Shown piece after piece: positions 1-64,000 of a stretch of 64,000 nucleotides of DNA. Both the position numbers and the translations under genes were made by a program. Each line of letters begins with the position of its first letter. The first letter of the stretch is position 1. The DNA is taken from positions 62,001 through 126,000 of the forward strand of contig QQUN01000012.1 in NCBI GenBank assembly GCA_008501585.1, in the 5' to 3' direction. The notes under the pieces were generated by a model. That model was not told where the DNA came from, searched no databases, and saw only the letters and a list, made by a program, of their open reading frames with translations. The stretch is from Pseudomonadota bacterium (GTDB lineage Bacteria; Pseudomonadota; Gammaproteobacteria; Burkholderiales; Rhodocyclaceae).

Positions 1-2057
1 TGCTCACACACAACGATGCCGCCTTCGCCGCCAAGCTGCGGGCGGTGGAGTCGGCCGAGCACAGCCTGGACTTGGCGTATTACATCTTTGCCGACGACTA
101 CACCTCGTCGCGGCTCAGCCAGGCGCTGATCGACGCCGCGGCGCGCGGCGTGCGCGTACGCCTGCTGGTCGATTATTTCAGCGCCTACAAGGCGCTGGAC
201 CGGTTCAGCTGGCTGGAGGCGCAAGGCGGCGGCAACATCGCGGTGCGCTTCTACAACCGGCCGACGGTCGAGATCCTCAAGGATGCCGCCTTCCTCACGC
301 TGGGCTGCGCCGACGTCGGCGCGACCGCGGATGCGTGCGATGCGGCCAAGCTGGCGGCGGTCAATGCCCACTTTGCGCCGGCGGCGGCGCGGGCGCCGGC
401 GGCGCATAACCGCAGCATGGCCGGCTCGGGGGTGTTTCTGTCCGGCCTGTATGGCAAGCACGCCAAGCTGATGGCCTACGCGATCACGCGCGGCCAGGCG
501 ATCGATACCGAGGCCGTGGCCGGGGCGGCCGATGGCGCCGATGGCGGCCAGGCCGACAAGCTCAAGGCCCTGGGCAAGCTCTACTTCCGGGCGCGCTATG
601 CCGGTGGCGTGGATGGCCTGGCGGCACGGCTCAAGCTGGCCTTCGTGCGCCTGGCCTTTGCCGAGCAGGTCAATCCGGTTTTCGACACGGTGAGTCGTTA
701 CCTGCCCGTGTCGCGGCAGAACGATGCGGCCGCGCAGCGCGACTGGGACTACCTGACCGAGTTCCTGCACCACAAGTTCTTGCTGGCCGACGGCCAGACC
801 CTGGTGCTGGGCGGGCGCAATGTTGCGGACGAGTACCACATGTCGCCCAGCCCGCTGGCCGACAAGTACATCTTCATGGACGCCGACCTGGCGTTGCAGC
901 TGGCCGGCCGCCCCGCCGCGCTGGCGGCCAGCTTTGAGCGCCTGTGGGCACTGGGCGAGATGGTGGCCGGGCTCGATGAAGTGCGCCAGCATGCACCGAA
1001 TGACCTGCTGATGAACTTCGACGTGCTCGACGCGGCGCAGGCGGCCTGTCAGGCCGGACGGGATGGCGCGTGTGTGGACCGCTATCTGGCCCGCCACTTC
1101 GTCCCCCTGGCCGACCGGCTGACGGCGGTGGGGCGCCAGCACCGCGCCGCGATGGCGACCTACGCCCGCGACTATCGGCCCGCGGCGGCGCCCGAACCGC
1201 TGGCGCTCGATGCCGGGGCGCGGCTCGACTACCTGGAGAACCTGCCGGTTGTCGAGGGCACGCGCGGTTACGGCGCACGGCACAACCGCGAGGCGGCGTC
1301 GGGCAAGCATATCCAGGCGGTGTGGCGCACGGCGCTGCGTGAGGTGTGCGCCGCCCCGGCAACGGCGCGGCAGCCGGTGATTGTGCACAATGCCTATCTC
1401 TTCCTGCCGGCCAGTCTGCTGCAGGACATTGCCGCCATGCTCGACGGTCGCCGCGCCTGTGCCGGCGTAGACCTGACCCTGCTGACCAATTCGCTGGCCA
1501 CCACCGACCTGAACATCGTCAACCTGCTGGCGGTATGGCAGCTCAAGGCCCTGGCCGACCATCTGGTCGATCGCGCGCCGGCCGAAGGCGCCGCGACACT
1601 GCGCTACCTGGAATACCAGCCCGGCGATGATGCGCGCCTGTCGCTGCATGCCAAGGTGATGGTGTTTGGCACCGACATGTTTGTCGGCTCGGCCAATGCG
1701 GACGTGCGCAGCCTGATGATGGACAGCAACAACGGGGTGTACATCCGGCAGGCGCCGCAATTCGTGAAACGCTATGTCGACAGCCTGGAGGCCTTGATCG
1801 CGACCCCGGGCCGGGTGGCCGACCACACCGCGCTGATCGGTCGCGATGCGGCAACGCTGGGCGGCGAAATGAACCAGCTCATCGACCAGCTCCTGGCCCG
1901 CTATGCCGGTGACGACCGCCTCGATGCCACGCAGCGGCGCGACCTGAAAGCGCGCATCCTGGCCACCACCGAGCGGGTGTATGCGCTGTCGCGGCGGATC
2001 ATGCAGGGCGATACGGCGGCGGCCGATGAGTTCAATGCCTTGTTCAAGGCCATTTGA
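1..2057 (+). CDS. Phospholipase D family protein, 5' end outside window
   Basis: The reading frame is open from the window edge (codons in phase from base 3), and the residues before the first GTG at 45 continue the fold, so the true start lies upstream. The first catalytic motif is canonical: HHKFLLAD at about 770-795 followed by GGRN. The second reads HAKVMVFG at about 1650 followed by GSAN, with Gly where Asp is usual in HxKxxxxD and a spacer one residue shorter. The family (cardiolipin synthase and other PLD-like enzymes) transfers or hydrolyses phosphatidyl groups, usually at the membrane. Two HKD modules in a chain of at least 684 residues suit a PLD-like phosphatidyltransferase, but the substrate cannot be told. 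The gene converges on the response regulator, with 12 bp between stops. Confidence 0.85.
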   Translation, partial: LTHNDAAFAAKLRAVESAEHSLDLAYYIFADDYTSSRLSQALIDAAARGVRVRLLVDYFSAYKALDRFSWLEAQGGGNIAVRFYNRPTVEILKDAAFLTLGCADVGATADACDAAKLAAVNAHFAPAAARAPAAHNRSMAGSGVFLSGLYGKHAKLMAYAITRGQAIDTEAVAGAADGADGGQADKLKALGKLYFRARYAGGVDGLAARLKLAFVRLAFAEQVNPVFDTVSRYLPVSRQNDAAAQRDWDYLTEFLHHKFLLADGQTLVLGGRNVADEYHMSPSPLADKYIFMDADLALQLAGRPAALAASFERLWALGEMVAGLDEVRQHAPNDLLMNFDVLDAAQAACQAGRDGACVDRYLARHFVPLADRLTAVGRQHRAAMATYARDYRPAAAPEPLALDAGARLDYLENLPVVEGTRGYGARHNREAASGKHIQAVWRTALREVCAAPATARQPVIVHNAYLFLPASLLQDIAAMLDGRRACAGVDLTLLTNSLATTDLNIVNLLAVWQLKALADHLVDRAPAEGAATLRYLEYQPGDDARLSLHAKVMVFGTDMFVGSANADVRSLMMDSNNGVYIRQAPQFVKRYVDSLEALIATPGRVADHTALIGRDAATLGGEMNQLIDQLLARYAGDDRLDATQRRDLKARILATTERVYALSRRIMQGDTAAADEFNALFKAI

Positions 2058-2069
2058 GGTGGGCGGCGT

Positions 2070-2447
2070 TTAGCCGGCGGCGGCCCGCCCCTTGACGCTG
2101 TCGAGTACCTGGTAGATGTGTTCCGGCTTGAACGGCTTGCGGATGAAGCCGTTGATGCCCAGACCGACCAGGGTGGCGATCTTGTCGCGGTCGGTTTCGC
2201 CGGTGAGCAGGACCACCGGCGTGTCCTTGTCGGTTTCCCGCAGTCTGGCGATGAAGCCCTCTCCGTTCATCTTGGGCATGTTCTGGTCGCAGATGACGAT
2301 GTCGACGCCGAGGGTCTGGCAGGCAAACAGGGCTTGCTCGCCGTTGTTGGCCTGGTGGACTTCGAAACCGGCGTCGCGGCCAATGGCTGCGACAAGGGTG
2401 CGGATGGAGTCCATGTCGTCGACGACGAGAAGTTTGCGTGTGGTCAT
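2070..2447 (-). CDS. CheY-like single-domain response regulator
   Basis: This is a 125-residue protein consisting only of a receiver domain. The acidic pair is in LLVVDDMDS, the phospho-acceptor Asp is in VICDQNMPKMNG, the conserved Thr is in VVLLTGE, and the conserved Lys is in FIRKPFKPEH. No output domain follows, so it probably acts by protein-protein contact as CheY does. The start at MTTRKLL is chosen because the 11 extra residues from an upstream ATG at 2480 lie outside the fold and overlap a decayed repeat. No kinase gene is adjacent, so its partner is unknown. Confidence 0.85.
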   Translation of the reverse strand: MTTRKLLVVDDMDSIRTLVAAIGRDAGFEVHQANNGEQALFACQTLGVDIVICDQNMPKMNGEGFIARLRETDKDTPVVLLTGETDRDKIATLVGLGINGFIRKPFKPEHIYQVLDSVKGRAAAG

Positions 2448-2463
2448 GGGGGGCTGCGGTCTC

Positions 2464-2558
2464 TGAACTCGTGAATGCATCTGCGGTGCGTGTCGATGGC
2501 GGCGTGGCCCGCTCGCGTCTTGCGCTCGGCCCTGCGCGCGACGATGTCTTCACACCGC
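2464..2558. repeat. Decayed, shortened copy of the 145-bp dispersed repeat
   Basis: The left end GAACTCGTGAATGCATCTGC, the middle TTGCGCTCGGCCCTG and the right end GATGTCTTCACACCG align in order with the three good copies at 5377, 21735 and 34002. About 45 internal bases are missing and the terminal inverted repeats are eroded. It fills most of the gap between the response regulator and the LysR gene. It was recognised by eye, so the boundaries are approximate. Confidence 0.6.
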
Positions 2559-2631
2559 CTCATCGGGTGAGCCATGCCGCGTCAACGGCGCGGTCCGTCC
2601 CGGCTTTAGCGGGAACATCTGGCGCGCGCCA

Positions 2632-3543
2632 TCAGCTTGGTGCGAACTGCAGCGCGGCGCGCCAGCGCGGTGTGCTCAGGTGCTTGATGAACCACTGCAG
2701 CGCCAACCCGTCATGGTCGCGACGCCACGCCAGGTGGACCGGTTCGCGTGCCGGCCCGGCTTCGGTCTGGCGGCTGACCAGCGTGCCGGCCGCGATGGCC
2801 TCGCGGGCAATGAAAGGCGGCAGGTGACCCACGCCGAGGCCGGCCGCCTGGGCGTCGAGCTTGGCGCCGAAGTCCGGCACGATGAGGACGTTCTGGCCGC
2901 TGACCAGGCCGGCGCTGCGTGCCTGCAGCGTGCGGGTGGTGTCGGCCAGGACGATGGCGCGATGTGCGCGGATGTCGCTGAGCGACAGCGGGTCCGGCAG
3001 TGCGGCCAGCGGGTGTGTCGGGGCATGGCAGAACAGCAGCTCGACATCGCCCAGCGGGCGGGACACCAGGCTCGAATCGCGCAAGGCCTCGCCGGATGCG
3101 CCGATGACCAGGTCGGCGCGTCCGCTGGTGAGGGCATCCCAGCTGCCAGCCAGGACTTCGCGGTCGAAACGCAGCCGGGTGCCGTGGCCTTGCGCATCGA
3201 ACTCGGCAATCAGCGGCAGCAGGGCGTTGAAGGGTACGAGAGCGTTGAGCGCGATGCGCAACTCCACCTCCCAGCCCGTCGCGACGCGGCGGGCGCGGCA
3301 CTCCAGTTCGTTGGCCGCGGCGAGCAGCTGGCGGCCGTCGGTCAGCAAGGTACGTCCGGCGGGGGTCAGCCTGGCGCGTCGGCCGACACGCTCGAAAACG
3401 ACGAAGCCGAGATCATCCTCCAGCCGCCGCACGGCATGCGTCAGCGCCGAGGGCACACGGTGCAGTTGCCGGGCGGCCGCGGCAAAGCTGCCGGCGCTGT
3501 CGATGGCGTCGAGCATGAGGAGCGCGTCGAATGAGATTTTCAT
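2632..3543 (-). CDS. LysR-family transcriptional regulator
   Basis: A 303-residue LysR-type regulator. The N-terminal winged helix (about residues 1-60: FDALLMLDAIDSAGSFAAAA, then a recognition helix around SALTHAVRRLEDDLG) is followed by an effector-binding domain. The ATG at 3543 is preferred over a TTG two codons upstream. The gene is divergent from the flavodoxin-like reductase at 3698, the usual layout for a LysR regulator and its target. A perfect inverted repeat starts 15 bp upstream of its start codon, consistent with autoregulation and control of the neighbour. The inducer is unknown; quinones or redox stress would fit the target, which is inference. Confidence 0.9.
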   Translation of the reverse strand: MKISFDALLMLDAIDSAGSFAAAARQLHRVPSALTHAVRRLEDDLGFVVFERVGRRARLTPAGRTLLTDGRQLLAAANELECRARRVATGWEVELRIALNALVPFNALLPLIAEFDAQGHGTRLRFDREVLAGSWDALTSGRADLVIGASGEALRDSSLVSRPLGDVELLFCHAPTHPLAALPDPLSLSDIRAHRAIVLADTTRTLQARSAGLVSGQNVLIVPDFGAKLDAQAAGLGVGHLPPFIAREAIAAGTLVSRQTEAGPAREPVHLAWRRDHDGLALQWFIKHLSTPRWRAALQFAPS

Positions 3544-3558
3544 GTTCAATTTACGTCA

Positions 3559-3578
3559 ACAAATTGATCAAAATTTGT
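3559..3578. promoter_or_regulatory. Candidate LysR operator
   Basis: ACAAATT-GATCAA-AATTTGT is a perfect 7-bp inverted repeat with a 6-bp centre, in the 154-bp gap between the divergent LysR and flavodoxin genes. It is AT-rich against a GC-rich background and contains the T-N11-A arrangement typical of LysR boxes. The assignment rests on position and symmetry only. Confidence 0.55.
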
Positions 3579-3697
3579 CGGTTTTTCTTGTTTCCGTCTT
3601 TGCTGATAATGCATTCACGGTGAAGTAAATTCAATGCAGATCGGCGCAGCCTGGTCATCGGGCCGGTGTGCGGTCCGCACCAAAAGGAGAAATCGTC

Positions 3698-4258
3698 ATG
3701 AAGAAAATCGCCATCGTGTATCACAGTGGTTACGGTCATACCGCCCGGCAGGCCGAACATGTGGCCAAGGGCGCCGCGTCGGTTGATGGGGTGCAGGTCC
3801 AGCAGATCGGCGCCGATGCGGTCGACGCCCACTGGGATGATCTCGCCGCGGCGGACGCCATCATCTTCGGTGCGCCGACCTACATGGGCAGCGTGTCGGC
3901 ACCGTTCAAGGCGTTCATGGATGCCAGCTCGAAAGTGTGGTTCGGTCAGGGCTGGAAGGACAAGCTGGCGGCCGGCTTCACCAACTCCGCGTCGCAATCC
4001 GGGGACAAGCTCAACGCGCTGGTGCAATTGTCGGTATTTGCTGCCCAGCACAGCATGACCTGGGTGAACCTCGGCCTGATGCCCGGCAACAACAGCAGCA
4101 AGGGGTCGGTCGAGGATCTGAACCGCCTGGGCGGTCAGCTGGGTGCGATGGCACAGTCCAATGCCGATGAAGGCGCCGAGGCCATGCAGCTCTCGGACCT
4201 GCGCACCGCCGAACACCTTGGCGCGCGCGTGGCGCAGATGGCGTTGCGCCTGGCGTGA
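3698..4258 (+). CDS. Flavodoxin-like NAD(P)H:quinone oxidoreductase (WrbA-type)
   Basis: A 186-residue flavodoxin-fold protein. The FMN phosphate loop is YHSGYGHTARQA near the N-terminus, followed by the isoalloxazine-contacting region FGAPTYMGSVSAPFK. Proteins of this family (WrbA and relatives) reduce quinones by two electrons and limit redox cycling. The start is set by a strong ribosome binding site, AAAAGGAG, 8 nt before ATG; an in-frame start 30 bp upstream lacks one. The gene is divergent from a LysR regulator and ends 40 bp before a strong terminator. A GATAAT at 3605-3610 may be the -10 box, but no good -35 is visible. Confidence 0.85.
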   Translation: MKKIAIVYHSGYGHTARQAEHVAKGAASVDGVQVQQIGADAVDAHWDDLAAADAIIFGAPTYMGSVSAPFKAFMDASSKVWFGQGWKDKLAAGFTNSASQSGDKLNALVQLSVFAAQHSMTWVNLGLMPGNNSSKGSVEDLNRLGGQLGAMAQSNADEGAEAMQLSDLRTAEHLGARVAQMALRLA

Positions 4259-4297
4259 CCGGTGGCCGGTGTCACCGTGATGCGTACTGCCGATGAA

Positions 4298-4332
4298 TAA
4301 AAAACCGCCGGTCGCGGACCGGCGGTTTTTTT
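4298..4332. terminator. Bidirectional rho-independent terminator
   Basis: ACCGCCGGTC and GACCGGCGGT pair around a 3-base loop. A-tracts precede and T-tracts follow the stem, so it can end transcription of both the flavodoxin-like gene (+) and the converging PEP-CTERM gene (-). Confidence 0.9.
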
Positions 4333-4349
4333 GACTGGACGGCTGAGGA

Positions 4350-5165
4350 TCAGCGGCGGCGGCGGAGGAATACTCCGGCCATCGCGATACCCAGCAGCGC
4401 CAGCGTGCCGGGCTCCGGAATCTGGTTGGGATCGCCGGGCTCGGTGATGCTGCCGCCCGCGGCGCCGATGATCACGGCCACACCATCCGGCCCCGAGTTG
4501 TCGGCGTCATCGACCGCCAGCACTGGGATGGAGCCGGTACCCGTGAAGTAGTTGTGCCACGGACCGGCGCTCAGGTCCGAATTGGTCAGGCCCGGGAAGG
4601 CGGCGTTGCCGGCGGCGGTCAGTTCCAGACCCGTGCTCGAACTGCCGACAACGTTGACCGACGGCAGCAGGGCGGAAAGCCACTGGTAGCCGTTGGCCTG
4701 GCTGAACAGGCCGCCGCCCGCGCCGAGGAAGCTGTCGATGTCGGTAGCGTAGGCGGTGAACTGGCTTCCGCTCACCCCGCCACCGACGTTGTTGCCGGAG
4801 TCCATCATCAGGATGCTGGTGGTGCCCAGGCCGGTGGCAAAGAAATTGGCGAAATCGCCCGTGGAAATCACGGAAACCGTCCAGCCGCTGGTCGCCAGGG
4901 ACGATTTGTTGAACGCCGACAGCGCGGCCGTTTGTGCAGAACCGGTACTGCCCAGGATGGCGACGTTCTTGCTGGTGTTCGTCAGCGACGGTGCCTGCGC
5001 CAGATTCTCGAGCGCGCGCTGCATGAACAGCCAGCCGTCGACGTTCGTCGTCGCCGTGGCGGAGCCATGGTCGTCGGCGTCGGTGCCGGCGAGGATGTAC
5101 GGTCCGGCAAAAGCGCTGGATACGGCGCCGATGCTCAGTGCCACGGTTGTCAGTAGTTTCTTCAT
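4350..5165 (-). CDS. PEP-CTERM sorting domain protein
   Basis: A 271-residue exported protein. It begins with a signal peptide (MKKLLTTVALSIGAVSSAFA) and ends with a textbook PEP-CTERM tail: IPEPGTLALLGIAMAG, then FLRRRR. In this family an exosortase recognises the PEP motif and processes the protein at the inner membrane for export to the surface or exopolysaccharide matrix. The middle is rich in Gly, Ser, Thr and Asn with no enzymatic motif that I recognise. The start is fixed by AGGGAG 8 nt upstream of ATG; the frame extends to 5378 but the signal peptide decides. No exosortase gene lies in the window. Confidence 0.9.
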   Translation of the reverse strand: MKKLLTTVALSIGAVSSAFAGPYILAGTDADDHGSATATTNVDGWLFMQRALENLAQAPSLTNTSKNVAILGSTGSAQTAALSAFNKSSLATSGWTVSVISTGDFANFFATGLGTTSILMMDSGNNVGGGVSGSQFTAYATDIDSFLGAGGGLFSQANGYQWLSALLPSVNVVGSSSTGLELTAAGNAAFPGLTNSDLSAGPWHNYFTGTGSIPVLAVDDADNSGPDGVAVIIGAAGGSITEPGDPNQIPEPGTLALLGIAMAGVFLRRRR

Positions 5166-5256
5166 CGTTGATCTCCCTGTCGTGATTCGGGCTCGGTTGC
5201 GAGGAGGCCCTGGATTGGGGGGAATGGCCTCACGACTGCGATCAAGCAAGACATGT

Positions 5257-5272
5257 ACCTGAGTTTTCAGGT
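5257..5272. promoter_or_regulatory. Perfect short palindrome upstream of PEP-CTERM gene
   Basis: ACCTGA-GTTT-TCAGGT is a perfect inverted repeat about 90 bp upstream of the PEP-CTERM start codon. It could be a regulator half-site pair or a leader hairpin. No sigma-54 type GG-N10-GC promoter was found nearby. The function is a guess. Confidence 0.35.
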
Positions 5273-5376
5273 GATTGATTTTAAAGAAGATGCCCCGATA
5301 TTCCGGACGGGGAGGCGGCGAGTTGTAAAGAATGTTGACAGCTTGGCAAGGCGCGGCAGGGCGCCCGCGGCGCCTC

Positions 5377-5533
5377 AAAACTTGTGAATAAATCGACTGC
5401 GCGTGCCGATGGCTGCGTTGCTCACTCGCTCACGCCGCGCCTATCCATTTGATATGTCTCGTCGTTCACTCGCGCAGTTGCCAAATGCGGCCTTGCACTC
5501 GGCCCTGCTCGCTACGATTTCTTAACAAGTTCT
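5377..5533. repeat. Dispersed inverted-repeat element, copy A
   Basis: A 157-bp element. The left end AAAACTTGTGAATAAATC and the right end GATTTCTTAACAAGTTCT are inverted repeats (15 of 18 positions). The internal sequence matches copies B (21735) and C (34002), except for a ~12-bp insertion around CAGTTGCCAAATGC. The last base overlaps the TGA stop of srkA, which reads into it from the right. It has no coding capacity beyond short frames imposed by the DNA repeat. Confidence 0.9.
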
Positions 5534-6515
5534 CAACTGCCCGCCATCAGCGGTGGTTCGTCCATCAGCGCGATCTGCTCGCGCAGGGCGAGGATGTGGT
5601 CCTGCCAGTAGCGGGGGCTGTCGAACCAGCTGAAGGCGTGCGGGAAGGCGGGGTCGTGCCAGCGCTGGGCGATCCAGGCGGCGTAGTGGATCAGGCGCAG
5701 GGTGCGCAGGGCCTCGGCGAGATGGCGTTCGGCGGGGTTGAAGTCGTGGAACTGGCGGTAGCCTTCGAGCACCACGTCGAACTGCCGGCGCTGCTGGTCG
5801 GGTTCGCCGGACAACAGCATCCACAGGTCTTGCATGGCGGGGCCGCTGCGGGCGTCGTCGAAGTCGACGAAGTGCGGGCCGTCGGGTGTCCACAGCACGT
5901 TGCCGCCATGGCAGTCGCCGTGCAGGCGGACTTGCGCGACCGGACCGGCGCGGTCGAAACAGCGCTGCACCCCGTCAAGCGCAAGATCGACCACGCTGCG
6001 CCAGCTGGTTTCCAGTTCCATCGGCAGATAGGGCGTGGCGAGCACGGCGTCGCGCGCGTCGATGCCGTAGGTCTGAACATTGATGGCCGGGCGATGTGCG
6101 AAGGGGCGCTGGGCGCCGACGGCGTGGATGCGCGCCATGAAGCGGCCCATCCAGCGCAGCACGTCTTCGTTTTCCAGCTCCGGGGCGCGGCCGCCGCGGC
6201 GGGGGAAGATGGCGATGCGGTAGCCGCCGGCGGTGTTCAGCGTGTGGCCGTTGAGGGCTCGCGGTGCGACGACCGGGATTTCGCGTTCGGCCAGTTCGGC
6301 GAGAAAGGCATGCTCCTCGCCGATGGCCGCATCCGTCCAGCGATCGGGGCGGTAGAACTTGGCGATGACCGGCGGCGCGTCGTGAATGCCGACCTGGAAC
6401 ACGCGGTTCTCGTAGCTGTTGAGCGCCAGCACGCTGCCATCGCAGTCGAGCCCGAGCGCTTCGAGACTGTCGAGGAGGTGCTCGGGGGTGAGGGCGGCAA
6501 AGGGGGCGTCGGTGC

Positions 6516-6519
<4 letters not shown>
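5533..6519 (-). CDS. srkA: Stress response kinase SrkA (YihE/RdoA family)
   Basis: A 328-residue protein of the choline-kinase-like Ser/Thr kinase fold, the usual SrkA length. Visible features are the N-terminal SYENRVFQVG, the catalytic loop HGDCHGGNVLW with the Asp base, and the metal-binding FVDFDDARSGP. In E. coli SrkA is a cytoplasmic protein kinase that counters stress-induced death, acting downstream of Cpx. Its start overlaps the terC stop by 4 bp (ATGA), so the two are probably co-translated. Its stop codon lies at the boundary of repeat copy A, but the protein is full length, so the element landed beside the natural end. Confidence 0.9.
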
Positions 6520-7286
<767 letters not shown>

Positions 7287-7386
7287 GGTGTCCTCGATGA
7301 CGGCGTCGCCGGCCCCTGCCGGTGACGACGCGCCATGATAGCAAGGCCGGCATCGCCCCAGCGCCGGCCGCGCTACACTGCGATCC

Positions 7387-8190
7387 ATGAATGATTTGAA
7401 CGACTCCGAGCTGTTGTTCAGCGGCCAGATGGTGGCCGCGCTGCGCCGCGCCCGCCATGTGGTGGTGTTGACTGGCGCGGGCGTGTCGGCCGAAAGCGGC
7501 GTACCCACCTTCCGCGATGCCCAGACCGGCCTGTGGGCGCGCTACGACGCCACCGCCCTGGCCACGCCCGAGGCCTTCCGGGCCGACCCGGCACTGGTCT
7601 GGGGCTGGTACGAGTGGCGCCGCGCGGCGGTGATGCGCGCGGCACCCAACCCGGCGCACGTGGCCATTGCGGCGCTGGCCCGGCAGGTGCCGGCGCTGAC
7701 TGTGATCACCCAGAATGTGGACGACCTGCACGAGCGTGCCGGCAGCACCGGGGTGATTCACCTGCATGGCCGCCTGATGCAGCCACGCTGCTTTCAGTGC
7801 GGTACGCCATGGCGCTATCCCGCCGGCGCACCGGACGAACCCGAGGGCGGCCGTCGTGTGACGCCGCCGGACTGCCCGCGCTGCGCCGGGCCGATCCGCC
7901 CCGGCGTGGTGTGGTTTGGCGAAGGCCTGCCGGCCGACGCATGGCAGGCCGCGCTGGCTGCGGCCGCCGGTTGCGACCTGATGCTGGCGATTGGCACCTC
8001 GGCGCTGGTGTATCCGGCGGCGGAGTTGCCCCAGGTCGCGGTGAATACTGGCGCCACGCTGGTCCAGATCAATCCGCAGGCGACCAGCCTCGACGGCATC
8101 GCCCACTGGAACCTGCCGGGCGCCGCCGGCATGACGCTGCCCGCCCTGCTGCAGGCGGCCTTTGCCACGGGCATGAACGAAACGGCCTGA
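7387..8190 (+). CDS. cobB: Sir2 family NAD-dependent protein deacylase
   Basis: A 267-residue sirtuin. The NAD-binding motifs are GAGVSAESGVPTFRD and TQNVDDLHERAG, the catalytic His is in HLHGRL, and four zinc cysteines occur as C-x2-C and C-x2-C (RCFQCG, DCPRCA). The C-terminal NAD contacts are GTSALVYPA. WYEWRR supplies the Tyr-x-x-Arg pair that marks class III sirtuins, so desuccinylase or demalonylase activity is predicted besides deacetylation. No Shine-Dalgarno sequence precedes the ATG. TACACT sits only 7 bp upstream, so a leaderless or near-leaderless mRNA is possible. bdhA follows 38 bp downstream on the same strand. Confidence 0.9.
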   Translation: MNDLNDSELLFSGQMVAALRRARHVVVLTGAGVSAESGVPTFRDAQTGLWARYDATALATPEAFRADPALVWGWYEWRRAAVMRAAPNPAHVAIAALARQVPALTVITQNVDDLHERAGSTGVIHLHGRLMQPRCFQCGTPWRYPAGAPDEPEGGRRVTPPDCPRCAGPIRPGVVWFGEGLPADAWQAALAAAAGCDLMLAIGTSALVYPAAELPQVAVNTGATLVQINPQATSLDGIAHWNLPGAAGMTLPALLQAAFATGMNETA

Positions 8191-8228
8191 CCCGGCCATG
8201 ATGACACCTTGATTCGACAGGAGATCCC

Positions 8229-9002
8229 ATGCAACTGAACGACAAAGTCAGCCTCATCACCGGCGCGGCCGGCGGCATCGGCCTGGGTATTGCACGGCGT
8301 TTCATTGCCGCGGGCAGCAAAGTGGCGATTGCCGACATCAACATGGCGGCCGCCCGCCAGGTGGTGACCGAACTGGGCGAAGACCGCGCCATGGCGGTGG
8401 CCATGGACGTCACCGACGAGGCCGCCGTCAATGCCGGCGTGCAGGCGGTGGTCGATCGCTGGGGCACGGTCGATGTGCTGGTCTCCAATGCCGGCGTGCA
8501 GATCGTGCACCCGGTGGAGGAATTCCCCTTCGCGGCCTGGAAGAAAATGCTCGCCATCCACCTCGATGGCGCCTTCCTCACCACCCGCGCCGTGCTGCCG
8601 CACATGTATGCGCAGGGCAGCGGCAGCGTGTTGCTGATGGGCTCGGTGCACTCCAAGCTCGCCTCGCCGCTCAAGTCCGCCTACGTGACCGCCAAGCATG
8701 GCCTGATGGGGCTGGCGCGCGTGATCGCCAGGGAGGGCGGGCCCAAGGGCGTGCGCGCCAATGTGATCTGCCCGGGCTTCGTGCGTACGCCGCTGGTGGA
8801 TAAGCAGATTCCCGAGCAGGCCAGAACGCTGGGTATCTCCGAAGAGGAGGTGGTCAACAACATCATGCTCGGCGGGACGGTGACCAAGGAATTCACCACC
8901 ATCGAGGATGTGGCCGAGGTGGCGCTGATGTTCGCCGCCTTCCCGAGCAATGCCCTGACCGGCCAGTCGCTGATCGTCAGCCACGGCTGGCACATGGAGT
9001 AA
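8229..9002 (+). CDS. bdhA: 3-hydroxybutyrate dehydrogenase
   Basis: A 257-residue classical short-chain dehydrogenase. The nucleotide-binding motif is [12 protein letters not shown], the NAG motif is SNAGVQ, the active-site Ser is in GSVHS, and YVTAKHG carries the catalytic Tyr and Lys. The substrate loop [18 protein letters not shown] and the end SHGWHME are characteristic of D-3-hydroxybutyrate dehydrogenase, which oxidises 3-hydroxybutyrate to acetoacetate with NAD in polyhydroxybutyrate use. The ribosome site AGGAGA is well placed. The next gene, a patatin-like hydrolase, begins 3 bp after the stop, so the two are translationally coupled and probably act in one pathway. Confidence 0.93.
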
Positions 9003-9005
9003 GCC

Positions 9006-10130
9006 GTGGCTCGGGCAAAACCGCCGGCGCACGGATTTGAGCAGGTCGCCCTCGCGCTGCAGGGCGGTGGCGCGCTCGGCGCCTATCAGGCCGGTGCCTA
9101 CCAGGCGCTGTCGGCCCAGGGTATCGAACCCGGCTGGGTGGCCGGGGTGTCGATCGGCGCCATCAACGCCGCGCTCATCGCCGGCAATGCGCCCGAGGCG
9201 CGGGTGGCCGCGCTTGAGGGCTTCTGGCAGCGCATCACCCGCTTTCTGCCGGGCAACATGGCCCTGCCCGAGCCGCTCCTGCCTGCGGCCGTCAACAACC
9301 TCATGTGGGCCGGGCGCAACCTCACCTTCGGCCAGCCCGGCTTCTTCAGCCCGCGCCTGCCGCCGCCCTTCCTGTGGCCCGATGACCGGCCCGAGGCGCT
9401 GAGCTACTACGACATCGCCCCGCTGCGCGACACGCTGTTCGAGTTCGTGGATTTCGACCGGCTCAACGAAGGGCCGGTGCGCCTGTCGGTGGGGGCGGTG
9501 GACATCCACAACGGCAACTATGTGTACTTCGACAACCGCGAACGGCGCATCGGCCCCGAGCACATCATGGCCTCCGGTGCGCTGCCGCCGGGCTTCCCGC
9601 CGGTGGAGGTCGAGGGGCGCTACTACTGGGACGGTGGCCTGGCCTCCAATACCCCGCTCGACTATGTGCTGCACCACACCCCGCGGCCCGACACCCTGAT
9701 CTTCCAGATCGACCTGTGGCCCGCCCATGGCGAACTGCCGCGCAACATCCGCGACGTGGCCGAGCGCATCAAGGAGATCCAGTACTCCAGCCGCACGCGG
9801 CTCTCCAGCGACCACATGGTGCGCGAGATGCGCATGAAGCGCCGGGTGCGCGAGTTGCTCGCCCGCATGCCGCACGACACCGATGCCCAGTCGCTGCTCG
9901 AGGCCATGGAACAGGACTGCGCCGGCGGCGTGGCCACCATCGTGCACCTCATCTACGAGAGCCGTCCCTACGAGCACGAGAGCAAGGACTACAACTTCAG
10001 CCGCCGCATGATGGAAGAACACTGGCACAGCGGCGGCCACGACGTCAGCCGGGTGCTCAAGACGCCCGGCGTGCTCGAACGCCCGGACGACCACGAGGGC
10101 ATCCGCGTGTACGCCAGCGACCGCGTCTGA
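9006..10130 (+). CDS. Patatin-like phospholipase family protein
   Basis: A 374-residue patatin-fold hydrolase. The oxyanion motif is GGGALGAYQAG, the nucleophile elbow is GVSIGAINAAL with the catalytic Ser, and the catalytic Asp is in WDGGLASNTPLD. The ~150-residue C-terminal extension resembles the DUF3734-type tail of this bacterial subgroup. The GTG start follows the bdhA stop by 3 bp, with GGAG overlapping the end of bdhA. Patatins hydrolyse acyl esters. Tight pairing with 3-hydroxybutyrate dehydrogenase suggests a role in mobilising polyhydroxybutyrate or in granule-lipid turnover, which is inference. Confidence 0.9.
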   Translation: MARAKPPAHGFEQVALALQGGGALGAYQAGAYQALSAQGIEPGWVAGVSIGAINAALIAGNAPEARVAALEGFWQRITRFLPGNMALPEPLLPAAVNNLMWAGRNLTFGQPGFFSPRLPPPFLWPDDRPEALSYYDIAPLRDTLFEFVDFDRLNEGPVRLSVGAVDIHNGNYVYFDNRERRIGPEHIMASGALPPGFPPVEVEGRYYWDGGLASNTPLDYVLHHTPRPDTLIFQIDLWPAHGELPRNIRDVAERIKEIQYSSRTRLSSDHMVREMRMKRRVRELLARMPHDTDAQSLLEAMEQDCAGGVATIVHLIYESRPYEHESKDYNFSRRMMEEHWHSGGHDVSRVLKTPGVLERPDDHEGIRVYASDRV

Positions 10131-10181
10131 GGCCCGGCCCGCTACAATGGGGTGCATCGGAAGCGACAGGAGGAGATGAGC

Positions 10182-10643
10182 ATGATCAACCCGTCCCGCA
10201 TCCTCGCCGGCCTCGCGCTCGGCCTCGCCGCCGCCTGTGCCCAGGCCGAGTCCGGCCCGCTCAAGGACTACGACCCGCCGCTCGACCCGGCCTTCGCCGA
10301 GCAGATCCGCCAGGCCGACCTCGAGGCCGGCGCCGCCTTCTTCGAGCGCAAATGCTCGCAGTGCCACGATGGCTTCAAGGAAGGCGGCGACTTCAAGGGC
10401 CCGCACCTGTGGAACGTGATGGGCCGCAAGGCCGCTGCCCGCGAGGGCTTTCGCTACTCGCCGGCGATGCGCGAGGTCAAGCGCACATGGACCTACGCCA
10501 CGCTGGGTTACTACCTCAAGGATACGGAAACGGCCGTGCCGGGGCGTGAGATGAATTTTGTCGGCATTGCCGATGATGCGACGCGGGCCAATGTCGTGGC
10601 CTATCTGAGGACACTGAGCGACGCACCGGAGCCGCTGCCGTGA
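10182..10643 (+). CDS. Monohaem c-type cytochrome, exported
   Basis: A 153-residue protein. The signal peptide (INPSRILAGLALGLAAACAQA) is followed by a class I cytochrome c fold with one haem motif, CSQCH. The likely axial Met is in GREMNFVG near the C-terminus. It should be a small periplasmic electron carrier, matured by the Ccm system encoded at 50.6-57.7 kb. The ATG at 10182 is preferred over 10176 because AGGAGGAG then has a 6-nt spacing. It follows the patatin gene by 51 bp. Its electron partners are not apparent. Confidence 0.88.
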   Translation: MINPSRILAGLALGLAAACAQAESGPLKDYDPPLDPAFAEQIRQADLEAGAAFFERKCSQCHDGFKEGGDFKGPHLWNVMGRKAAAREGFRYSPAMREVKRTWTYATLGYYLKDTETAVPGREMNFVGIADDATRANVVAYLRTLSDAPEPLP

Positions 10644-10745
10644 TCGACGCGCGCACAGAATGTGCTAGTCGCGGCCCTTGGAGAAAATGCCCCGCTGTAT
10701 CGTCGGCTCGTCGGTAGCCTGACGAACAGGCGACGGTGCAACTTT

Positions 10746-10823
10746 GTAGGGTGGGTGGCTCGCCCCCCACTATCGTGCCAGACAACAAATCTTGCTTGGT
10801 GGGCGGCGAGCCGCCCACCCTAC
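10746..10823. repeat. 78-bp composite palindromic unit 1
   Basis: It starts GTAGGGTGGGTGGCTCGCC and ends GGCGAGCCGCCCACCCTAC, so its ends are inverted repeats. The end module GGTGGGCGGCGAGCCGCC is itself palindromic. It has the same length and end modules as unit 2, with an unrelated centre. Confidence 0.75.
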
Positions 10824-10898
10824 AAAGCTGGCGCCATAGCGGCGGTCGGTGCCTTTGGCATCGGAGCGTTGGACGGGTCTCGCCCCGGTGGGCGAGTT

Positions 10899-10924
10899 AC
10901 TTCTTTGTCGCGCGAAAAAGAAGT
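10899..10924. repeat. Hairpin of a widespread intergenic repeat type
   Basis: ACTTCTTT pairs with AAAGAAGT around a 10-base loop, flanked by GGCGAGTT and CACCAAGAAAACGCG. The layout GAGTTACTT...AAGTCACCAAG resembles an intergenic repeat seen in many proteobacterial genomes (from memory, not checked). Confidence 0.5.
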
Positions 10925-11109
10925 CACCAAGAAAACGCGCCCCGCTGTCGTGGTCCTTCGGGCTCCCCTCCCTCCGCAAGCCCGGGGCGGGCGGCTTCGC
11001 AAACTCGCCTTGCGGGCTCAAACAGCGAAGCCGCTGTTTCCGCCCCGCACTTGCTGCGCTCGCCACGACAGAGGGGGGGCACCAACCTCCCGAGTTGGCG
11101 CTCGAACGC

Positions 11110-11187
11110 GTAGGGTGGGCAACGCGTTGCCCACCGGGCGGCGTGGGTCGCGGGGCGTGATGGTGGGCGGCAAGCCGCCCACCCTAC
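11110..11187. repeat. 78-bp composite palindromic unit 2
   Basis: It starts GTAGGGTGGGCAACGCGTTG and ends GGCAAGCCGCCCACCCTAC. The length equals unit 1 exactly and the right module differs by one base (GGCAAGCC against GGCGAGCC). The left half is a nested palindrome, GGTGGGCAACGCGTTGCCCA. Confidence 0.75.
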
Positions 11188-11415
11188 AGTTCGGGCGACG
11201 GCGATGGCGATGGCGAAGCCGAGCCCGCGGCTTCTTTCCCCTTCTGTGCCGCCGAACGGAGGCCGGGGACGGCGGGAATTGTCGTGTCGCTGTCTGAGCC
11301 CGGAACGGGCGAGTTTGCGACACGATCCGCTGGCGCGAGACCCGGCCAACGACCCTGCGATGCGCACGCTACGCTGGAGTGCGGATCAAAGGCCATTCGG
11401 GCACAACCAGAAATC

Positions 11416-11838
11416 CTATGCCCCCGGCACCTCGCGAATCGCCGGCAGTGCTTCCCCTTCGGGAACGAAGCGCAATGCCACCCCGTTATTGCAATACCGT
11501 TGCCCGGTCGGCGCCGGGCCGTCGCCGAAGACGTGGCCCTGGTGGCCGCCGCAGTGGGCGCAGTGGTACTCGGTGCGCGGCACGATGAGCTTGAAGTCGG
11601 TCTTGGTCTCGACCGCGCCGGGCAGGGATTGCCAGAAGCTGGGCCAGCCGGTGCCGCTGTCGAACTTGGTGTCCTGGGTAAACAGCGGGGTGTGGCAGGC
11701 GGCACAGATGAAGGTGCCGGGGCGTTTTTCGTGATTCAGCGGGCTGGTGCCGGCGCGCTCGGTGCCTTCTTCGAACAGCACGTGGCATGAATCGGCGGGC
11801 AGGTCGGCTGCCCAGTCGCTGCGTTTGTTTCCGGCCAT
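11416..11838 (-). CDS. msrB: Peptide-methionine (R)-S-oxide reductase MsrB
   Basis: A 140-residue MsrB-domain protein that reduces methionine R-sulfoxide in proteins using thioredoxin. It shows the zinc ligands CAAC and CAHC, the substrate-site GTGWPSFW, and the catalytic Cys in QRYCNNGVALRF, where CNN replaces the more usual CVN or CIN. It has no signal peptide and is cytoplasmic. The start is fixed by AAAGGAGG 4 nt upstream of ATG. The amidotransferase gene lies 68 bp upstream on the same strand. Confidence 0.93.
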   Translation of the reverse strand: MAGNKRSDWAADLPADSCHVLFEEGTERAGTSPLNHEKRPGTFICAACHTPLFTQDTKFDSGTGWPSFWQSLPGAVETKTDFKLIVPRTEYHCAHCGGHQGHVFGDGPAPTGQRYCNNGVALRFVPEGEALPAIREVPGA

Positions 11839-11906
11839 GATGCCTCCTTTGACGGCGATGTCGGTGGTCTCTGGCAGTGGACCGCGCCTGGCGCGGCAGG
11901 TTGCGT

Positions 11907-12614
11907 TCAGCCGGGCCGGCGGGCGGTCATGGTGTCGAGCCAGGTGGTGAGCACGGAGCGAGCGATGGGGGCCAGTTGGGGGCCGTGCAGGGCGGTGGCG
12001 GTGCGCAGGGCGGGCAGGTTGATGCCGGCCTCGGCCAGCTCGAGGGCGTGGCCGATCAGCCATTGCTCGACCCGCGTGGGGTCCATTTCGAGGTGGAATT
12101 GCAGCGCCAGCGCATGGTGGCCGACCGAGAAGGCCTGGTGCGGGGTGTCTGCCGAGGCGGCGAGCCAGGTGGCGCCCTTGGGGATGTCGAAGGTGTCACC
12201 GTGCCAGTGCAGCACGGGCAGGTCGCCGACGGCGGCCAGCGGCGAGGCGCAGCCGGCTTCGGTCAGTTGCAGCGGCGCCCAGCCCAGTTCCTTGCGCTTG
12301 CCGGGATAGACCCGGGCGCCCATGGCGCTGGCCATGAGCTGGGCGCCGAGGCACAGCCCGAGGGTGGGCGCGCGGGCGGCGAGGCGGTCGCGGATGGCGA
12401 TGATCTCCTCGCTCAGATAGGGGTAGCGGTCGGTGTCGTAGGCGCTGACCGGGCCGCCGCAGATGATCAGCAGGTCGGCCGCTCGCAGGCGCCGGGGGTG
12501 GGCGTCGACGCCGGCGTCGACGGTCTCGATGGCGTAGCCCCGCTGTCGCAGCGGGCCCTCGAACAGCCCCAGGTCTTCAAAGGCGACGTGACGCAGTACG
12601 AGGGCGCGGGGCAT
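11907..12614 (-). CDS. Class I glutamine amidotransferase-like protein
   Basis: A 235-residue GATase1 domain. The nucleophile Cys is in LGLCLGAQLMA, the oxyanion Gly-Gly is in ICGGPVSAYD, and the catalytic His is in LQFHLEMDP with a nearby Glu. It resembles stand-alone GMP-synthase-like amidotransferases, some of which act as gamma-glutamyl hydrolases or polyamine/GABA-conjugate peptidases. The acceptor substrate is unknown. It begins 6 bp after the end of the upstream PEP-CTERM gene, so they may share a transcript, though a functional link is doubtful. Confidence 0.88.
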   Translation of the reverse strand: MPRALVLRHVAFEDLGLFEGPLRQRGYAIETVDAGVDAHPRRLRAADLLIICGGPVSAYDTDRYPYLSEEIIAIRDRLAARAPTLGLCLGAQLMASAMGARVYPGKRKELGWAPLQLTEAGCASPLAAVGDLPVLHWHGDTFDIPKGATWLAASADTPHQAFSVGHHALALQFHLEMDPTRVEQWLIGHALELAEAGINLPALRTATALHGPQLAPIARSVLTTWLDTMTARRPG

Positions 12615-12620
12615 GGTGGA

Positions 12621-13451
12621 TCATCCTTTCTTGAAGCGCTGCCGGGCGGCGAGGCCGAGCAGGCCGGTGAGCATCATCAGGGCGGTGGTGGGCTCCGGGA
12701 CGGCGGTGACGGGCTGGGTCAGGGCCGGGATGTTCAGCGTGGCGACGCCGGTATCGTACACCGTGGACCACGCCAGGTTCAGGAAGGATGGGCGATAGGG
12801 CCGGCCGTTGCAACCCGGGCCGGTGAAACCGGCCTGCTCGCAGGCCAGCTCCTGGACGATGTGGGTGCCGGCGGGGTTGATGATGGTGCTTTGCACGCCC
12901 AGCGACAGGGAGATGCCGTCGCGGCCGCTCAGGTCGTTGCCGGCGAGATCGAAGAAATAGCCGCTGGCCAGCGAGCCGCTGACGAGGCTGGCCTGCAGGC
13001 CAGCCAGGCGGGTGATCGGGTCGATCTGGCCGCCGGTGACCGCGAAGCTGGCGATGCGGGTACCGTTGTTGGCGCCATAGAAGCCGTTGGTGCTGCCGAA
13101 GTCGAAGACGGCGTCGGAATACAGGTCGATCACGCCGCCGGTAAAGCCGCTGCCGAGCAGGCCGACGGCGCCGGTGACCTTGTAGCTGACGGTCAGGTCG
13201 TGGCTGGACGACACGCCGCCCTGCGCGATCTGGTAGGCGCCGTGTTCTTCGAAGGCCAGCCCGAGGGCAGGAAGGGACAGTTCTTGCTGGATAAAGCCGG
13301 CGCCGGCGATGTTGAGCGAGGAGACGAAGCTGGCGTCGGACCATCCGGTGCCGGCGGCGTTGAGGTACCAGCCGGTGCTGGCGTGGGCCGACGGGGTGAG
13401 GGCGGCAAGGGCGGTGAGCGCAGTCAGCAGCGAGAGGCGGGTGGCGGGCAT
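12621..13451 (-). CDS. PEP-CTERM sorting domain protein (second)
   Basis: A 276-residue exported protein. The N-terminus is a signal peptide ending SAHAS, and the C-terminus is VPEPTTALMMLTGLLGLA followed by a basic RQRFKKG tail. The ectodomain is rich in Gly, Ser and small hydrophobics, with repeated SGLxG-like turns and one Cys pair region (LACEQAGFTGPGCNGRP). It probably becomes a surface or matrix protein via exosortase. CGGAG precedes the ATG. It is unrelated to the PEP-CTERM protein at 4350 outside the tail. Confidence 0.88.
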   Translation of the reverse strand: MPATRLSLLTALTALAALTPSAHASTGWYLNAAGTGWSDASFVSSLNIAGAGFIQQELSLPALGLAFEEHGAYQIAQGGVSSSHDLTVSYKVTGAVGLLGSGFTGGVIDLYSDAVFDFGSTNGFYGANNGTRIASFAVTGGQIDPITRLAGLQASLVSGSLASGYFFDLAGNDLSGRDGISLSLGVQSTIINPAGTHIVQELACEQAGFTGPGCNGRPYRPSFLNLAWSTVYDTGVATLNIPALTQPVTAVPEPTTALMMLTGLLGLAARQRFKKG

Positions 13452-13520
13452 GGGGGCTCCGATGGCGAGGGATGGACGGACCTGGCTATCGTAGCGGAAA
13501 TCGATGCCAATGGCATCTCG

Positions 13521-14789
13521 TCACAACAAGGGGTCCGCCGCTTGACGGTCGAGCCAGCGGAGGGCGCCAAGGGCCGCGGCGCGGCCGGTGGCCAGGCAGG
13601 CGGTGAGCAGGTAGCCGCCGGTCGGGGCGTCCCAGTCGAGCATCTCGCCAGCGCAGAATACGCCGGGGCGGGCGCTGAGCATGAGCGAGGCGTCGAGCCC
13701 GCTGAAGCGGATCCCGCCAGCGGTGCTGATGGCTTCGTCGATGGGGCGCGTCCGGCACACGCGCAGCGGCAGCGCCTTGAGCGTGGCGGCGGTGCGGGCC
13801 GGGTCGTCGAGCGCCTCGGGTGGGAGCACCTCACGCAGCAGCCCGGCCTTGACGCCCTTGAGGCCGACGCTGCGCTGCAAGTGGTTGCTCAGCGAGCGCC
13901 GGCCGCGCGGGGCGGCCAGCGCCTGGCGCAGCTGGGCTTCGCTGCGGTCGGGCAGGAGGTCGAGCGTGATGTCGACCGGCCCGGCGGCCAGGGCATCGCG
14001 CAGCGGGGCGCTGAGGGCGTAGATCAGGGGGCCTTGCAGCCCGGCGGCGGTGACCAGGCATTCGCCATGGCGTTCGTGCCGGGTGCCGGCGGGGTCGGTG
14101 AAGCGCAGGGTGACGGTCTTGAGCGGTTCGCCGGCGAAACGCTCGCGAAAATGCGCGCTCCAGTCGAGTTCGAAGCCGCAGTTGCTGGGCGCCAGTGGGG
14201 CCATGTCGATGCCGGCGGCGCTGAGCGCCTCGACCCAGCGCCCGTCGCTGCCCAGCCGCGCCCAGCTGCCGCCGCCGAGCGCGAGGAGGGTGGCGTCGGC
14301 ACGGTGGCTGTGCGGGCCGTCGGGGGTGTCGAAGCGGAGGGCGCCGTCGGCCTGCCAGCCCGTCCAGCGGTGGCGGGGGCGAATATGCACACCCGCGCCG
14401 CGCAGTCGGGCCAGCCAGGCCCGCAGCAGCGGGGCGGCCTTCATGCCGGCGGGGAAGACTTTGCCGGAGCTGCCGACGAAGGTGTCGATGCCCAGCCCGG
14501 CCGCCCAGGCGCGGATGGCGTCGGGGCCGAAGTCGGCGATGAAGGGGGCGAGGGCCTCGCGGCCGGCGCTGTAGCGGTCAAGAAACGCGGGGGCGGCTTC
14601 GGCGTGGGTGATGTTCAGCCCGCCGCGCCCGGCCATCAGCAGCTTGCGACCGACGGTGGGCATGCGCTCGAACACATCGACGGCACGACCGGCGCACGCG
14701 AGCACCTCGGCAGCCATCAGGCCGGCCGGGCCGCCGCCGATGATGGCGATGCGGGGGGGCGTTTCGTCGATGGGGCGAGGGGGCGACAT
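13521..14789 (-). CDS. FAD-dependent flavoprotein (HI0933/BaiN-like, TIGR03862 type)
   Basis: A 422-residue flavoprotein. The dinucleotide-binding motif is IAIIGGGPAGLMAAEVLA, followed by ERMPTVGRKLLMAGRGGLN, which is diagnostic of the HI0933/YhiN group. The FAD-contacting C-terminus is GVFCAGEMLDWDAPTGGY. Members are putative NAD(P)/FAD oxidoreductases of largely unknown physiological role. ATG at 14789 is preferred to a GTG at 14813, since the extra residues are low-complexity. It is divergent from the mscS-type channel. Confidence 0.88.
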   Translation of the reverse strand: MSPPRPIDETPPRIAIIGGGPAGLMAAEVLACAGRAVDVFERMPTVGRKLLMAGRGGLNITHAEAAPAFLDRYSAGREALAPFIADFGPDAIRAWAAGLGIDTFVGSSGKVFPAGMKAAPLLRAWLARLRGAGVHIRPRHRWTGWQADGALRFDTPDGPHSHRADATLLALGGGSWARLGSDGRWVEALSAAGIDMAPLAPSNCGFELDWSAHFRERFAGEPLKTVTLRFTDPAGTRHERHGECLVTAAGLQGPLIYALSAPLRDALAAGPVDITLDLLPDRSEAQLRQALAAPRGRRSLSNHLQRSVGLKGVKAGLLREVLPPEALDDPARTAATLKALPLRVCRTRPIDEAISTAGGIRFSGLDASLMLSARPGVFCAGEMLDWDAPTGGYLLTACLATGRAAALGALRWLDRQAADPLL

Positions 14790-14970
14790 GGCGGCGGGGC
14801 GGGGGGAGGACACGCGGGGATGATACCTGTGCCGCCGCCGGTGGCGTCACCTGTGTTTGCGTCGCCGACTTGCGCGGTGCTGCCATGCACCATAGGCTGA
14901 AGGCTGTGTCCGGGCCGGCGGCATGCACGGCCCGACCCCGACAGAACGCCTTTGAACGCACGGAGATGCC

Positions 14971-15849
14971 ATGCTGGAAAACCTGATGAACACCGAGAAG
15001 CTCACTGCCTACGCGACCGACTGGGGCCTGAACCTGCTCTTTGCGCTGGTCATCTTCATTGTCGGCCGGTGGTTGGTGGGCGGTGCCGTCGCCATCGCGC
15101 GCCGGGTGCTGGGCCGCACCGGAATGGACGAGATGCTGTCGCATTTCGTGCTGTCGATCCTGCACGGCGTGCTGCTGCTGGTGATCGTGATCGCCGCGCT
15201 CAACCGGCTCGGCGTGGACACCACGTCGCTGGTGGCCCTGATCGGTGCCGCCGGCCTGGCGATCGGCCTGTCGTTGCAGGATTCGCTGAAGAACTTTGCC
15301 GCCGGGGTGATGCTGATCGTCTTCCGCCCGTTCAAGGCCGGTGATTTCGTCGAGGCCGGCGGCACGACCGGCGTGGTGGAGAAGATCAACATCTTCAGCT
15401 CGACCTTCCGCACCCCGGACAACCGCGAGATCGTCGTCCCCAATGGCGCCATCTACGCCGATGTGATCACCAACTACTCGGCCCGCGAGACACGGCGCAT
15501 CGACCTGCTGGTGGGCATCAGCTACGACGACGATATCCGCAAGGCCAAGGCGGTGGCCGAGGCGGTGGTCAAGGCCGACCCGCGGGTGCTGGCCGATCCG
15601 GCGCCGGTGATTGCGGTGGCGGACCTGGCTGACAGCAGCGTGAACCTGCACATCCGGCCGTGGGTCAAGACGCCGGACTACTTCCTGACCATGTGCGAGC
15701 TGAAGGAGAAGATCAAGATTGCCTACGACGACAACGGCATCTCGATCCCCTACCCGCAGACCGACCTGCATGTGCACCAGGCCGCGCCCAGCGTGCTTGC
15801 CCCCGCGGCGCCCACGGGCGCCAAGCGGGAGCAGCTCGAGAGCGACTGA
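14971..15849 (+). CDS. Small-conductance mechanosensitive channel, MscS family
   Basis: A 292-residue channel protein of the usual MscS size. Three N-terminal membrane helices end in the pore-lining segment ALIGAAGLAIGLSLQDSLKN, followed by the beta domain (FKAGDFVEAGGTTGVVEKI) and the cytoplasmic cage. MscS channels open under membrane tension to release solutes after hypo-osmotic shock. GGAG sits 6 nt before the ATG. The gene converges on the PNPOx-like gene with 16 bp between stops. Confidence 0.92.
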   Translation: MLENLMNTEKLTAYATDWGLNLLFALVIFIVGRWLVGGAVAIARRVLGRTGMDEMLSHFVLSILHGVLLLVIVIAALNRLGVDTTSLVALIGAAGLAIGLSLQDSLKNFAAGVMLIVFRPFKAGDFVEAGGTTGVVEKINIFSSTFRTPDNREIVVPNGAIYADVITNYSARETRRIDLLVGISYDDDIRKAKAVAEAVVKADPRVLADPAPVIAVADLADSSVNLHIRPWVKTPDYFLTMCELKEKIKIAYDDNGISIPYPQTDLHVHQAAPSVLAPAAPTGAKREQLESD

Positions 15850-15865
15850 GCACGGCCTCAGGCGC

Positions 15866-16498
15866 TCAGCCCGGCAACGGGTAGTCCGCCACCTGGCTGT
15901 CCGGCTCGGTGACCGGTGTGCCCGCCTGCAGGCGCAGCGGCAGCACGCCGGCCCACACCGGCCAGTCCAGGTCGGCGTCGTCGTCCTTGACGCCGCCGCT
16001 GCGGATCTTGGCCGAGGCTTCGCTCAGTTTCAGGCGCAGCACGGTCGTGGCGTTCAGTTCCTTGTCCGTCACCGGGCGCAGGCTGGCCCAGCGTCCGGGC
16101 GCCACCTTGTCGATGAAGGCCTTCATGGTGTCGAGCTTGTGGGCGTCGTCATCGACCACCTCGAAGCGGCCGTAGGCCACCACCGAGCGAAAATTCATTG
16201 AGTGATGAAAGGCCGAGCGTGCCAACACCAGGCCGTCGACCTGTGCCAGCGTGACGCAGGCGTCGCTGTCGGTCAGCGCCTTGAGCATGCGCGAGGCGCG
16301 GGCACCGTGGATGTAAAGATACTCGCCGACTCGCCAGTGGGCGGTGGGCATGGCGTGCACCGTGCCGTCGAGCATGAAGGACACATGACACACCCAGGCG
16401 TCGTCGATGATCGCGGCCAGGGTGTCGACATCATAGTGGCCGCGCTCGGGGTGGCGCCGTAGTCGGGTGCGGGGGCTGGGGGCGGTGGTGAGCGTCAT
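15866..16498 (-). CDS. Pyridoxamine 5'-phosphate oxidase family protein
   Basis: A 210-residue split-barrel flavin-binding protein of the PNPOx-like group. It begins with RTRLRRHPERGHYD and contains the FMN-binding stretch MPTAHWRVGEYLYIHGARAS and NFRSVVAYGRFE. The start overlaps the upstream osmC-type stop by 4 bp (ATGA), so the two form a coupled operon. Such flavin proteins are often linked to MocR/PdxR-type regulators, and one is encoded divergently at 17070. The true substrate could be a B6 vitamer or another flavin-reducible compound. Confidence 0.85.
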   Translation of the reverse strand: MTLTTAPSPRTRLRRHPERGHYDVDTLAAIIDDAWVCHVSFMLDGTVHAMPTAHWRVGEYLYIHGARASRMLKALTDSDACVTLAQVDGLVLARSAFHHSMNFRSVVAYGRFEVVDDDAHKLDTMKAFIDKVAPGRWASLRPVTDKELNATTVLRLKLSEASAKIRSGGVKDDDADLDWPVWAGVLPLRLQAGTPVTEPDSQVADYPLPG

Positions 16499-16980
16499 GG
16501 CTGTGGGTCCTTGGCGGTGAGCAGGCTGGGGTGACAGTGCAGTTCGGATGTGACCGAATTGGCGATAAAGCAGGCCTCGTGGGCGGCGTGGTGCAGGGCC
16601 GCGTGCTGGTCGGTGGTTGGCTGTTTTGCGGCGAAACGCACGGCCGGCCGAAGCGTGACGGTGGTCATCCGCTGTTTGCCGTCGGGGCCGGCGGCCATCA
16701 CACCGACGGCGGCGTCCTCGTAATGGTCGATACACCAGCCGTCGCGCGCCGCGAGCGACAGAAACCACAGCATGTGGCAGCTCGAGAGCGCGGCCACGAA
16801 GGCTTCTTCGGGGTCCACGGCCGCCGGGTCGGAGTACGGCAGCGGCACGACATGGGGCGATGACGACGCCGGGAGCGTGACGCCGCCGTCAAAACGGATC
16901 TCGTGGCGTCGGCTGTAGCGGTTGTCGGTGAAGACCTGGTCGCCGCGGGTCCAGACGGTGTGCGCGGTGTAGGTGCTCAT
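16495..16980 (-). CDS. OsmC family protein
   Basis: A 161-residue OsmC/Ohr-fold protein. The two redox cysteines are visible in LSSCHMLWF and HEACFIANS, as in thiol peroxidases that detoxify organic hydroperoxides. The start at MSTYTAH has CGGAG 8-12 nt upstream; six codons further upstream are not convincing. It is the first gene of a two-gene operon with the PNPOx-like gene and is divergent from a MocR-type regulator 89 bp away. Confidence 0.9.
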   Translation of the reverse strand: MSTYTAHTVWTRGDQVFTDNRYSRRHEIRFDGGVTLPASSSPHVVPLPYSDPAAVDPEEAFVAALSSCHMLWFLSLAARDGWCIDHYEDAAVGVMAAGPDGKQRMTTVTLRPAVRFAAKQPTTDQHAALHHAAHEACFIANSVTSELHCHPSLLTAKDPQP

Positions 16981-17023
16981 GGCGGGGCTCCGGATCAAAG
17001 GTGTGGTCAGCGTAGCGTGGCGC

Positions 17024-17043
17024 TGGCACCATGCGAAGTGCCA
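17024..17043. promoter_or_regulatory. Candidate operator between osmC-type and MocR genes
   Basis: TGGCAC-N8-GTGCCA is a perfect inverted repeat in the 89-bp divergent gap, 26 bp upstream of the MocR start codon. It is the only strong symmetry there and is a reasonable site for the adjacent regulator. Confidence 0.5.
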
Positions 17044-17069
17044 CGGAACGACATTTTTCTGGAGCCACG

Positions 17070-18497
17070 ATGAAGCTCAACTGGCTGCTCGCCGCGCCGT
17101 TGCCCGAGGGCGTCCCGATGCAGCGTGTGCTCTACCAGCGCCTGCGCTCGGCGATCGTCGACGGCCGCCTGGTGGCGGGGACGCGCCTGCCCGGCAGCCG
17201 TCAGCTCGCGTCCGAACTGGGCATTGCGCGCAATACGGTGCTGTTTGCCTACGAGCAGCTTGGCGCCGAACGCTGCCTGCTGGCTGACCGGCAGGGCACG
17301 CGGGTGGCACCACTGGCCGTGGCGCCGGCCGAACCCCATGCCGTGCCGGCATGGCCGCGCCTTGCCCGCCGCGCCGCGCTGGCCGAATCGCCGCTGCCCG
17401 GCGCTGCCGAACTGGGCGCCTTTGCCCCCGGCGTGCCGGATGTGGCGAACTTTCCGTTTCGTGCCTGGCGAGGCTGCCTGGACCGCGCCTGGCGTGCCGC
17501 CCGGCCGCGGCACCTGGGCTACGCGGCACCGGGTGGTGAGCCCGAACTGCGCGAGGCGCTGGCGGGCTATCTGGCGACGGTGCGCGGCTTCCGGTTACGG
17601 CCGGAGCAGGTCATCGTGACCGCCGGCACGCAGGCCGCGCTCGACCTGTGCGCCCGCCTGTTGGCCGACAGCGGCGACACCGCCTGGGTCGAGAACCCGG
17701 GCTATCCGGCGGCGCGTACGGCCTTGGCCATGGCGGGTCTGCGCCTTCACCCGGTGCCGGTCGATGGCGAGGGCATGGCGCCAACGCCTGCCGACTGGCA
17801 GGCCCATCCGCCACGCCTGGTCATGGTCTGCCCGGCGCATCAATACCCGTCGGGCGAGGTGCTCAGCCTGCCGCGCCGGCTGGCCCTGATCGACGGGGTC
17901 CGCCACAGCGGTGGCTGGTTGATCGAGGACGACTACGACAGCGAGTTTGCCGGCGGCGGCCCGGCCTTGCCGGCACTGTACGGCCTGCAGCCCGGTGCGC
18001 CGGTGGTGTACACCGGCACCTTCAGCAAGACGCTCTACCCCGGGTTGCGCCTGGGCTATCTGGTGGTGCCCGAGGCGCTGGCGCCCGCCTTTGCCGCGGC
18101 ATCGGCCTCGCTGGCGCGGTCGGGGCAGGGCATCGACCAGGTGGCGCTGGCCGATTTCATCCGGCGCGGGCACTACACGGCGCATCTGCGCCGCATGCGA
18201 CGGCTCTACCTGGCGCGGCAGCGGGCGCTGCGCGATGCGCTGGCGCGCTGGCCCGGGCCGGAGCTGGCGATCCGTGGCGGCGCGGCGGGGCTGCATCTGG
18301 TGCTGCAATTATCCGATACGCTGGCTGACACCGAGGTCGTGGCCGCTGCGGCCGAGCGGGGGGTGGTGGTGCGGGCGCTCAGCCGTTACACGCTGGCGCC
18401 GATGCGCTGCAACGGCTTGCTGCTCGGGTATGGGGCGGTACCCGAGGCGCAGATGCCGGCGGCGGTGCGCCGGCTGCGCGGCGCCATGGCGGGGTGA
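17070..18497 (+). CDS. MocR-type regulator (GntR winged helix + aminotransferase-like domain)
   Basis: A 475-residue MocR/PdxR-family regulator. The N-terminal GntR winged helix (about residues 10-80, with LPGSRQLASELGIARNTV) is followed by a type I aminotransferase-like domain. The PLP Lys is in TGTFSKTLYPGLRLGY and the cofactor Asp/Tyr region in IEDDYDSEF. Such proteins bind PLP or a PLP adduct and control a neighbouring operon. Its location next to a PNPOx-family gene fits a PLP-sensing role. GGAG 6 nt before ATG sets the start; 13 upstream codons are not needed. Confidence 0.92.
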   Translation: MKLNWLLAAPLPEGVPMQRVLYQRLRSAIVDGRLVAGTRLPGSRQLASELGIARNTVLFAYEQLGAERCLLADRQGTRVAPLAVAPAEPHAVPAWPRLARRAALAESPLPGAAELGAFAPGVPDVANFPFRAWRGCLDRAWRAARPRHLGYAAPGGEPELREALAGYLATVRGFRLRPEQVIVTAGTQAALDLCARLLADSGDTAWVENPGYPAARTALAMAGLRLHPVPVDGEGMAPTPADWQAHPPRLVMVCPAHQYPSGEVLSLPRRLALIDGVRHSGGWLIEDDYDSEFAGGGPALPALYGLQPGAPVVYTGTFSKTLYPGLRLGYLVVPEALAPAFAAASASLARSGQGIDQVALADFIRRGHYTAHLRRMRRLYLARQRALRDALARWPGPELAIRGGAAGLHLVLQLSDTLADTEVVAAAAERGVVVRALSRYTLAPMRCNGLLLGYGAVPEAQMPAAVRRLRGAMAG

Positions 18498-18498
18498 G

Positions 18499-18897
18499 TC
18501 AGCCGGCGCCGTGGGCGGGCTCGCCGTCGGTGGCCAGCGCCTGCGCAATGCGCCAATGCACGCCGCTCGGATCGGTCAGTGTGAACTCGCGCATGCCCCA
18601 GGGGCGGTCGACCGGCCGGCTGAGCGTGACGCCGTAGACATCGTCCAGCCGCGCGGCGTGGGCACGTTGCCACCAGGCATCGACGTCGGCGACCAGCAGG
18701 TGCAGGGTGAAGTTCTCGGCGACGATGGCGAGGTAGTCGTTCTCGAGCAGGAAGGCCGTATTGCCGCACTGGAAGTGGGCCAGGTCGGGCGATGCCCAGA
18801 CGCAGGTGAAGCCCAGATCGCGGTAGAAGCGCTGCGAGCGCTTGAAGTCGCGGGCAGGAACGAAGGCTTTGATCTCCAGTGCGTCCAGATTCGGCAT
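18499..18897 (-). CDS. VOC (glyoxalase/bleomycin-resistance fold) family protein
   Basis: A 132-residue single VOC domain. It shows the paired beta-alpha-beta modules: AFVPARDFKRSQRFYRDLGF at the start and REFTLTDPSGVHWRI at the end. Putative metal ligands are a His and Glu in the second half. Family members include glyoxalases, dioxygenases and drug-binding proteins, so the activity is open. The frame extends to 19287, but the fold begins at MPNLDALEI. It converges on the MocR gene with 1 bp between stops. Confidence 0.85.
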   Translation of the reverse strand: MPNLDALEIKAFVPARDFKRSQRFYRDLGFTCVWASPDLAHFQCGNTAFLLENDYLAIVAENFTLHLLVADVDAWWQRAHAARLDDVYGVTLSRPVDRPWGMREFTLTDPSGVHWRIAQALATDGEPAHGAG

Positions 18898-19156
18898 GCG
18901 GGGCGGCTCGGCGAGGGGCGGTGTGTTAACAGTGCACCGTGGGGCGTGGCGCAGGCAAGCGGCCGGTGTGACCCCCCGCGGGGATTGTTGCACTTCGTAA
19001 CCGCGACGCGCATGGTTGGACGCTGCGTGGCAAGATAATGGCGTCAATGCGTCGTGTTGGCGCCTGCAACATACGGCTGGCACGATGCCCGGGCCGGCTC
19101 GGTGAGCCGGGACTGGTGCATCAGCTGCGGCAAGCCGCCTCAGACAGGAGAATACA
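18898..19156. other. Divergent intergenic region, no gene
   Basis: 259 bp between the divergent VOC and OmpA-like lipoprotein genes. It must carry both promoters. I see no strong hairpin or operator apart from the ribosome site GACAGGAG just before 19157. Confidence 0.6.
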
Positions 19157-19732
19157 ATGATGAACAAGACCCTCATGATCGCTGCCATGGCCGGTGTGCT
19201 GGCATTGCCCGGCTGCACCACCACGGAAACCCAGAACAAGACCATTGGTGCCGTCTCCGGCGCGGTGCTCGGCGGTGTCGTCGGCAACCAGGTGGGGGGC
19301 CGGCGCAGTACGGTGGTGGGCGCGGCGCTCGGTGGTGCGTTCGGCTATCTGATCGGTTCGCAGGTCAAGGTCACCGAACAGCCGGACGGCTCGGTCAAGC
19401 TCGACATCCCCGGCGCGGTGCTGTTCGATACCAACAGTGCGCGGGTCAATCCTTCGTTTGCACAGACGCTGGACCAGATCGCCGGCACGCTCAACGAGCA
19501 TCCCAACGCGATGGTCAATGTGGTCGGCCACACCGACAGCACCGGCTCGGCCGAGTACAACCAGCGCCTGTCGCTGGACCGCGCCACCAGCGTCACCAAC
19601 TACCTGCAGGGCCGTGGTGTGGCGCCGGGCCGCCTGACGCCGACCGGCCAGGGCGAGGCCATGCCGATTGCCGACAACAGCACGGCCGAAGGGCGCGCCC
19701 AGAACCGCCGGGTGGAGATGTTCGTGCGCTGA
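19157..19732 (+). CDS. OmpA family outer-membrane lipoprotein (YiaD-like)
   Basis: A 191-residue lipoprotein. The signal peptide ends in the lipobox LPGC, with Cys about residue 17 to be acylated. A glycine-zipper segment follows (GAVSGAVLGGVVGNQVGG and GAALGGAFGYLIGS). The C-terminal OmpA domain binds peptidoglycan (VVGHTDSTGSAEYNQRLSL, then GRAQNRRVEM). It anchors the outer membrane to the cell wall. GACAGGAG precedes the ATG. A hairpin terminator follows the stop by 27 bp. Confidence 0.92.
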   Translation: MMNKTLMIAAMAGVLALPGCTTTETQNKTIGAVSGAVLGGVVGNQVGGRRSTVVGAALGGAFGYLIGSQVKVTEQPDGSVKLDIPGAVLFDTNSARVNPSFAQTLDQIAGTLNEHPNAMVNVVGHTDSTGSAEYNQRLSLDRATSVTNYLQGRGVAPGRLTPTGQGEAMPIADNSTAEGRAQNRRVEMFVR

Positions 19733-19759
19733 TCGTCCGGCGCACCGGCCGTCATGGCG

Positions 19760-19793
19760 ACGGCACCGGCCCGGTCGGGACGGTGCCGTTTTT
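19760..19793 (+). terminator. Rho-independent terminator after OmpA-like gene
   Basis: ACGGCACCG pairs with CGGTGCCGT across a 12-base loop and is followed by a run of T. Confidence 0.85.
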
Positions 19794-19859
19794 CGTTCAC
19801 GCCGGCCGGCAAGGCGAACTGGCGTATCGTGAACGCCTTCGTTTCCGCAATGTGTTCCC

Positions 19860-20174
19860 ATGAAGATCGACGACCCGTTTGGCCGCACGGCCCAGAAACA
19901 GGAGCGCAACTACGCCTCGGTCCGCAATGCCCTGCAGGCGGCTGGCGTGACGACGCCCGCACAGGCCGAGCAGTGTCTGCGCAGCATCACCCGCAATGCC
20001 TTGATTTCCACCGCGATCATTGGCGTGCTGGTGGGGGCGGTGGCGTTGTTCTACCCGCAGGGCTTGTCGGTGGCGCTGGTGTGTGCCGGCGTCGGCTGGT
20101 TATGGATCAGCGCCACGGCCGTCAATGGCCGCCGCCATGTGCAGCGATATCGGCGGGAGATGTTCGACAAGTAA
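19860..20174 (+). CDS. Small membrane protein of unknown function
   Basis: A 104-residue protein. A charged N-terminal half (to about residue 48) is followed by two closely spaced membrane helices, ALISTAIIGVLVGAVALFY and LSVALVCAGVGWLWISATAV, and a short basic tail (RRHVQRYRREMFDK). I do not recognise a family. No clear Shine-Dalgarno sequence precedes the ATG. It converges on the hydrolase gene. Confidence 0.7.
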   Translation: MKIDDPFGRTAQKQERNYASVRNALQAAGVTTPAQAEQCLRSITRNALISTAIIGVLVGAVALFYPQGLSVALVCAGVGWLWISATAVNGRRHVQRYRREMFDK

Positions 20175-20190
20175 GCCGCGTCGGCGATGG

Positions 20191-20967
20191 TCAGCCTGGC
20201 GATCCCAACCCGTCGATGAAGGCCACCGTGGCGGCAATGACCGCCGCCGGCTGGTCGAACTGTGGTGAGTGCCGGCAGTCGGGCAGCGCCAGCCGGTGGA
20301 CATCCGGCGCACCCGAGGCGATGCGGTCGATCTGCGCCAGCGTGGCGTATTCGTCGTCCTCGCCCTGGATGGCGAGCACCGGGCAGTCGATGCCCGGCAG
20401 GAAGTGCTCGATGTTCCAGTCGCGAAACGCCGGGTCGAGCCAGACATCGTTCCAGCCTCGGAAGACCGCGTCCGGGTCGTCGTGGTGGCGGCCCAGGCGT
20501 TCGCGCATGGGGGTGCTGTCGTAGCGTACGCGGGCTTCGCGGATGCCGGCGAGGGTGATCGGCTCGACCATCACGTGCGGCGCCAGGACCACGCTGCCGG
20601 ACAGCGGCACCGATGTGCCGCCCGCACAGATCAGGGCGATCGAGCCGCCGTCGGAATGGCCAAACAGCACCGGCCGCTCGATCGCCAGCGCCTCGAGCAG
20701 GGCCGGCAGCACCGCCAGGCCTTCGGTGTGCATGTAGTCCACCGGCCGCGGCAGGCGGGCCGGGCTGGAGTGGCCATAACCGGCGCGCGAATACACCACC
20801 GCGTCACCGCCGACGGCATCGGTCAGCCGCTGCGGGAAGTCGCGCCACAGGCTGATCGACCCCAGGCCTTCGTGGAGAAACACCAGCGTGGGCGCGCCGG
20901 CGCGGGGTGTGGCGGCGTGGAGGCGGCGGTAGTCGAGGGTCTGGCTCTGCAGGGTGATGGTCGGCAT
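20191..20967 (-). CDS. Alpha/beta hydrolase
   Basis: A 258-residue alpha/beta-hydrolase. The oxyanion region is FLHEGLGSISLW, the nucleophile elbow is FGHSDGGSIAL, the acid is probably in IQGEDDEYAT, and the catalytic His is in LPDCRHSPQFDQP. There is no signal peptide, so it is cytoplasmic. The substrate is unknown. It follows the methyltransferase gene by 11 bp on the same strand, so the two are probably co-transcribed. Confidence 0.88.
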   Translation of the reverse strand: MPTITLQSQTLDYRRLHAATPRAGAPTLVFLHEGLGSISLWRDFPQRLTDAVGGDAVVYSRAGYGHSSPARLPRPVDYMHTEGLAVLPALLEALAIERPVLFGHSDGGSIALICAGGTSVPLSGSVVLAPHVMVEPITLAGIREARVRYDSTPMRERLGRHHDDPDAVFRGWNDVWLDPAFRDWNIEHFLPGIDCPVLAIQGEDDEYATLAQIDRIASGAPDVHRLALPDCRHSPQFDQPAAVIAATVAFIDGLGSPG

Positions 20968-20978
20968 CGACGGTCCGT

Positions 20979-21731
20979 TCAGTCGGGGCGTTCGAAGCGC
21001 AAGTGTAGCCAGTTGGCCTGTTCCGGAACAAAAGGGTACTGCAGCCGCTGGCCGAGAAATGCGGCCTTGGTGCAGATTTTCTGGAGCAGGGAGCGCGCCG
21101 CCGGCTGCCCCAGCGCGTGGCCGCAGTGGATGCAGGGTTCGTCCTGTGCATATGTGCCATAGGGGTTGCCGGCACGGTCCATCAGCCAGGCGGACAGCGC
21201 ATTGGTACGCTCCCGCTTACGGCCGACCAGTGAGCGTTGTGCCGGGAGAAGGGCCGGAAACAGGCGGTTGAGCCGGGCGTCGTCAAAACGGTTGACGTGT
21301 CCCCAGGGTGGGTTGTGGCCGCCGCAGTGGCGACACGTGGTACGCCCGACCCGGATATCCTGGTCGAAGGGCACGCCGATGAGCAGATGCTTCCGGCACA
21401 CGCGGGCCAGTTCCGCACAGGCCTGCTCCAGGGCGGGCGACGGGATGTGCTCGAGCACCTCGGCGCAGAACACCAGGTCGAAGCTGTCGTCGGGAAACGG
21501 CAGCGCGGTGGCGTTGCCCGCGAGGCAGGCGACACCGGGGTGGGTGAATGTCGGCTGCGTCAGATCGAGTGCGGCGACCCAATCGAAGCGCGCGGCCAGC
21601 AGGCGCGAAAAATGGCCGTCGCGCGCGCCCACATCCAGCGCCGATTGGCCGCGGGGCGGCAGCAGGGCGACGAGATCGTCGGTTCTCAGGCGTTCCGTTT
21701 CGCGTGCCCGATAGGTGTCGAGGTCGGTCAT
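20979..21731 (-). CDS. SAM-dependent methyltransferase with Cys-pair C-terminus
   Basis: A 250-residue class I methyltransferase. The SAM-binding motif is ALDVGARDGHFS, the acidic loop is VAALDL, and post-motif residues are DLVFCAEVLEHIPSP. Unusually it carries two C-x2-C pairs in the second half (CRHC about residue 147, CIHC about 197), which could hold a metal. The target is unknown. Its start codon lies 4 bp from repeat copy B, so no normal ribosome site is visible and its 5' control region has probably been replaced by the repeat. Confidence 0.82.
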   Translation of the reverse strand: MTDLDTYRARETERLRTDDLVALLPPRGQSALDVGARDGHFSRLLAARFDWVAALDLTQPTFTHPGVACLAGNATALPFPDDSFDLVFCAEVLEHIPSPALEQACAELARVCRKHLLIGVPFDQDIRVGRTTCRHCGGHNPPWGHVNRFDDARLNRLFPALLPAQRSLVGRKRERTNALSAWLMDRAGNPYGTYAQDEPCIHCGHALGQPAARSLLQKICTKAAFLGQRLQYPFVPEQANWLHLRFERPD

Positions 21732-21734
21732 GTC

Positions 21735-21879
21735 AGAACGTGTGAATAAGTCTACTTTGCGTGCCGATTGCTGCGTTACTCACTCGCTCACTCCTCGCCT
21801 ATCTATTTGATATGTCTCGTCGTTCGCGAACTCGCGCCTTGCACTCGACCCTGCTCGCTACGATTTCTTCACACGTTCT
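21735..21879. repeat. Dispersed inverted-repeat element, copy B
   Basis: A 145-bp element. The left end AGAACGTGTGAATAAGTC and the right end GATTTCTTCACACGTTCT are inverted repeats at 16 of 18 positions. My hand alignment to copy C has no gaps and 13 mismatches. Both ends carry the same T-to-G change (AGAACG against AGAACT in the other copies), so pairing is preserved. It sits directly upstream of the methyltransferase start codon. Confidence 0.92.
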
Positions 21880-22006
21880 CAGGGGGCCGTGCCGTGCCAC
21901 GGGGCGCTGGCGCACCGTCGACGACGGCCGGCGACGTCGAAGCGTGGGACGGCCATTATGTAAGTCGGGATGCCTCAGGATCAATGCCGGCCTTTCGGCT
22001 GGGGGC

Positions 22007-22861
22007 CTACCGAACGCGGCGACGGCGTGTCCAGTGTGCCGAGGGTTCGGTCACCGGCGGTGCGCTGGGGGCGACAGGCCGTGTGTGGTGGCGCCGGTGC
22101 GGTTTGCGGCGGGCCGCCACCCGGACCAGCGCGAGCATGGCGCGCGCGCCGAGGAACAGGAAGACCAGTGCGAGAAAGACCGGGTGGGTGAGGGTGTCCC
22201 AGATCAGGAACAGGAATTTCCCGAGTGCGTTGCGGCCGGATTCGCCGTTCCAGGGCGTGTTGCCCGGGCCGCTCGGGCCAGCCGCCTGGGCGGACCACAC
22301 GGCCGCCAGCTGCTCGTTCTGCGCCTGGGCGCTCATCAGTCGGGTGGTGGCGGTGTCGTCGATGCCCAGGGTTTCCAGCAGTTCGCGGCCGGCCTGATTG
22401 ATCTTGTCGCTGAGATTCCAGTCGAGCAAGGCGCTGACGCGGTCACGGACACCGCGCATGCGGGCCATCAGGGCGTCGTCGTCGGAGAACCAGGCGCGGG
22501 TGCGCGGCTGGTCGAAGACGAGCTCGTCAATGGCATCGGCAGGGTGGGCAAAGACGGGCTCGTCGCTATCCGGTGGTGCCGCGCGTGCGCGGTCGGTGGT
22601 GCTGATCAGGGTGTCGCTGTGAGGGCCGGCCAGCGTGGGATGCAGCGCCGTCTGGCGCTTGTCGGCGCCGAAGGCCGGCGCGGATCCGGCGCCGTCGGCA
22701 AAGGCCATGGGGGCGTCCGTGGCGTTCCCGGCCTGGCCGACCTCGATGGTGGTTGGCGAATGCGCCTGCTCTGCCAAGGGCATGGCGATGCCGGCAGACG
22801 CAAGGCTGCAGCACCAGAGGCCGACAAGGGCCCGGCGGCGGGAGCGGGAAAGCAGACTCAT
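22007..22861 (-). CDS. Exported single-span membrane protein of unknown function
   Basis: A 284-residue protein not assignable to a family. An N-terminal hydrophobic segment (residues about 9-28) follows a basic SRSRRRA, the middle is Ala/Asp-rich and probably periplasmic, one membrane helix lies near residues 223-242 (HPVFLALVFLFLGARAMLAL), and the tail is strongly basic (RRKPHRRHH). It follows pdsS on the same strand after 91 bp and may be its co-transcribed partner. It has no LPxTG-like motif, so it is not an obvious sortase substrate. The ATG is preferred to a TTG at 22897. Confidence 0.65.
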   Translation of the reverse strand: MSLLSRSRRRALVGLWCCSLASAGIAMPLAEQAHSPTTIEVGQAGNATDAPMAFADGAGSAPAFGADKRQTALHPTLAGPHSDTLISTTDRARAAPPDSDEPVFAHPADAIDELVFDQPRTRAWFSDDDALMARMRGVRDRVSALLDWNLSDKINQAGRELLETLGIDDTATTRLMSAQAQNEQLAAVWSAQAAGPSGPGNTPWNGESGRNALGKFLFLIWDTLTHPVFLALVFLFLGARAMLALVRVAARRKPHRRHHTRPVAPSAPPVTEPSAHWTRRRRVR

Positions 22862-22952
22862 GCCGACAATCAAGCAAGCTGCACGCCACTTCTGCAATAA
22901 ATTGTTTTGATTCTGTTTTTTTATGTTTCGTCGCCCGGCGGACGCGGCGGTG

Positions 22953-24617
22953 TCAAATTTGCTGACGGCTCACGGGACTCGCCAGCGGGAAGGTGGCGCT
23001 CAACACCACACCGTCGCCCGCCGGCAGGTTGCGGCCGGCCAGGTGGCCGCCATGGAAGCCGGCGATCAACTGCGCGACATAGAGCCCGAGGCCCAGGTGG
23101 GGCTCACCGGTGGCGTCGCTGCCGCGCCCCGATACCATCGAGTCGAACAGCTTGCCTTCGAGCGCCGCCGGCAGGCCGGGGCCGAGGTTGCTGACGCTCA
23201 GTTCGGCATGGCTCCCGGTGGTGCTGAGGTGGAGGCGGATCGCGGTGCCGGCGCGGGCGAAGTCGACCGCGTTGTCGACCAGCTTGTCGAGCATCTGGGC
23301 GGCCAGGTCGGGGGCGCCGCGAAGCCACACCGCATGCGGTGGCAGCTCGGCCTCGAAGCGCTGCTCGGGGTGGGCGAGCCGGTAGCCGGCCAGGCATTCG
23401 CCCACCACCGCGGCCAGGTCGAAACGCTCCGGATCGGTGGTGGCCAGGGCCTGTTCCATGCGCGTGGCTTCGCTCATGCGGGCGAGGATGCGGGTCAGCC
23501 GGTGCAGGCCGGCATCGGCGCGTTCCAGGTAGGTGCTGGCGGCCGGTGGCAGGGACTCGAGCTGGAGGTTTTCGAGCGAGGAGCGCACCACGGCCACCGG
23601 CGTGCGCAGTTCATGCGACAGGCGGCTGGCGATGGTCTCGAGGTAGCCGTGATGCTGGGCCAGGCGGGCGAGCAGGGTGGAAAAGCTGCGCGACAGGTCG
23701 CCCACCTCGTCACCGGCGGTCGACGCCGCGGTCAGCCCGGTGATGCGGCCGCGGGCGTCGATGGCGCTTTCGGCCTCGTCGCGCAGGGTGCGGATGCGCC
23801 AGGACAGGCGCGAAGCAAAGCCGAGCACCACCCCGGCGGCAACGGCCAGGCCGGCGAAGGTGAGCCAGGCCAGGCGTTCGACCGCCTGGTCGCGCACCGC
23901 CTGGATCGCCAGCGTGCTCTCTTCGACCACCACGGCGCCTTGCACCCGGTCGGCGACCCAGACCGGATGCGCCGCGGCGACCACCAGCACGTCGCTGCCG
24001 GCCACCGGGCGCAGCCAGGAGGTGGTGGCGCCGAAGAGGGTGCCGGAGATGGCCTGGCCGCTCGGCGGCGGCGTGTCGGCCAGGCGGGCGGCGGGGGTGT
24101 CCGGGCGCAGGCCGACGCTGCCGAGCAGGCCATGCCAGAACGACTGTAGCGGCCCGGCCGGGGCGGCGGCCGGCGGGGCCAGCGAGCCGGTGTGGGTGAT
24201 GACGTCGAGGTCGCGGTCGATGACCCAGATGCGCGCCGTGTTGCGCTCGAGTGCCCGCAGGATGGCGGCCACTTCGGCGGCGCCATCGACCGGTCGCGCC
24301 GGGGCGGCCATGCGCGGCGGCTCGGCGGGCGGCGTCTCTGGCATGCTGGCAATGGCCAGTTCGAGCACCTCTTCACCCGGCAGCAGCGAGTCGCTCAGGC
24401 TGACCGTGCTGCTGCCCGGGGTGCGTCCGAACAGCTGCGGGCGTTCATGTAACGCCGTGGCCACGGCGCGGGCGGTGGCGATCAGCCCCTGGCGCTGGCC
24501 ATCCAGCAGGAAGCGTTCCATTTCCTGCACATACTGGTAGCCCACCCAGGGCAGGGCGAGCAGAACCAGGGCCATCAGGGCGAGCTTGCTGCGCAGGCTG
24601 AAGCGGAGTGGCGTCAC
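22953..24617 (-). CDS. pdsS: Sensor histidine kinase of proteobacterial dedicated sortase system (PdsS type)
   Basis: A 554-residue membrane sensor kinase. A first membrane helix (LALMALVLLALPWVGYQYV) leads to a ~240-residue periplasmic sensor, a second helix near 255-275, a HAMP-like linker, the H-box SRLSHELRTP (phospho-His about 335), and an ATPase domain with DNAVDFA and GLGLYVAQ. The stretch LFDSMVSGRG is typical of the kinase family TIGR03785 (PdsS) that accompanies class GN sortases. Its partner is the regulator at 25909, separated by an inserted divergent gene. A GTG start at 24617 is chosen because the fold begins there; the frame stays open far upstream. Confidence 0.85.
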   Translation of the reverse strand: MTPLRFSLRSKLALMALVLLALPWVGYQYVQEMERFLLDGQRQGLIATARAVATALHERPQLFGRTPGSSTVSLSDSLLPGEEVLELAIASMPETPPAEPPRMAAPARPVDGAAEVAAILRALERNTARIWVIDRDLDVITHTGSLAPPAAAPAGPLQSFWHGLLGSVGLRPDTPAARLADTPPPSGQAISGTLFGATTSWLRPVAGSDVLVVAAAHPVWVADRVQGAVVVEESTLAIQAVRDQAVERLAWLTFAGLAVAAGVVLGFASRLSWRIRTLRDEAESAIDARGRITGLTAASTAGDEVGDLSRSFSTLLARLAQHHGYLETIASRLSHELRTPVAVVRSSLENLQLESLPPAASTYLERADAGLHRLTRILARMSEATRMEQALATTDPERFDLAAVVGECLAGYRLAHPEQRFEAELPPHAVWLRGAPDLAAQMLDKLVDNAVDFARAGTAIRLHLSTTGSHAELSVSNLGPGLPAALEGKLFDSMVSGRGSDATGEPHLGLGLYVAQLIAGFHGGHLAGRNLPAGDGVVLSATFPLASPVSRQQI

Positions 24618-24809
24618 GGCGGCAGGGTGGGGGCGGCGTTGGACGGGCGAGGGCGAGCGTGTCGCTGGCCGACTATAGCACCGGCTCACCTGTCTCGCCG
24701 ACGCAACTTGAGGTGACAAGCGTAACCAATTCCTCGCGGATTTAAGCCGGGTGCATGGTAAAAAGTCACCTTGTGCCGCAACATGTTCGCGATACGGGAG
24801 CAAACAGGG

Positions 24810-25895
24810 ATGGGGCCCCTTTATTCGATTTCGTTTTCTGGTGACGTGCTCGACGGGTTCGACCCGGGGCAGGTCAGGCAGCGCTTCGGCAAACGCTTCG
24901 GGCTCAAGTCGGCCCAGCTGGCGCAGATCTTCTCCGGCCAGGCCATTGTCTTGAAGAAGGGGCTGGCCGCCGAGCAGGCCCGGCATTACGTGGCCGAGCT
25001 GGCGGCCATGGGCCTGCTGGCGCGCGCACGGGCCATGCCGCCCGCAGACGGCGGGCCGGCAACGCCCCCGTCGCCGGCGGGGTATCGCATCGTGTTTGGC
25101 GGCAAGGTAATGCCGGGGTTCTCGCGGGAGGCGGTGATGCGGATGTCGGGTACCCGGCTGCGCTTCAATGACCGCCAGCAGGCCATGCTGTTCTCCGGCC
25201 AGACCGTCACCATCAAGCGGGGGCTGAGCGAGGCGAAGGCGCGAAACTACATCAAGACCCTGCGCCAGATGGGCATGGACGTCGCTGCCGACCCGGCGCT
25301 GCCCGGCCCGGTCCAGCCGGTGGCTGAGGCCGAGGCGCCCGATGGCGCCACCGAGGCCAGCCTGATGCAGACGCAGTTCAGTGCCTCGGTGCCCTACAAC
25401 GTCCAGGCGACCTTCGACGGCAGCTCCTCGCTCGACATGATCCGTGCCGGCATCGACGCGGCTGACCGGCGCGGCGATGCGGCCTTTGGCAACTCGCGCT
25501 CCGGCATGATGCAGACCATCATCAATCCCGACGCCATCCGCGAGTACGAAAAGGAGCTGGCCGAGGACCCGGCCCTGGCCGCGCTGCGTGCCGCCCATGA
25601 TGCCCCGGCTGCCGCCCCGGCCGCCAAGGCGCCGGTGCCGGTCGACTTCGATTTCACCGCGCCGCCGCCGCGCAAGGTGACCCCGGCCGCGCCTGCGGTT
25701 GAGTCGCCACCGCGCCCGGCACCGGTTGCCGCCCCACCGGTCATGCCGGCGCCCGCGCCCGCGCCGGTGTCACGTCCGCCGGAACCGCCGCCGCCCGCCG
25801 CGGCCCGGACCAGCCGCACGGGCACCTTGGTGGCGGTACTGGTGGTCGCGGCCGCGATTGCCCTGACCCTGCTCTACCTGAACGGCGGCGTTTGA
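24810..25895 (+). CDS. Tail-anchored protein with two tandem ~66-residue domains, unknown function
   Basis: A 361-residue protein. Residues about 5-70 and 92-157 are copies of one domain. Each begins Y-x-I-x-F-x-G and contains FSGQ-x3-KKGL or KRGL, then an Ala-rich helix ending in -MG-. A linker rich in Ala and Pro (about 275-340) leads to one C-terminal membrane helix (TLVAVLVVAAAIALTLLYL) with almost nothing after it, so the N-terminal domains face the cytoplasm. It is divergent from pdsS, converges on pdsR (13 bp) and splits the kinase-regulator pair. The ATG at 24810 is chosen because the repeat domain begins there and GGGAG lies upstream. Function unknown. Confidence 0.75.
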   Translation: MGPLYSISFSGDVLDGFDPGQVRQRFGKRFGLKSAQLAQIFSGQAIVLKKGLAAEQARHYVAELAAMGLLARARAMPPADGGPATPPSPAGYRIVFGGKVMPGFSREAVMRMSGTRLRFNDRQQAMLFSGQTVTIKRGLSEAKARNYIKTLRQMGMDVAADPALPGPVQPVAEAEAPDGATEASLMQTQFSASVPYNVQATFDGSSSLDMIRAGIDAADRRGDAAFGNSRSGMMQTIINPDAIREYEKELAEDPALAALRAAHDAPAAAPAAKAPVPVDFDFTAPPPRKVTPAAPAVESPPRPAPVAAPPVMPAPAPAPVSRPPEPPPPAAARTSRTGTLVAVLVVAAAIALTLLYLNGGV

Positions 25896-25908
25896 TCGGC
25901 GGGCGTGC

Positions 25909-26598
25909 TCAGGCGCGCCAGCGGTAGCCGGCACCATAGACGCTCTCGATCTGGTCGAAGCCCGGATCGACCGCCGTAAATTTCTTGCGGATGCGCTTGA
26001 TGTGCGAGGTGATGGTGCCGTCGTCCACCACCAGGTGGGCGTCGGCCATCAGCTGGTCGCGGTTCTTCACATGGCCGGGGTGGCGGGCCAGGGTGTGCAC
26101 CATCCAGAACTCGGTCAGTGTCAGCGCCACCGCCCGGCCCTGCCAGGTGGCGCTCAGGCGGCTGATGTCCAGCTGCAGCGGGCCGCGCGCCAGCTGGTCT
26201 TCGGTCGGCCTGGCCTCGGCCAGCACATCCACCCGCCGGAACAGCGCCGCCACGCGGGCGAGCAGGTGCGGCAGGCTGATGTCCTTGGTCAGGTAGTCGT
26301 CGGCGCCCAGGCGCAGGCCCGAGACCACGTCGAAGTCGCTGTCGCGGGCGGTCAGGAAGATGATCGGCAGGCGCTGCGACAGCGCGCGCAACTCGGCGCA
26401 CAGCGTAAAGCCGCCCTCGGGCTCGTTGCCCAGGCCGATGTCGATGATCGCCAGCCCCGGCAGGCGCTCGCGGAAGGCCGCCAGCGCGCTGGGCCGGTCG
26501 GCGTCGGCCGACACCCCGTAGCCCTGGCGTGCGAAGGCGTCCGAGTAGTTCTCACGGATGGCGGCTTCGTCTTCGACAATGGCGATTCGGCGTCCCAT
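25909..26598 (-). CDS. pdsR: OmpR-family response regulator of dedicated sortase system (PdsR type)
   Basis: A 229-residue regulator. The receiver domain has VEDEAAI, phospho-acceptor Asp53 in LAIIDIGLG, and LTKDIS near residue 104. The C-terminal winged helix shows LTLTEFWMVHTLA and VYGAGYRWRA. It matches what I know of family TIGR03787, the regulator that accompanies PdsS and the class GN sortase. It is divergent from the sortase target gene, with 152 bp between starts, so it probably controls that promoter. Confidence 0.88.
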   Translation of the reverse strand: MGRRIAIVEDEAAIRENYSDAFARQGYGVSADADRPSALAAFRERLPGLAIIDIGLGNEPEGGFTLCAELRALSQRLPIIFLTARDSDFDVVSGLRLGADDYLTKDISLPHLLARVAALFRRVDVLAEARPTEDQLARGPLQLDISRLSATWQGRAVALTLTEFWMVHTLARHPGHVKNRDQLMADAHLVVDDGTITSHIKRIRKKFTAVDPGFDQIESVYGAGYRWRA

Positions 26599-26750
26599 GG
26601 GGCGCTACTCTAGCACCGCCGGGCGCACGGCGGCGGCTGCCATTTTTCTGCCACATTTGATCCGCGCTTTGCCCGATTCGGTGCCCGAAGGGGCCGGTTT
26701 TCCCCGTTTCAATGGTCGTGTCGAAAAACGCCATTTGAATGGAGACCGCC
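26599..26750. promoter_or_regulatory. Divergent promoter region of pdsR and the sortase target gene
   Basis: 152 bp between divergent genes, with CCATTT recurring at about 26640 (GCCATTTTTCTG) and 26731 (CGCCATTTGAATGG). It probably carries the PdsR binding site, but I see no unambiguous direct repeat. Confidence 0.4.
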
Positions 26751-28889
26751 ATGACCCCCGCACCGCTTGCCTTTTGGGACCGCGCCCGAGAAGTGGCCGA
26801 GCTGCTCGCCCGGCTGCTGTTGATGTTCGTCACCGGCCTTGGCGTGAGCCTGGCGCTCGGCGCCCTGGTGCTGTTGCTGGCCGGGCCGGCGCAGGCCGCG
26901 ACGAGGGATGACGGTGCGGTGCAGCAGGGCACCTTGCTGTTTCGCGGTGCTGATGGGGGCGATCCGGTGGCGGCCCCCTTGCTGCACACCGATGTCGCGC
27001 TGCGGGTCAGCGGCCCGATCGTGCGCGCCAAGGTGGTGCAGCGCTTCCGCAACCCGGCGCATGACTGGCGCGAGGGGACCTATGTGTTCCCGCTGCCCGA
27101 GAACGCGGCCGTCGATCGTATGCGCATCCAGGTGGCGGACCGGGTGATCGAGGGTGAAATCCAGGAACGCGCCCAGGCCCAGGCGACCTACGAAAAGGCC
27201 AAGGCCGAGGGCAAGGCCACGGCGCTGGTGTCGCAGGCGCGGCCGAACATCTTCACCACCCGGGTGGCCAACATCGGCCCGCGCGACGAGATCCGGGTCG
27301 AGATCGAATACCAGCACACACTCGACTACGCGGTGGCCGACGGTGTGGGCCGCTACAGCCTGCGCTTCCCGATGGTGGTGGCGCCGCGCTACATCCCCGG
27401 GCAGGTGGTCGCCGACGAGGAAAGTGGCGCCGTCGTCGGTACCGACGTGGTCCCCGATGCGGCGGCCATCCTGCCGCCGATGATGCTGCCCGACGAGGCC
27501 GGCCCGATCATCAATCCGGTGAGTCTGAATGTCTATCTCGACGCCGGCGTGCCGATTGCCTCGGTCGACAGCCCCTTCCATCGCGTGCGTGTCGACACCC
27601 TCAAGCCCTCGGTGCGCCGCATCCGCCTGAGCGAGGGGCGCACGCCGGCCAACCGCGACTTCGTGCTCAACTGGACGCTGGCCGCCGGCAGCGCGCCGCA
27701 TGCCACGCTGTTCGTCGAGCCGGGCTCGGACCGCGACCACGCGCTGCTGATGCTGGTGCCGCCGGCACCGGGCACGGTGGGCAAGCGCCTGCCGCGCGAG
27801 GTGGTGTTCATTGTCGATACCTCCGGTTCGATGGAAGGCGCCTCGATCGTCCAGGCGCGCGAGGCGCTGGCCATGGCGCTGACCCGGCTCGACGCCGAAG
27901 ACCGTTTCAACGTCATCGAATTCAACTCGACGGCGGCGGCGCTGTACACCGCCGCCCAGCCGGCCAGCCGGGCCAATGTCGGCCATGCCGTGCGCTGGGT
28001 GCAGCGCCTGCACGCCCGCGGGGGCACCGAGATGGCTGGCGCGCTGGATCTGGCGCTCGACGGCAGCCGCGATGCGGCGCGCGTGCGCCAGATCGTGTTC
28101 CTGACCGACGGCGCGGTCGGCAACGAAGCCCAGCTGTTCGGCATGATCGCGCAGCGCCTGGGCGACTCGCGCCTGTTCACCGTCGGCATCGGCTCGGCGC
28201 CGAACAGCCACTTCATGCGCAAGGCGGCGCAGGCAGGGCGGGGCAGCTTCACCTACATCGGCAAGGTCGAGGAGGTGCGTGCGCGCATGTCCGAGCTGTT
28301 TGCCCGGCTGGAGTCGCCAGTGGTCAAGGGGCTCACCGTCACCTGGCCGAGCGGCGCGCGTGCCGACAGCACGCCGGACCCGCTGCCCGACCTGTATCTG
28401 GGCGAGCCCGTGGTGGTGGCCGCGGCCATCGACCGTACCGTCGGTGGCGAGGTGCGCCTGAGCGGCGATTCGGGCGACATCCGCTGGACCAGCTCGCTCG
28501 CGCTCGACGCGGCCAACCCCGGCGAGGGCATCGGCGTGCTGTGGGCGCGACGCAAGATCGACCACTGGATGGACACCCTGGCCGACGGCGCCGACGAGGC
28601 CGCGGTGCGCGAGAAGGTGCTGGCCCTGGCGCTTGAGTTCCGGCTGGTGAGCCAGTTCACCAGTTTCGTCGCGGTCGACAAGACGCCCGCCCGTTCCGCC
28701 GACGCCCGTCTCAAGTCCGGCGCGGTGCCGGCGCACTTCCCGGCCGGCTGGTCGCCCTCAGGCGTGTATGGCGAATTGCCGCAAGGCGCCACCGACACCC
28801 GCTGGCACCTGCTGCTCGGCGCCCTGGCGCTGGCCGCGTTCTTCCTCACCCGTACGCCGCGCGTACGCCAACTGACCATGAAGGGGTAA
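26751..28889 (+). CDS. VIT and VWA domain sortase target protein (marine_srt_targ type)
   Basis: A 712-residue surface protein. A long signal sequence (hydrophobic core LLLMFVTGLGVSLALGALVL, cleavage near AQAA) precedes a VIT domain (about 60-190). A von Willebrand A domain follows with the MIDAS motif DTSGS starting at Asp356 and FLTDGAVGNE. The C-terminus is a sorting signal: LPQGAT at 676-681, a membrane helix (LLLGALALAAFFL) and a basic tail. This is the architecture of TIGR03788, the usual sole substrate of proteobacterial class GN sortases. GGAG 8 nt before ATG 26751 decides the start over 26739. The sortase gene follows by 3 bp. Confidence 0.92.
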   Translation: MTPAPLAFWDRAREVAELLARLLLMFVTGLGVSLALGALVLLLAGPAQAATRDDGAVQQGTLLFRGADGGDPVAAPLLHTDVALRVSGPIVRAKVVQRFRNPAHDWREGTYVFPLPENAAVDRMRIQVADRVIEGEIQERAQAQATYEKAKAEGKATALVSQARPNIFTTRVANIGPRDEIRVEIEYQHTLDYAVADGVGRYSLRFPMVVAPRYIPGQVVADEESGAVVGTDVVPDAAAILPPMMLPDEAGPIINPVSLNVYLDAGVPIASVDSPFHRVRVDTLKPSVRRIRLSEGRTPANRDFVLNWTLAAGSAPHATLFVEPGSDRDHALLMLVPPAPGTVGKRLPREVVFIVDTSGSMEGASIVQAREALAMALTRLDAEDRFNVIEFNSTAAALYTAAQPASRANVGHAVRWVQRLHARGGTEMAGALDLALDGSRDAARVRQIVFLTDGAVGNEAQLFGMIAQRLGDSRLFTVGIGSAPNSHFMRKAAQAGRGSFTYIGKVEEVRARMSELFARLESPVVKGLTVTWPSGARADSTPDPLPDLYLGEPVVVAAAIDRTVGGEVRLSGDSGDIRWTSSLALDAANPGEGIGVLWARRKIDHWMDTLADGADEAAVREKVLALALEFRLVSQFTSFVAVDKTPARSADARLKSGAVPAHFPAGWSPSGVYGELPQGATDTRWHLLLGALALAAFFLTRTPRVRQLTMKG

Positions 28890-28892
28890 GCC

Positions 28893-29588
28893 ATGGGAAC
28901 CGTTTGCCACAACTGTCATCACAGCGAATTTCTTGGCGTCGAATGCGCCTGGCCGGCACCGGGGTGCATTGACCGCAGCACCACGCGCCGCCAGCGCTGG
29001 CTGTCCCGGGGGATCAAGGCCGTCGCGATCGCCAGCCTGCTCCTCGCGGTGCTGCAATTCGGCCAGGCCGGCTACATCCAGGCCAAGGCCTGGCTGGCGC
29101 AGACCCTGATCAGCCAGGCCTGGCAGAAGACGCTGGCCGGCGAAGGGCAGGTCAAGCCCTGGCCGTGGGCCGACACCTGGCCGGTCGCCCGCTTGCGGGT
29201 GCCCGCTCGCGGGGTCGATCTGTATGTGCTGGCCGGCAGCCAGGGCCGCACGCTGGCCTTCGGGCCGGGGCATGTGTTCGGCACGGCCGACCCCGGCGAG
29301 GCCGGCAACAGCGTGATCGGCGGGCACCGCGACACCCACTTCGCCTTCCTGCAATGGCTGCAGGCCGGGGATGCGGTGGCGGTGGAGATGCCTTCGGGCG
29401 AGGTGGCCACCTACCAGGTGACCGAGCAGCGGGTGGTCGACAAGGACGACACCGGCGTGATGGCGCCGGTGCCCGACGCGCCGCGGCTGACGCTGGTGAC
29501 CTGCTATCCCTTCGACGCGTTGCGCGCCGGTGGCCCGCTGCGCTATGTGGTGACTGCCGAGCCGGTTGCGCCGGGCACGGCGATGTAG
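28893..29588 (+). CDS. Class GN sortase with Cys-rich N-terminus
   Basis: A 231-residue sortase. One membrane helix (about 41-59) is followed by the transpeptidase domain, with catalytic His145 in GGHRDTHF, Cys204 in LVTCYPF and Arg217 in PLRYVV. It should cleave LPQGAT of the protein encoded immediately upstream. The first 40 residues are unusual: Cys5, Cys8, Cys18 and Cys25 in the spacing C-x2-C-x9-C-x6-C, with several His, predicted to lie in the cytoplasm and perhaps bind zinc. The start is supported by AAGGGG 6 nt upstream, and no later in-frame start precedes the membrane helix. Confidence 0.92.
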   Translation: MGTVCHNCHHSEFLGVECAWPAPGCIDRSTTRRQRWLSRGIKAVAIASLLLAVLQFGQAGYIQAKAWLAQTLISQAWQKTLAGEGQVKPWPWADTWPVARLRVPARGVDLYVLAGSQGRTLAFGPGHVFGTADPGEAGNSVIGGHRDTHFAFLQWLQAGDAVAVEMPSGEVATYQVTEQRVVDKDDTGVMAPVPDAPRLTLVTCYPFDALRAGGPLRYVVTAEPVAPGTAM

Positions 29589-29613
29589 ATCGCTGCGGCG
29601 ATATCAGAACGAC

Positions 29614-29636
29614 AAAGGCGCCCGCGGGGCGCCTTT
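29614..29636 (+). terminator. Terminator of the sortase operon
   Basis: AAAGGCGCC and GGCGCCTTT pair around a 5-base loop 25 bp after the sortase stop. The tail is only weakly T-rich, and because the stem is symmetric it may also serve the converging gene at 29665. Confidence 0.75.
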
Positions 29637-29664
29637 GCTCGTTGGTGCCGGGGGCGTGCCCGAA

Positions 29665-30102
29665 TCAGGCGCCCAGTTCGTAGCGCAGCAGGCCGCGCTT
29701 GCCGGCGCCGAGCTTGAGGGCGTGCTCTTCCATCGAAGTGCCCGAGCACAGTTGCAGGGTGTATTCACCGGCCGGCAGCGGGCCGAGGGTGATGTTGCCG
29801 TGTGCGCGTGCCAGCAGGATGCGCCGGCCGGCGGCGTCGAGCACCTTCACCTGGATCGCCTTCTCGGCGGCTTCGGTGCCGGCGGTGGCCGCCGGGCGCA
29901 GCTTGAGCGGGAACAACTCGGGATGTGCCTCGTCGGTGTCGCTCTGCCGCGTGCTGCGCTTGCTGGCCGCGCTGCTGACCGAGGGCTTCTCGGTCATGGC
30001 CGGGGCGGGCGAGGTGGCGGCGGTGGCCGCGGTGGGCACGGCCAGCGCCATGGCGGCGGTGCCGATGATCTTGCGGACGTTGCTTTCCGATCTACGGGTC
30101 AT
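29665..30102 (-). CDS. Small exported protein of unknown function
   Basis: A 145-residue protein. The basic N-terminus and hydrophobic segment (RKIIGTAAMALAVPTAATAA) look like a signal peptide. A low-complexity Ser/Ala/Lys stretch follows, then a ~60-residue beta-rich module (IQVKVLDAAGRRILLARAHG, then GPLPAGEYTLQLCSG) resembling a carboxypeptidase-regulatory-like or T9SS-like beta fold. GGAG precedes the ATG. It converges on the sortase operon and has no sorting motif. I do not recognise a family. Confidence 0.7.
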   Translation of the reverse strand: MTRRSESNVRKIIGTAAMALAVPTAATAATSPAPAMTEKPSVSSAASKRSTRQSDTDEAHPELFPLKLRPAATAGTEAAEKAIQVKVLDAAGRRILLARAHGNITLGPLPAGEYTLQLCSGTSMEEHALKLGAGKRGLLRYELGA

Positions 30103-30281
30103 GCTGTGCTCCAGGTCGCCGCTGGCTCTAGGTGGCCGGCGGGCGTGTCAGGGGTCGGTCGAGGCTACTTTGGGGCGGTCTTGAAAACTTCAAGCCCCCT
30201 TCGTCAGCACTGTGGAACGCCAATGTGACCGGCATGATGTCGGCGAGTTCGCGATGGTTACAAATGTAAAGACAAAAGTAC

Positions 30282-30316
30282 AAAAGGCCGTCGGCACCTG
30301 GCGGCGCCGACGGCCT
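30282..30316 (-). terminator. Terminator after gabT
   Basis: On the minus strand AAGGCCGTCGGC pairs with GCCGACGGCCTT across an 8-base loop and is followed by TTTTGT, 22 bp after the gabT stop. Confidence 0.88.
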
Positions 30317-30338
30317 TGCTCAGCCAGCCCGACCGGGA

Positions 30339-31640
30339 TCAGGCGACCGCAGCAACCGATGCCGCAAGGATGTCCAGGCCCTCGTCGAGCGTGGCCTGCT
30401 CGATGGTCAGCGGCACCATCAGGCGCAGCACGTTGCCGTAGCTGCCGCAGGCGAGCAGCAGCAGGCCGCGGCGGAAGGCCTCGGCGATGACCGCGCGGGT
30501 CAGTTCGGCCGACGGTTTGGCCGGGTCGCCACCCTCGAAGAATTCCACCGCCACCATGGCGCCGAGGCCGCGCACGTCGCCGATGACGGCATGCTGCTTG
30601 GCGACGTCGCGCAGGCGTGACTGCATGTGCGCGCCGATCTCGGCGGCGCGCTCGCACAGCCCTTCGGCCTCTACCACGTCGAGCACCGCATGGGCGGCGG
30701 CGCAGGCGGTCGGGTGGCCGGCGTAGGTGCTGCCCAGGCCGCCCGGGGCGAGCGCGTCCATCACCTCGGCGCGACCGACCACCGCGGCGATCGGGAAGCC
30801 GCCGCCCAGGCCCTTGGCCAGGGTGGTGATGTCGCCGGCCACGCCGGCATGCTCCATGGCGAACAACTTGCCGGTGCGGGCGATGCCGGTCTGGATCTCG
30901 TCGGCGATGAGCAGGATGCCGTGCGCGTCGGCCAGCGCGCGCAGGCGCTGCAGGAACTCGGGCGGCGCCGGGTAGTAGCCGCCTTCGCCCTGCACCGGCT
31001 CGACGATGATGGCGGCGACGCGGTGGGCCTCGATGTCGCACTTGAAGAGCTGCTCGATGGCCTGGAAGCTGTCATCGATGCTCACGCCGTGCAGCGCGCA
31101 GGGGTAGGGCACATGGTAGATCTCGGCCGGGAAGGGGCCGACGCCGGCCTTGTAGGGGGCGATCTTGCCGGTCAGGCCGAGGGTCAGCAGGGTGCGGCCG
31201 TGAAAGCCGCCCTGGAAGGCGATCACGCCGGGGCGGCCGGTGGCGGCGCGGGCGATCTTGATGGCGTTTTCCACTGCTTCGGCGCCGGTGCTCATGAGCA
31301 GCGTCTTCTTGGCGAAGTCGCCGGGGGCCGCCGCATTGAGGCGCTCGGCCAGGCGCAGGTAGCCGTCATAGGCGACGACCTGGAAGCAGGTGTGGTTGTA
31401 CTGGTGCAGCTGGGTTTCGACGGCCTGCACCACGGCCGGGTGGCTGTGGCCGGTGTTGACCACCGCGATGCCGGCGACGAAGTCGATGTAGCGGCGGCCT
31501 TCGACGTCCCAGATTTCGGCGTTCTTGGCGCCGCTGGCGAACAGGCCGTGGGCCTGGCCGACGCCGCGCGGCAGGGCGTTCTGGCGGCGGGCGAGCAGCT
31601 CGGCGTTGTTCAGGCCGGGGAGCTGGGTGTTTGCGTTCAT
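30339..31640 (-). CDS. gabT: 4-aminobutyrate aminotransferase
   Basis: A 433-residue class III aminotransferase. It shows the GAEAVENAIKIARA phosphate-binding region, ADEIQTGIARTG with the cofactor Asp, and the PLP Lys in TTLAKGLGGGFP. GabT moves the amino group of 4-aminobutyrate to 2-oxoglutarate, giving succinate semialdehyde. That product is oxidised by GabD, encoded 35 bp upstream. GGAG precedes the ATG. It is the last gene of a six-gene minus-strand unit that begins with an ABC transporter. A related omega-amino acid (5-aminovalerate, putrescine) is an alternative substrate. Confidence 0.93.
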   Translation of the reverse strand: MNANTQLPGLNNAELLARRQNALPRGVGQAHGLFASGAKNAEIWDVEGRRYIDFVAGIAVVNTGHSHPAVVQAVETQLHQYNHTCFQVVAYDGYLRLAERLNAAAPGDFAKKTLLMSTGAEAVENAIKIARAATGRPGVIAFQGGFHGRTLLTLGLTGKIAPYKAGVGPFPAEIYHVPYPCALHGVSIDDSFQAIEQLFKCDIEAHRVAAIIVEPVQGEGGYYPAPPEFLQRLRALADAHGILLIADEIQTGIARTGKLFAMEHAGVAGDITTLAKGLGGGFPIAAVVGRAEVMDALAPGGLGSTYAGHPTACAAAHAVLDVVEAEGLCERAAEIGAHMQSRLRDVAKQHAVIGDVRGLGAMVAVEFFEGGDPAKPSAELTRAVIAEAFRRGLLLLACGSYGNVLRLMVPLTIEQATLDEGLDILAASVAAVA

Positions 31641-31675
31641 GCGGTTCTCCGAGGTGTTGTTGTTGGCGACGGTGC

Positions 31676-33136
31676 TTACTGCACGCCGCCCATGCACAGG
31701 TATTTGATTTCGAGGTAGTCCTCGATGCCGTACTTGGAGCCTTCGCGGCCCAGGCCGGAGGACTTCATGCCGCCGAAGGGCGCCACTTCGGTGGAGATGA
31801 TGCCGGTGTTGATGCCGACGATGCCGTACTCCAGCGCGCCCGACACCCGCCACACGCGGTTCATGCCTTCGGCGTAGAAGTAGGCGGCCAGGCCGAACTC
31901 GGTGTCGTTGGCCATGGCGATGGCTTCGGCCTCGTCCTTGAAGCGGAACAGCGGCGCCACCGGGCCGAAGGTTTCCTCGCGGGCGACCGCCATGGTGGGG
32001 GTCACGTCGGCCAGAATGGTCGGCTCGAAGAAGGTCCGGCCCAGCGCGTGGCGCTTGCCGCCGGCGACGATGCGGGCGCCTTTGGCCACGGCGTCGTTGA
32101 TGTGCTCCTCGACCTTCTCGACCGCGTTCATGTCGATCAGCGGGCCCTGGCTGGTGCCGTCGTCGAGGCCGTTGCCGACCTTGAGCCCGGCGACTGCGGC
32201 GGCCAGCTTCTCGGCGAAGGCGTCGTACACGCCGTCCTGCACCAGCAGGCGGTTGGCGCACACGCAGGTCTGCCCGGTGTTGCGGTACTTGGAGGCCATG
32301 GCGCCCTGCACGGCGGCGTCGAGGTCGGCGTCGTCGAAGACGATGAAGGGGGCGTTGCCGCCCAGTTCGAGCGACAGCTTCTTGATCGTCGGCGCGCACT
32401 GGGCGGCCAGTTTGATGCCGATCTCGGTCGAGCCGGTGAAGGTCAGCTTGCGCACCGTGGGGTTGGCGGTCAGCTCGCCGCCGATGGCGGTGGCCGAGCC
32501 GGTGACCACGCTGAACACGCCGCGGGGCACGCCGGCGCGCTCGGCCAGCACCGCCAGCGCGAGCGCCGAGAACGGGGTCTGGCTGGCGGGCTTGAGCACC
32601 ATGGTGCAACCGGCGGCCAGGGCCGGGCCGGCTTTGCGGGTGATCATCGCGGCGGGGAAGTTCCACGGCGTGATCGCGGCGCACACGCCGATCGGCTCCT
32701 TGGTGACGACGATGCGCTTGTCCGGCTGGTGGCCGGGGATCACGTCGCCGTAGATGCGCTTGCCTTCCTCGGCGAACCACTCGATGAAGGAGGCGGCGTA
32801 CAGCACCTCGCCACGCGCTTCGGTCAGCGGCTTGCCCTGCTCGGCGGTCATCAGCACCGCGAGGTCGTCCTGGTTGGCGACGATCAGGTCGAACCAGCGG
32901 CGCAGCACTTTGGCGCGATCACCGGCGGTGCGCGCGCGCCAGGCCGGCCAGGCGGCGTCGGCGGCGGCGATGGCGCGGCGGGTTTCGTCCGCACCCATGC
33001 GCGGCACCTGGCCGAGCGTCTCGCCGGTGGCGGGGTTGGTCACGGGCAGGGTCTCGCCGTTGTCGGCGTCACGCCAGGCGCCGTCGATATAGGCCTGCTG
33101 GCGCAGCAGGCCGGGGTCCTTGAGTGTCAGGCTCAT
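31676..33136 (-). CDS. gabD: Succinate-semialdehyde dehydrogenase
   Basis: A 486-residue aldehyde dehydrogenase. The cofactor region is ITPWNFPAAMITRKAGPALA, followed by FTGSTEIG, the general base Glu in LELGGNAPFIV and the catalytic Cys in GQTCVCANR. Length and sequence match GabD/DavD enzymes that oxidise succinate (or glutarate) semialdehyde with NAD(P). It sits between the transporter genes and gabT with short gaps, so uptake and catabolism form one operon. Confidence 0.93.
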   Translation of the reverse strand: MSLTLKDPGLLRQQAYIDGAWRDADNGETLPVTNPATGETLGQVPRMGADETRRAIAAADAAWPAWRARTAGDRAKVLRRWFDLIVANQDDLAVLMTAEQGKPLTEARGEVLYAASFIEWFAEEGKRIYGDVIPGHQPDKRIVVTKEPIGVCAAITPWNFPAAMITRKAGPALAAGCTMVLKPASQTPFSALALAVLAERAGVPRGVFSVVTGSATAIGGELTANPTVRKLTFTGSTEIGIKLAAQCAPTIKKLSLELGGNAPFIVFDDADLDAAVQGAMASKYRNTGQTCVCANRLLVQDGVYDAFAEKLAAAVAGLKVGNGLDDGTSQGPLIDMNAVEKVEEHINDAVAKGARIVAGGKRHALGRTFFEPTILADVTPTMAVAREETFGPVAPLFRFKDEAEAIAMANDTEFGLAAYFYAEGMNRVWRVSGALEYGIVGINTGIISTEVAPFGGMKSSGLGREGSKYGIEDYLEIKYLCMGGVQ

Positions 33137-33163
33137 GTCGGTTTCCGTTGTTTGGGGTGGGGG

Positions 33164-33988
33164 TCAGGTGCTGCGGGCGCCGCGAATGCGCTCGTTGCGC
33201 CGTCGCAGCCATTCGAGGGTGATCAGCATCAGCGTGGACAGCACGATCAGGATGGTGGCCACGGCGGCGATGGTGGGGCTGATGTTCTCGCGGATGCCGC
33301 TGAACATCTGGCGCGGCAGCGTGGCCTGCTGCGGGCTGGCCATGAACAGCGTGACCACCACCTCGTCGAAGGAGGTGGCGAAGGCGAACAGCCCGCCGGA
33401 GATCACGCCCGGCGCCACCAGCGGCAGGGTGACGCGGAAGAAGGCGGTCACCGGGTTGGCGCCGAGGCTGGCCGCGGCGCGCACCATGTTGAAGTCGAAG
33501 CCCTGCAGCGTGGCGGTGACGGTGGTGATGACGAAGGGCACGCCGAGCACCGCGTGCGAGAGGATCAGCCCGGTGTAGGTGCCGGTCAGCCCGAGCGGGG
33601 CGAAGAACAGGTACATGGCCACGCCGACGATGACCAGTGGCACCACCATCGGCGAGATCAGCACCGCCATCAGCAGCGTCTTGCCGGGGAAGTCGCTGCG
33701 CACCAGGCCGATCGAGGCCAGGGTGCCCAGCGCCATGGCGATCACCGTGGCCGCCGGCGAGACGATCAGGCTGTTCTTGAGCGATTGCTGCCAGGCCGGT
33801 GAGGTCAGGAAATCCTCGTACCAGCGCAGCGAGAAGCCCGACATCGGGTACATCAGGAAGCTGTCGGCATTGAAGGACAGCGGGATGATGACCAGGATCG
33901 GCAGCACCAGGAAGGCCAGCACCAGGCCGACCAGCACGCGCAGGCCGATGTACCAGGCGCGTTCGACAGGGGAAGCGTAGGCGTTCAT
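33164..33988 (-). CDS. ABC transporter permease (PotC-like)
   Basis: A 274-residue inner-membrane permease with six predicted helices. The EAA loop reads AAASLGANPVTAFFRVTLPL. It belongs to the spermidine/putrescine (PotC/YdcV) branch. GAGGAG 7 nt before the ATG lies just outside repeat copy C, so the insertion kept the translation signal intact. It pairs with the permease encoded upstream at 34146. Confidence 0.9.
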   Translation of the reverse strand: MNAYASPVERAWYIGLRVLVGLVLAFLVLPILVIIPLSFNADSFLMYPMSGFSLRWYEDFLTSPAWQQSLKNSLIVSPAATVIAMALGTLASIGLVRSDFPGKTLLMAVLISPMVVPLVIVGVAMYLFFAPLGLTGTYTGLILSHAVLGVPFVITTVTATLQGFDFNMVRAAASLGANPVTAFFRVTLPLVAPGVISGGLFAFATSFDEVVVTLFMASPQQATLPRQMFSGIRENISPTIAAVATILIVLSTLMLITLEWLRRRNERIRGARST

Positions 33989-34001
33989 GCGACGACTCCT
34001 C

Positions 34002-34146
34002 AGAACTTGTGAATAAATCTACTGCGCGTGCCGATTGCTGCGTTGCTCACTCGCTCACTCCTCGCCTATCCAATCGATATGTCTCGTCGTTCGCTCGCTC
34101 GCGCCTTGCACTCGGCCCTGCTCGCTACGATTTCTTCACAAGTTCT
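34002..34146. repeat. Dispersed inverted-repeat element, copy C, inside an operon
   Basis: A 145-bp element. The left end AGAACTTGTGAATAAATC and the right end GATTTCTTCACAAGTTCT are inverted repeats at 17 of 18 positions, the best of the copies. It fills the gap between two permease genes of one ABC transporter. Its right terminal base is part of the TAA stop of the upstream permease. A transcript crossing it would fold its ends into an 18-bp stem. Confidence 0.93.
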
Positions 34147-35405
34147 TAACGCCCGGCCGGGGCCTGGCTGGCCCCCAGGCGGCGGGCGTAGAACACGTAC
34201 AGCACCAGGGTGGCGGCGAGCAGCACGGCGGACAGCGCGGCGGCCATGCCCCAGTTGATGGTCTGGTTGGTGTAGAAGGCGATGAAGTAGCTGACCATCT
34301 GCTCCTTCGGGCTGCCCAGCAGCGCGGGCGTGATGTAGTAGCCCATGCAGATGATGAACACCAGCAGCGTGCCGGCGCCGATGCCGGGCAGGGTCTGCGG
34401 GAAATACACCTTCCAGAAGCTCTTGAACGGCGGGCAGCCCAGCGACATGGCGGCGCGCATGTAGACCGGCGAGATGCCCTTCATTACCGAATACAGCGGC
34501 AGCACCATGAAGGGCAGCAGGATGTGCACCATGGCGATGTACACGCCGAGGCGGTTGAATACCAGCTGCAGCGGTGAGTCGGTGAGGCCCAGCGCCATCA
34601 GCGCCTGGTTGACCAGGCCGTCGTTCTGCAGCAGCACGATCCAGGCGGCCACGCGCACCAGCACCGAGGTCCAGAAGGGCAGCAGCACGAAGATCATCAG
34701 GCTGTTGCTCTTGTCCTGCGGCAGATTGGCCATCAGGTAGGCGACCGGGAAGCCGAGCAGCAGGCAGCAGGCGGCGACGATCAGGCTCATCCAGAAGGTG
34801 CGCCCGAGGATGTCGAGGTAGATCGACTCTTCCGGCGGCGTGGCGCTCAGGCTGCCGTCGGCGTCGATCGTCAGGTCCAGCGCCGAGAGCATGTAGAAGG
34901 CGGTGTAGGGCGCGCCGGTGCGCTTGATGGCCAGCCAGATGTCGACATCGCTCCAGCGCGAGTCGATGGTCATCAGCGCGCCTTGCGCATCGACGCCCTC
35001 GGCCAGCGGCATCTTGCGCGCGGTCTTCATGATCAGCGAACGGTAGCCGGGCGTCTCGCGGTTGAGCCGCTTGGCGGCCGCGCCCAGTTCGGGCGTGCCG
35101 CGGATCGCGGCCAGCTCGCCGGCCAGTGCGGCATAGGCCTCGGCCGGCGGCAGTTCGTCGCCCGACCAGTGCTTGAGCACGGCGAGCGTCTGCGGCAGGG
35201 CGCCGTGCACTTCGGGGTTGTCGACGCTGCGCTTGAGCAGCGCGGCGATCGGCCAGATGAAGGCGATGACGAGAAACAGCGCCAGCGGCAGGATCAGGGC
35301 ACCGTACAGCAGCTTGCGGCGCCGTTCGGCACGACGCAGCCGTTGCTTGAGGCCGACGACGGACTCGGTCGGGGCAGCGTCAAGGGGCAGGGTGTCAGTC
35401 GACAT
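34146..35405 (-). CDS. ABC transporter permease (PotB-like)
   Basis: A 419-residue permease, longer than most. A charged N-terminus and first helix (LILPLALFLVIAFIWPIAAL) are followed by a ~150-residue extracytoplasmic insertion, then the core helices with the EAA loop RAAMSLGCPPFKSFWKVYFP. The large periplasmic loop is typical of some putrescine/GABA-type PotB and YdcU relatives. It forms the heterodimeric channel with the permease at 33164. The stop codon abuts repeat copy C. Confidence 0.9.
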   Translation of the reverse strand: MSTDTLPLDAAPTESVVGLKQRLRRAERRRKLLYGALILPLALFLVIAFIWPIAALLKRSVDNPEVHGALPQTLAVLKHWSGDELPPAEAYAALAGELAAIRGTPELGAAAKRLNRETPGYRSLIMKTARKMPLAEGVDAQGALMTIDSRWSDVDIWLAIKRTGAPYTAFYMLSALDLTIDADGSLSATPPEESIYLDILGRTFWMSLIVAACCLLLGFPVAYLMANLPQDKSNSLMIFVLLPFWTSVLVRVAAWIVLLQNDGLVNQALMALGLTDSPLQLVFNRLGVYIAMVHILLPFMVLPLYSVMKGISPVYMRAAMSLGCPPFKSFWKVYFPQTLPGIGAGTLLVFIICMGYYITPALLGSPKEQMVSYFIAFYTNQTINWGMAAALSAVLLAATLVLYVFYARRLGASQAPAGR

Positions 35406-35464
35406 GGGCGTTTTCCGGAGCGAGGGGCGGGTCCGCCCGGAGGCAGACCCGCGCAGACATCGGA

Positions 35465-35487
35465 CCCGCCGGCGCCGGGCCGGCGGG
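35465..35487 (-). promoter_or_regulatory. Intercistronic stem-loop after binding-protein gene
   Basis: CCCGCCGG pairs with CCGGCGGG around a 7-base loop just after the binding-protein stop, with no T-tract. Such hairpins often stabilise the upstream message so the binding protein is made in excess over the permeases. Confidence 0.6.
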
Positions 35488-35495
35488 GCACGGGC

Positions 35496-36524
35496 TCAGC
35501 GGGCGGCCCAGGCGTTGAAGCGCTGCTCCAGGTCTTCGCCGTACTCGACCCAGAACTCGGTGTTGCTCGGCAGGGCGCCCTCCAGGTTGGCCGGGGCGGT
35601 GGGCAGGTCGGCGGCGACCTTGGCATCCATCATGCCGACCGCGCCCTTGTGCGTCGGGCCGTAGGGGATCAGCGCGGCGTACTGGCTCTGCGGCTTGGCC
35701 TGGCTGGCGAAGCGGATGAACTCATAGGCCTCCTTGATGCGCGGCGAGCCGGCCGGGATGGCCCAGGAGTCGACGTCATAGACGCCGCCGTTCCAGACGA
35801 TCTTGAGGTTCTTGCCTTCGGCCTGGGCGGCGGCGATGCGGCCGTTGTAGGCCGAGCTCATGACCATGTCGCCGGAGGCGAGCATCTGCGGCGGTTGGGC
35901 ACCGGCCTCCCACCACTGGATGTGCGGCTTGATTTCATCGAGCTTCTTGAAGGCGCGGTCGACCCCGGCGGGGGTGGCCAGCACGGTGTACACATCGGCC
36001 GGCTTGACGCCGTCGGCGAGCAGGGCGAACTCCAGCGTGAACTTGGCGCCCTTGCGCATGCCGCGCTTGCCGGGGATGCGCTTGACGTCCCAGAAGTCGG
36101 CCCACGAGGTGGGCGCCTGCTTGAGTTTGTCGGCGTTGTAGGCCAGCACCGTGGACCACACGAAGGTGCCGATACCGCATTCGCCCACGGCCTTGCCGAT
36201 GAAGTCGGCCTTGCTGCCGATCTTGCTGTAGTCGAGCTTTTCGTACAGCCCTTCCTCGCAGCCGCGCGCCAGTTCGGGCGATTCGACCTCGACCACGTCC
36301 CAGGTGACGTTCCGGGTCTCGACCATGGCCTTGATCTTGGCCTGCTCGCCGTTGTATTCGCCGGCGATGATCTTGATGCCGCTGGCGGCCGAAAACGGCG
36401 CGTAGTAGGCCGCTTGCTGCGCTTGCTGGTTGGCGCCGCCGAAGGAAATGACCGTCAGGTCGGCGTGGGCGGCGCCGCTCAGGACGGCGGTGCCGATCAG
36501 GGCGACGGTGGAAATCAGTTTCAT
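35496..36524 (-). CDS. ABC transporter periplasmic binding protein (PotD-like)
   Basis: A 342-residue periplasmic binding protein. The signal peptide (MKLISTVALIGTAVLSGAAHA) precedes a type II binding-protein fold with ISFGGANQQAQ, WDVVEVESPELARGC and YDVDSWAIPAGSP. It belongs to the polyamine-type group (solute-binding family 1). AAGGAG 8 nt before ATG fixes the start. Co-transcription with gabD and gabT suggests GABA, putrescine or a close relative as ligand; the sequence alone does not settle it. Confidence 0.9.
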   Translation of the reverse strand: MKLISTVALIGTAVLSGAAHADLTVISFGGANQQAQQAAYYAPFSAASGIKIIAGEYNGEQAKIKAMVETRNVTWDVVEVESPELARGCEEGLYEKLDYSKIGSKADFIGKAVGECGIGTFVWSTVLAYNADKLKQAPTSWADFWDVKRIPGKRGMRKGAKFTLEFALLADGVKPADVYTVLATPAGVDRAFKKLDEIKPHIQWWEAGAQPPQMLASGDMVMSSAYNGRIAAAQAEGKNLKIVWNGGVYDVDSWAIPAGSPRIKEAYEFIRFASQAKPQSQYAALIPYGPTHKGAVGMMDAKVAADLPTAPANLEGALPSNTEFWVEYGEDLEQRFNAWAAR

Positions 36525-36573
36525 GGGATGTCTCCTTGGTTTTTTGCGTTGTGGTAGCGGGTGAAGCGATCGG

Positions 36574-37671
36574 TCAGGCCGGCATCGGGGCCAGCGCACG
36601 GATGTGTTCGGGGGCGATTTCGACGTGCACCAGCTGGCCGGCACCGGGGCTGCGGTCGAGCCGCGACACCGGCGTCTTGACGGTGAAGGTGGTGCTGCCG
36701 GCGACGCGCAGGCGGATGCGCAGGTGGTCGCCCAGGTAGATTAGCTCTTCGACCTGCGCCGGCAGGCGGTTGGCGCCGTCGGCGTCGGCGACGATGCGCA
36801 CCCGCTCCGGCCGGATCGACAGCATCGCCGCCTCGCCGCTGCGCCCGACGCCGCCGTTGGCTGCCTTGAGGAAGCTGCCGTCGGCCAGGCGCACGCCGCA
36901 GCTGTCGCCATCGTCTTGCTCGATGCGTCCGTCGAGCGCGTTGTTTTCGCCGATGAAACTGGCGACGAAGGCGTTGGCCGGCGCGTCGTAGAGCGCGTCG
37001 GGCCGATCGATCTGCTGGATGACGCCCTTGTCGAAGACGGCGATGCGGTCCGACATGGTCAGCGCCTCGCTCTGGTCGTGGGTGACGAAGACGAAGGTCA
37101 CGCCGAGGCTCTGGTGGATGTGCTTGATCTCCAGCTGCATGTGCTCGCGCAGCTGCTTGTCGAGCGCGCCGAGCGGCTCGTCCATGAGCACCAGCTTGGG
37201 CTCGAACACCAGCGCCCGGGCCAGCGCGATGCGCTGCTGCTGGCCGCCCGACAGTTGCTGCGGGTAGCGGCCGGCGAAGTCCTGCAGCTGCACCATCGCC
37301 AGCGCGCGCTTGACCTTGGCGTCGATCTCGGCGGCCGGCAGCTTGCGCACGGCCAGCGGAAAGCGCAGGTTTTCGCCGACGGTCATGTGCGGGAACAGGG
37401 CGTAGTTCTGGAACACCATGCCGATGCCGCGCTTGTGCGGCGGCACGGTGTCGATGCGCTGGCCGTCGAGGCGGATCTCGCCGCCGGTCGGCGTCTCGAA
37501 GCCGGCGAGCATCATCAGGCAGGTGGTCTTGCCGGAGCCGGAGGGACCCAGCAGGGTGAGGAATTCGCCCCGGGCGATGTCGAGGTTGAGATCCTTGACG
37601 ATGAGGTTCTCGCCGTCGTACGTCTTCTGGACTCGGCGGAAGGTGACGATCGGGTCTGCGATGGGCTGCAT
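36574..37671 (-). CDS. ABC transporter ATP-binding protein (PotA-like)
   Basis: A 365-residue ATPase. Walker A is LGPSGSGKTT, the Q-loop is FQNYALFPHM, the signature is LSGGQQQRIALA, Walker B is LVLMDEPLGALD and the switch His is in VFVTHDQSE. A C-terminal TOBE domain (about 280-360) includes MLSIRPERVRIV. It is the first gene of the operon; AAAGGAG 5 nt before ATG 37671 fixes the start even though the frame is open far upstream. It is divergent from the GabR-like regulator. Confidence 0.93.
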   Translation of the reverse strand: MQPIADPIVTFRRVQKTYDGENLIVKDLNLDIARGEFLTLLGPSGSGKTTCLMMLAGFETPTGGEIRLDGQRIDTVPPHKRGIGMVFQNYALFPHMTVGENLRFPLAVRKLPAAEIDAKVKRALAMVQLQDFAGRYPQQLSGGQQQRIALARALVFEPKLVLMDEPLGALDKQLREHMQLEIKHIHQSLGVTFVFVTHDQSEALTMSDRIAVFDKGVIQQIDRPDALYDAPANAFVASFIGENNALDGRIEQDDGDSCGVRLADGSFLKAANGGVGRSGEAAMLSIRPERVRIVADADGANRLPAQVEELIYLGDHLRIRLRVAGSTTFTVKTPVSRLDRSPGAGQLVHVEIAPEHIRALAPMPA

Positions 37672-37751
37672 GTCAGCTCCTTTGGCGCGCTGGATCGGTG
37701 CCGCGTGCGGCAACAGGTGAGGCAGTGTAAGCGCATAATTGTCTCGAAACG

Positions 37752-37784
37752 GGAACCAATATGAATGCATTTGAAGGAACCAAT
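37752..37784. promoter_or_regulatory. Candidate GabR/MocR-type direct-repeat operator
   Basis: GGAACCAAT occurs twice in the same orientation, at 37752-37760 and 37776-37784, 24 bp apart start to start, with the palindrome AATGCATT between them. MocR/GabR regulators are known to bind direct repeats spaced by about two helical turns. The site lies in the 123-bp gap between potA-like and the regulator. The second copy would be inside the coding region if the ATG at 37765 were used, which favours 37795. Confidence 0.65.
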
Positions 37785-37794
37785 CGGAGCGGCC

Positions 37795-39297
37795 ATGGAT
37801 GCGGAACTGGTATGTGAGTTGATTGCCCAGCGCTTGTGGAGCCAGCCGGGTGCGTCCCTGCTCAAGACCCGCCTGTACCTGGTGCTGCGCCAGGCCATCC
37901 TCGATGGCGGCATCCCGACCGGCATCAAGCTGCCGCCCTCGCGCATGCTCGCCGACGCCCTCTCGCTCGGGCGCAACACCGTGGTGCGCGCCTACGACCA
38001 GTTGCTGGTCGAGGGCTATCTGGAAACCCGGGTGGGCGACGGCACCTATGTGGTCGAGTCGCTTGCCGTGCCCGGCCGGCGGGCCGCCGGCGCACCGCCC
38101 CGACCGGCCGTGGCGCCCGATCTGCTGTCCTTGCGCGGGCGCCGCATCGCCAGCATGGGCACCTCCAGCTCGGTGCAGCACGGCGCCTTCATGCCCGGCA
38201 TCCCGGACACCGAGCACTTTCCCTTCGCCACCTGGCGCCGGCTGCTGTCCAAGTATGTGCGCCGTGAGCAGTCGCACCTGCTGAACTATGGCGTGGGCGG
38301 CTTCGGGCCCCTGCGCGCGGAGCTGGCCGACTATCTGCGGGCGACCCGCCTGATTCAGTGCGAGCCGCGGCAGGTGATGATCTTCAACGGCACCCACCAG
38401 GCCATCGACCTGTGTGCCCGCCTGCTGTGCGACGCCGGCGACCGGGTGTGGATGGAGGAGCCGGGCTACTGGGGGGCGCGCACCGTGCTGCAGGCGGCCG
38501 GGCTGCAGGCCGAGCCGATCGCGCTCGACGACAAGGGCATCGCCCCGACCGAGGCCGATTGGGAGTGCCCGCCGCGCCTGGTGTTCATGTCGCCCTCCAG
38601 CCAGTATCCGACCGGCATCGTGCTGTCGCTCGAGCGCCGGCTCGAACTGCTGGCCAAGGCGCGCGAGCACAATGCCTGGCTGATCGAGGACGACTACGAC
38701 AACGAGCTGCGCTACCACAACCGGCCGGTGGCCTCGCTGTTCGGCCTCGATGGCGCCGAGCGGGTGATCTACCTGGGTACCTTCAGCAAGGTGATGTACC
38801 CCGGCCTGCGCCTGGCCTACCTGGTGGTGCCGCCGGCGCTGGTCGACGCCTTTGCTGCCGGCAATGCCGAGATGTACCGCGAGGGCCGGCTGACCGAGCA
38901 GGCCGCGCTGGCCGAGTTCATCGCCGAGGGGCATTTCGCCGCCCACCTCAAGCGCATGCGCGCCATCTACCGCGAGCGTCGCGACGCCTTGCGCGACATC
39001 CTCGGCGAACGCCTCGGCGAGGCCCTGACCGCCTCCGGCGGCGATGCCGGCCTGCACCTGCTCTACTATTTCAACCAGGCCGTGCCCGATGCGCCGCTGG
39101 CGGCGGCGAGCATGGCGCGGGGGGTCGTGTTCCGGCCGCTGTCGATCTATTACCTCGACCCCGCACGGGCGCGTAGCGGCATGAATCTGGGCTATGCCTG
39201 CGTGCCGATGGCCCGTATCGGCCCGGCGGCCGACATCCTGTGCCAGGTCCTCGAACAAGGCTTTGCCGACGCCGGCCGCAGCGGCGCGAGGGGCTGA
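37795..39297 (+). CDS. MocR/GabR-type transcriptional regulator
   Basis: A 500-residue fusion of a GntR winged helix (about residues 10-80, with KLPPSRMLADALSLGRNTVV) and an aminotransferase-like domain. The PLP Lys is in LGTFSKVMYPGLRLAYLV and the cofactor contacts in IEDDYDNEL. GabR of Bacillus uses this architecture to sense GABA plus PLP and activate gabT-gabD. Here the divergent operon encodes transport plus gabD-gabT, so a GabR-like role is very likely. CGGAG precedes ATG 37795; an in-frame ATG at 37765 is less likely because an operator half-site overlaps that stretch. Confidence 0.9.
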   Translation: MDAELVCELIAQRLWSQPGASLLKTRLYLVLRQAILDGGIPTGIKLPPSRMLADALSLGRNTVVRAYDQLLVEGYLETRVGDGTYVVESLAVPGRRAAGAPPRPAVAPDLLSLRGRRIASMGTSSSVQHGAFMPGIPDTEHFPFATWRRLLSKYVRREQSHLLNYGVGGFGPLRAELADYLRATRLIQCEPRQVMIFNGTHQAIDLCARLLCDAGDRVWMEEPGYWGARTVLQAAGLQAEPIALDDKGIAPTEADWECPPRLVFMSPSSQYPTGIVLSLERRLELLAKAREHNAWLIEDDYDNELRYHNRPVASLFGLDGAERVIYLGTFSKVMYPGLRLAYLVVPPALVDAFAAGNAEMYREGRLTEQAALAEFIAEGHFAAHLKRMRAIYRERRDALRDILGERLGEALTASGGDAGLHLLYYFNQAVPDAPLAAASMARGVVFRPLSIYYLDPARARSGMNLGYACVPMARIGPAADILCQVLEQGFADAGRSGARG

Positions 39298-39362
39298 TAG
39301 AATCGTCCCCTTCGATCGCCTCCATGCAAGGACGGAGCCGGCCTGTGCCGGCGAACAGGGCT

Positions 39363-39977
39363 ATGTCAGGAACGCTGTTTATCGTCACCGCGCCGTCCGG
39401 CGCGGGCAAGACCACGCTGGTCAAGGGCCTGCTTGAACGGGATGCCTCGGTGCACCTGTCGATCTCCTACACCACCCGGACGCCGCGCCCCGGCGAGGCC
39501 GACGGACGCGAATACCACTTCGTCGATGTGGCCAAATTCCGCGAGTTGCGCGATCGCGGCGAATTTCTCGAGTGGGCCGAGGTGCATGGCAACTACTACG
39601 CCACCTCGCGCGTCTGGCTGCAGGCGCAGATCGAGGCCGGGCGCGACATGTTGCTGGAAATCGACTGGCAGGGCGCGCAGCAGGTGCGCAAGGCCTTCCC
39701 CGGGGCGGTGGGTGTTTTTGTGCTACCCCCTTCGACCGAGGAGCTCGAACGCCGCCTGCGCGGGCGGGGCACCGACAGCGAGGATGTGATCGGCCGGCGA
39801 TTGCTCGCCGCGCGGGGCGAGATGCGCCATGTGGCCGAGTTCGATTACGTTATAATTAACAACGAATTGCCCGCAGCGCTGGATGATCTGGTGGCTGTCG
39901 TGCGCGCCGCCCGGCTGCGCTATGCCAACCAGCATGCGCGTCACCTGACCTATTTTGATTTCCTCGAGAAGGACTGA
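39363..39977 (+). CDS. gmk: Guanylate kinase
   Basis: A 204-residue guanylate kinase that phosphorylates GMP to GDP. The P-loop is TAPSGAGKTT, the GMP-binding signature is SYTTRTPRPGEADGREYHF, and the lid region is RGTDSEDVIGRRL. The start at MSGTLF gives standard family length; the open frame reaches back into the MocR gene. rpoZ follows after 6 bp, the conserved betaproteobacterial order gmk-rpoZ-spoT that links nucleotide synthesis and stringent control. Confidence 0.95.
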   Translation: MSGTLFIVTAPSGAGKTTLVKGLLERDASVHLSISYTTRTPRPGEADGREYHFVDVAKFRELRDRGEFLEWAEVHGNYYATSRVWLQAQIEAGRDMLLEIDWQGAQQVRKAFPGAVGVFVLPPSTEELERRLRGRGTDSEDVIGRRLLAARGEMRHVAEFDYVIINNELPAALDDLVAVVRAARLRYANQHARHLTYFDFLEKD

Positions 39978-39983
39978 ACGTTC

Positions 39984-40199
39984 ATGGCCCGTATTACCGT
40001 TGAAGATTGCCTCAAGAAGATCCCCAATCGCTTCCAGCTCACGCTGGCAGCGACCTACCGTGCCCGTCAGCTGACCGCGGGCAACGAGCCGCAGATCGAG
40101 ATCGATCGCGCCGACCGCGACAAGCCGACGGTGATCGCGCTGCGCGAGATCGAAGCGGGCAAGGTCGGCCTGGAAGTGCTCAACCGGGGTCAGGCCTGA
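39984..40199 (+). CDS. rpoZ: RNA polymerase omega subunit
   Basis: A 71-residue omega subunit, starting [20 protein letters not shown] with the conserved [11 protein letters not shown], and near the usual length. Omega helps fold beta-prime and forms part of a ppGpp site on RNA polymerase. It lies between gmk and spoT. Confidence 0.96.
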
Positions 40200-40253
40200 G
40201 CGTGCGATGACGCACCGCGCGGTCGGCACCTGAACTGAGCAGATCAGCTTTCC

Positions 40254-42449
40254 ATGGATGTCGGCCGCCCTGTGCCCGCACCCTTCGGGCCGCCCGCGTC
40301 CAGCGTGCCCGCGCTGGATTTCGAGCGGCTGAAGGCCAAGATCAGTACCTATCTGCGGCCTGAGGATGTCGGCCGCGTCGAGGCGGCCTACCATTTCTCG
40401 GCGGCCGCCCACACCGGGCAGTACCGCATCAGCGGCGAGCCCTACATCACCCACCCCGTCGCCGTCACCGAACTGGTGGCGGAGTGGAATCTCGATGCCC
40501 AGGCGCTGACCGCCGCCTTGCTGCATGACGTGATGGAGGACACCTCCGTCACCAAGGCCGAGATCACCGAACGCTTCGGCCGGGTCACCGCCGAGCTGGT
40601 CGATGGGCTGTCCAAGCTCGACAAGATCGAGTTCCGCTCGCAGGAAGAAGCGCAGGCCGAGAACTTCCGCAAGATGCTGCTGGCGATGGCCACCGATCTG
40701 CGGGTCATCCTGATCAAGCTGGCCGACCGTCTGCACAACATGCGCACGCTCGACTATGTGCGCCCCGCCAAGCGTCGGCGCATCGCCAGCGAAACCCTCG
40801 AGATCTACGCGCCGATCGCCAACCGGCTGGGCCTCAACGGCCTGTACCGCGAGTTGCAGGAACTGTCGTTCATGCATAAGCACCCGCTGCGCTACCAGGT
40901 GCTGTCCAAGGCCATCAAGGCGGCCCGCGGCAACCGGCGCGAGGTGGTGGGCAAGGTGCTGACGGCGCTCGAGGCGCGCCTGCCGCAGTGGGGCATCTCG
41001 GCCGAGATCCAGGGGCGCGAGAAGCATCTCTACGGCATCTACCGCAAGATGATCGAGAAGCGCCTGTCGTTCTCGCAGGTGCTCGACATCTACGGCTTCC
41101 GCGTCATCGTGCCCGATGTGCCCTCGTGCTACCTGACCATCGGTTCGCTGCACGCGCTGTACAAGCCGGTGCCGGGCAAGTTCAAGGACTACATCGCGAT
41201 CCCCAAGGCCAACGGCTACCAGTCGCTGCACACCACCCTGATCGGCCCCTACGGCACGCCGGTCGAGGTGCAGGTGCGCACCCGCGCGATGCACCATGTG
41301 GCCGAGTCGGGCGTGGCCTCGCACTGGCTCTACAAGGACGACGAATCGAGCCTGTCGGAGCTGCACCAGAAGACCCACTCCTGGCTGCAGTCGCTGATCG
41401 ACCTGCAGTCGGCCTCGGCCGAGGCCACCGAGTTCCTCGAGCATGTGAAGATCGACCTGTTCCCGAGCGAGGTCTATGCCTTCACGCCGAAGGGGCGGAT
41501 CCTGTCGCTGCAGCGGGGCTCCACGCCGGTCGACTTTGCCTATGCGGTGCACACCGACATCGGCAATCGTTGCGTGGCCTGCCGGGTCAACGGTGATCTG
41601 GTGCCGCTGCGCACCGAGTTGCGCAATGGCGATCAGGTCGAAATCATCACGGCCGCCCACGCCAGCCCCAATCCGGCCTGGCTGGCCTATGTCCGCACTG
41701 GCAAGGCGCGGGCGCAGATCCGCCACTTCCTCAAGTCGGCCCAGCATGACGAGGCCGTCGCCCTCGGCGAGCGCCTGCTCAACCAGGCGCTGCGCGAGCA
41801 TGGGCTGACCCTGGGCCAGATCAGCATGTTCGCCTGGGACCGCTTCCTCGGTGACGCCGGGGTGCGCGACCGGCGCGAGATGTTTGCCGATATCGGGCTG
41901 GGCAAGCGCTTGCCGGTGATCGTCGCGCGGCGCGTGGCCGAGGCGCAGGACCAGGAGTCCGGCCGGCCCAACGTGATCAAGCCCAAGCCGCTTGGCGCGG
42001 TGTTGATCCGCGGCAGCGAGGGCACGGCGGTGCAGCTGGCCAAGTGCTGCCACCCGATCCCGGGCGACCATATCATCGCCACCATCCGCAAGGGCCAGGG
42101 GCTGGAGGTGCACGTGGACGACTGCGCGGTGGTGGCGCGCCGGCGTGGCGACCGCGGGCGCTGGATCGATGTGGGCTGGGAGCCGGCCGAAGGGCGCTTG
42201 TTCGAGGCGGCGATCCGGGTGCTGACCATCGACAACCGCGGCGTGCTGGCCAAGGTGGCGGCGGCGATTGCCGACGCCGACGCCAACATCCTCAACGTCA
42301 CCATGGATGTCGAACAGGCGCCGTATACCGCCTTGCAGTTTGTGCTCGAGGTCGAAAACCGGGTGCATCTGGCGCGGGTCATCCGGGCCGTGCGGGTGCA
42401 GCAGTCGGTGACCCGGGTGTCGCGCCTCAAGGGCGAGCTGCGGCGCTGA
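40254..42449 (+). CDS. spoT: Bifunctional (p)ppGpp synthetase/hydrolase
   Basis: A 731-residue Rel/Spo homologue. An N-terminal HD hydrolase domain carries HDVMEDT. The synthetase domain has KFKDYIAIPKANGYQSLHT, where the F-K-D form is that of bifunctional enzymes. A TGS domain (AFTPKGRILSLQRGSTPVDF) and a C-terminal ACT domain (LTIDNRGVLAKVAAAIADAD) follow. It makes and degrades the alarmone (p)ppGpp in response to nutrient stress. It follows rpoZ by 54 bp without a visible terminator. Confidence 0.95.
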   Translation: MDVGRPVPAPFGPPASSVPALDFERLKAKISTYLRPEDVGRVEAAYHFSAAAHTGQYRISGEPYITHPVAVTELVAEWNLDAQALTAALLHDVMEDTSVTKAEITERFGRVTAELVDGLSKLDKIEFRSQEEAQAENFRKMLLAMATDLRVILIKLADRLHNMRTLDYVRPAKRRRIASETLEIYAPIANRLGLNGLYRELQELSFMHKHPLRYQVLSKAIKAARGNRREVVGKVLTALEARLPQWGISAEIQGREKHLYGIYRKMIEKRLSFSQVLDIYGFRVIVPDVPSCYLTIGSLHALYKPVPGKFKDYIAIPKANGYQSLHTTLIGPYGTPVEVQVRTRAMHHVAESGVASHWLYKDDESSLSELHQKTHSWLQSLIDLQSASAEATEFLEHVKIDLFPSEVYAFTPKGRILSLQRGSTPVDFAYAVHTDIGNRCVACRVNGDLVPLRTELRNGDQVEIITAAHASPNPAWLAYVRTGKARAQIRHFLKSAQHDEAVALGERLLNQALREHGLTLGQISMFAWDRFLGDAGVRDRREMFADIGLGKRLPVIVARRVAEAQDQESGRPNVIKPKPLGAVLIRGSEGTAVQLAKCCHPIPGDHIIATIRKGQGLEVHVDDCAVVARRRGDRGRWIDVGWEPAEGRLFEAAIRVLTIDNRGVLAKVAAAIADADANILNVTMDVEQAPYTALQFVLEVENRVHLARVIRAVRVQQSVTRVSRLKGELRR

Positions 42450-42508
42450 AGCGCTGGCGCATTGGCGGCGACTTGCCTAGAATCGCGTCGCTGAGTCAGG
42501 AGAGAGCG

Positions 42509-42694
42509 ATGGCACTGTACGAATCCGAACACACCAAATTCATGCGCGAATGGATGGCCAACCATCCGGACGAGCGTCAGGAACAGCAGGCCGGCCGTGC
42601 CCTGTGGTGGGACAAACCGCAGGACGCCGAGGCCCGGGCGCGCAACAACGACGCCAAGGTGCCGAGCAAGCCCTACTACTATCAGACGGATTGA
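42509..42694 (+). CDS. DUF3460 family small protein
   Basis: A 61-residue protein beginning MALYESEHTKFMREWMANHP and ending KVPSKPYYYQTD, the hallmark of DUF3460 proteins of betaproteobacteria. The middle WWDKPQDAEARARNN is charged and probably helical. No membrane segment or signal peptide is present. The function is unknown. CAGGAGAGAG just upstream is a strong ribosome site. Confidence 0.9.
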   Translation: MALYESEHTKFMREWMANHPDERQEQQAGRALWWDKPQDAEARARNNDAKVPSKPYYYQTD

Positions 42695-42742
42695 TGCGTC
42701 CGGCACCATCGAACGCGGCGCCTGCTTGCGCCGCCTGATGCC

Positions 42743-44152
42743 TTGACGCTGCCGCGCCGACTCGCGGTGGTGGATCTGGAGACGACCGGGGCCCACCCGG
42801 TCCGCGACCGGATCACCGAAATCGCCATCGTCCTGCTCGAGGACGGGCGGGAGGTCGAGCGCTGGAGTTCGCTGGTCAGGCCCGGGGTGCCGATCCCGGC
42901 CACGATCCAGAATTTCACCGGCATCACCGATGCCATGGTGGCCGATGCGCCCGACTTCGCCGAGCTTGCCGAGCCCGTTCTCGCCTTGCTGGACGATGCC
43001 GTGTTCGTGGCGCACAACGCGCGCTTCGACTACGGCTTTCTCAAGACGGCCTTCGCCGCGCTGGACACGCCCTTTGATGCGGCGGTGCTGTGCACCGTCA
43101 AACTCTCGCGCGCGCTCTACCCCCAGCACCACCGCCATGGCCTCGATGCGCTCATCGAGCGCCACGGCCTGCAGTGCTCGGCGCGTCACCGCGCCATGGG
43201 CGATGCCGAGGCGCTGAGCCAGTTTCTCGACCAGGTCCGTCAGGCCTTCCCGGCCGACACCCTGGCCCGGGCGGTCGAACGTGCCATGAAACAGCCGGCC
43301 CGCCCGCCCGGCCTGCCCGACGGCGTCCTCGAAGGCATGCCGGACAGCCCCGGCGTGTACTTCTTTTTCGGCGAGAACGACCTGCCGCTGTACATCGGCA
43401 AGAGCAAGCGCATGCGCACCCGGGTGATGTCGCACTTTGGCGCCACGCGCCTGAGCGGCAAGGAGGCCGATCTGGCGCGCCAGGTGCGGCGGGTGGAGTG
43501 GGAGCAGACGGCGGGTGAGCTGGGCGCACTGTTGCTCGAAGCCTGCCTGGTCAAGCACGACGCGCCCCTGCACAACCGTCAGCTGCGCAAGAACGAAGCG
43601 GTGTTCGGCCTGCGCCTTCTGCCGAGCAACAAGCGCAAGGCCACGGTGCTGGAGCGGGTGCCGCTCAGCGGTGGCGACCCACGCGGCTGGACGGATGTGC
43701 ATGGCGCTTTCCGCACTCGCAAGGAAGCCGACAACCTGCTGCGCGAGCTGGCCTATCTCTACCAGTTGTGTCCGCGACGGCTGGGGCTCGACAGCAGCCG
43801 CAGCGGCGCCTGCATGGCGCATCAGATGAAGCGCTGTGCCGGCGTGTGCGCGGGCAAGGAAACCCCCGCCGAGCACGACGCGCGTCTGGCCGGGGCGCTC
43901 GCGGGCAAGGGGCTCAAGCCCTGGCCGTGGGCGGGGCCGGTGTTGGTCGGCGAGCAGGATCCGGCCACCGGGTTGAGCGCCTTTCACCTGCTCGACGCGT
44001 GGTGCTACCTGGCCACCGAAGACACCGCCGACGCGGCCCGCGACCAGCTCGCCACGGCGACCTACGCCTTCGACCTGGATATCTACCGGCTGCTCCTGCG
44101 CTGGTTCGACGCGCCGGCGCACCGCCAGGCCGTCCGCCTCGCCGCGGATTGA
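42743..44152 (+). CDS. DEDDh exonuclease / GIY-YIG nuclease fusion (Cho-like)
   Basis: A 469-residue fusion. Residues about 5-170 form an epsilon-type 3'-5' exonuclease (VVDLETTG, HNARFDYGFL, HRAMGDAEAL). Residues about 195-290 form a UvrC/Cho-like GIY-YIG domain (DSPGVYFFFGENDLPLYIGK). A Cys-containing region (SGACMAHQMKRCAGVCAGKE) resembles the UvrC iron-sulfur or Cys patch. Such proteins are annotated as DNA polymerase III epsilon-like or excinuclease Cho and probably act in DNA repair. The only reasonable start is TTG at 42743, without a Shine-Dalgarno sequence; an in-frame stop lies at 42692. Confidence 0.88.
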   Translation: MTLPRRLAVVDLETTGAHPVRDRITEIAIVLLEDGREVERWSSLVRPGVPIPATIQNFTGITDAMVADAPDFAELAEPVLALLDDAVFVAHNARFDYGFLKTAFAALDTPFDAAVLCTVKLSRALYPQHHRHGLDALIERHGLQCSARHRAMGDAEALSQFLDQVRQAFPADTLARAVERAMKQPARPPGLPDGVLEGMPDSPGVYFFFGENDLPLYIGKSKRMRTRVMSHFGATRLSGKEADLARQVRRVEWEQTAGELGALLLEACLVKHDAPLHNRQLRKNEAVFGLRLLPSNKRKATVLERVPLSGGDPRGWTDVHGAFRTRKEADNLLRELAYLYQLCPRRLGLDSSRSGACMAHQMKRCAGVCAGKETPAEHDARLAGALAGKGLKPWPWAGPVLVGEQDPATGLSAFHLLDAWCYLATEDTADAARDQLATATYAFDLDIYRLLLRWFDAPAHRQAVRLAAD

Positions 44153-44185
44153 CGCGCGCGTTCGAGCGCGCTTTCCCGGGCTAGT

Positions 44186-44199
44186 TTGATCGCAATCAA
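44186..44199. promoter_or_regulatory. FNR/Anr box of the nap operon
   Basis: TTGAT-CGCA-ATCAA is a perfect match to the FNR consensus TTGAT-N4-ATCAA. TCCAAT at 44222-44227 is a plausible -10, which would place the box near -41, the class II activating position. It predicts anaerobic induction of napF onward. Confidence 0.85.
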
Positions 44200-44264
44200 G
44201 TCAAACGGCTGTTGGCGGGTGTCCAATAAGAACCCACACGGTTTCTAGGGACTTTTGGTCCGTC

Positions 44265-44759
44265 ATGGATGTCGCCCGTCGCGGTTTTCTCCGCGGCCGT
44301 TTTCGCCAAGTCGCTGCGCAAGCCCGCCCGCCATGGGCGTTGGCCGAGGCCGAGTTCGTCCAGCGCTGTTCGCGCTGCGACGATTGTGTGAGCGCTTGCC
44401 CGACCGGGGTGGTGCGCATTGGCGACGGGGGGTTTCCGACGATCGATTTCGCCCATGGCGAGTGCACCTTCTGCGGTGATTGCGCCACGGCCTGCGAAAG
44501 CGGTGCGATCCGGCGTGATGCGGGTGTGCCGGCGTGGGCCATGAAGGCCCGTCTGGGTGATGCGTGTGTGGCCCGCAAGGGCGTGGAATGCCGGATTTGT
44601 GGCGAGAACTGTGAAGCCGGCGCCATTCGTTTCCGGCCGGCGCTGGGCGGCATTTCCCGGCCGGCGCTGGATGCAGTGGCATGTACTGGCTGTGGCGCCT
44701 GCGTGGCGCCGTGTCCTGTCGGCGCCATCGCCGTCAGCAACCCGATGGAGAGTCAATGA
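44265..44759 (+). CDS. napF: Ferredoxin-type protein NapF
   Basis: A 164-residue iron-sulfur protein with four Cys clusters: CSRCDDCVSACP, CTFCGDCATACE, CRICGENC with flanking Cys, and CTGCGACVAPCP. NapF is a cytoplasmic accessory protein that helps mature NapA before export. It is the first gene of the nap operon, behind an FNR box, and its stop overlaps the napD start. The RR near the N-terminus (ARRGFLRGRF) is typical of NapF. Confidence 0.93.
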   Translation: MDVARRGFLRGRFRQVAAQARPPWALAEAEFVQRCSRCDDCVSACPTGVVRIGDGGFPTIDFAHGECTFCGDCATACESGAIRRDAGVPAWAMKARLGDACVARKGVECRICGENCEAGAIRFRPALGGISRPALDAVACTGCGACVAPCPVGAIAVSNPMESQ

Positions 44760-45019
44760 TGAAAATCGCAAGTCTTGTGGTTCGGGTCGCCCCCGAACAC
44801 ATCCGGGCGCTGACCGAGGCGCTACTGGAAATCCCCGGCGTCGAGGTGCATGGCGCATCGCCTGAGCAGGGTCGCTTGATCGTGACCGTGGAGGACGGCG
44901 AGGGCTACTCGACGATGGATTCCATTCTGGCGGTCAACCTGAACAAGATGGTGCTCGGGGTGACGATGGCATATGAATATACCGATGAAGGTCTCGAATT
45001 GCAGGAACAGGAGGCGTGA
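44756..45019 (+). CDS. napD: NapA chaperone NapD
   Basis: An 87-residue Nap[21 protein letters not shown], then IPGVEVHG and GRLIVTVE. It binds the Tat signal peptide of NapA and delays export until the molybdenum cofactor is inserted. The ATG overlaps the napF stop codon (ATGA), showing translational coupling; napA follows after 1 bp. Confidence 0.93.
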
Positions 45020-45020
45020 A

Positions 45021-47564
45021 ATGACTATGGATCGACGTGGTTTCATCAAGGCCAATGCCGTTGCGGCGGCTGCGGCAACAGCGGGGATCAGCCTGCCTGT
45101 GACGGCACAGGCAGCCAACGCAACGGCGACGGATGTGCGCTGGGACAAGGCGGCCTGCCGCTTCTGCGGCACCGGCTGTTCGGTGCTGGTGGGCGTGCAG
45201 AACGGGCGCGTGGTGGCCACCCAGGGTGACCCGGATGCGCCGGTGAACCGGGGCCTGAACTGTATCAAGGGCTACTTCCTGTCCAAGATCATGTACGGCG
45301 AGGATCGCCTCACCAAGCCGCTGCTGCGCATGAAGAACGGCAAGTTCGACAAGAACGGCGAATTCACGCCGATCTCGTGGGACCAGGCCTTCGACATCAT
45401 GGCCGAGAAATGGAAGGCGGCCATCGCCAACGACCTGAAAGCCAACGCCGGCAAGCCGGCCGATCAGCTCACCTCGAGCATCGGCATGTTCGGTTCCGGC
45501 CAGTGGACGGTGTGGGAAGGCTATGCCGCCGCCAAGCTGTGGAAGGCCGGCTTCCGCTCCAACAACATCGACCCGAACGCGCGCCACTGCATGGCCTCGG
45601 CCGTGGCCGGCTTCATCCGCACCTTCGGCATCGACGAGCCGATGGGCTGCTATGACGACATCGAGAACGCCGACGCCTTCGTGCTGTGGGGTTCGAACAT
45701 GGCGGAGATGCACCCGATCCTGTGGTCGCGCCTGACCGATCGGCGCCTGACCCACAAGGGCAGCGAAGTGCATGTGCTCTCCACCTTCGAGCACCGCTCC
45801 TTCGAACTCGCCGACAACGGCATGATCTTCACCCCGAACACCGACCTGGCGATCCTCAACTACATCGCCAACTACATCATCCAGAACAAGGCGGTGAACC
45901 TGGAGTTCGTGCAGAAGCATGTCAACTTCAAGAAGGGCAAGGATGACATCGGCTTTGGCCTGCGTCCGACCGACGCGCGCGAAAAGGCCGCCAAGAACGC
46001 CGACAAGGCCGGCGCCGCCGACCCGATCAGCTTCGAGGAGTACGCCGCCTTCGTGTCCGAGTACACGCTCGAGAAGACTGCCAAGCTCTCCGGCGTGCCG
46101 GCCGAGCGCCTCGAGAAGCTCGCCCAGCTGTATGCCGACCCGAGCAAGAAGATCGTCTCGTTCTGGACCATGGGTTTCAACCAGCACACCCGCGGGACCT
46201 GGGCGAACAACATGATCTACAACATCCACCTGCTGACCGGCAAGATCTCGACCCCGGGGTCGGGCCCGTTCTCGCTGACCGGCCAGCCGTCGGCGTGCGG
46301 TACGGCGCGTGAAGTGGGCACCTTTGCCCACCGCCTGCCGGCCGATCTGGTGGTGATGAATCCGGCCCACCGCGCCACGTCCGAGAAGATCTGGAAACTG
46401 CCCGAGGGCTTCCTCAACGGCAAGATCGGCTTCCATGCCGTGCTCCAGAGCCGCATGCTGAAAGACGGCAAGATCAGCTGCTACTGGACCTCGACCACCA
46501 ACAACATGCAGGCCGGTCCGAACATCAACGACGAGATCTACCCGGGCTGGCGCAACGAGAAGGCCTTTGTGGTGGTCTCCGACTGCTACCCGACCGTCTC
46601 CGCCCTGTCGGCCGACCTGATCCTGCCGACCGCCATGTGGACCGAGAAGGAAGGGGCCTACGGCAACGCCGAGCGCCGCACCCAGTTCTGGCGCCAGCAG
46701 GTGGCGGCGCCGGGCGAGGCCAAGTCCGACCTGTGGCAGTACATCGAGTTTGCCAAGCGCTTCAAGGTCGAGGAAGTGTGGCCGGCCGAGATGATCGCCA
46801 AGATGCCGGAGTACAAGGGCAAGACCCTGTACGACGTGCTCTACGCCAACGGCCAGGTCAACAAATACCCGCTGTCGGATGTCGCCAAGGCCAACGATCA
46901 CGCCTGGGGCGGCTACATGAACGACGAGTCCAAGGAACTGGGCTACTACCTGCAGAAGGGCTTGTTCGAAGAATACGCCGCCTTCGGCCGTGGCCATGGT
47001 CACGACCTGGCTGACTTCGACGCCTACCACAAGGCCCGCGGCCTGCGCTGGCCGGTGGTCGATGGCAAGGAAACGCTGTGGCGCTTCCGCGAGGGCTACG
47101 ACCCGTATGTCGAGAAGGGCTCGGACGTGCAGTTCTACGGCCACAAGGACAAGCGTGCCGTGGTCTTTGCGCTGCCCTACGAGGATCCTCCCGAGATGCC
47201 GGACGCCGAGTACGACATGTGGTTGTGCACCGGCCGTGTGCTGGAGCACTGGCACACCGGCTCGATGACCCGCCGGGTGCCCGAGCTGCACCGTTCGGTG
47301 CCGGAGGCGCAAGTCTTCATGCACCCGGACGACGCGGCACGGCGTGGCCTGCAGCGCGGCATGAACGTGAAGGTGAGCTCACGGCGCGGCGACATGGTGG
47401 CGCAACTGGAAACCCGCGGCCGCAACAAGCCGCCGGTCGGCCTGATCTTCGTGCCCTTCTTCGACGAAGGCCGCCTGGTGAACAAGCTGACGCTCGACGC
47501 CACCTGCCCGATCTCGAAAGAGACCGACTTCAAGAAGTGCGCCGTCAAGGTGACCAAGGCCTGA
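45021..47564 (+). CDS. napA: Periplasmic nitrate reductase catalytic subunit NapA
   Basis: An 847-residue molybdoenzyme. A Tat signal ([16 protein letters not shown]) is followed by the [4Fe-4S] motif (ACRFCGTGC with a fourth Cys in LNCIKG) and the molybdenum-ligating Cys in [12 protein letters not shown]. It reduces nitrate to nitrite in the periplasm with electrons from NapB/NapC or NapGH. GAGG precedes ATG 45021; a second ATG two codons on is possible. Confidence 0.96.
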
Positions 47565-47597
47565 TGTCGACAATGTAAGTGAATGAGGGCCGGACCG

Positions 47598-47621
47598 CGC
47601 GGGGCAATCCACCGCCCCGCG
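47598..47621 (+). promoter_or_regulatory. Intercistronic hairpin between napA and napG
   Basis: CGCGGGGC pairs with GCCCCGCG around 8 bases in the 73-bp gap, without a T-tract. It may protect the napA message or partly attenuate downstream genes. Confidence 0.55.
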
Positions 47622-47637
47622 TGAGCGGCCGCACACC

Positions 47638-48498
47638 ATGAGCACGCAATCCACTCGTCCTTCCGACAGCAGCAAGGCTGGCCAGGCGCGTCGCCGTTTC
47701 CTCAAGGAAATGGCCGGCGCGGCAGGCGGCGCCTGCATGCTGGCCCTGGGGGTTGGCTTGTATGGTGCGGAAGCGTCGGCCCGACCGGCCGAGGCCATCC
47801 GGCCGCCCGGTGCGCTGCCCGAGTCGGACTTCCTGGCCGCCTGCGTGCGCTGTGGCCTGTGTGTGCGCGACTGCCCGTTCGACACCTTGAAGCTCTCCGA
47901 GCTGGGCGACAACGTGGCCACCGGCACGCCCTTCTTCGAGGGGCGCAAGGTGCCTTGCGAGATGTGTGACGACATCCCCTGCGTGAAGGCCTGTCCGACC
48001 GGTGCGCTCGATCGCGAGCTGACCGACATCGGCAAGGCGCGCATGGGGCTGGCGGTGCTCATCGACCAGGAAACCTGTCTCAACTTCCTCGGCCTGCGCT
48101 GCGATGTGTGTTACCGCGTGTGCCCGGTCATCGACAAGGCCATCACGCTCGAGCTGGTGCACAACCCGCGCTCCGACCGGCATGCCATGCTGCTGCCGAC
48201 GGTGCATTCGGATCACTGCACCGGCTGCGGCAAGTGCGAGCATGCCTGTGTCCTGCCTGAGGCGGCGATCAAGGTGTTGCCGCACAAGCTGGCGCAGGGC
48301 AAGTCGGCCGAGCACTACCGCAAGGGCTGGGTGGAGCGCGAGGCGGCCGGCGGCTCGCTGATCGGCGAGCAGCAGCAGTTGCCGATGCGCGGGCTGGAAG
48401 ATCGCAAGTATGGCGATACGCGGGTTGCCCCCGGCTATGTACCGCCGGCGGCGCAGCCAGCCAGGCCCGGCGGCATTGACTCGGGGTGGAAGCCATGA
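47638..48498 (+). CDS. napG: Quinol dehydrogenase ferredoxin subunit NapG
   Basis: A 286-residue periplasmic iron-sulfur protein. A Tat-like N-terminus (QARRRFLKEMAGAAGG) is followed by four [4Fe-4S] clusters: CVRCGLCVRDCP, CEMCDDIPCVKACP, CDVCYRVCP with an upstream Cys, and CTGCGKCEHACV. With NapH it passes electrons from quinol towards NapC/NapB. Its stop overlaps the napH start by 4 bp. Confidence 0.94.
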   Translation: MSTQSTRPSDSSKAGQARRRFLKEMAGAAGGACMLALGVGLYGAEASARPAEAIRPPGALPESDFLAACVRCGLCVRDCPFDTLKLSELGDNVATGTPFFEGRKVPCEMCDDIPCVKACPTGALDRELTDIGKARMGLAVLIDQETCLNFLGLRCDVCYRVCPVIDKAITLELVHNPRSDRHAMLLPTVHSDHCTGCGKCEHACVLPEAAIKVLPHKLAQGKSAEHYRKGWVEREAAGGSLIGEQQQLPMRGLEDRKYGDTRVAPGYVPPAAQPARPGGIDSGWKP

Positions 48499-49406
48499 GC
48501 GCGGCCAGTCAAACCGGCACCAATGTGCCGCCCGTCTCGGGGCGCAGCGCGGTGATGATGCGTCCCGGCGCCGAGGCGGTCATCGAGAAGGGGTGGGTCA
48601 GGGCGCACAAATGGCTGCTGCTGCGCCGGCTGACGCAGCTGGGCATCCTGGCGCTGTTCATGCTCGGGCCGTGGTTCGGGCTGTGGATCGTCAAGGGCAA
48701 TCTGTCGTCGAGCCTCACGCTGGGCGTGCTGCCGCTGACCGACCCCTACCTGTTGCTGCAGTCGGTGGCGGCGGGGCAGGTGCCGTACAAGGAGGCCTTG
48801 CTGGGTGGGGGCATCGTGGCGGCGTTCTATCTGCTGTTCGGTGGGCGGCTGTTCTGCTCCTGGGTGTGCCCGGTCAACATGGTGACCGATGCCGCGGCGT
48901 GGCTGCGGCGGCGGCTGGGGCTCAAGGGCGGCAAGGTGCCCAGCGAATACACGCGCTACTGGCTGCTCGGCCTCACCGTGCTGGCCTCGGCGCTGACCGG
49001 GGCCATGGCCTGGGAGTGGGTGAATCCGGTGTCGATGCTGCATCGCGGGCTGATCTTCGGATTCGGCCTGTCGTGGGGCATCGTGCTCGGCGTGTTTCTT
49101 TACGATCTGCTGATCGCCAGCCGCGGCTGGTGTGGCCATGTGTGCCCGATGGGCGCGTTCTACGGCGTACTGAACAAGACGGCGTTGATCAGGGTCACGG
49201 CAGACCGGCGGTCGCGCTGCGACGATTGCATGGACTGTTTTGCTGTGTGTCCGGAGCCGCAGGTGATCCGGCCGGCATTGAAGGCGGTGGCGCAGGACCA
49301 CCCATTGATTCTTGACCAAGACTGTACCAGCTGTGGGCGTTGCATCGACGTTTGCAGCAAGGATGTATTCAGATTGACCACCCGATTCGATAGGAGCGAG
49401 TCATGA
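48495..49406 (+). CDS. napH: Quinol dehydrogenase membrane subunit NapH
   Basis: A 303-residue membrane protein with four helices and two cytoplasmic Cys motifs (FCSWVCPVNM, CGHVCPMG). Two C-terminal [4Fe-4S] clusters follow (CDDCMDCFAVCP, CTSCGRCIDVC). It oxidises quinol together with NapG. The start ATG at 48495 overlaps the napG stop and is preferred over 48486. The stop overlaps the napB start. Confidence 0.94.
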   Translation: MSAASQTGTNVPPVSGRSAVMMRPGAEAVIEKGWVRAHKWLLLRRLTQLGILALFMLGPWFGLWIVKGNLSSSLTLGVLPLTDPYLLLQSVAAGQVPYKEALLGGGIVAAFYLLFGGRLFCSWVCPVNMVTDAAAWLRRRLGLKGGKVPSEYTRYWLLGLTVLASALTGAMAWEWVNPVSMLHRGLIFGFGLSWGIVLGVFLYDLLIASRGWCGHVCPMGAFYGVLNKTALIRVTADRRSRCDDCMDCFAVCPEPQVIRPALKAVAQDHPLILDQDCTSCGRCIDVCSKDVFRLTTRFDRSES

Positions 49407-49852
49407 AAAACAAGACCCGTAATCTCGTAGTCGCCTTGCTGGCAACCATGAGCCTGGGCATTTCTCTCGGCGTTCAGGCCGCTGATGGCGTCCAGTCCCT
49501 GCGGGGACGGGATGTGGCAGACCCGGAGTTGCCGCCGGGCGGCTATGTCGTGGAGAAGGACCACGCGCCGATCCCGCGCGACTATGTGCAGCAGCCGCCG
49601 CTGATCCCGCACAAGATCGACGGCTATACGGTGACCACCAATTTCAACAAGTGCATGGACTGTCACTCCTGGACCCGCTACCGCGAGACCGGGGCGACCA
49701 AGGTCAGCCTGACTCACTTCAAGGATCGCGACGGCAAGGAGTTGTCGAACATCTCGCCGCGGCGCTACTTCTGCAACCAGTGCCATGTGCCGCAGACCGA
49801 TGCCCCGGCGCTGGTCGAGAACACCTTCAAGAAAGCCGAAGGCTTGCGCTAA
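49403..49852 (+). CDS. napB: Periplasmic nitrate reductase dihaem cytochrome NapB
   Basis: A 149-residue exported cytochrome. The signal peptide ends GVQA, and two haem motifs follow, CMDCH and CNQCH. It transfers electrons from NapC to NapA. The start overlaps the napH stop (ATGA). Its haems require the Ccm system encoded just downstream. Confidence 0.95.
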   Translation: MKNKTRNLVVALLATMSLGISLGVQAADGVQSLRGRDVADPELPPGGYVVEKDHAPIPRDYVQQPPLIPHKIDGYTVTTNFNKCMDCHSWTRYRETGATKVSLTHFKDRDGKELSNISPRRYFCNQCHVPQTDAPALVENTFKKAEGLR

Positions 49853-49875
49853 CCGTCGCGTCAAAGGAGTAAGAC

Positions 49876-50517
49876 ATGAGCTACGACAATAACAAGGGCG
49901 GTCTATGGGGACGCCTGCGCGGGGCCGGGCTCGGGCTGGTGTTGCTGGTGTTTGTGGCGGGCATCCTGTTCTGGGGTGGTTTCAACACCGCCATGGAATG
50001 GACCAACCGCGAGGCGTTCTGCATCTCCTGCCACGAGATGGAGGCCAACGTCTATCAGGAGTATCGCAACACCATCCACTACGCCAACCGCAGCGGTGTG
50101 CGGGCGACCTGCCCGGACTGCCATGTGCCGAAGGACTGGACGCACAAGATCATCCGCAAGATCCAGGCCTCCAAGGAGCTCTGGCACCACTTCCTCGGCA
50201 CGGTCGACACCCCCGAGAAGTTCAACGCCAAACGCCTGCAGCTGGCGCAGAACGAGTGGAACCGGATGAAGGCCACCGACTCGCGGGAGTGCCGTAACTG
50301 CCACAACTTCGAGTACTTCGACTACTCGATCCAGGGGCGTCGTTCGACCCGCATGCACCAGGACGGCTTCGCCGAAGGCAAGACCTGCATCGACTGCCAC
50401 AAGGGGATCGCACACTCCCTGCCGGCCGTGGAGCAGGACATCGGCAGCGACAAGGGCGGTGCCGCACCAGACGTGTTCCATCCGACGGAAGAAAAGCCGG
50501 CGGGCGGTCAGTCCTGA
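49876..50517 (+). CDS. napC: Tetrahaem cytochrome NapC (NapC/NirT family)
   Basis: A 213-residue protein. It has one N-terminal membrane anchor ([17 protein letters not shown]) and four haem motifs: CISCH, CPDCH, CRNCH and CIDCH. It oxidises membrane quinol and reduces NapB. AAAGGAG precedes the ATG. It is the last nap gene and is followed by a strong terminator. Confidence 0.95.
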
Positions 50518-50545
50518 CCCTGTCGGAGCAGTACGAATCGGGCAG

Positions 50546-50572
50546 AAGGGCCGCGCGAGCGGCCCTTTTTTT
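50546..50572 (+). terminator. Terminator after napC
   Basis: AGGGCCGC pairs with GCGGCCCT around GCGA and is followed by seven T. It separates nap from ccm transcription. Confidence 0.92.
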
Positions 50573-50633
50573 CGCGTCGCTCATTTGATTTCACACATAT
50601 CCTTTTACGCAGCAATGTGATTGAATCGCGGCC

Positions 50634-51260
50634 ATGCTGGAAGTCACCGAACTCGCCTGTTTGCGCGGCGATCGCATGTTGTTTGCCAATGTGGCCCTGA
50701 CCGTCCGACCCGGCGAGCTGGTGCGCATTGCCGGCCCCAACGGAGTCGGCAAGACGAGTCTGCTGCGCCTGCTGTGCGGCCTGGCGCTGCCCGAGCACGG
50801 GCAGGTGTGCTGGAAGGGCGTGCCGCTGGCGCAAGGCCGCGAGGCCTTTCATCGCGACGCGCTCTATCTTGGCCACGCCGCCGCCCTCAACGACCTGCTG
50901 ACGCCGCAGGAAAACCTGCGCTTTGCCGCCGCCTGCCACGGGCTGGGCGTCGATGCCGGCGCCTGTGAGCTGGCGCTCGAACGCATCGGCCTTGGCCCGC
51001 AGCGCGAGCTGCCGGCCAAGGTGCTGTCCCAGGGGCAGCGCCGGCGCGTTGGACTGGCCCGGCTGTATCTGTCCGAGAACGTCCCGCTGTGGATCCTCGA
51101 CGAGCCCTTCACCGCGCTCGACGTGGCCGCGGTGCGCGACCTGGCCGACTGGCTCGACCGGCACTGCGCACGCGGCGGCATGGTCATCATGACCACCCAC
51201 CAGGACGTGCCCTTTGCCACGCCGATGCGTACCTTTGACCTGGCGGAGTCGGCATGCTGA
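50634..51260 (+). CDS. ccmA: Haem exporter ATP-binding protein CcmA
   Basis: A 208-residue ABC ATPase. Walker A is AGPNGVGKTS, the signature region is VLSQGQRRRVGLARL, and Walker B is LWILDEPFTALD. It is the ATPase of the CcmABCD complex that releases holo-CcmE for cytochrome c maturation. It overlaps ccmB by 7 bp and begins the ccmABCDEFGHI run. Confidence 0.94.
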   Translation: MLEVTELACLRGDRMLFANVALTVRPGELVRIAGPNGVGKTSLLRLLCGLALPEHGQVCWKGVPLAQGREAFHRDALYLGHAAALNDLLTPQENLRFAAACHGLGVDAGACELALERIGLGPQRELPAKVLSQGQRRRVGLARLYLSENVPLWILDEPFTALDVAAVRDLADWLDRHCARGGMVIMTTHQDVPFATPMRTFDLAESAC

Positions 51261-51922
51261 GCGTCTTCCTCGAAGTCCTGCGCCGCGACCTGCTGCTGGC
51301 CTGGCGCAACCGCGCCGATGTGCTGGTCACACTCGCCTTCTTCACCATCGTCGCCTGCCTGTTCCCCTTTGGCGTTGGCGCCGAACCCAACCTGTTGCGC
51401 ACCATCGCGCCGGGCGTGCTGTGGGTCGCCGCCTTGCTCGCCACCCTGCTGTCGCTGCACCGGGTGTTTTCGCAGGACCACGCCGACGGGGTGCTCGAAC
51501 AGCTGCTGCTCTCGCCCGAGCCGACCGTGCTGTGGGTGCTCGCCAAGGTGCTGGCGCACTGGCTGACCACCGCGGTGCCGCTGATTGTCGCCGCGCCGGC
51601 GCTGGCTTTGCTGTTTGACATGACGCAAAGCGCCACCGAGGTGCTGATCCTATCCTTGCTGCTCGGTACCCCGATTCTGTCGCTGCTGGGCGGGGTTGGC
51701 GCGGCGCTGACGCTGGGCCTGCGGGGCGGTGGCATGTTGCTGGCCCTGCTGGTGCTCCCGCTGTTCGTGCCGATCCTGATCTTCGGTGCCGGCGCGGTGG
51801 ATGCCTACCTCGCCGGGACGGGCGCCACGGCCCACTTGATGCTGCTGGGCGGTGGCTCCCTCGGGGCGCTGGCGCTGGCGCCGTGGGCGTGTGCCGCCGC
51901 CTTGCGAATCGCGGTAGAGTAA
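51254..51922 (+). CDS. ccmB: Haem exporter permease CcmB
   Basis: A 222-residue membrane protein with six helices. It begins LEVLRRDLLLAWRNRADVL and contains HRVFSQDHADGVLEQLLLS, both typical of CcmB. It partners CcmA in the haem-handling complex. Confidence 0.94.
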   Translation: MLSVFLEVLRRDLLLAWRNRADVLVTLAFFTIVACLFPFGVGAEPNLLRTIAPGVLWVAALLATLLSLHRVFSQDHADGVLEQLLLSPEPTVLWVLAKVLAHWLTTAVPLIVAAPALALLFDMTQSATEVLILSLLLGTPILSLLGGVGAALTLGLRGGGMLLALLVLPLFVPILIFGAGAVDAYLAGTGATAHLMLLGGGSLGALALAPWACAAALRIAVE

Positions 51923-51979
51923 GGCCCCGAAAAAACAAGCGGTTGCCGGTGCAGCCGCTGATACTGACCTGTGAAGGCC

Positions 51980-52741
51980 ATGGAATCCGGACAACGCTTC
52001 AGCCTCTTTCGTTATGCCGCACCGCACCTGTTCTATCCGCTGGCGGGGCGCCTGGCGCCCTGGTTTGCCGCCGCGGCCGTCATCCTGACGCTGGTCGGCC
52101 TGTATCTGGGCTTCTTCGTGGCGCCGACCGATGCCGTGCAGGGCGAGGTCTATCGCGTCATCTTCATCCATGTGCCGGCGGCCTGGATGTCCATGTTCAT
52201 CTACCTGATCATGGCCTTCTGGTCGGCGGTCGGCGTGGTCTTCAATACCCGCCTGTCGGCGATGATGGCGCAGGCGCTGGCCCCCACCGGGGCAATGTTC
52301 TGCTTCGTCGCCCTCTGGACCGGCGCGCTGTGGGGCCGCCCGACCTGGGGTGCCTACTGGGTGTGGGACGCACGGCTGACCTCGCAGCTGCTGCTGCTGT
52401 TCCTTTACTTTGGCTTCATCGCGCTGACCCGCGCGATCGAGGACCCGCGCCGCGCCGATCGCGCCGGCGCCATCCTGGCGCTGGTCGGCGCGGTCAACGT
52501 GCCGATCATCTATTTCTCGGTCAAGTGGTGGAACACCCTGCACCAGGGCGCCTCGGTCAGCCTGACCAAGGCGCCGAGCATGGCCACCACCATGCTGATG
52601 GCCATGCTGGTGATGGCGCTGGCCTCGTGGGCCTACACCATCGCCGTGGTGCTGTGGCGGGTACGCCCGCTGATCCTTGAGCGCGAACGGCATACCGAAT
52701 GGGTCGGCGACGTCCTCGAGACGGCGGAGGGGCGGGCATGA
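51980..52741 (+). CDS. ccmC: Haem-handling protein CcmC
   Basis: A 253-residue membrane protein with six helices and the Trp-rich periplasmic motif WGRPTWGAYWVWDARLTS, which presents haem to CcmE. Conserved His residues flank it (FIHVPAAW, NTLHQG). ATG 51980 is preferred to GTG 51971 because AAGG lies directly upstream. Its stop overlaps the ccmD start. Confidence 0.94.
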   Translation: MESGQRFSLFRYAAPHLFYPLAGRLAPWFAAAAVILTLVGLYLGFFVAPTDAVQGEVYRVIFIHVPAAWMSMFIYLIMAFWSAVGVVFNTRLSAMMAQALAPTGAMFCFVALWTGALWGRPTWGAYWVWDARLTSQLLLLFLYFGFIALTRAIEDPRRADRAGAILALVGAVNVPIIYFSVKWWNTLHQGASVSLTKAPSMATTMLMAMLVMALASWAYTIAVVLWRVRPLILERERHTEWVGDVLETAEGRA

Positions 52742-52938
52742 ACTGGCAATCGTGGTCGGACTTCTGGTCCATGGGCGGGGCGGCATTCTTCGTCTGGGGT
52801 TCCTATGGCGTCACCTTTGCCTTGATCGCGCTGGAACTTGTGGTGGTGTTGCGCCGTCGGAAGCAAGTGGTACATCGGTTGCAGCGGCTGCGTCAGGCCA
52901 TGAAGGCCAGTGCGCGGCGCAAGGAGATTCAACAATGA
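52738..52938 (+). CDS. ccmD: Haem exporter small subunit CcmD
   Basis: A 66-residue single-span protein with a helix around FFVWGSYGVTFALIALELVV and a basic cytoplasmic tail (LRRRKQVVHRLQRLRQ). It stabilises the CcmABC complex and helps release CcmE. Its start and stop overlap its neighbours by 4 bp each. Confidence 0.9.
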   Translation: MNWQSWSDFWSMGGAAFFVWGSYGVTFALIALELVVVLRRRKQVVHRLQRLRQAMKASARRKEIQQ

Positions 52939-53381
52939 AAGCCAGACAGAAACGTCTGATCCTCGTGGTGGCAGGCGTGGCCCTGCTCGGTGGCGCCGTG
53001 GCGCTGGTCCTCTCGGCCTTCCAGCAGAACCTGGTGTTCTTCCATACGCCGACCGAAGTGGCCGAAGGCAAGGCGCCGACCGGGCGCACCTTCCGCATCG
53101 GTGGCATGGTCGAGGACGGCTCGATCAAGCGCGACGCCGACGGCATCACCGTCCGCTTCGCCATCACCGACACCGCCAAGTCGATTCCGGTGGCCTACAA
53201 GGGGCCGCTGCCTGACCTGTTCAAGGAGGGCAAGGGGGCCGTGGTGCAGGGCGCGCTCGGTGCCGACGGCCAGTTCGCGGCCACCGAGGTGCTGGCCAAG
53301 CACGACGAGAACTACATGCCGCCCGAAGCCCAGGACGCCATCGACCAGGCCCACAAGACTGCGGCAACGGTGGCCCAATGA
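52935..53381 (+). CDS. ccmE: Haem chaperone CcmE
   Basis: A 148-residue membrane-anchored periplasmic chaperone. The N-terminal helix is LILVVAGVALLGGAVALVL, followed by an OB-fold (GRTFRIGGMVEDGSI) and the haem-binding His in LAKHDENYMPPE. It carries haem from CcmC to the CcmF/H ligase. Confidence 0.95.
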   Translation: MKARQKRLILVVAGVALLGGAVALVLSAFQQNLVFFHTPTEVAEGKAPTGRTFRIGGMVEDGSIKRDADGITVRFAITDTAKSIPVAYKGPLPDLFKEGKGAVVQGALGADGQFAATEVLAKHDENYMPPEAQDAIDQAHKTAATVAQ

Positions 53382-55351
53382 TCCCCGAGCTCGGACATTT
53401 CGCCCTCATCCTCGCGTTCCTGGTCGCCCTCATCCAGGGCGTGGTGCCGCTGGTCGGCGCCCAGCAGTACCGCACCCCGCTGATCGCCGTGGCGCGGCCG
53501 GCGGCGCTGGCGCAGTTCGCCTTCATGGCGCTGTCCTTCGCCTGTCTGACCTGGGCCTTCGTGGCCAACGACTTCTCGGTCGAGTACGTCGCCCAGCACT
53601 CCAACACCAAGCTGCCCATCCACTACCGCATCACCGGCGTGTGGGGCAGCCATGAAGGCTCGCTGCTGCTGTGGGGGCTGATTCTCTCCGGCTGGACGCT
53701 CGCGGTGGCGGCCTTCTCCCGCGCCTTGCCCGATATCTTCGTCGCCCGCGTGCTCGGTGTGCTCGGCCTGGTCAGCGGCGGCTTCATGTCCTTCATCCTG
53801 TTCACCTCCAACCCCTTCACCCGCCTGCTGCCGGCCGTGGCCGAGGGGCAGGACCTGAACCCGCTGCTGCAAGACCCGGGCATGATCATCCACCCGCCGC
53901 TGCTCTACATGGGCTACGTGGGCTTCTCGGTGGCCTTCGCCTTTGCCATCGCGGCGCTGATCTCCGGCCGGCTCGACGCCGCCTGGGCGCGCTGGTCGCG
54001 CCCCTGGACGAGCGTGGCCTGGGTGTTCCTGACGCTGGGCATCGCGGTCGGTTCCGGCTGGGCCTATTACGAACTGGGCTGGGGCGGCTGGTGGTTCTGG
54101 GACCCGGTCGAGAACGCCTCCTTCATGCCCTGGCTGGTCGGCACAGCACTGATCCACTCGCTGGCGGTGACCGAAAAGCGCGGCGCCTTCCGCAGCTGGA
54201 CGGTGTTGCTGGCGATTGCCGCCTTCTCGCTGTCGCTGCTCGGCACCTTCCTGGTGCGTTCCGGCGTGCTTACCTCGGTGCACGCCTTCGCCACCGACCC
54301 GCGCCGCGGCATGTACATCCTCGGCCTGCTGGTGCTGGTGATCGGCATCTCGCTGATGCTCTTCGCCTGGCGCGCACCGCGCCTCGCCGGCGGTGGCAAG
54401 TTCGCCCTGGTGTCGCGTGAATCGGTCTTGCTGGCCAACAACGTGTTGCTGTCGGTGGTGGCCACCTCGGTGTTGCTCGGCACGCTGTATCCCTTGTTCC
54501 TCGATGCACTCAACCTGGGCAAGATCTCGGTCGGCCCGCCGTACTTCGAGTCGGTGTTCCTGCCGCTGATGGTGCCGGTGGTGGTGCTCATGGCCCTCGG
54601 CCCGCTGCTGCGCTGGAAAGGCCATGATGTCGGCGCCATTGCCGCCAAGCTGGCCCCGTGGCTGATCGGCAGCGTGGCGCTCGGCGTGGCCGGTGCCTGG
54701 CTGGCCGGCGTGATGAGCTGGCGCATGATCGTCGGCATGACACTCGCCGCCTGGGTGCTGATCGTCAGTGCCGTGTTGCTGATCGAGCGCCTGCGCGAAC
54801 GGCCGGGTGCCGCTGCCGGCGCCCGCTTGCGCGGCATCACCCGCGCCTGGTGGGGGATGTGGATGGCGCACGTGGGCATTGGCGTGTTCATCATCGGCGT
54901 GGCCATGGTCAACGGTACGCAGTCCAACATCGACGTGAAGATGCAGGTGGGCGACACGGCAACCCTGGCCGGCTACACCTTCGAGCTGACCGCCATCACC
55001 GATGCGCCGGGACCGAACTACGCGGCCGCGCGCGGCACCTTGAACGTGACCCGCAACGGCAAGCCGGTGGCCGAGCTGACGCCCGAAAAACGCATCTACC
55101 TCGCGCGCCAGATGCCGATGACCGAGGCCTCGCTGGATATCGGCCTGTTTGGCGACATCTACGCCTCGATGGGCGAGATGATCGATGACACCACCTGGAT
55201 CGTGCGCCTGTACTACAAGCCCTTCATCAGCTGGATCTGGGTCGGCTGCCTGTTGATGGCCGTGGGGGGCGGGCTGGCCGCGGCCGACCGGCGCTATCGC
55301 CGCCTGGCGGCGCGTACCGCGCCCGAGGCCGGCGCACGTCAAACTGCCTGA
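53378..55351 (+). CDS. ccmF: Haem lyase subunit CcmF
   Basis: A 657-residue multispan protein, full length. The Trp-rich haem motif is WGGWWFWDPVENASFMPWL, with conserved His in WGSHEGSLLLW and MIIHPPLLYMGYVG. It ligates haem to the CXXCH Cys of apocytochromes with CcmH/I. The ATG overlaps the ccmE stop. Confidence 0.95.
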   Translation: MIPELGHFALILAFLVALIQGVVPLVGAQQYRTPLIAVARPAALAQFAFMALSFACLTWAFVANDFSVEYVAQHSNTKLPIHYRITGVWGSHEGSLLLWGLILSGWTLAVAAFSRALPDIFVARVLGVLGLVSGGFMSFILFTSNPFTRLLPAVAEGQDLNPLLQDPGMIIHPPLLYMGYVGFSVAFAFAIAALISGRLDAAWARWSRPWTSVAWVFLTLGIAVGSGWAYYELGWGGWWFWDPVENASFMPWLVGTALIHSLAVTEKRGAFRSWTVLLAIAAFSLSLLGTFLVRSGVLTSVHAFATDPRRGMYILGLLVLVIGISLMLFAWRAPRLAGGGKFALVSRESVLLANNVLLSVVATSVLLGTLYPLFLDALNLGKISVGPPYFESVFLPLMVPVVVLMALGPLLRWKGHDVGAIAAKLAPWLIGSVALGVAGAWLAGVMSWRMIVGMTLAAWVLIVSAVLLIERLRERPGAAAGARLRGITRAWWGMWMAHVGIGVFIIGVAMVNGTQSNIDVKMQVGDTATLAGYTFELTAITDAPGPNYAAARGTLNVTRNGKPVAELTPEKRIYLARQMPMTEASLDIGLFGDIYASMGEMIDDTTWIVRLYYKPFISWIWVGCLLMAVGGGLAAADRRYRRLAARTAPEAGARQTA

Positions 55352-55359
55352 AGAGTCCC

Positions 55360-55953
55360 ATGAAAGCCAAGTTTCTCGTCCCGCTGTTCCTGTTCCTGTT
55401 GCTGGTTGGTTTCCTCGGCTTCGGGCTCAGCCTGAACCCGCGCGAAGTGCCCTCGCCGCTGATCAACAAACCCGCGCCGGATTTCACCCTGGCGCGGCTC
55501 GACAACCCCGAGCAATCGCTCGGCCTGGCCGACATGCGCGGCCAGGTGTGGCTGCTCAACGTGTGGGCCTCGTGGTGCGTGGCCTGCCGCCAGGAGCACC
55601 CGGTGCTGGTGGCCTTGTCCAAGCGTAAGGAAGTGCCCATCGTCGGCCTCAACTACAAGGAAGTGCGCGGTGACGGCGGCATCGACATGCGCAAGATTCC
55701 GGAGCAGAACGAGTTGCCGATGGCCATCGACCGCGCCCGCGACTGGTTGCAGAGCCACGGCGACCCCTACGATGTGAGCATTCTCGACATCAACGGCCGC
55801 GTCGGCATCGACTTCGGTGTGTATGGCGTGCCGGAGACCTTCCTCATCGACAAGAAGGGCGTGATTCGTTACAAGCACATCGGCCCGATCACGCCCGACG
55901 CGCTGCGCGACACCATCCTGCCCAAAGTGGCCGCCCTCAAGGCGGAATCCTGA
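55360..55953 (+). CDS. ccmG: Thiol:disulfide interchange protein CcmG/DsbE
   Basis: A 197-residue membrane-anchored thioredoxin-fold protein. The N-terminal helix is followed by the active site WASWCVACRQEHP and the cis-Pro loop YGVPETFLID. It reduces apocytochrome Cys before haem attachment. Confidence 0.94.
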   Translation: MKAKFLVPLFLFLLLVGFLGFGLSLNPREVPSPLINKPAPDFTLARLDNPEQSLGLADMRGQVWLLNVWASWCVACRQEHPVLVALSKRKEVPIVGLNYKEVRGDGGIDMRKIPEQNELPMAIDRARDWLQSHGDPYDVSILDINGRVGIDFGVYGVPETFLIDKKGVIRYKHIGPITPDALRDTILPKVAALKAES

Positions 55954-55955
55954 TC

Positions 55956-56429
55956 ATGCGACGTTTCCTTCTGGCCTGCGGGCTGTCTTTGTTCGCGCTC
56001 GCCGGATACGCCGACACGGCGGCGCCGGTGGCGGCCGACCCGGTGCTCGAAGAGCGGGTGATGGCGCTGTCCCACAAGTTGCGCTGTCTGGTGTGCCAGA
56101 ACCAGTCGATCGCCGAATCCGACGCCGACCTGGCGGTGGATCTGCGCACCCAGGTGCGCGAACAACTGAGCGCCGGCAAGAGTGAAGACGAGATCGCCGA
56201 CTACATGGTGGCCCGCTATGGCGACTTCGTGCTCTATGAGCCGCCCATGCGTGCCAGCACCCTGCTGCTGTGGCTCGGCCCGATCGTGCTGGCGGTGGTC
56301 GGCATCGGCGTGCTGATGGTGCGCCTCGCCCGCCGCAACAAGGAGAGCGCCCCGGCGCTCGATGAGGCACAGCGCGCACGTGCGCGTGCGTTGCTTGAAA
56401 AAGACGACAACAACGGAACACAGGCATGA
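55956..56429 (+). CDS. ccmH: Cytochrome c maturation protein CcmH
   Basis: A 157-residue protein. The signal peptide ends LAGYA, and the redox motif LRCLVCQNQSIAESDA follows. A single membrane helix (LLLWLGPIVLAVVGIGVLMV) comes after RYGDFVLYEPP. It holds apocytochrome for haem ligation. The downstream ccmI overlaps it by 4 bp, so the E. coli-type fused CcmH is split here. Confidence 0.94.
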   Translation: MRRFLLACGLSLFALAGYADTAAPVAADPVLEERVMALSHKLRCLVCQNQSIAESDADLAVDLRTQVREQLSAGKSEDEIADYMVARYGDFVLYEPPMRASTLLLWLGPIVLAVVGIGVLMVRLARRNKESAPALDEAQRARARALLEKDDNNGTQA

Positions 56430-57664
56430 GTAGTTTCATCGTATTTGCCGGGCTGCTCGTGGTGGGCGCCCTGTTGATGGTCGTGGTGCCGCTGTTCCGC
56501 AACATGTCGAGCGCGCAGTCGAACGACGACGCCAATGCGCTGCAGGCCCGGACGGCCCTGTCGGTGCTGCGCGAACAACTGGCCGAACTCGACGCCGATG
56601 TCGCCGCCGGCGACATGTCGCAGGCCGACTACCAGCGCACCCGCGAGGAACTCGAGCGCCGCGCGCTCGACGAGGGTGAAACCCGTTCGGGCACGCTGAG
56701 CGCCAAGCCGGCGCGCGCCTGGGGCATTGCCACGGCGCTGCTGCTGCCGGTGCTGGCGGCGGTCATCTATGTCGAGATCGGCACGCCCGAAGGGCTCGAT
56801 CCGACCCAGGCGGGCAGCGCCGATACCCACGAAGTGACCCAGGCCCAGGTCGAAGAGATGGTGGCGACCCTGGCCGAGCGCCTCAAGCAGGATCCGGAGA
56901 ACGCCGAGGGCTGGTTCATGCTGGCCCGCTCCTACAACGCCATGGGGCGCTTCACCGAGGCCGCCGCGGCCTATGGCGAACTGGCCAAGCGCATGCCGGA
57001 GGAGCCGCAGGTGTACGCCGACTGGGCCGATGCGCTGGCGGCGGCCAACAACCGCTCGCTGGCCGGCGAGCCGGCGCGCCTGATCGAAAAGGCCTTGTCG
57101 CTCGACCCGGACAACATCAAGGCGCTGGCCCTGTCGGGCAGCGCAGCCTTCCAGGCGTCGGATTTTGCCAAGGCGGCAGCACAGTGGGAGCGCATGCTCG
57201 CCCAGCTGCCGGCCGACAGCGAGCTGGCGGCCTCGATCCGCCAGGGCATCGCCGAGGCACGCCAGCAGGCCGGCATGGCGCCGATGGCCAAGGCGCCGGC
57301 GCCGGCGCCCGCCGCGGCCGGCACGGGCATCACGCTGAGCGGGACGGTGGCGCTGTCGCCGGCCATGGCCGACAAGGCCAGCCCGGCGGATGTGGTGTTC
57401 ATCTACGTGCGCCCGGAAGGCGGCGGCATGCCCTTCGCCATCGTGCGCAAGACGGTGGCCGACCTGCCGGTGAGCTTCGACTTCGCCGGTGTGCCCTCGA
57501 TGGCCGGGGATCGTCCGATCCCGGCCAAGGTCGAGATCGGCGCGCGCATCTCCAAGAGTGGCAATGCCGGTGCCCGGCCGGGCGACCTGGACAGCCTGGC
57601 GCTGGCCGTGCCGCCGGATGCGGCAGGGGTCAATCTGTTGATCGAGACCGAGATCGCGCAGTAA
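56426..57664 (+). CDS. ccmI: Cytochrome c maturation protein CcmI (TPR)
   Basis: A 412-residue protein. Two N-terminal membrane helices flank a cytoplasmic coil (LSVLREQLAELDADVAAGDM), followed by periplasmic TPR repeats (DPENAEGWFMLARSYNAMGR, then YADWADALA). A C-terminal beta domain follows an Ala/Pro linker at about 285-300. It binds apocytochrome C-termini for the haem lyase. It ends the ccm run before a strong terminator. Confidence 0.92.
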   Translation: MSSFIVFAGLLVVGALLMVVVPLFRNMSSAQSNDDANALQARTALSVLREQLAELDADVAAGDMSQADYQRTREELERRALDEGETRSGTLSAKPARAWGIATALLLPVLAAVIYVEIGTPEGLDPTQAGSADTHEVTQAQVEEMVATLAERLKQDPENAEGWFMLARSYNAMGRFTEAAAAYGELAKRMPEEPQVYADWADALAAANNRSLAGEPARLIEKALSLDPDNIKALALSGSAAFQASDFAKAAAQWERMLAQLPADSELAASIRQGIAEARQQAGMAPMAKAPAPAPAAAGTGITLSGTVALSPAMADKASPADVVFIYVRPEGGGMPFAIVRKTVADLPVSFDFAGVPSMAGDRPIPAKVEIGARISKSGNAGARPGDLDSLALAVPPDAAGVNLLIETEIAQ

Positions 57665-57691
57665 GCGCGACCGGCCGGCCGCACGATGAAG

Positions 57692-57716
57692 AACCCGGGC
57701 TCGCCCGGGTTTTTTT
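57692..57716. terminator. Terminator after ccmI
   Basis: AACCCGGGC pairs with GCCCGGGTT around TC, with seven T following. The converging alpha-E gene ends 5 bp further on. Confidence 0.92.
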
Positions 57717-57720
57717 CGTC

Positions 57721-58683
57721 TCAGTCGGCCAGAACCGGTGCCGGGCTGTCCACCCCGGCGAACCAGGTGCTCTGGATCGCCTCGTGCACCCGGATGAAGC
57801 CCAGTTGCAGTTCGTCGATGAAGGCATGCAGGCGGTCAGGCGACTCGGCCAGGTGGGCGACGTCTTCGGTGGCCAGCATGCCTTGCAGCTCGGTGACGCG
57901 CTGGCAGGGCAGGGTGCTGCGGGGCAGGGTGTACAGCTTGCGGTGCAGGTTGCTCAGGCAGCGGTACAGCGCGCGGGGGAAGAGCGGATCGAGCAGGATG
58001 AAGCGCACCACGTCGGGCCCGCGCACGCGCAGGCGCACCTGCTGGCGGTACATCTGGTAGGCCGACAGCGACTTGAGCACACTCATCCACTGCAGGTTCT
58101 CGAAGGGCGTCAGGTCGTCCGGCGTGCGTGGCAGGAGGTTGGCCGAGCGCACGTCGAGGATGCGCGAGATCATGTCGGCGCGCTCAAGATAGCCGCCGAC
58201 GGCGCAGAAGGTGCGCGCCGGGGTGTTGCTGAGGCTGCCGTCGAGCATGCCGGTGAGGGCTTGCGAGCCGCGGATGACGATGCGCAGGAAATCGTCGAGG
58301 CGGCGCAGGTCGATGGCGCCGCTGAAGACTTCGCTGCTCTCGAGGAACAGGCGGTTCACCTCTTCCCACACCTCGCGCGGCATGACTTCGCGCGTGGTGC
58401 GCAGGTTCTCGCGCGCGGCGGCGAGCGCGCCGAGGATGGAGCCGGCGTAGCGGCGGTCGGCGCACAGGAAGGTCAGGACGCTGGCGGCCTCGCGGTCGGT
58501 GTAGTAGCGGTTGTAGACCTCGTCGGCGCCGCTGATCGAGATCAGCGACGACCAGCCCAGCTGGGTCGTGCCCGGAAAGTCGAGCATCAGGTGGCGGCTG
58601 ACCCGCACCAGGCGCGCGGTGTCTTCGGCGCGCTCGAGGTAGCGCGCCATCCAGTACAGGTTTTCGGCAACGCGTGACAGCAT
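57721..58683 (-). CDS. Alpha-E domain protein
   Basis: A 320-residue, all-helical alpha-E protein beginning LSRVAENLYWMARYLERAED, with the family stretches RTFCAVGGYLERADMISRIL and FENLQWMSVLKSLSAYQMY. These proteins are encoded with circularly permuted ATP-grasp partners in a putative peptide synthesis or modification system of unknown product. GGGAG precedes the ATG, and the partner gene ends 2 bp upstream. Confidence 0.92.
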   Translation of the reverse strand: MLSRVAENLYWMARYLERAEDTARLVRVSRHLMLDFPGTTQLGWSSLISISGADEVYNRYYTDREAASVLTFLCADRRYAGSILGALAAARENLRTTREVMPREVWEEVNRLFLESSEVFSGAIDLRRLDDFLRIVIRGSQALTGMLDGSLSNTPARTFCAVGGYLERADMISRILDVRSANLLPRTPDDLTPFENLQWMSVLKSLSAYQMYRQQVRLRVRGPDVVRFILLDPLFPRALYRCLSNLHRKLYTLPRSTLPCQRVTELQGMLATEDVAHLAESPDRLHAFIDELQLGFIRVHEAIQSTWFAGVDSPAPVLAD

Positions 58684-58685
58684 GA

Positions 58686-60149
58686 TCAGCTCCCTTGTCC
58701 GGTAATGTCGACGATCCAGGTGTCCTTGCTGCCGCCACCCTGCGAGGAGTTGACCACCAGCGAGCCCTTGACCAGGGCAACGCGGGTCAGCCCGCCGGTG
58801 GTGACATAGGTGTCGTTGGCGGAGGACAGGATGAACGGGCGCAGATCGACATGGCGCGGCTCGACCGTGTCGTCGGTCAGCGTGGGCGTGACCGACAGGC
58901 TGAGCGTGGGCTGGGCCATGTAGTTGCGGGGATCGGCCTTGATCAGCTCGGCGAACTTGGCCTGTTGCTCGGGTGTCGAGTGCGGGCCGACCAGCATGCC
59001 GTAGCCGCCGGACTCGTTGGCCGGCTTGACCACCAGTTTGTCGAGGTTGGCCAGTACGTATTCGCGGTCGGCCTCGCGCATGCACAGGTAGCTGGGCACA
59101 TTGGGCAGGATCGGCTCGGCGCCGAGGTAGTAGCGGATGATCTCCGGCACATAGGCATAGACCACCTTGTCGTCGGCCACCCCCGCGCCCGGCGCATTGC
59201 ACAGTGCGACGTTGCCATTGCGCCAGGCGCGCATGACCCCTGGCACGCCGAGGGCGGATTCGGGGTTGAACACTTCGGGGTCGATGAACAGGTCGTCCAC
59301 CCGGCGGTAGATCACATCGACATGCACCAGGCCGTCGATGGTGCGCATGTACACGCAGTCATCGGTGCCGACGATCAGGTCGGAGCCTTCGACCAGATCG
59401 ACGCCCATCTGCTGGGCGAGGAAGGCGTGCTCGTAGTAGGCCGAGTTGTAGATGCCCGGCGTCAGCACCACGATGTTCGGTTCGGCGATCTGCCGTGGCG
59501 ACATCGAGGCCAGCATGTCGTAGAGCTGGGCGGGGTAGTCGTCCACCGGCAGGATGCGGCCGGTCTGGAACAGCTCGGGCATCACCCGCTTGGTGACGTT
59601 GCGGTTTTCCAGCATGTAGGAGACGCCGGAGGGGATGCGCAGGTTGTCTTCGAGCACATAGATGGTGCCGTCCTTGTCGCGCACCAGGTCGGAGCCGCAG
59701 ATGTGGGCCCATACCCCGCCCGGTGGCCGGATGCCGACGCACTGCTGGCGGAAGTTGACCGATTGTTCGAGCAGTTCGGCGGGAAACACCCCGTCCTTGA
59801 TGATCTGCTGGTCGTTGTACAGATCGTCGATGAACATGTTCAGCGCCTTGACGCGCTGCTTGAGGCCGGCCTCGACATGCGCCCATTCGTCGCTGGGGAT
59901 GATGCGGGGCACGATGTCGAAGGGCCAGGCGCGGTCGATCATGTCGCCGTCGGAGTACACCGTGAAGGTGATACCCATTACCTGGATCGCCACTTCGGCC
60001 GCGGTTTTCAGGTCGCGCACCTCCTTCGGGTCGAGCGATCCGAGGTATTCGCACAGGCTTTTTGCCGCCGGTCGCGGCGCACCCGGCCCGGCCAGCAATT
60101 CGTCGTAGAGGCCTTTGCAGGCGTAGTCGTTCCAGTCGATATGCGGCAT
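58686..60149 (-). CDS. Circularly permuted type 2 ATP-grasp protein
   Basis: A 487-residue protein of the DUF404/DUF407 type. It contains FTVYSDGDMIDRAWPFDIVP, GSDLVRDKDGTIYVLEDNLR, and NESGGYGMLVGP for nucleotide binding. The family is predicted to form peptide-like bonds using ATP. It is followed directly by the alpha-E gene. The transglutaminase-like and protease genes often found in this cluster are not next to it. GGGAGGAG precedes the ATG. Confidence 0.92.
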   Translation of the reverse strand: MPHIDWNDYACKGLYDELLAGPGAPRPAAKSLCEYLGSLDPKEVRDLKTAAEVAIQVMGITFTVYSDGDMIDRAWPFDIVPRIIPSDEWAHVEAGLKQRVKALNMFIDDLYNDQQIIKDGVFPAELLEQSVNFRQQCVGIRPPGGVWAHICGSDLVRDKDGTIYVLEDNLRIPSGVSYMLENRNVTKRVMPELFQTGRILPVDDYPAQLYDMLASMSPRQIAEPNIVVLTPGIYNSAYYEHAFLAQQMGVDLVEGSDLIVGTDDCVYMRTIDGLVHVDVIYRRVDDLFIDPEVFNPESALGVPGVMRAWRNGNVALCNAPGAGVADDKVVYAYVPEIIRYYLGAEPILPNVPSYLCMREADREYVLANLDKLVVKPANESGGYGMLVGPHSTPEQQAKFAELIKADPRNYMAQPTLSLSVTPTLTDDTVEPRHVDLRPFILSSANDTYVTTGGLTRVALVKGSLVVNSSQGGGSKDTWIVDITGQGS

Positions 60150-60342
60150 GGCTCCTCCCTAAGGGTTGCGCACGCGGAAGGCTCCGCGATGCACCTGTTT
60201 GGGGCGCTGGCGTCCCCGATTTGGCGTCGGGCACACCGCACCAGTATACGCCTGCGGCCTGCGGCGGCTTGCCGGACGGGTTTTTTCCTGTGGTGTCCGT
60301 GTCTTGCGTCGCCCCGGGCGGTGCGGACGGCAGTCCGCGCGC

Positions 60343-63138
60343 TCAGCTTTGTCGCAGTAGTTGCAAGAAGCGTTCCGGGGGCAGTGCGGGGTGGTACCAG
60401 TAGCCCTGGCCGATGTCGCAGCCATAGCCGCGCAGCTGCGCCTGCTGCGCGGCGGTTTCCACGCCTTCGGCAATCACCTGCAGGCCGAGGTTGTGGCCGA
60501 GCTGGACGATGGTGCGCACGATGGTGTCGCTGTCGGGGTCGCAGCCGAGGTCGGCGACGAAGGCGCGATCGATCTTCAGGTGATTGACCGGGAAGCGCTT
60601 GAGATAGGCGAGGCTCGAGTAGCCGGTGCCGAAATCGTCGACCGACAGGGCAACACCGAGGGAGGCCAGGCCGGCCAGGGTCTCGCGCGTGGTGATGTTG
60701 TCTTCCATGAGCACCGACTCGGTGATCTCGATGACCAGCTGCGCCGGGGCCAGGCCGGTGTCATGTAGGACGGTGCGCACCTGTTCGGTCAGGCCGGGCC
60801 GGCGGAACTGCACCGCCGACAGGTTGACCGAGACCGGGATCGGCCGGCCGAGTGTTTGCGCCCAGCCTGCCGCTTCGGTGCACGCGGCGCGCAGGGCCAG
60901 TTCGCCGAGGCGCTGGATATGGCCGAATTTCTCTGCCACCGGGATGAAGGTGTCGGGCGGGATGGCCGTGCCGTCCGGCTCGATCCAGCGTGCCAGTGCC
61001 TCGGCACCGAGGAGTGCGCCGCTGGCCAGATCGAACTGCGGTTGATACCACAGCCGGATCCGCCCGTCGCGCAACGCCGGGCCCATGCGGGCTTCGAGGT
61101 CGAACTGGTTCTCCAGCTCGCGGTTCATTTCGGTGGAGAAGAAGCGATAGTCACCGCGGCCGCTGTTCTTCACCTGATACAGCGCCACATCGGCCTTCTG
61201 CAGCAGGGTTTCGACCGTTTCGCCGTCGTCGGGGAACATCGCCACCCCCATCGACACCGAGATGCGCAGCGAACGGCCGTCCAGCGCCACCGGTTCGTCC
61301 ATTTCGCGTAGCAGCTTGTCGCAGACATGGGCGGCATCGCTGGCGTTCTGGAGTTCGGGCAGCAGGATCACGAACTCGTCACCGCCTTGCCGGCTGATGG
61401 TGTCGGTCTCGCGCAGGTGCGGCATCATCCGCCCGGCCACGGCGATCAGCAGCAGATCGCCCACCGGGTGGCCGAGGGTGTCGTTGACGGTCTTGAAGTG
61501 GTCCAGGTCGAGGAAGATCACCGCCACGCGGTGCTTCATCCGGCGTGCGCGGGTGATGGCGCGTTCGAGCCGGTCGGCCAGCAGCGTGCGGTTGGGCAGG
61601 CCGGTGAGCGTGTCGTGGGTCGCCATGTGGCGAATGTGTTCCTGCGCGAGTCGTTGCTCGGTGATGTCCTGCATCGTGGCAATGAAGCGCAGCGGCTCGC
61701 CGGACGGGCTGCGCCGGACCACCTGACCGCGCTCGCGCACCCAGATGATGCTGTCGTCGGCACGGAGCATGCGGTGGTGGCTGTCGAAGTGCGGCGTGCG
61801 GCCCGACAGGTGCTGTTGCAGCAATGACATGACCCGCGGCCGGTCGGTCGGGTGGATATGGGCTTCGCGGATGCCGGGGTCGTTGGCGGTGCCGTCGAGG
61901 CCGAGCATGGCCTGCCAGCCCGGGGCGTAGAAGGCGGCGTCGCGGCGCAGGTCGAGATCCCACACCCCTTGCCCGGCGCTGTCCAGCGCCAGGTGCCAGC
62001 GCTGTTCGAACTCGGCCAGGGTGTCGCGTTGCTTGCGGTACAGGCCCATGGTCCACATCAGCCCGAGCAGCGCGGCGCTCAGCAGGGCGAGCGCCGCCAG
62101 GGTGCCCCAGACTTGCGCGGTATAGCGCTCGTACAGCGTCGGGGTGTCGTCGATCAGCACCGCGCCGGCGGGCAGGCGGGCCCGCGGGATGTGCCAGCGT
62201 TGCAGTTGCGGCCACTGGTAGCGCGGCGGGGCCGGCATCCGCTGGACCGATGGCCCTGGCGTGTCGCCCTGCAGGGCTTGCCGGGTGAGGGCGGCCACGG
62301 TGTGCCCGGTGTGGCGGCCGACCGAGACGTTGCCGCCGATGCAGCGGCTGTTCTGCAGCACGGTCTCGTAGATGCAGAACATCGGTGCATTGGCGACCTC
62401 GCCGATCCGCTCGCCGAACTCGGCCGGGATGATGCGGCGGCCCGTGCCGTCGCGGGTGGCGCGCAGATACAGCAGTGTGGTGCCGGCCGGGGTGGTGCGA
62501 AGGGCGTCGAGCAGCGCCTCGGCGTCGTCCACCTCGATGAAGCGCAGATCCACCTGCTTGCTCAGGGCCGCCAGTTGCTCACGCGCGGCGGCCAGCACGG
62601 CCATGTCGCCGCGCCCGGTGCCGGCGATCACCCACAGTGCCCGGGTGTCGGGCAGCATCGTCAGCGCCGCGTGGGCGGTCTCGGCAATGGCGAGGGTGTG
62701 ACGCAGGGTGAACCGGTTCGGGGCGTCCTCGATGGGTGGGTCGATGAAATCGCCCTCGATCTGGATGACCGGGCCGGTGCTCAGCCAGGCACCATGCTCG
62801 GCGTGGAAGCGCCGTGCGGACAGGCCGTTGAGGATCACCGCATCGAAGGGGGGCGCCTCGCCGTACTTGAGCCGCAGGGCCTGGTTGAGCAGCCGCGCCT
62901 GGTCGGGCCGGTAGTGTCCGGTCATGTCGAGGTAGAGCGGTTCGAACCGGATGGCGGCGTGATCGGCGCTGTGCTTGAAGCCCGCGCGCAGGCCCTCTTC
63001 AAGCAGCACTTCGTACGGGGTGTCGCGGTGGCCGAAGAAAATGGTCAACACCCGGGCGGCGGACGACGTGTCGGCATGTGCCGCGCCGAACGAGGGCAGC
63101 ACCAGGCAGGCAAGCAGCAGGAGGCGGAGTCGAAGCAT
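60343..63138 (-). CDS. PAS-GGDEF-EAL protein with periplasmic ABC-type sensor domain
   Basis: A 931-residue cyclic-di-GMP protein. A signal sequence is followed by a ~280-residue periplasmic domain of the ABC substrate-binding type and a membrane helix (WGTLAALALLSAALLGLMW). A PAS/PAC module, a GGDEF domain with intact GGDEF in RQGGDEFVILL, and an EAL domain with intact motif (LLGAEALARW; NLSAVQFR; DDFGTGYSS) complete it. Both catalytic signatures look active, so it could make and degrade c-di-GMP under control of a periplasmic ligand. Confidence 0.92.
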   Translation of the reverse strand: MLRLRLLLLACLVLPSFGAAHADTSSAARVLTIFFGHRDTPYEVLLEEGLRAGFKHSADHAAIRFEPLYLDMTGHYRPDQARLLNQALRLKYGEAPPFDAVILNGLSARRFHAEHGAWLSTGPVIQIEGDFIDPPIEDAPNRFTLRHTLAIAETAHAALTMLPDTRALWVIAGTGRGDMAVLAAAREQLAALSKQVDLRFIEVDDAEALLDALRTTPAGTTLLYLRATRDGTGRRIIPAEFGERIGEVANAPMFCIYETVLQNSRCIGGNVSVGRHTGHTVAALTRQALQGDTPGPSVQRMPAPPRYQWPQLQRWHIPRARLPAGAVLIDDTPTLYERYTAQVWGTLAALALLSAALLGLMWTMGLYRKQRDTLAEFEQRWHLALDSAGQGVWDLDLRRDAAFYAPGWQAMLGLDGTANDPGIREAHIHPTDRPRVMSLLQQHLSGRTPHFDSHHRMLRADDSIIWVRERGQVVRRSPSGEPLRFIATMQDITEQRLAQEHIRHMATHDTLTGLPNRTLLADRLERAITRARRMKHRVAVIFLDLDHFKTVNDTLGHPVGDLLLIAVAGRMMPHLRETDTISRQGGDEFVILLPELQNASDAAHVCDKLLREMDEPVALDGRSLRISVSMGVAMFPDDGETVETLLQKADVALYQVKNSGRGDYRFFSTEMNRELENQFDLEARMGPALRDGRIRLWYQPQFDLASGALLGAEALARWIEPDGTAIPPDTFIPVAEKFGHIQRLGELALRAACTEAAGWAQTLGRPIPVSVNLSAVQFRRPGLTEQVRTVLHDTGLAPAQLVIEITESVLMEDNITTRETLAGLASLGVALSVDDFGTGYSSLAYLKRFPVNHLKIDRAFVADLGCDPDSDTIVRTIVQLGHNLGLQVIAEGVETAAQQAQLRGYGCDIGQGYWYHPALPPERFLQLLRQS

Positions 63139-63278
63139 CCTGGTTCCCGGTTACGGTGGCGTCGGCACGGTGGCGCAAGGCCGCGGTGCTCGGGGCATGG
63201 TATCGCCTCCTGCCCGGCGAGAGCGAGGCCGCGCCGCGGGCGGCACGGTGCGCCCGCCGGAAGGACGACCGGTGGCGC

Positions 63279-63734
63279 TCAGTGGCTTGCGGACGGGCGG
63301 ATCGGCGTGACCGGCGCGTTGATGGTGTGTTCGCTGCCGTCGGCAAAGATCAAAGTGATCTGTGCGACGGAATCCGCCACGAGGGGCCGCTTGAGGCCGA
63401 TCAGCATGACATGCTTGCCCCCCGGGGCGAGCACGGCCTGCGCGCCGGCGGCGATGTCGATGCCCTCGATGCGGCGCATGCGCATGATCTCGCCATCGCG
63501 GATATGGTCGTGCAGTTCGACGGTCTGGGCGAGCTCGCTGCGTGCGCCCACCAGGCGCACGGGGGTGGCGGCGGTATTGACGACGGTGAGGAAGGCTGCC
63601 GAGTTGGGCGCGGCGGCCGGCATCAGGCGGACATGGGCCGCTTCGACCGCGATGCCGTCGGCCATGCCGGCTGCGACGGTGAGCGGGCTGAGGGCGGCGA
63701 GGGCGAGCGCGGCGGCGAGGCGTAGGGCGGTCAT
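63279..63734 (-). CDS. Periplasmic copper chaperone PCu(A)C
   Basis: A 151-residue exported protein. The signal peptide (to about VAAGM) is followed by a cupredoxin-like fold with the copper motif starting HDHIRDGEIMRM and closing GGKHVMLIGL. It delivers Cu(I), typically to the CuA site of cytochrome oxidase. It lies 43 bp after the partial gene at the window end. Confidence 0.92.
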   Translation of the reverse strand: MTALRLAAALALAALSPLTVAAGMADGIAVEAAHVRLMPAAAPNSAAFLTVVNTAATPVRLVGARSELAQTVELHDHIRDGEIMRMRRIEGIDIAAGAQAVLAPGGKHVMLIGLKRPLVADSVAQITLIFADGSEHTINAPVTPIRPSASH

Positions 63735-63777
63735 GCGGGCATCTCTTCTCAGGAGGCGTGCGGGCGCACGCGGAGGC

Positions 63778-64000
63778 TCATTTTAACGGTGCCGGGGCCG
63801 GTGCATCGTTTGCGTGCGCCGAGTCGAACACGAAGGGCAGCAGATAGCGCGTGCGCCCGTAGTCGACAGCCAGCAGCGCCTGCCACTGCATGGCGCCGGT
63901 GATGCATACCGACAGCGCCGTCTGGCCTTCGAAGTCCTGCTTGCCGACCGGCAGCAGTTGCGGCTGGTTGGCGGCCATCTTCATGGTGGTGCCGTTGAGG
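63778..64000 (-). CDS. C-terminal part of an unrecognised protein, truncated by window edge
   Basis: The frame remains open to the window end, so this is the last ~73 residues only. It reads KMAANQPQLLPVGKQDFEG, then LSVCITGAMQWQALL, and ends in a Pro/Ala tail. One Cys is present and no motif is recognised. Because it precedes a copper chaperone gene on the same strand, a role in copper delivery or oxidase assembly is possible. Confidence 0.6.
   Translation of the reverse strand, partial: LNGTTMKMAANQPQLLPVGKQDFEGQTALSVCITGAMQWQALLAVDYGRTRYLLPFVFDSAHANDAPAPAPLK

Follow-up and report, generated by a model that had tools for sequence, protein, structure and literature searches.

The locus described here represents the proteobacterial dedicated sortase system (PDS) in its Rhodocyclales form, and its class GN sortase appears, from sequence, to serve a single target in the genome. 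The system is already known; its predicted operator and the architecture of its sensor are new leads. We analyzed a window of 64,000 nt from a Rhodocyclaceae genome (contig QQUN01000012.1, assembly GCA_008501585.1), where the locus occupies window positions 22953-29588. Gram-negative sortases have been known from genomes for years, and our literature searches turned up nothing on the acceptor to which they join their target, or on the purpose of doing so. In the best overall explanation, to which we give an even chance, the PDS sortase anchors its single VIT/VWA target, likely to peptidoglycan, under the control of PdsS and PdsR acting at an operator. The features of the locus are as follows.

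22953-24617, minus strand: PdsS-like sensor histidine kinase of the short type, 554 aa from a GTG start (TIGR03785, best stretch on profile positions 259-702 of 703)
23613-23615, minus strand: kinase phospho-acceptor H335
24810-25895, plus strand: 361-aa protein between regulator and kinase, no family hit
25909-26598, minus strand: PdsR, OmpR-type response regulator (TIGR03787)
26639-26675, plus strand: predicted PdsR operator, a tandem repeat with GCC half-sites at offsets 0, 11, and 32 (GCCATTTTTCT-GCCACATTTGATCCGCGCTTT-GCCCG)
26739-28889, plus strand: sortase target (profile match, TIGR03788)
26982-27311, plus strand: VIT domain of the target, residues 82-191 (PF08487, 115 bits)
27798-28247, plus strand: VWA domain of the target, residues 354-503 (PF13768, 71 bits)
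28776-28793, plus strand: sorting motif LPQGAT, then a hydrophobic stretch and basic tail (sequence reading, tail model)
28893-29588, plus strand: 231-aa class GN sortase with an N-terminal helix followed by a beta catalytic domain (TIGR03784, AlphaFold model)
28905-28967, plus strand: sortase N-terminal motif CHNC-x5-LGVECAWPAPGC, presumably cytosolic, core LGVECAWP at 28932-28955
29325-29327, 29502-29504, and 29541-29543, plus strand: sortase catalytic residues H145, C204, and R217 (alignment)

Families were assigned by comparing NCBIfam profile scores with each model's own cut-off. The original prediction placed a kinase, a regulator, a target, and a sortase within 7 kb, and all four are there. 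The four-model search that it proposed, with a lack of hits as the refuting outcome, gave matches above cut-off for three: the class GN sortase (TIGR03784, 233.4 bits versus 158.25), the target (TIGR03788, 761.8 versus 551.65), and the PdsR-type regulator (TIGR03787, 373.3 versus 335.7). The predicted arrangement is also borne out: target and sortase are separated by 3 bp (28890-28892), regulator and target diverge across 140 bp (26599-26738), and the target carries VIT and VWA domains, with ELPQGATDT near its end, followed by a hydrophobic stretch and a basic tail. The fourth gene, predicted to be a PdsS-type kinase, has TIGR03785 as its best family by 363 bits but scores 494.7 bits, below the cut-off of 612.2; the same cut-off is missed by seven of the eight other sortase-locus kinases scanned (8 of the 43 listed). 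Judged by these profiles, sortase, target, and regulator belong to PDS, with the kinase assigned to its best family below cut-off.

The claim of a "complete" system is too strong, because PdsO is absent: the best match in the genome to TIGR03789, from the same NCBI model set, reaches 76 bits against 152. An OmpA/glycine-zipper lipoprotein at 19157-19732 was rejected as PdsO, since it scores 93 bits against 152 and passes the YiaD model (183 against 175). An OmpA-like gene is missing from most of 80 loci of the system. Compared with PDS as modeled (TIGR03784, TIGR03785, TIGR03787, TIGR03788, and TIGR03789), the locus agrees in its three above-cut-off members, their adjacency, and the one target found; it differs in a kinase 118 bits below cut-off, the lack of PdsO, an extra gene between regulator and kinase, and Gly rather than Thr at the fourth motif position.

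The target and sortase are tightly paired. In a survey of 398 genomes (TIGR03784 matches counted at E<=0.001), 37 have a sortase match, 33 of them above cut-off, and the same 37 have an above-cut-off TIGR03788 target; in the listed coordinates, the two genes are always adjacent and on the same strand. The target motif is not LPxTG but the class-specific (L/F/Y/M)Px(T/G)AT, in a motif count that skipped targets on minus-strand loci from L095 onward; L093, where no target was found, was dropped. This genome has one convincing target tail (tail model, E 6.4e-16). Five other tails are weak; only one of them covers the motif (E 0.86), and it sits within a multi-pass transporter-like protein instead of at a C-terminus. 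With the general LPXTG model TIGR01167, the genome yielded 12 weak matches (E 0.12-9.4), two of them at cut-off, and the true target was not among them. The target may truly start at ATG 26751, which keeps the MTPAP N-terminus of its relatives and has GGAG upstream. Its VWA domain contains DTSGS, a motif of the metal-site type.

The sortase is the single sortase domain in this genome and is present in 10 of 10 genomes of the genus. Both the His-Cys-Arg residues and the sortase fold were found: H145, C204, and R217 are invariant in 61 aligned sequences, the window's own included, and in structure comparison the AlphaFold model, with a mean pLDDT of 90, hits solved sortases with probability 1.00. 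The next-best sequence matches are the class D/E sortases of Gram-positives, but the enzyme falls below all of their cut-offs (NF058671, 98 versus 140 bits; NF033746, 95 versus 165; NF033747, 74 versus 160); NF058671 is described as LPxTATN-specific, which is near the motif of the target here. Candidate sortase positions for reading Gly in place of Thr do differ, in a comparison confounded by lineage. An LGVECAWP-type motif is common to the 22 closest sortase loci. A role as a tag shared with other proteins found no support: among 61 relatives, 12 genomes have the motif, 11 of them with a sortase and the twelfth being G033, and a search of 300 genomes of the order matched only this genome.

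Unlike the long-type kinases, the one here is short and has no CBM9-like periplasmic domain. Kinase lengths fall at 664-711 aa in 25 long kinases and at 529-582 aa in all 18 from loci L015-L036, which marks the short form as a lineage type rather than damage. Its core resembles those of CreC, WalK, and other Cache-type sensor kinases, and a Cache-like region of the PdsS family gives weak structural matches to WalK (E 0.005-0.01); these kinases differ in much lower sequence scores and in the CBM9-like domain added in long-type PdsS. That domain suggests saccharides as the class of signal to try. Pfam alone was rejected as a basis for calling it, being below cut-off in two of nine kinases scanned, seven of the nine long.

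A 361-aa gene between regulator and kinase, absent from the original prediction, encodes a protein that seems to contain a ~70-aa domain twice, along with a proline-rich linker and a C-terminal hydrophobic helix. It holds this position in 10 genus loci (the window, L015, L016, L019, and L138-L143); tblastn found no match in L017, L018, L020-L036, L144, or L145. As a new part of the system it was rejected: besides its lack of matches in those loci, it has relatives in genomes where no sortase was matched (G016, G020, G022, G035, and G056). It is probably not a part of the sortase system but a likely bystander.

The predicted operator lies in the divergent promoter between regulator and target. 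It occurs in 37 of 50 loci with an adjacent PdsR versus 3 of 29 without, a comparison in which many of the loci had been inspected before the core pattern was drawn up, 7 of the 29 contigs begin in or near the target so that the region is not assessable, most of the contig was scanned instead of the upstream region in L043, L050, L057, L059, L062, and L077, and L090 offered 58 bases only. Elsewhere in those loci the pattern has 8 matches on both strands. In a held-out set with no megablast overlap with the first, the element was found in 5 of 8 loci with PdsR, always between regulator and target, versus 3 of 12 without. It is missing from 13 of the 50 and 3 of the 8 loci with PdsR. This genome has one exact copy and two others with three mismatches, and the element looks like its only strong PdsR site; a shuffle test with the window's own sequence, whose one match is there by construction, gave no second copy in the window. 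Since 12 of 20 sortase genomes have no PdsR in the ~4 kb of upstream sequence retrieved for the target, the PdsS/PdsR switch is not essential to the target-sortase pair. The locus is a clean minimal case, with one enzyme, one cargo, and one promoter, and its switch can be tested by footprinting on the predicted operator.

The proposed mechanism is as follows. The target would be exported by Sec, and its C-terminal helix would keep it in the inner membrane, as the protein's architecture suggests. The sortase catalytic domain, in the periplasm, would recognize LPQGAT, and Cys204 would cleave through a thioester, consistent with the triad and fold. The VIT/VWA protein might then be passed to an amine acceptor, for which the stem peptide of peptidoglycan or of lipid II is perhaps the best candidate; peptidoglycan as acceptor is a guess. 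PdsS/PdsR would control the divergent promoter of regulator and target-sortase pair by binding at 26639-26675. Known sortases use amines of peptidoglycan or pilins, and exosortases and rhombosortase are not known to use peptidoglycan. The latter counts against a peptidoglycan acceptor, because relatives of the cargo are served by these enzymes elsewhere. One report also counts against the proposed mechanism: srtA deletion in Shewanella oneidensis did not significantly affect current density (PMC8176591).

The cargo relatives bring in an unlikely alternative: the same system with the amine of phosphatidylethanolamine or another amino-lipid as acceptor, such that a membrane anchor is swapped for a lipid anchor. 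The five next-best relatives (404-435 bits) adjoin exosortase Q (four) or exosortase T (one), and one at 215 bits adjoins rhombosortase; an earlier paper already notes such neighbors (PMC3237569). The enzymes may therefore be interchangeable, and these neighbors narrow down what processing must achieve. GlyGly-CTERM and PEP-CTERM cargoes share a tripartite C-terminal signal with the target, whereas rhombosortase and exosortase, as membrane enzymes, and their motifs are unrelated to those of the sortase. A lipid-anchored product of this kind is proposed for rhombosortase in Vibrio, and the rhombosortase substrate VesB bears a glycerophosphoethanolamine-containing moiety, with masses of 43 or 197 Da seen (PMC6219818); a 2025 paper states that substrates of exosortases, archaeosortases, and rhombosortases seem to stay anchored in the membrane at the surface (PMC11980579). 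The acceptors named above for known sortases speak against a lipid. Moreover, VesB depends on type II secretion for its passage to the surface, and GspL (PF05134), the sole type II part searched, had no match in this genome at E<=0.001, which is evidence against type II export of the target. GspL is present in 20 of 37 sortase genomes versus 169 of 361 others, and the survey leaves type II export unsupported.

We think it quite improbable that the sortase is mainly a hydrolase, freeing the target into periplasm or medium without a covalent acceptor. Neighbor clustering (80 loci, frames of at least 80 aa) brings up no acceptor gene beside the pair: clusters in at least 17 loci comprise only target, sortase, two-component genes, and the OmpA-like gene (17 loci, ~10 beside the target). 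Against this, no neighbor gene would be required for peptidoglycan, lipid, or another general acceptor, and the sortase is closely related to transpeptidase sortases. More doubtful still is a fuller proposal: an inner-membrane C-terminal lipid transferase that joins the VIT/VWA protein to phosphatidylethanolamine, reaching the rhombosortase product by unrelated chemistry, with a two-component switch acting at one strong operator in the genome and, in the long type, a sensor reading a saccharide through its CBM9-like domain. A decaying remnant, with split operon, shortened kinase (554 aa versus the long kinases' 664-711), inserted gene, and missing PdsO, is barely credible despite the frame breaks in the target of genus member G001 (three pieces in two frames, from sequencing error or decay) and a sortase-less relative, G033, that seems to retain only operator, target N-terminus, and sortase N-terminal motif, given that the four genes here are open frames, all four read in nine other genus loci, every genus genome keeps the sortase, and the short kinase is a lineage type.

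Other cargo relatives were seen at lower scores. A second cargo copy in sortase genome G213 (239.5 bits) and a relative in G298 (155 bits) had no sorting tail that we could see, and a relative in G251 (144 bits) has a GlyGly-type tail at its end.

The four genes of the original prediction (kinase, regulator, target, and sortase) are present as described, and curated models bear out the assignment of the sortase (TIGR03784), target (TIGR03788), and regulator (PdsR, TIGR03787) to a proteobacterial dedicated sortase (PDS) system. Family, conserved triad, and fold are established here; membrane topology and cleavage are predicted. Class GN sortases had already been noted in the genus Denitromonas (PMC10581121). 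The core of the claim holds; "complete" was too strong, since PdsO is absent from this genome by model search and the kinase, although its best match is the PDS kinase model, scores 494.7 against a cut-off of 612.2. A YiaD-family OmpA/glycine-zipper lipoprotein (19157-19732) was ruled out as PdsO by its model score; it lies 3 kb from the kinase and is 94-99% identical in five genus loci. Four further features of the window enter the comparison:

22007-22897, same strand as the kinase and just downstream of it: 296-aa protein with a C-terminal hydrophobic stretch and a very basic tail
24810-25895: inserted gene, 361-aa product with two apparent copies of a domain of about 70 aa, a proline-rich linker, and a C-terminal helix
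26639-26675: predicted operator GCCATTTTTCTGCCACATTTGATCCGCGCTTTGCCCG, with a GCC half-site at each of the offsets 0, 11, and 32
28905-28967: Cys-rich sortase N-terminus, CHNC...LGVECAWPAPGC

Sortase and target are paired across the phylum. Among 398 genomes drawn from it, TIGR03784 matches at E<=0.001 occur in 37 (in 33 of them above cut-off), and these same 37 are the genomes with an above-cut-off TIGR03788 target; in the listed coordinates the two genes are adjacent and on the same strand. Our own genome has one sortase domain and one convincing tail of the target's type. The sorting motif, sought with T or G at the fourth position and A, G, or S at the fifth, was found in 88 of 91 targets, with no match in the other three. 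Its first residue is L in 49, F in 22, Y in 9, M in 7, and V in 1; the fourth is T in 59 and G in 29, the fifth A in 84, and the sixth T in 80. The general signal can thus be written (L/F/Y/M)Px(T/G)AT, with LPQGAT as one of its forms. In G001, a close relative, the target gene (L138, 8514-10661) lies in three pieces and two frames, yet is 96% identical; the broken frame reflects sequencing error or decay.

Counting weaker matches, mostly VWA proteins, 164 genomes match TIGR03788. The next five targets by score (404-435 bits; loci L175-L179) belong to sortase-free genomes, carry a PEP-type signal, and lie beside exosortase Q (four) or T (one), the latter with some 45 further residues after the signal. 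Lower-scoring relatives include one beside a rhombosortase (G074, 215 bits), one with a GlyGly-type tail (G251, 144 bits), and two in which no sorting tail was seen (G213, where it is a second copy, at 239.5 bits; G298, 155 bits). Cargo relatives beside other sorting enzymes are described in PMC3237569, and the survey extends that observation.

Peptidoglycan would be the favoured acceptor, since it offers amines that sortases use and calls for no dedicated partner gene. The exchange of cargo between the sortase and other sorting enzymes points instead to a lipid. A Vibrio rhombosortase product is carried by type II secretion (PMC6219818); GspL matches occur in 20 of the 37 sortase genomes versus 169 of the 361 others, with none in our own genome, and type II secretion is not general among sortase genomes. 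A full-text search, with subscription journals mostly outside its reach, found no report of the acceptor of a Gram-negative sortase or of an operator. Deletion of srtA in Shewanella oneidensis left current density without significant change (PMC8176591).

The predicted operator is a conserved element, to which PdsR would bind; half-site spacing of this kind is expected of an OmpR-type regulator. A matrix was built from ten genus sites alone, and each further locus was compared with 40 control windows of its own; the score exceeded all 40 in 37 of the 47 other PdsR-bearing loci and in 8 of the 28 that lack PdsR. The core pattern, drafted after many of the tested loci had been seen, occurs in 37 of 50 loci with PdsR (the genus contributing 3 of the 37) and in 3 of the 29 lacking it, with 8 matches in the rest of the same loci; among loci without PdsR, six are cut contigs in which both matrix and core pattern scored the wrong region, and one more gave the core-pattern count too short a region. 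A held-out set was made up of 20 of the other 36 sortase genomes in the phylum sample and had zero megablast matches to the first set. The core pattern occurs in 5 of its 8 genomes with PdsR; of the 12 lacking PdsR, 3 carry it, one of them far from the target. In our own genome an exact copy occurs once, and two other sites differ from it at three positions; the reversed pattern, used as control, gave zero matches there.

In the 22 closest loci (L015-L036; record titles Rhodocyclaceae, Thauera, Betaproteobacteria, and similar) the sortase carries near its N-terminus a form of LG(V/I)EC, GAEC, or LGVES; in L029 it is LGKEC, out of frame with the sortase. A CxxC precedes the motif in nine of the 22, plus L029. 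The sortases of L037-L094, including the Betaproteobacteria-titled L053, showed no such motif at their start, nor did that of G058, a genome of the same order; the motif is thus typical of a Rhodocyclales-like group, not of all Betaproteobacteria. The part bearing it has low confidence in the AlphaFold model; conceivably it is a metal or docking site. G033, a family member with no sortase match, has the operator (one mismatch), a target-like N-terminal frame recognized by eye, and an LGVECAWP motif within about 1 kb (L137, around 6392-7500), beside a gene we take to be glgC. This apparent remnant of a sortase system is read from short features only, since tblastn with the window's proteins gave zero matches in G033.

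The best stretch of the PDS kinase model against the window kinase begins at model position 259. Eight further kinases from sortase loci were scanned: seven are likewise below cut-off, and one is above it (781.9). Among 43 kinases, 18 from L015-L036 are 529-582 aa long and the remaining 25 are 664-711 aa; the residues separating the two membrane parts number 201-228 in the short type and 352-380 in the long type (16 kinases of each). The intermembrane part of the long L053 kinase, predicted with 30 relatives (mean pLDDT 86), gave as top Foldseek matches the CBM9 modules 1i82 (E 1.5e-7, probability 1.00) and 7nwo (E 4.6e-6), followed by a putative carbohydrate-binding protein and chain C of ethylbenzene dehydrogenase, with WalK extracellular domains later (E 0.005-0.01). 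Because ethylbenzene dehydrogenase chain C is among the matches, sugar binding is unproven from fold alone. Pfam CBM9_1 matched two of nine kinases scanned, both under cut-off. By alignment, the window kinase is missing the CBM9-like part and retains the Cache-like part.

Regulator and kinase lie 1.29-1.36 kb apart in L015, L016, and L019, which belong to the genus, and -25 to 166 bases apart in the other loci of the 43-kinase set. The 361-aa gene, whose product has no match in Pfam or NCBIfam, occupies this interval in all ten genus loci read, and its position between pdsR and pdsS is confined to the genus; the kinase can therefore no longer be cotranscribed with the regulator, an arrangement that relatives may have. 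The 296-aa protein has no family match and is 42-65% identical in some genus loci (L019, L138, L140, L141, and L143).
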